Assembly (NCBI GenBank): GCA_900557675.1
Contig: USTO01000011.1
Location: forward strand, 1-15,620
Origin: an uncultured Mollicutes bacterium
GTDB taxonomy: Bacteria > Bacillota_I > Bacilli_A > RF39 > UBA660
DNA: 15,620 nt
Reading direction: 5' to 3'
The position numbers and the translations under genes were made by a program. Under the pieces are notes generated by a model, which worked only from the letters and a program-made list of their open reading frames with translations, was not told where the DNA came from and made no database searches. Shown here piece by piece: positions 1 to 15,620 of this stretch (position 1 is the first letter of the stretch; every line of letters begins with the position of its first letter).

Positions 1-1564
1 ATTCTACTGGTAAATCTATTCCGGTTTTGACACCGAGTCCAAAGGATGCGTACATATCACGGTATTTTGTGAAGGCACTTTCATCTATTCTTAGGGCTTC
101 GTTATAGCGATAATTGGCTCCTCCTACTTTCATTGCTATTTGATATTGATATGAGTTAGATGAGTTTTGAAGAGCATATATATCGTTTATGGCTCCCATT
201 GTTTGCCAAGAGCATTTTTCAGGAGTATCTTTTATTTTGATACATTGGTCATAGAGAACTGTGCCTATATTTATGGCACCGTATTTATAACCGACTAGCA
301 TTGAGGCTCCTTTTACTACTGATCCTGGGGTTACAGGAAGGGTTACAACACCGGGAGTGAAGTCTACTACTTTATAGGTACCATCAGAGGCGGTTTGGAC
401 TTGTTTTCCGGCCATTGCTAGGACTTCTCCAGTATTGGGGTCGGATATTATAGCAAAGGAACGGTTATAGTACTTTGTGTTGTATTCGTTTTTGGTATAC
501 AATACTTCGTTTGTGAGGAGTTCTTCGAGGTAAGATTGAAGATTTAAGTCGATAGTTAGAACGATGTCATTTCCTCTTTGTCCATCTTTGATTAGTTCAT
601 AAGTGTTATCGCTATTTACACGATAGACGGCTTTTTCTCCCTTGAGATAGTCTTCATATTGTTCTTCTAGGTAGGATATTCCTACTCTATCGTCCATACT
701 ATAGCCTTTTTTTAGGTAATAATCAGCTAATTCTTCGGGTATTCCTTGGTTATTAGAGGATACGGTACCGAGAATGGATTTGAATACGTCTCCGTTGGGA
801 TAGGTTCGTTCCCAATCTAGTTTAGTATTGAAACCGCCAAGGGTATCGACATTTTCGGATACGTAAGCGTATTCTTCTTCAGTTACGTCTTTATTTTTGA
901 TTATTTTTTCTTCATAGGAATAGCCTTTATTCATAAGGGCGTATATATAGGCGACTTTTTTATCGTCATCGGTATAGATACTTAGGTCTTCATCGGTTAT
1001 TCTGTCAAAGATTAGGTCTTTTATTTCTTTATCGGATAGTTTTCTATTGGTACGCATTTCCCATTCTTCATCGGTTATTTTGGTTTTGGCTTGATCGTAG
1101 TTATTTATATACCAATAATTTTTAAAGTTATAGTTTGATATTTTGTTATAGTCTACATTTATATAGCCTGCTATTTCTTTAGCTAGGGCTAGTTCTTCTT
1201 TGGTTGTTACTTTAGCGGGCTTTTTATAGTATATGGTTTTTACGGCTTTGTTATCGACAAGTATATTATAGTTTCTATCATAGATTCTACCACGGGGTGC
1301 TGAGGATGAGGTTACGGTTCTTTCGGTTGCACTTACTAGTTTCTCCTTATAGGTATCTTTTTCAAATACTTGGAGGTAGAATAGTCTACAGATTATACCG
1401 ACAAAGAGTATAATGATTATAATTATTACGAAGTTATATCTTTTTTCGATTACTTCGTTTAGGTCTCTTGATCTTAGAGTCTTACCTGCATTTATGTTTT
1501 TATGGGGAGTTTTTTTCTTTACTTTCTTGTTTTTGGTTTTTTTATTTATATATTTTTTTGCCAT
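1..1564 (-). CDS. Class B penicillin-binding protein (transpeptidase), 3' end missing
   Basis: This is a peptidoglycan D,D-transpeptidase that cross-links the cell wall outside the membrane. The first 521 codons are present and the gene runs off the left edge. A Lys-rich cytoplasmic tail (residues 1-42) is followed by one membrane segment (about 45-63). The dimerisation region follows, with APRGRIYDRN soon after the membrane helix as in PBP2/PBP3 proteins. The catalytic SxxK motif is S415-V-V-K418, within PGSVVKGAS. The second motif is S468-S-N470. GVKTGIDLP at about 511-519 is the conserved stretch seen after SxN in class B PBPs. The final KTG(T/S) box lies outside the window. The ATG at 1564 has an AAAGGTGA ribosome site 6 nt upstream and an extended -10 promoter. 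Whether it serves elongation (MrdA/PbpA type) or division cannot be decided from this part. Confidence 0.93.
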   Translation of the reverse strand, partial: MAKKYINKKTKNKKVKKKTPHKNINAGKTLRSRDLNEVIEKRYNFVIIIIIILFVGIICRLFYLQVFEKDTYKEKLVSATERTVTSSSAPRGRIYDRNYNILVDNKAVKTIYYKKPAKVTTKEELALAKEIAGYINVDYNKISNYNFKNYWYINNYDQAKTKITDEEWEMRTNRKLSDKEIKDLIFDRITDEDLSIYTDDDKKVAYIYALMNKGYSYEEKIIKNKDVTEEEYAYVSENVDTLGGFNTKLDWERTYPNGDVFKSILGTVSSNNQGIPEELADYYLKKGYSMDDRVGISYLEEQYEDYLKGEKAVYRVNSDNTYELIKDGQRGNDIVLTIDLNLQSYLEELLTNEVLYTKNEYNTKYYNRSFAIISDPNTGEVLAMAGKQVQTASDGTYKVVDFTPGVVTLPVTPGSVVKGASMLVGYKYGAINIGTVLYDQCIKIKDTPEKCSWQTMGAINDIYALQNSSNSYQYQIAMKVGGANYRYNEALRIDESAFTKYRDMYASFGLGVKTGIDLPVE

Positions 1565-1570
1565 TTTACA

Positions 1571-1578
1571 TCACCTTT
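1571..1578 (-). promoter_or_regulatory. Ribosome binding site of the PBP gene
   Basis: AAAGGTGA lies 6 nt before the ATG at 1564. It supports this start over any internal one. Confidence 0.7.
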
Positions 1579-1594
1579 TTCAATCATTACTATT

Positions 1595-1623
1595 ATTATA
1601 TCATAAAAGTTTTAATTTATCAT
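1595..1623 (-). promoter_or_regulatory. Promoter of the PBP gene (extended -10)
   Basis: Reading the minus strand, TATAAT sits at 1600-1595 and is preceded by TGA (1603-1601), giving an extended -10 of the TGnTATAAT type. A weak -35 (ATGATA, 4 of 6 to TTGACA) lies 17 nt upstream at 1623-1618. The promoter fills the 75-nt gap between the two divergent genes, so it may share control with the plus-strand gene. Confidence 0.55.
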
Positions 1624-1639
1624 ATATTTTAGTGGTGAA

Positions 1640-1894
1640 ATGATGAATATTTTTTTATTAGAGAGCTATATTAGAAAGCTTAATAAGAGTGATGTTTATG
1701 GATATGCTTTAAAACAGGGTATAGAACTTATGGATGAGGAAGTTGATTTTCTTTATTCTTTGATTAAGAGTGATTATAAGACGTTTATTTATGGAAACTC
1801 AAGAGAGGTTTTGAATAGAGTTCAAAGTAATGTTAGAAAAGAGGTTTATGAAAGGATTTTGTATTTGTATGATAAGTATAGATATCTTCTTTAA
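1640..1894 (+). CDS. Small DUF2624-like (YqfT-type) protein
   Basis: This 84-residue, acidic/basic mixed, probably all-helical soluble protein has no signal peptide or membrane segment. Length and pattern resemble the uncharacterised Bacillus YqfT/DUF2624 family: a short helical start, then 'A-KQGI-L-EE', 'L--LIK', 'I-GN', and a C-terminal helix with KEVYERILYLYDKY. The family match is from memory and not tested. Two ATG codons are adjacent (1640 and 1643). GGTGAA immediately upstream serves as ribosome site for either. It is the only plus-strand gene in the window and is divergent from the PBP gene. Function unknown. Confidence 0.8.
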   Translation: MMNIFLLESYIRKLNKSDVYGYALKQGIELMDEEVDFLYSLIKSDYKTFIYGNSREVLNRVQSNVRKEVYERILYLYDKYRYLL

Positions 1895-1910
1895 GCTTTT
1901 TTATTAGTAC

Positions 1911-1928
1911 TTCTACAGGATTGTAGAA
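1911..1928 (+). other. Hairpin after the DUF2624-like gene, possible weak terminator
   Basis: TTCTACA and TGTAGAA form a perfect 7-bp stem around the loop GGAT, 17 nt past the stop at 1894. The nearest T-run (TTTTTT, 1945-1950) is 16 nt beyond the stem, so it does not look like a standard intrinsic terminator. It may still end or protect the plus-strand transcript. Confidence 0.35.
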
Positions 1929-1950
1929 TATATCTCTATAAGTATTTTTT

Positions 1951-1978
1951 ACAATAAAAGCACTGCAAGGGGCAGTGC
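1951..1978 (-). terminator. Intrinsic terminator of the secG-rnr-smpB operon
   Basis: On the minus strand a perfect 7-bp stem GCACTGC / GCAGTGC encloses the loop CCCTT and is followed by TTTTATTGT. The first stem base is the G of the smpB TAG stop codon, so terminator and stop overlap. Confidence 0.85.
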
Positions 1979-2415
1979 TATCTTAGTTTATATTTTTTAT
2001 GGATTTCTCTATCTATATATCTTTCTTTAATACTTTCTCTTTTATCGTAGTTTTTCTTTCCTTTGGCTAGGGCTATTTCTACTTTGGCGTGACTTCCTTT
2101 GAAATAAATTTTAAGGGGAACAAGGGTATAGCCTTCCATAGTGAGTTTATTTTCTAGTTTTTGGATTTCTTTTTTGTGCATAAGTAGTTTTCTTGTACGG
2201 GTTTCTTCGTGATTAAAGATATTTCCTTCTTTATAGGGTGATATATGGGTATTTAGGAGATAGATTTCTCCGTTTTTTATTATGGCATAGCTATCCTTGA
2301 TGTTAGCTTTGCCGGCACGAATGGACTTTATTTCCGTGCCTTTTAGGACAATACCGGCTTCGAATGTGTCTTCGATTTGGTAGTCATAGCGGGCTTTTCT
2401 GTTATTTATTTCCAT
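1978..2415 (-). CDS. smpB: SsrA-binding protein SmpB
   Basis: SmpB binds the tRNA-like part of tmRNA and delivers it to stalled ribosomes for trans-translation. The OB-fold core is complete, with [19 protein letters not shown] near the start, [19 protein letters not shown] next, HISPYKEGN and [11 protein letters not shown] in the middle, and [12 protein letters not shown] then [11 protein letters not shown] at the end. The C-terminal basic tail ([10 protein letters not shown]) that enters the decoding site is present. The start is set at the ATG at 2415 (145 residues). The upstream in-frame GTG at 2424 is part of the ribosome site GAGGTGA itself and cannot sensibly be the start. It is the last gene of the secG-rnr operon, as in many Bacillota. 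The tmRNA gene that often follows it is not present before 1640. Confidence 0.97.
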
Positions 2416-2460
2416 TTGTTTCACCTCTTTTGGGGGCCCTATGGGGGCTAGTAATTATAT
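2411..2460 (-). repeat. 50-bp direct repeat, copy A (fic/smpB junction)
   Basis: This copy matches 3101-3150 at 47 of 50 positions. The differences are position 8 and two adjacent bases at positions 30-31. It carries the end of the upstream gene (TAA then TAG), a short hairpin with stem GCCC/GGGC and loop CCATA, a C-run, AAAAGAGGTGA as ribosome site, and the first codon and a half of the next gene. The two copies bracket the Fic gene exactly. Confidence 0.85.
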
Positions 2461-3105
2461 TCCATCTATACAGTTATTGTATATCCATTCTGTTAATTCT
2501 TTATTATTATTTGTTTCATAGTATTTGATTAATCTAGTTAAATAGTCTCCTATTTTATCTACGGGTATAGATATTATTCCTTGACCGTTTCTTATCATTT
2601 CTTTATTGGCAATAAGATTGGCTACTCTTTTATTTCCGTCTATAAACATTTGGCTTCTTTGAAGATAACAGAAGAGGTTAATACATTTTTCTAGTTTATG
2701 GGGACTATTTAGTATTTCTTGTAAATCTTTGGTATAGTTACATTCTTCTGGTAATTTGGGACGCCAAGATGTTCCGGTTATGCCTACTCCTCTATCACGG
2801 AAGTTGCCGAGAGGAGTTATGTTTTGGCCTTTACAGATTTCAAAGTGAACTTTCTTTATATAGTCGATAGTTAATTCTTCATCTATGGTATTTAATACAT
2901 ACTCCCAAGCATCTTTGAGGCCTTTTAGTTTTAGCATATCATCTATGGATATTTTACCAGTATTGACATTATTCATAAAGGAAGAGACTTCGGTATAAGA
3001 TATTTTTATTCCTTCTAAATTAGCACTTTTATATATGTTGTCTACTAATTTTCGTTTAGCAAAGAAAATGTTATCTTCCTTAGTCATATTGTATTTGTCT
3101 TCCAT
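2455..3105 (-). CDS. Fic-fold protein with catalytic His replaced by Gln
   Basis: This 216-residue protein has the Fic/Doc fold. Active Fic enzymes transfer AMP or another phosphate-containing group to target hydroxyls using the HPFx(D/E)GNGR loop. Here the loop reads QMFIDGNKR (152-160), so Gln152 replaces the catalytic His. Asp156, Gly157, Asn158 and Arg160 are kept, and Lys159 takes the Doc-like position. An N-terminal inhibitory-helix motif (S/T)xxxE(G/N) is present as S27-A-N-L-E31-G32, typical of class II Fic proteins. GNFRDRGVGI (100-109) fits the conserved flap region. Start at the ATG at 3105, with AAAGAGGTGA just upstream. It sits between the CapA-like gene and smpB and is bracketed by 50-bp direct repeats, which suggests late insertion. 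Activity is uncertain. It could be a non-AMPylating variant or a binding protein. Confidence 0.85.
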   Translation of the reverse strand: MEDKYNMTKEDNIFFAKRKLVDNIYKSANLEGIKISYTEVSSFMNNVNTGKISIDDMLKLKGLKDAWEYVLNTIDEELTIDYIKKVHFEICKGQNITPLGNFRDRGVGITGTSWRPKLPEECNYTKDLQEILNSPHKLEKCINLFCYLQRSQMFIDGNKRVANLIANKEMIRNGQGIISIPVDKIGDYLTRLIKYYETNNNKELTEWIYNNCIDGI

Positions 3106-3150
3106 TTATTTCACCTCTTTTGGGGGCCCATTGGGGGCTAGTAATTATAT
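3101..3150 (-). repeat. 50-bp direct repeat, copy B (CapA-like/fic junction)
   Basis: Partner of copy A at 2411-2460, exactly 690 bp away. It has the same TAG, C-run hairpin (stem GCCC/GGGC, loop CCAAT) and AAAGAGGTGA ribosome site, here serving the Fic gene. The loop bases are swapped (TA to AT) while the stem is conserved. Confidence 0.85.
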
Positions 3151-3157
3151 ATACTTA

Positions 3158-4447
3158 TTATGGTAATGGTTTTACAGTTATAGTATCGTTTAATCTTGTT
3201 ACTATTTCCTTATAGTGATTATATACTTCGGTATAGTTTGGTAAGTAGTTTGCTATATCTTTATTAGAGAATGGAACTACTTTATAGTTATTGTAGTTAT
3301 ATCCGTTATGGTAGGTATATATTAGTTGGTTATCAGTGCTTTCTACTTTAAGGGTTGTTTCGCCTTTACTTACAGTTTTGGTTATTTTGGCACTTCCGAG
3401 TAAACCTACCATTTTATTATAGTAATCGCTTATTTCTTGTCCAGATAGGAAGTTTCCTAGGGAATAGTAAACGAGTGTATCATCTATATAGGTTATAGGC
3501 ATTATAACGTGAGGGTGAGCACCTATAATGATATCGACACCGTTATCGGCAAGGAACTGAGCCATATCTTCTTGATAGGCAGTTGGGGTATGGGTGTATT
3601 CAACACCCCAGTGCATTGCTACCATTAAAAGATCTACTTTATCACGGACTTTATCTATATCTTCTTTTACCTTTTGTTTATAGGCTTGATACTTTGTATC
3701 GGTAGCGGGGTTATTGATATTGTCTATATCTGTTGGCCATACGTTTACGAGATAGTCTTTTCCGTTTGGAACGGGGATACCGTTAGTTCCGTAGGTATAG
3801 CTTAGCATTGTATATTTTATGTGGTTTTTCTCCATTATTTTGACTTCATCTCTTTGTTCGGGACTTGTATAGCTTCCAGCGTATAGTACATCACTGGTAT
3901 TGCCCCAATAGTTTATGGAGTTTTCAATGCTTTTTCCGTTAGTTGAGTAGTATCTATCCATAGTGTGATTACTTGCAAGGGAAACAAGGTTAAATCCGGC
4001 ATCTAGCATTGCGTCACCAGCCTCGTAAGGGGATAGGAACTGAGGATAACTTGATAGACCTAGTTCGGCTCCTCCGAGGATTGTTTCTTGATTATAGTAG
4101 GCAAGATCATAGTTTTGGATTATTTCTTTTATATAGGATACCATTGGTTTGAAGTCATAGCCGTTACCTCCGGCATTCTTAGAGGCCTCATTATAGACGC
4201 CATTATGGATAAGGTGATCGCCGACCATTGCAAGGGTTAATTCGTATTTTTGGGTTTTATCCTTGGTAATGTTTTTTTTGATTTCGGCAATTTTATCGGA
4301 TGGTTTAGTGCCTTCTTTGGAACCGGTTAGTTTGGTTATGGCAAAGGCAATGGCAAGTATAATAAGGGTGAGAATTATTAGGCATATTATTATATTACCT
4401 ATTTTTAGTTTTCTTTTTTGTTTTTTTCTTTTTTTCTTTGTTCGCAT
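3158..4447 (-). CDS. CapA/PgsA-family protein, membrane-anchored phosphatase fold
   Basis: This 429-residue protein belongs to the poly-gamma-glutamate CapA-like family, a metallophosphatase-like fold. A very basic N-terminus (1-15) precedes a single membrane helix (about 16-37), so the domain is extracytoplasmic. Metal-site motifs follow in order: G76-D77-H78, N119-Q-E121, S159-N160-H161, H279-W-G281 and G309-A-H311-P-H313. In capsule operons, family members help polymerise or export poly-gamma-glutamate. No capB or capC is here, so that role is not supported, and a phosphatase or wall-related role is equally possible. The start at the ATG at 4447 has AAAGAGGT 6-7 nt upstream and lies inside the 3' end of rnr (43-nt overlap), so the two are translationally linked. 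Confidence 0.9.
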   Translation of the reverse strand: MRTKKKRKKQKRKLKIGNIIICLIILTLIILAIAFAITKLTGSKEGTKPSDKIAEIKKNITKDKTQKYELTLAMVGDHLIHNGVYNEASKNAGGNGYDFKPMVSYIKEIIQNYDLAYYNQETILGGAELGLSSYPQFLSPYEAGDAMLDAGFNLVSLASNHTMDRYYSTNGKSIENSINYWGNTSDVLYAGSYTSPEQRDEVKIMEKNHIKYTMLSYTYGTNGIPVPNGKDYLVNVWPTDIDNINNPATDTKYQAYKQKVKEDIDKVRDKVDLLMVAMHWGVEYTHTPTAYQEDMAQFLADNGVDIIIGAHPHVIMPITYIDDTLVYYSLGNFLSGQEISDYYNKMVGLLGSAKITKTVSKGETTLKVESTDNQLIYTYHNGYNYNNYKVVPFSNKDIANYLPNYTEVYNHYKEIVTRLNDTITVKPLP

Positions 4448-6534
4448 TTTTTACCTCTTTTTTCTTCCTTATATATTATGAAATCTACCATTGATGTTTC
4501 TTTGGATGCTTTTAGAACTTTTACGGTTAGTTTATCTCCGAGAGTGAACTTGTTTTTGGGTCTTCTTCCGATAAGACTTAGGGTATTTACATCATATATG
4601 TAGTAATCGTTTGGTAAGTCTTCGGTTTTGATTAGGCCTTCAACGGTGTTGGGTAGTTCAACAAAGAGGCCAAACTCTGTTACACCGCTTATAACAGCGG
4701 GATATATTTCTCCAATATGTTGTTCCATATACTCGGCTTTCTTCATTTTATCGACATCGCGTTCACAGTTTATGGCGTCTTGTTCTTTTTGACTGGTTTG
4801 ATTAGAGATATCGTAAAGGGTGCTATCCCATTTGTTTACTACTTCATCACTATAGTTTATGGTATAGTCTTTGATTAGTCTATGAAGGGTTAAGTCGGGA
4901 TATCTTCTTATTGGGGATGTGAAATGGGAATAGGTTTTGCTGGCAAGACCAAAGTGACCGATATTGACATCGCTATAGCGGGCTTTAGCCATAGACCTTA
5001 TGGCAAGGGTGGTAAAGACACCGGCAAAGTCTTCTTCTTTGAGGCTTTCTAAGACTTTTTGATAGTCGTATGGTTTTATTTTATTGGGATCGCTTTTGAA
5101 CTTTATTCCTTTTAGGGATAGTATATTGAAGAGATTTTTTAGTTTTTCGGGGTTTGGTAAGTCGTGAACTCTATATATACAAGGTAAACCCATATTGGTT
5201 ATGTATTCAGAGACGGTTTCGTTAGCAACTATCATAAAGTTTTCGATTAGTTTTTCGCCGGTTCGTTGCTCTCTTAGTTTTATTTCTGTTGGAACGCCTT
5301 TTTCATCAACAAGGATTTTGGCTTCGGGTTTATCGAATTCGAGGTAACCTCGTGATATCATTTTTTTTCTTAGTATTTGCGATAGTTCATTCATTAGGTG
5401 TAAGTCTTTGGCAAATGGTTTGTATTCTTCAGCAATGATATTTTTTTCTAGGATATCGTTTACTTTGTTGTAGGTCATTTGTAGTCTACTTCTTATTACT
5501 GAGGGGTATATTTCTTTATTTATTACTTTTCCGTTTGGATCTATTTCCATCATACAAGTCATTGCTAATCTATCGACACCTGGGTTTAGTGAGCATATTC
5601 CGTTTGATAGTTTATGGGGTAGCATTGGTACTACTCTATCAACGAGGTAGACACTTGTTGAACGGAAATAGGCTTCTTTATCGAGGGGGCTATTTTCTTT
5701 TACGTAATGGGATACATCCGCTATATGGACTCCTAGGTTATAGGTTCCTGTAGGGTTCTTTTTTATGGATATGGCGTCATCGATATCTTTGGTGTCATCG
5801 CCATCAATGGTGAATATGGTTAGATCGCGAAGGTCTTTCCTGCCTTTTAGGTCAGATGGGGATACTTCGTTTGGGATGGTACTTAGTTCTTCTATGACGT
5901 CCTCAGGGAAATTGGGGTGGAAGTTATACTGGTATACGTAGGAGAGGATGTCAATACCTACGTCGTTTTTGTGGCCGATTAGTTTGGTAATGATGGCATT
6001 ATGATTGGTTCTTTTTATCATTACAACTGATCCGTCAACGATATTGTGGGTTTCATCCTTGATAACAGGGATATCGCCATACTTGCGATTATTGCATCTT
6101 ACATAGCACTTTCCTTCTTTATAGTATACTTCCCCTACTATTTCTTTATCGTCTTTTTTTAGTATTTTTACAACACGGCCTTCGTTTCGATACATATCGA
6201 TTATTTCGATTAAGACGATATCGTCATTGGTAGCACCGGCAAGATTGACTTCGTTTATATAGACATCCTTGGAATGGTTTTCGATAACAACAAAGCCATA
6301 TCCTTTGGGATTTAGGATTAGTTTTCCTTGCAGATAATGGGTGTTTTTTATTAGGGTATAGTTTTTCTTTTTTTCACTATAATAGACTAGTCCTTCTTCT
6401 TCTAAGTGTTTTAGATTTTTTTGGACTTCTTCTAATTCTTCTGCTGTTGTTAGTCTTAGGGCATCGTTTATTTCGATGAGGCTTTGACTGGGTCTTTTTT
6501 TGTTTTCTAATATTTTTATTATTTTCTCTTTCAC
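4405..6534 (-). CDS. rnr: Ribonuclease R (3'-5' exoribonuclease)
   Basis: RNase R degrades structured RNA from the 3' end and, with SmpB and tmRNA, removes non-stop mRNAs. The domain order is usual for 709 residues: a winged-helix start (1-65), two cold-shock domains (about 66-215, with KLILNPKGYGFVVI), the RNB catalytic domain (about 235-565), an S1 domain (about 605-690, starting IGEIYPAVISGVTEFG) and a Lys/Arg-rich tail. The metal-binding aspartates are D244, D250, D252 and D253 in TIDGDDTKDIDDAIS. The start is GTG at 6534, with AAGGAG 8 nt upstream. The ATG overlapping it (6536) is out of frame. It lies 26 nt after secG and its last 43 nt overlap the next gene, so the operon is tightly packed. 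Confidence 0.97.
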   Translation of the reverse strand: MKEKIIKILENKKRPSQSLIEINDALRLTTAEELEEVQKNLKHLEEEGLVYYSEKKKNYTLIKNTHYLQGKLILNPKGYGFVVIENHSKDVYINEVNLAGATNDDIVLIEIIDMYRNEGRVVKILKKDDKEIVGEVYYKEGKCYVRCNNRKYGDIPVIKDETHNIVDGSVVMIKRTNHNAIITKLIGHKNDVGIDILSYVYQYNFHPNFPEDVIEELSTIPNEVSPSDLKGRKDLRDLTIFTIDGDDTKDIDDAISIKKNPTGTYNLGVHIADVSHYVKENSPLDKEAYFRSTSVYLVDRVVPMLPHKLSNGICSLNPGVDRLAMTCMMEIDPNGKVINKEIYPSVIRSRLQMTYNKVNDILEKNIIAEEYKPFAKDLHLMNELSQILRKKMISRGYLEFDKPEAKILVDEKGVPTEIKLREQRTGEKLIENFMIVANETVSEYITNMGLPCIYRVHDLPNPEKLKNLFNILSLKGIKFKSDPNKIKPYDYQKVLESLKEEDFAGVFTTLAIRSMAKARYSDVNIGHFGLASKTYSHFTSPIRRYPDLTLHRLIKDYTINYSDEVVNKWDSTLYDISNQTSQKEQDAINCERDVDKMKKAEYMEQHIGEIYPAVISGVTEFGLFVELPNTVEGLIKTEDLPNDYYIYDVNTLSLIGRRPKNKFTLGDKLTVKVLKASKETSMVDFIIYKEEKRGKKCEQRKKEKNKKEN

Positions 6535-6560
6535 ATAACCAACTCCTTATTTTAAAAGGC

Positions 6561-6776
6561 TTACATAAATGATATGAACATACATAATATAAAGAATGTA
6601 AATCCTAATATGAATGTTACTCTACTTATAAATAATTCGGGTCCTCTTTCCTTACGGTTAGAGAATAATTCTGAATCGCCTGTTGTTTCGATAATGCTTG
6701 CTGATGCTGCTTTACCGCTTTGCAATAGAACGATTGCTATTAATAGAATTGATATTATTACTACTATTGTTTCCAT
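6561..6776 (-). CDS. secG: Preprotein translocase subunit SecG
   Basis: This small subunit of the SecYEG export channel in the cytoplasmic membrane has 71 residues, the usual size. It has two membrane helices (about 3-19 and 52-70) joined by the conserved cytoplasmic loop. VLLQSGK at the end of helix 1 and the RKERGPELFISRVTFIL pattern before helix 2 match the family, although the Gly-rich part of the loop is reduced. The ATG at 6776 has a strong AAAGGAGG site and a good promoter, so it is the first gene of the operon that continues into rnr and smpB. This order is known from Bacillus and relatives. Confidence 0.95.
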   Translation of the reverse strand: METIVVIISILLIAIVLLQSGKAASASIIETTGDSELFSNRKERGPELFISRVTFILGFTFFILCMFISFM

Positions 6777-6797
6777 AATTGTTTTCCTCCTTTATTC

Positions 6798-6826
6798 ATT
6801 TTACCATATATGGTATGATTAATCAA
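6798..6826 (-). promoter_or_regulatory. secG: Promoter of the secG-rnr-smpB operon
   Basis: TTGATT (6826-6821), a 17-nt spacer and TAAAAT (6803-6798) give a good sigma-A type promoter on the minus strand. It ends about 22 nt before the secG start. A perfect 12-bp palindrome, ACCATATATGGT (6803-6814), fills the downstream part of the spacer and touches the -10. It could be an operator. Confidence 0.75.
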
Positions 6827-6847
6827 GATAATTGGGTTATTTTTTAG

Positions 6848-6870
6848 AGAAAAAAGCCCTATCGGGGGCT
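6848..6870 (-). terminator. Second (back-up) intrinsic terminator downstream of proS
   Basis: On the minus strand AGCCC and GGGCT form a stem around CCGATA, followed by TTTTTTCTC. It is 67 nt beyond the larger terminator at 6937-6981 and before the secG promoter, so it stops read-through from proS into secG. Confidence 0.8.
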
Positions 6871-6936
6871 GGTATTTGGATAACTATTTTATAGAGATGG
6901 GGGTATTTATTTTTATTATTCGTGTGATTGTTGTAG

Positions 6937-6981
6937 TTCTATTCCAAAAAAACTCCACTGTGGAGTTTTTTTGGAATAGAA
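6937..6981. terminator. Perfect 22-bp inverted repeat, bidirectional terminator of proS
   Basis: The two 22-nt arms (6937-6958 and 6960-6981) are exact reverse complements around one central base. The core is CTCCAC/GTGGAG flanked by A7 on one side and T7 on the other, the classic form of a terminator that works on both strands. It lies 32 nt past the proS stop. No plus-strand gene ends here. Confidence 0.88.
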
Positions 6982-7013
6982 ACTTTTTTAAAGTATAAAT
7001 ATTTATTTTAATA

Positions 7014-8435
7014 TTAATATTGAATACCCCATACTACTAAATGTTTGGCTTCTTTTCCACAGACAATACAGGTTTTATTTTTTGGATTATCGTCTATTAT
7101 ACACCTTGATTTAGTGCCTTTTATTTCTTTCATTTTTTCTTCACACTCTTGGTTTCCACACCAACTTGCTTTAATGAAACCTGGTTTAGTATTCATTATG
7201 TCTTCTACTTCTTTTAGGGTAGTACAAGTATAGGTTAGGTTTTCTCTATTGGCAAGGGCTTTTTGGTACATTCTTGTTTGCATTTCTTCTAACTCTTTAG
7301 TGACAAATGCTTCGATATCTTCATTTAGAGAGATGGTTTCTTTTTCATAAGTATCTCTTTTAAAGATTGTTAGTTTTCCTTGTTCGAGGTCCCTTGCTCC
7401 TAGTTCTATACGTAGGGGAATACCGTTTACTTCGGCCTCGGCGAAACGATAGCCAGGGCTTTTAGCTGAAGAGTCTAGTTTTGTTGATATTCCTTTTGTT
7501 TCTAGTTCTTCTTTTATCTTAGTACAGGTATTTAATACTTTTTCATCTGTTCCAATAGGGATAATTATTACTTTGGTTGGGGCTATTTTGGGTGGTAATA
7601 CTAAGCCTTTATCATCGCTATGAACCATAATAAGGGCTCCGATACTTCTTGTTGAGATACCCCAAGATGTTTGATAAGCGTAATCTGTTTGTTTGTTTTT
7701 GTTTGTAAATGATATATCGTAAGCTTTAGAGAATTTTTGGCCAAAATAGTGGCTAGTTCCCGACTGAAGGGTTACACCGTTTTGCATAAGGGCTTCGATT
7801 GTTAGGGTGTATTCGGCTCCAGAAAATTTTTCTTTTTCGGTTTTTCTACCGGTAATAACGGGTATTGCTAGATAGTCTTCAAAGAGGCTTTTGTATATTT
7901 CTAGCATATTTTTTGTTTCTTCTTCAGCTTCAATGCTTGTTTCGTGAATGGTGTGGCCTTCTTGCCAGAGAAATTCTCTACTTCTTAGGAAGGGTCTTGT
8001 TTCTTTTTCCCATCTTAAGACATTACACCACTGGTTATATTTTTTTGGTAAATCACGCCAAGATGATACTACTCTACTATAGTAGTCACTAAATAGGGTT
8101 TCACTAGTTGGTCTTATACACATTCTTTCTTCTAATTCTTTGGTTCCTCCTATTGTTACCCAAGCGGCTTCGGGAGCAAAACCGTTTATTAAGTCACTTT
8201 CTTTTTTCATTAGATTTTCGGGTATTAATAGGGGCATATATATATTTTCGTGTCCTGTTTCTTTGAACTTTTTATCTAATGCTTTTTGTATTTCTTCCCA
8301 TATTGCATAGCCGTTTGGTTCTATAACGATACATCCTTTTACATTGGAGTAATCGGCTAGATGGGCAGCTTTAACGACATCAGTATACCATTTTGCAAAG
8401 TCGTCACTTCTATTTGTTATTGCTTTATTATTCAT
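7014..8435 (-). CDS. proS: Prolyl-tRNA synthetase, archaeal/eukaryote type
   Basis: The enzyme charges tRNA-Pro with proline in the cytoplasm. At 473 residues it is the short form without the YbaK-like editing insertion and with a C-terminal zinc domain. Class II motif 2 has R141-W-E143, followed by RPFLRSREFLWQEGH. Motif 3 contains GISTR (259-263). The anticodon-binding domain starts near 285. The zinc ligands are C426, C431, C456 and C459, and the chain ends in Tyr, as is typical of this group. The start is the ATG at 8435, with GGGAGG 6 nt upstream. The open frame continues upstream to 8705 only because it reads through two tRNA genes. It follows tRNA-Pro(UGG), its own substrate, in the same direction. 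Confidence 0.97.
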   Translation of the reverse strand: MNNKAITNRSDDFAKWYTDVVKAAHLADYSNVKGCIVIEPNGYAIWEEIQKALDKKFKETGHENIYMPLLIPENLMKKESDLINGFAPEAAWVTIGGTKELEERMCIRPTSETLFSDYYSRVVSSWRDLPKKYNQWCNVLRWEKETRPFLRSREFLWQEGHTIHETSIEAEEETKNMLEIYKSLFEDYLAIPVITGRKTEKEKFSGAEYTLTIEALMQNGVTLQSGTSHYFGQKFSKAYDISFTNKNKQTDYAYQTSWGISTRSIGALIMVHSDDKGLVLPPKIAPTKVIIIPIGTDEKVLNTCTKIKEELETKGISTKLDSSAKSPGYRFAEAEVNGIPLRIELGARDLEQGKLTIFKRDTYEKETISLNEDIEAFVTKELEEMQTRMYQKALANRENLTYTCTTLKEVEDIMNTKPGFIKASWCGNQECEEKMKEIKGTKSRCIIDDNPKNKTCIVCGKEAKHLVVWGIQY

Positions 8436-8461
8436 TTTTTCCTCCCTTATATATTTTAAGT

Positions 8462-8491
8462 AAAAAAAATAACAATACCAAAGGTAATGTT
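8462..8491 (-). terminator. Weak terminator/attenuator between tRNA-Pro and proS
   Basis: On the minus strand AACATTACC and GGTATTGTT pair with one T-T mismatch around the loop TTT, followed by ATTTTTTTT. It lies 10 nt after the tRNA-Pro CCA end and 27 nt before proS. It would end most tRNA transcripts and let some read-through reach proS. Confidence 0.65.
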
Positions 8492-8500
8492 TATAATAAC

Positions 8501-8577
8501 TGGTCGGGAAGACAGGATTTGAACCTGCAACCCTTTGGTCCCAAACCAAATGCTCTACCAAGTTGAGCCACTTCCCG
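8501..8577 (-). tRNA. tRNA-Pro (anticodon UGG)
   Basis: A full cloverleaf is visible: acceptor CGGGAAG pairs with CTTCCCG, discriminator A, CCA encoded (8503-8501). The D arm is GCTC..GAGC. The anticodon stem TTTGG/CCAAA holds the loop TTTGGGA, giving anticodon TGG. The T arm is GCAGG-TTCAAAT-CCTGT. It lies 9 nt after tRNA-Ala and in front of the gene for its own synthetase. Confidence 0.97.
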
Positions 8578-8586
8578 AAAAAAATA

Positions 8587-8663
8587 TGGTGGAGAATAAG
8601 GGACTCGAACCCTTGACCCCCTGCGTGCAAGGCAGGTGCTCTAGCCAACTGAGCTAATTCCCC
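8587..8663 (-). tRNA. tRNA-Ala (anticodon UGC)
   Basis: The acceptor GGGGAAT pairs with ATTCTCC and includes the G3-U70 wobble that identifies alanine tRNAs. Discriminator A and CCA are encoded. The D arm is GCTC..GAGC. The anticodon stem CCTGC/GCAGG holds the loop CTTGCAC, giving anticodon TGC. The T arm is AAGGG-TTCGAGT-CCCTT. Confidence 0.98.
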
Positions 8664-8676
8664 AACGACAATATCA

Positions 8677-8705
8677 ATTATATATGATGTATTTGTATTT
8701 GTCAA
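8677..8705 (-). promoter_or_regulatory. Perfect consensus promoter of the tRNA-Ala/tRNA-Pro/proS unit
   Basis: TTGACA (8705-8700), exactly 17 nt, then TATAAT (8682-8677), 13 nt before the first base of tRNA-Ala. Both hexamers match the sigma-A consensus fully, as expected for stable RNA genes. The 86 bases between it and the end of the next gene (8706-8791) are AT-rich and show no clear terminator. Confidence 0.92.
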
Positions 8706-8791
8706 TACTTTTTTTTAAATTTAACTTATTGTTAACGTTTTTTGGTGTTTTTAGTCTTTATTTGGCTATACTTATTATATATATTGATATT

Positions 8792-9556
8792 TTAGTTGTT
8801 TTTATAGTCTTCTAATAATTCTAAAGATCTTTGACGAGCTAATATTTTTTTGGTGTTTTTTTCTAATTTTTGTTTGGCTTCTTCTTCTAGTTCTTTATAT
8901 ATTATATGAAAAATGGGGTTTAGGTTGTTATTTTCTATTTCATAAATATTACCGTTATCATCAAAGGCTTCTTTTAGTATTTGTCCGTGTAGTGTAACAA
9001 AGCCTGAGAGTTTTCTACTTATTGTTGTATCTTCTATGAAGGATATATGAACTGAGAAATGTATAATGTTATGTGTTTGTATTAGGTTTTGGGCAGATAG
9101 GTAATTGTTTGATAGTTCTGTGAAAGCGTTTGATATTATTTGGGTAGTTTTGTAATTATATAGATAAAGCAAGCCTTCTTTATCTGATACAACTATTGTT
9201 TCTTTCCTATTTAAAAGGGGGTCCAAACTGTAATGTCTTTCTGTACTATAGTACCATTTTTTATGGGGACATAAAAAGCCTTCTTTATAACTATAGTGGG
9301 TATAGTTATATCCTATTACTTTATTAAAGCCTGTACGATGGGTTTTCTCTACTTCTTTTTCTTTAGTTAAAAAGTTTTCTTGATCTAGAGCAATAAATTC
9401 GATATTTCCTTCTTCATCGAGAATAAGGGGCCTACCGTTATCGGCATAAACGCCTTTTACCACTTTATAGGATCCTTCGTTTATGGTAAAGTTCTTTATT
9501 ACATAATGGGTATTAAATATATTATTGTTTGCTCCATTTATTACTCTTAGTTTCAT
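8792..9556 (-). CDS. Hypothetical soluble protein, 254 residues
   Basis: I do not recognise this protein. No signal peptide or membrane helix is seen. The N-terminal two thirds look beta-rich, with aromatic stretches such as NYTHYSYKEGFLCPHKKWYY and short strand-turn units (EGNIEFIALD, DKEGLLYLYN, FVTLHGQI). The last 40 residues form a charged helix (YKELEEEAKQKLEKNTKKI) that may be a coiled coil. The start is the ATG at 9556, with GGAGG 11 nt upstream. The longer frame opens with TTG at 9613 and would place this ribosome site inside the gene, so it is rejected. It is flanked by the tRNA promoter downstream and a possible small-RNA segment upstream, and is probably a single-gene unit. Confidence 0.75.
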   Translation of the reverse strand: MKLRVINGANNNIFNTHYVIKNFTINEGSYKVVKGVYADNGRPLILDEEGNIEFIALDQENFLTKEKEVEKTHRTGFNKVIGYNYTHYSYKEGFLCPHKKWYYSTERHYSLDPLLNRKETIVVSDKEGLLYLYNYKTTQIISNAFTELSNNYLSAQNLIQTHNIIHFSVHISFIEDTTISRKLSGFVTLHGQILKEAFDDNGNIYEIENNNLNPIFHIIYKELEEEAKQKLEKNTKKILARQRSLELLEDYKNN

Positions 9557-9584
9557 ATTGTTTTTTTCCTCCATTTGTCTTAAT

Positions 9585-9613
9585 ATGTTATCATAGTTTG
9601 GGGGTATTTGCAA
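9585..9613 (-). promoter_or_regulatory. Possible promoter of the 254-residue hypothetical gene
   Basis: TTGCAA, 17 nt, TAACAT on the minus strand, about 29 nt before the ATG at 9556. Both boxes match the consensus at only 4 of 6 positions. It is the best-spaced candidate after the terminator at 9676-9709. Confidence 0.35.
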
Positions 9614-9672
9614 GGGGTTTTGAGTAGTTTTTTGGTTTTTTTCACTACGTGCTGTAAGTACTTATATAGTTT

Positions 9673-9739
9673 AAGAAAAATAGGGCTCCATCAATTAAGA
9701 CAGTGCCCTTGCAAAAATGTATTACCATTTTTTTCTCGC
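9673..9739 (-). ncRNA. Candidate ~67-nt RNA of two hairpins (small RNA or leader)
   Basis: A strong promoter (9746-9774) would start a transcript near 9739. It would fold as hairpin 1 (AAAAATG / CATTTTT, loop GTAATA, 9713-9732), then a terminator hairpin (9682-9709) and a U-run. No start codon with a ribosome site is seen in it. It resembles no riboswitch class I can name. The alternative is that it is only the 3' end of the rnf-like operon. Confidence 0.4.
9676..9709 (-). terminator. Intrinsic terminator after the rnfD-like gene
   Basis: On the minus strand AGGGC-A-CTGTC pairs with GATGG-A-GCCCT, an 11-position stem with one A-A mismatch and two G-U pairs. The loop is TTAATT and TATTTTTCTT follows. 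It is about 70 nt past the rnfD-like stop. Confidence 0.75.
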
Positions 9740-9770
9740 ATAGATAATATAACATATTTTTTTATCTATG
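9739..9770. promoter_or_regulatory. 9-bp inverted repeat over the promoter, possible operator
   Basis: TTATCTATG (9762-9770) and CATAGATAA (9739-9747) are exact inverted copies 14 bp apart. They cover the edge of the -35 and the region from the -10 to the likely transcription start. This placement fits a repressor-binding site. Confidence 0.5.
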
Positions 9771-9774
9771 TCAA
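9746..9774 (-). promoter_or_regulatory. Strong promoter directly after the rnfD-like stop
   Basis: TTGACA (9774-9769), exactly 17 nt, TATATT (9751-9746). The -35 begins 6 bases past the TAG stop of the rnfD-like gene. It reads into the two-hairpin segment and possibly on to the hypothetical gene. Confidence 0.65.
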
Positions 9775-9779
9775 TTTTT

Positions 9780-10619
9780 CTACTTGGTCATAAAGTAGTT
9801 ATCGATTGGTTTTGTTAATAATGGCATTATTATTAGGGGTAGGATAGCAAACATTGTTGGGAATATATTTATAAGGAGTATACTTATTATTCCTAGGGAT
9901 ATTCCGTATATTATTTGTCCTTTTGTTGTTACTGGTGTGGTTATGCTATCACTTGCTAAGTATATTGATATTAGTATAATACCGGAATTTATTAGGGTTG
10001 TTAGATTTAATCCTAGGGTTTGGGATTTAATACTTATAATACTTATAAGTATTATTGTTGTTAATAGATGGGATATGGTTATTCTGTATTTTATGCTATT
10101 ATTATATATTAGATACATAAGACTACCTATAGCTATTATATTTAGTAGTATTATATAGGTACTTAGTTTTTCTTCTACTAGGATAAGGGGATTAATGGAA
10201 TAGTATCCTTGTATTAGTATCATTATTAGTATAGATGGTATATAGGGATTTAGTTTATATTTTCCAAAGCCTCCTAGTAGTACTTTTAGTATAGATGCTA
10301 AAGTGGTTAGTATTATGGTTATATATACTGGAGTACTTAGAGGGGTAAATAGATATATTAATAGACCTGAATAGAGAGTGAAACTTTCTTGGGTTAGATT
10401 CTTTATTGTTTTTTTCTTTTTTCTTAGATAGTATACTAAGTACTCTCCTAGATAAAATGTTATTATTGTTACTAGTAGTGTTATTATTGTTTCTATATTA
10501 TATACTAGTTTTACTAGTATTAGGGGTAACATACTTATTATTAGTTTTTCGATTATTTTATCAGTACTTAAGGGAGTTTTTATAAATACTCCTCTTCTTA
10601 CTAAGAATTTTTTATTCAC
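9780..10619 (-). CDS. rnfD: RnfD/NqrB-like membrane protein, FMN-attachment motif absent
   Basis: RnfD is a membrane subunit of the ion-translocating ferredoxin:NAD oxidoreductase and normally carries covalent FMN. The 279-residue product is very hydrophobic, with about 8-9 membrane helices. GGFGKYKLNPYIPS resembles the family's GG-G---NPA segment, and SDSITTPVTTKGQIIYGI matches the conserved C-terminal signature closely. No SGAT-type motif, the site of covalent flavin in RnfD/NqrB, is found anywhere, and the protein is shorter than usual. The start is GTG at 10619, overlapping the rnfC-like stop by 8 nt (GTGAATAA), so the two are translationally coupled. Standard neighbours rnfG, E, A and B are not in the window. 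It may form a reduced, flavin-poor complex or serve another redox partner. Confidence 0.8.
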   Translation of the reverse strand: MNKKFLVRRGVFIKTPLSTDKIIEKLIISMLPLILVKLVYNIETIITLLVTIITFYLGEYLVYYLRKKKKTIKNLTQESFTLYSGLLIYLFTPLSTPVYITIILTTLASILKVLLGGFGKYKLNPYIPSILIMILIQGYYSINPLILVEEKLSTYIILLNIIAIGSLMYLIYNNSIKYRITISHLLTTIILISIISIKSQTLGLNLTTLINSGIILISIYLASDSITTPVTTKGQIIYGISLGIISILLINIFPTMFAILPLIIMPLLTKPIDNYFMTK

Positions 10620-11859
10620 ATATATCCCTTGCTTTCTTTACTATTTCTTTTAATTCAATTCTAGAGGGGCATATATAAGAGCATAAGCCACACTTTATGC
10701 ATTTTTCGGGATGTAATTTTTTTAATTTATCTTTATTATTTATATTATTTGTTATAAATATGGGTTTTAATTTTACAGGGCAGTTTTTAAGGCATTTTCC
10801 ACACTTTATACAGGGGTATACTTTTTCATCGATATTTTCTAATACTAAAACACTAGTTAAGTCTTTGGTTACTATTATATCATCATCGGGATGGCTTGTC
10901 CCGTTTAGGGGTCCTCCTGTTATAAATAGGTGGTTACTTACATCTTTTTTATATCCTCCTATTAGGGGTATTATTTCACTTAGATTGGATCCTATCTTTA
11001 CTTTTACATTGGTTTCTTTCTTAACACCATCACCTATTATGGTTATTATTCTTTCGGTAAGGGGTACTTGGTACTTTAGCATTTCATATATACTATATAT
11101 TGTAGATATGTTATTTACTACTATTCCTTGTTCCATTGGTAACTTATTATAGGTTATATGGAAGATATTTTCTACTAAGTCTTTTTGCCAGCCACTGGGG
11201 TAATAGTTACCTGCTAAGTATATTTTTATATTGGGATAGGTATTTATATACTTTAAGTATTTGTTTATTACTTTAGTATTGGTTTCATTTATGGCTATAT
11301 AGGCTTTCTCTATATTATTTATCTCCATTATAGCATCTACTACTTCTAATATTTCTTCTGTATTTTGATACATTATAGCATTATCACAACTATTATAGGG
11401 TTCACACTCTACTCCATTTACTATTAGGTATTTAACCTTTCCCTTATACTTTATGTATGTGGGAAAGTTACTTCCGCTTAATCCGGTTATACCATTATCG
11501 AAAAGGGCTTGTACATAGTCTTTTTTTGTTAGTTTATTTATTTCTTTCTTAGTTCCTTTAGGAGTACGGTATTTTTCTTTGAAGTCGTTTTCGATAACTA
11601 TACATTTTATTAGTTTACCACTAGATACTTTCTTCATTGTTCCTTTTATAACATAACCACTAACAGAGGAGTGTAAAGGGAACTTTGTTTTGGTATTTAT
11701 GGCTACTACATCTCCTTTATATACATAGTCTCCTTCTTTTACAAGATGTTTATATTCTTCTTCTCGTTTATTTTCAAGGGGTAAGTATATTATTCGGGGT
11801 TTTATGTATTCTTGTACTTTCTTACTAGGATCTATTTTCTTTGTATTTATTTCAACCAT
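10612..11859 (-). CDS. rnfC: RnfC-like electron-transport subunit with two 4Fe-4S clusters
   Basis: RnfC is the peripheral subunit that exchanges electrons with NAD(H) in the Rnf complex. This 415-residue protein has the usual N-terminal barrel-like part (about 20-90, GYVIKGTM). An NADH/FMN-binding-like core follows: GITGLSGSNFPTYIK (123-137) and VNGVECEPY (147-155), as in the 51-kDa subunit of Complex I. An SLBB segment is at about 270-310. Two ferredoxin motifs close the protein: C350, C353, C356, C360 and C387, C390, C393, C397. The ATG at 11859 has AAAGGA within the end of the gene upstream, leaving a 1-nt gap. It therefore depends on translation of that surface-protein gene. No long C-terminal extension is present. 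Confidence 0.88.
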   Translation of the reverse strand: MVEINTKKIDPSKKVQEYIKPRIIYLPLENKREEEYKHLVKEGDYVYKGDVVAINTKTKFPLHSSVSGYVIKGTMKKVSSGKLIKCIVIENDFKEKYRTPKGTKKEINKLTKKDYVQALFDNGITGLSGSNFPTYIKYKGKVKYLIVNGVECEPYNSCDNAIMYQNTEEILEVVDAIMEINNIEKAYIAINETNTKVINKYLKYINTYPNIKIYLAGNYYPSGWQKDLVENIFHITYNKLPMEQGIVVNNISTIYSIYEMLKYQVPLTERIITIIGDGVKKETNVKVKIGSNLSEIIPLIGGYKKDVSNHLFITGGPLNGTSHPDDDIIVTKDLTSVLVLENIDEKVYPCIKCGKCLKNCPVKLKPIFITNNINNKDKLKKLHPEKCIKCGLCSYICPSRIELKEIVKKARDICE

Positions 11860-11860
11860 A

Positions 11861-12424
11861 TTAGATTCCTTTCCCTGTTACTTCTACTCTTATAGTTGTA
11901 TTAAGGCTTTCTCCTACTATATTATCATTAGTTATATCTTCTTCTATTAGATATATCCATACGGTATATTTTTGCTCAGTTGTTCCTAATAGTTCATTTG
12001 TTTTTAGAGTTATAGGACTTGTAGTAGTAGAACCATTAAAGGTACCACTTGCTAAGATATTAGTACTTGTTTCATCTCCTTTTGTTATAGCCCATTTTAA
12101 GCCATTATCTGCACTTATATTAGTACCTATATTAGATATATCTATATAGAAGTGAGCATATAAGGGTATATTAGTAGCAGTAGTTTTCTTATATATACTT
12201 ATAGTAGAGTGCATTCCCTCATTAAATGTAGTTACTGGTTCTAAACTACTATTAGTAGTATCCTCTCCCTTAGTATATACTATATAATCATCATATCCAT
12301 TAGTATTTACTACTACATTCGTTTTAGTAGTAGTACTCCACTTAAATAAAGCTACAGTTATACCTATTACCACTAATATTAAAGTTATAGTAAATAATAC
12401 TATCTTTATCCTATTTCCTTTCAT
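11861..12424 (-). CDS. Small membrane-anchored exported protein, TasA/camelysin-like region possible
   Basis: The 187-residue protein has a basic start (MKGNRIK), one membrane helix or signal anchor (about 6-26) and a Thr/Asn-rich extracellular part rich in beta strands. The late segment, YTVWIYLIEEDITNDNIVGESLNTTIRVEVTG, has the pattern of the last strands of TasA/camelysin-type sandwiches. The same pattern occurs in the N-terminal half of the 502-residue neighbour (INVRMWLSEDTPNSEAGKGF). The family call is tentative. The ATG at 12424 is chosen because the GTG at 12433 lies in the GAGAGTG ribosome site. It is the first of a three-gene run with the rnfC-like and rnfD-like genes and is 1 nt from rnfC. 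Confidence 0.7.
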   Translation of the reverse strand: MKGNRIKIVLFTITLILVVIGITVALFKWSTTTKTNVVVNTNGYDDYIVYTKGEDTTNSSLEPVTTFNEGMHSTISIYKKTTATNIPLYAHFYIDISNIGTNISADNGLKWAITKGDETSTNILASGTFNGSTTTSPITLKTNELLGTTEQKYTVWIYLIEEDITNDNIVGESLNTTIRVEVTGKGI

Positions 12425-12475
12425 ATATATCACTCTCTTTCCTTATTATAATATAATAGCTATTAATTTATCTAT

Positions 12476-13513
12476 TTAAGAGCAGTTATCACATCCTAAG
12501 GTATATGGGTCATCGAAGTGGCCATTACCTCCCGTTACATAGACACTAGATTTTAGATAGAAGGTGGGGCGAGACCCATACGGATAGATCGAACTGTTGC
12601 CGTACGCGATGCCACTGTACACATACCACACGTTATTCGTGCCAGAGGCGTAAGGCGTGAGTGTCCACTCCCAGCCTTTATATAACCAATTCTTATTTCC
12701 AAAGTAAAACTGACCTTGGGTGGTTGTATCAGTACTAGCGTAATAACCACTAGCATATAAGTAATCACTTAGGTACATTAGTCCTATTTTAGAAGTTACA
12801 CTAGTATCTCCTGTACCAGGTCCGGAAGGCGTACAAGAGTTACCTCCTCTTTCACATAGATACCAGTTCTGTTTACTCTGTGCTGTACCACTACCATATA
12901 AATACCAAGTAGTAGTTTCTATATATCCTCTTAAACTACTATCAATGCCATAAGTTATAATATCACTACAATCTTTGGTTTTATAACTATTATTAGAATA
13001 GTAGTAAGTCCAATTAGCACAATCTCCATAAGTACTACTAGTATCAGTCTTATTATAAAAGTATTCATTTAAGAGAACATTTAAATTAGCTTTAGAAGTC
13101 TTAGATTTACCTGTCCAGTCATTAGCATATCCGGAGTATGTACCGGCAGAATTATCAGTGTTATATACACCCCAACTATATCCACCTAAGGAGCGAGCTC
13201 TTATTAGTTTTACTAATTCTGTTCCAGTTACACCGTGACTATTACTATCAAAGACACCTATTATTCTATATAAGTCATTATTAAACTTAACATAGTTATT
13301 TACTTCCGCTCCTATATATCTATATTCGTGACTGTTAGTATAGTATACACCACTAGCTCCGGCACTCCAACTACTACCTTTATTTAAGGCTTTAACAGTA
13401 TCTACTAGAGTTGTGCCTACGGCATAACTCTTTTTAGATACTGTTAAAGATATTATTACAGCACCTACTATTATTATAAATATTAGGGATGTTATTAGTT
13501 TTTTCTTATCCAT
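12476..13513 (-). CDS. Exported protein with C-type-lectin-like domain, paralogue 1
   Basis: This 345-residue secreted or membrane-anchored protein has a basic start (MDKKK) and a hydrophobic helix (about 6-24) ending SKKSYA, a possible cleavage site. The rest is one domain shared with the upstream gene, from YRYIGAEVNNYVKFNNDLYRIIG to the end. The closing RPTFYLKSSV...GG..-DPYTL is typical of DUF1566/DUF6273-like, C-type-lectin-fold domains, which are often variable binding modules. Cysteine pairs around C137/C155 and in CERGGNSC probably form disulfides. Residues 285-314 are a hypervariable stretch set between nucleotide-identical flanks. The ATG at 13513 has AAAGGG 9 nt upstream. It lacks the sandwich domain found in paralogue 2 and ends with a CDNCS tail not seen there. 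Confidence 0.85.
   Translation of the reverse strand: MDKKKLITSLIFIIIVGAVIISLTVSKKSYAVGTTLVDTVKALNKGSSWSAGASGVYYTNSHEYRYIGAEVNNYVKFNNDLYRIIGVFDSNSHGVTGTELVKLIRARSLGGYSWGVYNTDNSAGTYSGYANDWTGKSKTSKANLNVLLNEYFYNKTDTSSTYGDCANWTYYYSNNSYKTKDCSDIITYGIDSSLRGYIETTTWYLYGSGTAQSKQNWYLCERGGNSCTPSGPGTGDTSVTSKIGLMYLSDYLYASGYYASTDTTTQGQFYFGNKNWLYKGWEWTLTPYASGTNNVWYVYSGIAYGNSSIYPYGSRPTFYLKSSVYVTGGNGHFDDPYTLGCDNCS
12548..12688 (-). repeat. Variable cassette, copy 1 (identical flanks around 90 variable nt)
   Basis: The flanks 12661-12688 (28 nt) and 12548-12571 (24 nt) are identical to those in copy 2. The enclosed codons 12661-12572 differ from copy 2 at 43 of 90 positions with no indel. GC is clearly higher than in the rest of the gene. 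The downstream flank begins with the GC-rich CGCCCCACC, as expected for the fixed 3' end of a mutagenic-homing target. Confidence 0.75.
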
Positions 13514-13549
13514 CTATATCGACCCTTTCTTTTATTTTATCTTTACCTT

Positions 13550-13579
13550 GGCCGAGGGAGATATATACCTCCCCCAGCC
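13550..13579. repeat. GC-rich hairpin/cruciform between the two paralogues
   Basis: GGCTGGGGGAG and CTCCCTCGGCC (minus strand) pair over 11 positions with two G-U pairs, around an 8-nt loop GTATATAT. No T-run follows on either strand, so it is not a normal terminator. It lies 76 nt past the end of the variable cassette of paralogue 2. Confidence 0.7.
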
Positions 13580-13591
13580 TTGACAAAGATA

Positions 13592-15100
13592 TTAACCTTG
13601 TTCAAGGATATACGGATTATTATAAGTTCCATACCCTCCAGAAATCTTGACATCAGATTTTAGATAGAAGGTGGGGCGCCATCCATACGGTTCGCGCGCG
13701 AAGGTGTTTACGGTACGGCCTTGTGCGACAATCCACATACTATACGAATTGGAGGCGTAATGCGTCTGTGTCCACTCCCAGCCTTTATATAACCAGTTCT
13801 TTTTACCATAATCAAATTTTCCTTGGGCAGCAGTATCAGTACTAGAATAATAGCCACTAGCGTATAAGTAATCACTTAAATACATTAACCCCATTTTACT
13901 TGTTACGCTAGCATCGCCAGTATTTGGACCAGAGGTAGTACAAGAGTTACCTCCTCTTTCACATAGATACCAGTTTTGTTTACTTTGATCCGTGCTGCTA
14001 CCATATAAGTACCAAGTAGCATTTTCTATATAACCACTATACTTAGGATCAATACCATAACCTACAATATCACTGCAATCATTAGTACGATAATTAGTAT
14101 CACTACTATAATATGTCCAATTACTACAAGATCCATAAGTACTACTAGTATTAGTCTTATTTATAAAGTATTCATTTAATAGGACATTAAGATTAGCTTT
14201 AATACCAGTAGCTTTACCTGTCCAATCATTCTTATAGTTAGAATAAGTACCACTTGTATTACTAGTATTATATATACCCCAACTATTACCAGATAAAGGA
14301 CTAGCCATTATTAACTTAACTAGGTACTGGCCTGTTACACCGTGACTATTTTCATCAAAGACACCTATTATTCTATATAGATCGTTATTAAATTTAACAT
14401 AGTTATTGACATTAGCTCCTATATAGCGATAATCGTGGTATTTTGTAGTTCCGTCATCAGCAGTATATTTATTAGTTGCATATACGCCACTATCGGTAAG
14501 ATCGGCGGGCCAAGTATCTCTTTTACTTAGTTCCATAATAGTATCAGCAGCAGTCTTAGGTTTCTCTGTTCCTGTAGTATACAATGCATAACCATTAGTT
14601 GTTGCTTTAGCACTAAAACCTTTACCGGCTTCACTATTAGGGGTATCTTCACTAAGCCACATTCTTACGTTTATTTTCTTACTTTCTCCTGGTACGAGGG
14701 TTATGTCTTTACTTAGAATATTGGTTGTGTTTAGGGTATAGATATCTCCATTATCTACTTTTATTTTTATATATTTATTATCTATTAGATTAGTAGAGGT
14801 GGTATCTAATAGTTCGATATTGAATTTATATGTTAAATTACCGGTATTGGTTACTTTAAGGATATAGGGATCACTTGCTAGGCCTTCTTCATCGGATATG
14901 GGGAAGGCACTAGCAAGTGTAAGGGTAGTATTTTCATCGAAGGTTAAGTCTAAGAGGCCGGTAGTATAGTCTTCAGTTGTTCCATAGTCTTTATTTACAT
15001 AGAGGGCATAAGATGATCCACTCATTGCTATAGCGGTAAATATAATGGCTATGGTGAAGGTTAAGGCAACGATGGTTTTGTTTTCTAATATTTTATTCAT
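13592..15100 (-). CDS. Exported two-domain protein: TasA-like sandwich plus C-type-lectin-like domain, paralogue 2
   Basis: This 502-residue surface protein has a signal sequence (1-32, ending GSSYA, then LYVN). A beta-sandwich like TasA/camelysin follows at about 33-180 (FPISDEEGLASDPYILKVTN, LVPGESKKINVRMWLSEDT). A C-terminal domain homologous to paralogue 1 spans about 215-502 and ends RPTFYLKSDVKISGG...NNPYIL. Four cysteines match those of paralogue 1 (S-CSNW, NDCSD, CERGGNSC). Residues 445-474 form the hypervariable stretch. The start is the ATG at 15100, with AAAGGA 8 nt upstream. The in-frame ATG at 15109 is too close to that site to be used. It probably binds a ligand or partner at the cell surface; no sortase motif is seen. 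Confidence 0.87.
   Translation of the reverse strand: MNKILENKTIVALTFTIAIIFTAIAMSGSSYALYVNKDYGTTEDYTTGLLDLTFDENTTLTLASAFPISDEEGLASDPYILKVTNTGNLTYKFNIELLDTTSTNLIDNKYIKIKVDNGDIYTLNTTNILSKDITLVPGESKKINVRMWLSEDTPNSEAGKGFSAKATTNGYALYTTGTEKPKTAADTIMELSKRDTWPADLTDSGVYATNKYTADDGTTKYHDYRYIGANVNNYVKFNNDLYRIIGVFDENSHGVTGQYLVKLIMASPLSGNSWGIYNTSNTSGTYSNYKNDWTGKATGIKANLNVLLNEYFINKTNTSSTYGSCSNWTYYSSDTNYRTNDCSDIVGYGIDPKYSGYIENATWYLYGSSTDQSKQNWYLCERGGNSCTTSGPNTGDASVTSKMGLMYLSDYLYASGYYSSTDTAAQGKFDYGKKNWLYKGWEWTQTHYASNSYSMWIVAQGRTVNTFAREPYGWRPTFYLKSDVKISGGYGTYNNPYILEQG
13655..13795 (-). repeat. Variable cassette, copy 2
   Basis: The flanks 13768-13795 and 13655-13678 are identical to copy 1, while 13768-13679 is highly diverged and CpG-rich (for example GCGCGCGAA). 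Between the copies 20 of 30 residues differ. The invariant ones are mostly structural (T, Y, A, S, W, V, G, P-Y-G). Confidence 0.75.
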
Positions 15101-15131
15101 AGTTAACATCCTTTCTGGTGGGGGCTATATA

Positions 15132-15160
15132 TATATAATGGGAATATGGGTTATTGGTAA
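15132..15160 (-). promoter_or_regulatory. Possible promoter of the surface-protein cluster
   Basis: TTACCA (15160-15155), 17 nt, TATATA (15137-15132), about 32 nt before the ATG of paralogue 2. A perfect 6-bp hairpin, GGGTTA / TAACCC with a 4-nt loop (15148-15163), overlaps the -35 and could be an operator. The -10 lies in a TA repeat, so its exact place is unclear. Confidence 0.4.
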
Positions 15161-15188
15161 CCCGTAGGGCACACTTATAAAATAATGG

Positions 15189-15620
15189 TTAGAGCCATTT
15201 GGAAGTGGGGATATCGAGTATTATTTTGCTTTCGTAGGTAGTGGTGAGGTTTATTATTTTTTTGATAGTGGCTTTGATTTGGCTTGCATCTTGGAGGGTT
15301 ATTTCAGAGGGGGTGAGGTTTTTATGGAGGAGGCGGTTATATTTGCGGGAGGTTACGTAGTAGTAGAGGCTTTTATCGAGGGCGTTTATTATTTTTAATT
15401 GGGACTGGGAGGTGGGAGTGGCGGAGAATATGAGGTCACGATACCAGTTTATGAGGAGAGATGAGAGGGGGTCGTCTTCGGGGTATTTGGCGGAGATGAT
15501 GTGGTCGTAATTGGGACAGGCGGATAGGATTTGGGTGACGTAGGTAATGTCGATGGTGGTGGTTTCAATGGGGGGTGCGGTATCTAAGGGGGATGCGGTA
15601 TTTAAGGGGGGGGTTTGGGT
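15189..15620 (-). CDS. Unidentified protein, C-terminal 143 residues only
   Basis: The frame is open from the right edge to TAA at 15189-15191. It starts with a Thr/Pro-rich linker made of 6-residue repeats (LNTASP, LDTAPP). A probably all-helical domain follows: ITYVTQILSACPNYDHII, LLINWYRDLIF, LKIINALDKSLYYYVTSRKY, IKATIKKIINLTTTYESK. The Trp-Tyr-Arg-Asp helix recalls C-terminal domains of clamp-loader-like proteins, but this is too weak to name it. Codons are strongly C-rich (ACC, CTC, CCC), unlike the AT-rich codons of every neighbour. No signal peptide can be judged, as the start is outside the window. Confidence 0.7.
   Translation of the reverse strand, partial: TQTPPLNTASPLDTAPPIETTTIDITYVTQILSACPNYDHIISAKYPEDDPLSSLLINWYRDLIFSATPTSQSQLKIINALDKSLYYYVTSRKYNRLLHKNLTPSEITLQDASQIKATIKKIINLTTTYESKIILDIPTSKWL
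15570..15605. repeat. 18-bp tandem repeat, two copies plus a partial third
   Basis: Two 18-bp units (15570-15587 and 15588-15605) share GGGGG-TGCGGTAT-TAA with small changes, and a third G-run begins at 15606. Read in frame on the minus strand they code LDTAPP and LNTASP, a flexible linker in the partial protein. Confidence 0.7.

What the first reader, a model, noticed from the sequence alone, without database searches (positions are those of the whole stretch)
12548..13795. Paired surface-protein genes carry a diversity-generating-retroelement-like variable cassette
The two lectin-like paralogues are identical over 28 nt and 24 nt at matching places. The 90 nt between these flanks differ at 43 positions, without a single indel, changing 20 of 30 residues. 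Ordinary divergence would not leave synonymous sites in the flanks frozen while the centre is scrambled. Among the 47 invariant centre positions only 7 are A on the coding strand, which is low for this AT-rich genome and is expected if adenines of a shared template are randomised. The 3' flank starts GC-rich (CGCCCCACC), like the initiation site of mutagenic homing. One caution: about 12 variable positions have A in neither copy, and third codon positions vary too, which classical AAY-rich templates do not predict. No reverse transcriptase or template repeat is in the window.
Basis: partly seen in the sequence, partly recalled or inferred. Interest (0 to 1): 0.88.

Follow-up and report, generated by a model that had tools for sequence, protein, structure and literature searches.

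The report
Paired DGR-type hypervariable lectin genes
Two neighbouring surface-lectin genes of an uncultured bacterium carry a short stretch that differs wildly between copies and strains; close relatives rewrite the same stretch with a known mutation-making reverse-transcriptase system, so this is a new but recognisable example, whose own machinery was not found.

Summary
In detail: two paralogous lectin-like genes (12476-13513, 13592-15109, minus strand) share 28- and 24-nt identical flanks around an 89-nt core with 43 differences. The DGR reading holds by homology: orthologues 60-65% identical sit beside a DGR-type RT and a template repeat. All mismatches fall on template adenines in L003 (13/13, 15/15), L001 (13/13) and L173 (12/12, 15/15); L174 has 9/11. 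In 84 gene-A and 98 gene-B proteins, variation concentrates at the same 14 codons, where K/E/Q/M/W, unreachable from AAY templates, are depleted. The predicted fold is C-type-lectin-like.

Not supported: one shared template. 17 of 43 differences involve no A, and VR identity is 46/89, against 72-100% in seven pairs from relatives. The two VRs look written from different template versions, or one was imported by recombination. No RT or template lies on this 15.6-kb contig and no genome is held for it, so the window's own DGR core is unidentified. Verdict: new member of a known kind, probably served from elsewhere in the genome.

The parts
12476..13513 (-). Gene A (VP2-like target), 345 aa: N-terminal membrane segment and one lectin-like domain with a C-terminal VR
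   Evidence: ORF; 64-65% identity to VP2 of G001, G002 and G004; model pLDDT 81.2
13592..15109 (-). Gene B (VP1-like target), 505 aa: extra N-terminal domain, then the same lectin-like domain and VR
   Evidence: ORF; same two-target layout (about 500 aa and about 350 aa) as VP1/VP2 of L003 and L173
12572..12673 (-). Variable region of gene A (codons 281-314)
   Evidence: Column entropy in 84 proteins; GC3 of the 90-nt core 21/30 vs 71/316 in the rest of the gene
13679..13780 (-). Variable region of gene B (codons 444-477)
   Evidence: Column entropy in 98 proteins; GC3 of the core 18/30 vs 116/476
12661..12688 (-). 28-nt upstream flank of gene A, identical to 13768-13795 in gene B; contains hypervariable codon 281
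13768..13795 (-). 28-nt upstream flank of gene B
12548..12571 (-). 24-nt downstream flank of gene A, identical to 13655-13678 in gene B
13655..13678 (-). 24-nt downstream flank of gene B
11861..12433 (-). 190-aa predicted membrane-anchored protein next to gene A; weak similarity (24-30%, E 1e-5 to 7e-4) to VP N-terminal parts and small ORFs in relatives; possible partner, function unknown
   Evidence: tblastn; no Pfam or NCBIfam family

Best explanation
Genes A and B are the two target genes of a cell-encoded diversity-generating retroelement. Each carries a VR in the C-terminal part of a C-type-lectin-like domain. In relatives an RT, with an Avd-like partner, copies an adjacent AAY-rich template repeat while replacing its adenines, and the copy overwrites the VR (shown there by TR/VR anatomy, not by experiment). 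In the window the two targets lie side by side without that core, so they are most likely written by an RT and TR elsewhere in the genome or just beyond the contig's right end (inferred). The two window VRs came from different template versions, or one arrived by recombination; exchange between strains and between the two paralogues adds variety (inferred from shared protein sequences).
For: DGR anatomy with adenine-only mismatches in L001, L003, L173 and 9/11 in L174. RT profile closest to solved chain 8ub7 (E 3e-18) ahead of group II enzymes (6e-7); nearest annotated phage RT match is phage nd12, a DGR phage. Avd-like gene: NF033474 E 4.7e-12, PF22296 E 9e-8, both under the curated cut-offs. 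The same 14 hypervariable codons in genes A and B, 2.5-3.7 bits. K/E/Q/M/W at 13 of them: 14/481 (L/S class) and 55/754 (Q/W class) against 327/3262 and 806/6335 at polymorphic backbone sites. All 13 such codons of VR A end in C or T (hand count). GC3 jump in both cores. VR on strands of a lectin-like fold. G004 offers a parallel: a target on another contig (L005) fits that genome's TR at 50/53 non-A positions with 11/25 adenines changed.
Against: No RT, Avd or TR on the contig and none identified for the species. VR B: 4 of 13 hypervariable codons end in A (hand count), it does not resemble any of 16 relatives' TRs above controls (11; 132 control segments max 13), and the window pair is too divergent for one current template. 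VR lengths vary (18 of 84 gene-A and 21 of 98 gene-B VRs are not 34 residues), which adenine substitution alone cannot do. G005, with the same rnfC neighbourhood (L008), has 16 VP match places and no RT match. The RT clusters listed share only one longest-contig length above 5 kb with the VP clusters (compared by eye).
Confidence: 0.65

Rival explanations
1. Relic targets: this lineage lost its RT/TR core. The VRs were DGR-written in the past and now change only by recombination among paralogues and strains and by ordinary mutation and selection.
For: No core on the contig; G005, which shares the rnfC neighbourhood, has many VPs and no RT match; the window pair's VRs are unusually divergent; leftover DGR targets are described in Treponema denticola (PMC4891356, passages).
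Against: 71 distinct VRs in 84 gene-A and 88 in 98 gene-B proteins; hypervariable codons still strongly AAY-like, above all in the L/S class; GC3 still high in both cores.
Confidence: 0.22
2. A recombination system that draws on a repertoire of silent or paralogous cassettes (pilin-like), not reverse transcription, makes the diversity.
For: Identical VRs in gene-A and gene-B homologues with the joint in or near the conserved flank (P0084/P0126, P0080/P0122); VR length changes; third-position differences.
Against: No third copy on the contig; residue spectrum and GC3 point to AAY templates; relatives have RT and TR. The shared VRs may be assembly chimeras.
Confidence: 0.09
3. Ordinary paralogue divergence under diversifying selection on a binding surface, with conserved flanks; no special mechanism.
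For: The flanks encode nearly invariant residues (NWLYKG, RPTFYLKS), so part of their identity is constraint.
Against: 2.5-3.7 bits at the same 14 codons in two loci with conserved residues between them; GC3 jump; adenine-limited TR/VR mismatches in orthologues.
Confidence: 0.03

Closest known systems
Two-target DGR loci of related Bacilli MAGs found here (L003 BRZ_EV__bin65, L173 = G067; also L179 = G004)
   Same: Same target pair (about 500 aa and about 350 aa), same lectin-like domain, VR at the C-terminal end
   Different: There Avd, RT and TR lie between the two targets; in the window the targets are 78 nt apart with no core
Tentaclins and other DUF6273-like C-lec DGR targets of gut phages (PMC10743442, passages)
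   Same: C-type-lectin domain with a DGR-written surface hairpin; two targets per cassette in phages nd4 and nd12; nd12's RT region is the best phage match to the L003 RT
   Different: Phage proteins with Ig-like chains and an N-terminal lectin domain; the window genes lie among housekeeping genes, have a membrane segment and a C-terminal VR, and gene A finds no phage record
Remote or leftover DGR targets: Thiohalocapsa PB-PSB1 (PMC10907252) and Treponema denticola (PMC4891356), passages
   Same: Targets without an adjacent RT, explained by action in trans or by loss of the core
   Different: There the VR was matched to a TR; in the window no template is available to match
N-terminal C-type-lectin-like domain of Thomasclavelia ramosa IgAse (9qa6; PMC12237041, passages)
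   Different: 16-19% identity; no VR is mentioned in the passages read; the window proteins have no catalytic domain

Membership tests
Diversity-generating retroelement (DGR) target gene | DGR-type RT encoded with the target | tested here: inconclusive
   Met in relatives; not on the window's contig; no genome held for the window
Diversity-generating retroelement (DGR) target gene | Template repeat that differs from the VR at template adenines only | tested here: inconclusive
   Met in L001, L003, L173 and others; no template on the contig, genome not held
Diversity-generating retroelement (DGR) target gene | Differences between VRs limited to adenines of one template | tested here: not met
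   17 of 43 differences without A; 9 of 14 at third positions. Applies only if both VRs have the same template
Diversity-generating retroelement (DGR) target gene | Population hypervariability confined to the VR | tested here: met
   VR codons 2.5-3.7 bits; mean of 25-column blocks that hold no VR codon 0.04-0.96; protein level, from a set clustered at 90% identity
Diversity-generating retroelement (DGR) target gene | Variable codons of AAY origin (no K, E, Q, M, W) | tested here: inconclusive
   Strong depletion in the L/S class (14/481), weaker in Q/W (55/754); backbone control 10-13%
Diversity-generating retroelement (DGR) target gene | VR on a C-type-lectin-like fold at the C-terminus | tested here: met
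Diversity-generating retroelement (DGR) target gene | Avd-like accessory protein | tested here: inconclusive
   Present in relatives, below curated cut-offs; not on the contig
Diversity-generating retroelement (DGR) target gene | Hairpin downstream of the VR, as in phage BPP-1 (recalled; not universal) | tested here: inconclusive
   No inverted repeat of 8 nt or more within 60 nt distance in 12476-12720 or 13592-13830
DUF6273 (PF19789) | Score over Pfam's gathering cut-off | tested here: not met
   Gene A 15.1 bits against 23.5; gene B no match
Silent-cassette gene conversion system | Reservoir of silent partial copies | tested here: inconclusive
   No third copy on the 15.6-kb contig; the rest of the genome is not available

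The most novel reading that the evidence does not exclude
A two-stage diversity system: a DGR acting from elsewhere in the genome, with more than one template version, writes AAY-type cassettes, and homologous recombination through the conserved flanks then moves finished cassettes between the two lectin genes and between strains, so that useful variants are kept, copied to the partner gene and spread instead of only being mutated again.
Probability: 0.33. Interest if true: 0.72.

Novelty: new member of a known kind. Interest (0 to 1): 0.52.

Why it matters
It adds a cellular set of DGR targets: paired surface lectins in uncultured Bacilli with genomes of about 0.9-1.5 Mb. RTs like that of L003 were found in 142 of 386 sampled genomes of one family, though not each was shown to be a DGR. 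Because two loci share the same 14 variable codons and many homologues are public (809 and 1381 proteins), the question of how DGR-made variants are selected, kept and exchanged in natural communities becomes testable with existing metagenomes. L003 and L173 are compact two-target loci that could serve as models.

Tried and rejected
One shared template with A at every variable position: a fit to the counts gives a substitution chance of about 0.66 and needs roughly 58 A in 90 nt (my arithmetic), i.e. 64%, against 27-46% A in the 16 template repeats of relatives. It predicts the number of invariant A well (about 7, observed 7), which speaks for it, but not the absence of A at third positions in core A (0 of 30). 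Rejected as the sole explanation.

RT of the window's species: P0262 and P0263 are 62-64% identical to RTs of G003/G004/G067. P0262 shares the longest-contig length 27,317 with gene-B homologue P0141, but I put the chance of such a match at about 1 in 10 (rough estimate). P0263's longest contig (1,377,830) matches no listed VP cluster, which speaks against it. Only the best 120 of 1858 RT hits were listed. Left open.

The window's own genus was not reached: best VP identity 65% in 386 genomes and 64% in 292, draws that overlap; one search asked for P0263 at a strict cut-off in 262 genomes, nothing rang, so it shows nothing. Viral contigs gave no relative of gene A and no match to a 3'-flank pattern. 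Profile A2 found no solved structure by sequence. Solved DGR variable proteins were not among the fold matches, which excludes nothing. The regex missed most VR copies in G005, so no count is taken from it.

The L/S and Q/W classes are not clean template markers: in gene A, position 285 is linked to backbone positions 112 and 76 more strongly than to 314, so lineage structure is part of it.

Papers: six searches. The two aimed at the taxon (0 papers; 1, a liver review) and the one on DUF6273 (8 of 89 listed) showed no paper on DGRs of these Bacilli; that does not prove absence. Of the papers cited I saw passages only.
Full report
What is there. The window is one whole contig (the longest contig of P0001, the window's own protein, is 15,620 bases) with 33.8% GC. 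By translation it holds ordinary genes on the minus strand: penicillin-binding-protein-like, SmpB-like, RNase R-like, SecG-like and prolyl-tRNA-synthetase-like (names recalled from the translations), a Fic-domain protein and RnfC and RnfD homologues, tRNA-Pro and tRNA-Ala. At its right end two genes encode proteins with an N-terminal membrane segment and a shared lectin-like domain: gene B (505 aa) and, 78 nt downstream, gene A (345 aa).

The observation. One search confirms 28- and 24-nt identical flanks and 43 differences in an 89-nt core, 20 of 30 residues changed, no indel. The core has 53% GC, gene A 36%. GC3 is 21/30 against 71/316 (p 2e-7) in A and 18/30 against 116/476 (p 7e-5) in B. 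Core A has no A at third positions (0/30), core B five.

Relatives. The genome-contig scan returned 63 loci, nearly all titled Bacilli, Bacillales, Tenericutes, Erysipelotrichaceae or Clostridiales MAGs. PF00078 rang in 14 of the 18 genomes that I gave it. In L003 the order is VP1 (504 aa), a 135-aa ORF, an Avd-like ORF (116 aa), RT (365 aa), TR, a 96-aa ORF, VP2 (351 aa); L173 is the same with a 120-aa first ORF; L179, more distant, also has its core between two targets. L001 and L002 show only the VP2 side. A scan for ungapped near copies with mismatches at template A gave, as A-mismatches of all mismatches, 13/13 and 15/15 (L003), 13/13 (L001), 12/12 and 15/15 (L173), 9/11 (L174), 11/12 and 12/13 (L179), 22/22 (L148), 14/14 (L165), 17/17 (L172), 16/16 (L163), 13/13 (L167), 11/11 (L157), 13/14 and 8/10 (L147, two template-like copies), 18/20 (L102), 15/18 (L178), and 19/22 twice for the two identical VRs of L176. 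The scan itself asked for at least 75-80% of mismatches at A, so the full agreement in many loci is what counts. A GC filter dropped AT-rich chance hits, and L043 (11/13) was left out of the TR set as it looked like an ordinary coding repeat. Of the 30 RT loci (L143-L172, 1.5 kb flanks) 11 showed such a pair. L003-like RTs occur in 142 of 386 genomes at E 1e-15 or better; I did not check each for a template. The RT profile's best solved match is 8ub7 (3e-18; that this is the BPP-1 DGR enzyme is recalled), ahead of a group II enzyme (6e-7); its motif reads IGxxxNQ, where DGR RTs usually have IGxxxSQ (recalled).

The window's genes belong to this target family: 64% identity to VP2 of G001 and G002, 65% of G004, 60% of G067. 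What the window lacks is the core: no RT, Avd or TR is on the contig. Its place beside rnfC is shared with L008 of G005, a genome with 16 VP match places and no RT match.

Population evidence. I aligned 84 gene-A proteins (window included, 80-100% identical) and 98 gene-B proteins (window plus P0121-P0217, 71-90%) out of the 120 listed for each search. Mean entropy of 25-column blocks that hold no VR codon is 0.04-0.96 bit. Codons 281, 293, 294, 297, 299, 300, 302, 304-307, 309, 310 and 312 have 2.5-3.7 bits in gene A, and the equivalent codons in gene B have 2.8-3.6, with W296, V298, G301, R315 and P316 conserved in 75-84 of 84. There are 71 distinct VRs in 84 gene-A and 88 in 98 gene-B proteins. 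At backbone identity 0.93-0.96 the median VR identity is 0.50 (91 pairs); at 0.98 or more it is 0.97 (23 pairs). The source is clustered at 90% identity, which favours different VRs among close backbones.

The adenine signature in proteins. AAC or AAT codons whose adenines are replaced cannot give K, E, Q, M or W. At 13 hypervariable codons (281 left out, because W is common there) these make up 14 of 481 residues in the 37 L285/S314-class VRs and 55 of 754 in the 58 Q/W-class VRs; the other 29 of the 124 VRs of standard length (distinct within each locus) were of neither class, and VRs of other lengths were not used. At backbone sites above 1 bit they are 327/3262 (A) and 806/6335 (B). In VR A of the window all 13 such codons end in C or T; in VR B 9 of 13, the other four in A (hand count).

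Why the two window VRs are not from one template. Differences with and without A are 21:8 at codon positions 1-2 but 5:9 at position 3 (Fisher p 0.04). Gene A is L/S, gene B is Q/W, and both classes occur at both loci, although class is also tied to backbone lineage. Target pairs in relatives keep VR identities of 64/77, 62/78, 59/82, 60/82, 62/78 and 62/77, and one pair is identical (86/86); the window pair has 46/89. Only for L003, L173, L179 and L176 was a common template seen by the scan. VR A scores 20 against the best relative's TR (132 control segments at most 13, 60 codon shuffles at most 17); VR B scores 11, no better than controls.

Exchange. Six protein pairs in five VR groups share a VR exactly on backbones only 0.81-0.87 identical. 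P0125 has window gene B's VR, but the identical run extends 164 residues upstream and to the C-terminus, so a whole domain moved, or the sequence is a chimera. Nearer to cassette movement, gene-A homologue P0084 and gene-B homologue P0126 share the VR, 11 residues before it (beginning in the conserved flank) and the 28 to the C-terminus, while 40-residue blocks further up are 34/40 (including those 11), 33/40 and 22/40; P0080/P0122 share 46 residues before the VR. Proteins alone cannot exclude assembly chimeras.

Known context. PMC8144416 (passages) reports DGRs more common in Firmicutes among other groups and says that its search would miss remote targets. Trans action and leftover targets are described in PMC10907252 and PMC4891356 (passages). 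In G004 the L005 target, on another contig than the core, fits that genome's TR at 50/53 non-A positions with 11/25 adenines changed.

Shown here: the anatomy, the DGR in relatives, the population pattern at protein level. Inferred: service from elsewhere in the genome, two template versions, biological exchange, and ligand binding by the VR face.

Noticed in passing
L006, L008, L183 (G005, Lapin-027__bin90): A genome with 16 VP match places, several in tandem and one group next to rnfC as in the window, but no RT match; it may be a lineage that kept targets without a DGR core.
   Followed up: partly
L147 (G333:C4), 2615-2721 and 3476-3533: Two different template-like copies near one RT and VR; possibly a DGR with two templates, which is the situation proposed for the window.
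   Followed up: no
L002, about 1914-2000: The presumed template behind the RT no longer fits its own VR in its 5' half (the scan finds no VR for it), suggesting that templates change or decay.
   Followed up: partly
L003 4663-4953; L001 2030-2350; L173 6433-6723; L179 7029-7331: A small ORF of about 96-106 aa between template and VP2 recurs and has no Pfam match (L003, L001); possible new DGR accessory.
   Followed up: partly
window 15189-15620: Open ORF of 143 aa at the contig's right end in a stretch of about 50% GC, with no family above cut-off and no match in the loci held.
   Followed up: partly
window 2410-2460 and 3100-3150: A 51-nt repeat (94% identical) in front of two neighbouring genes (SmpB-like and Fic), overlapping their start regions.
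   Followed up: no
proteins P0220, P0222, P0224-P0226, P0228-P0238 (not in the window): Proteins of about 841-860 aa with PF12810 match gene B over 63% of its length at 66-82% identity: longer members of the same target family.
   Followed up: no
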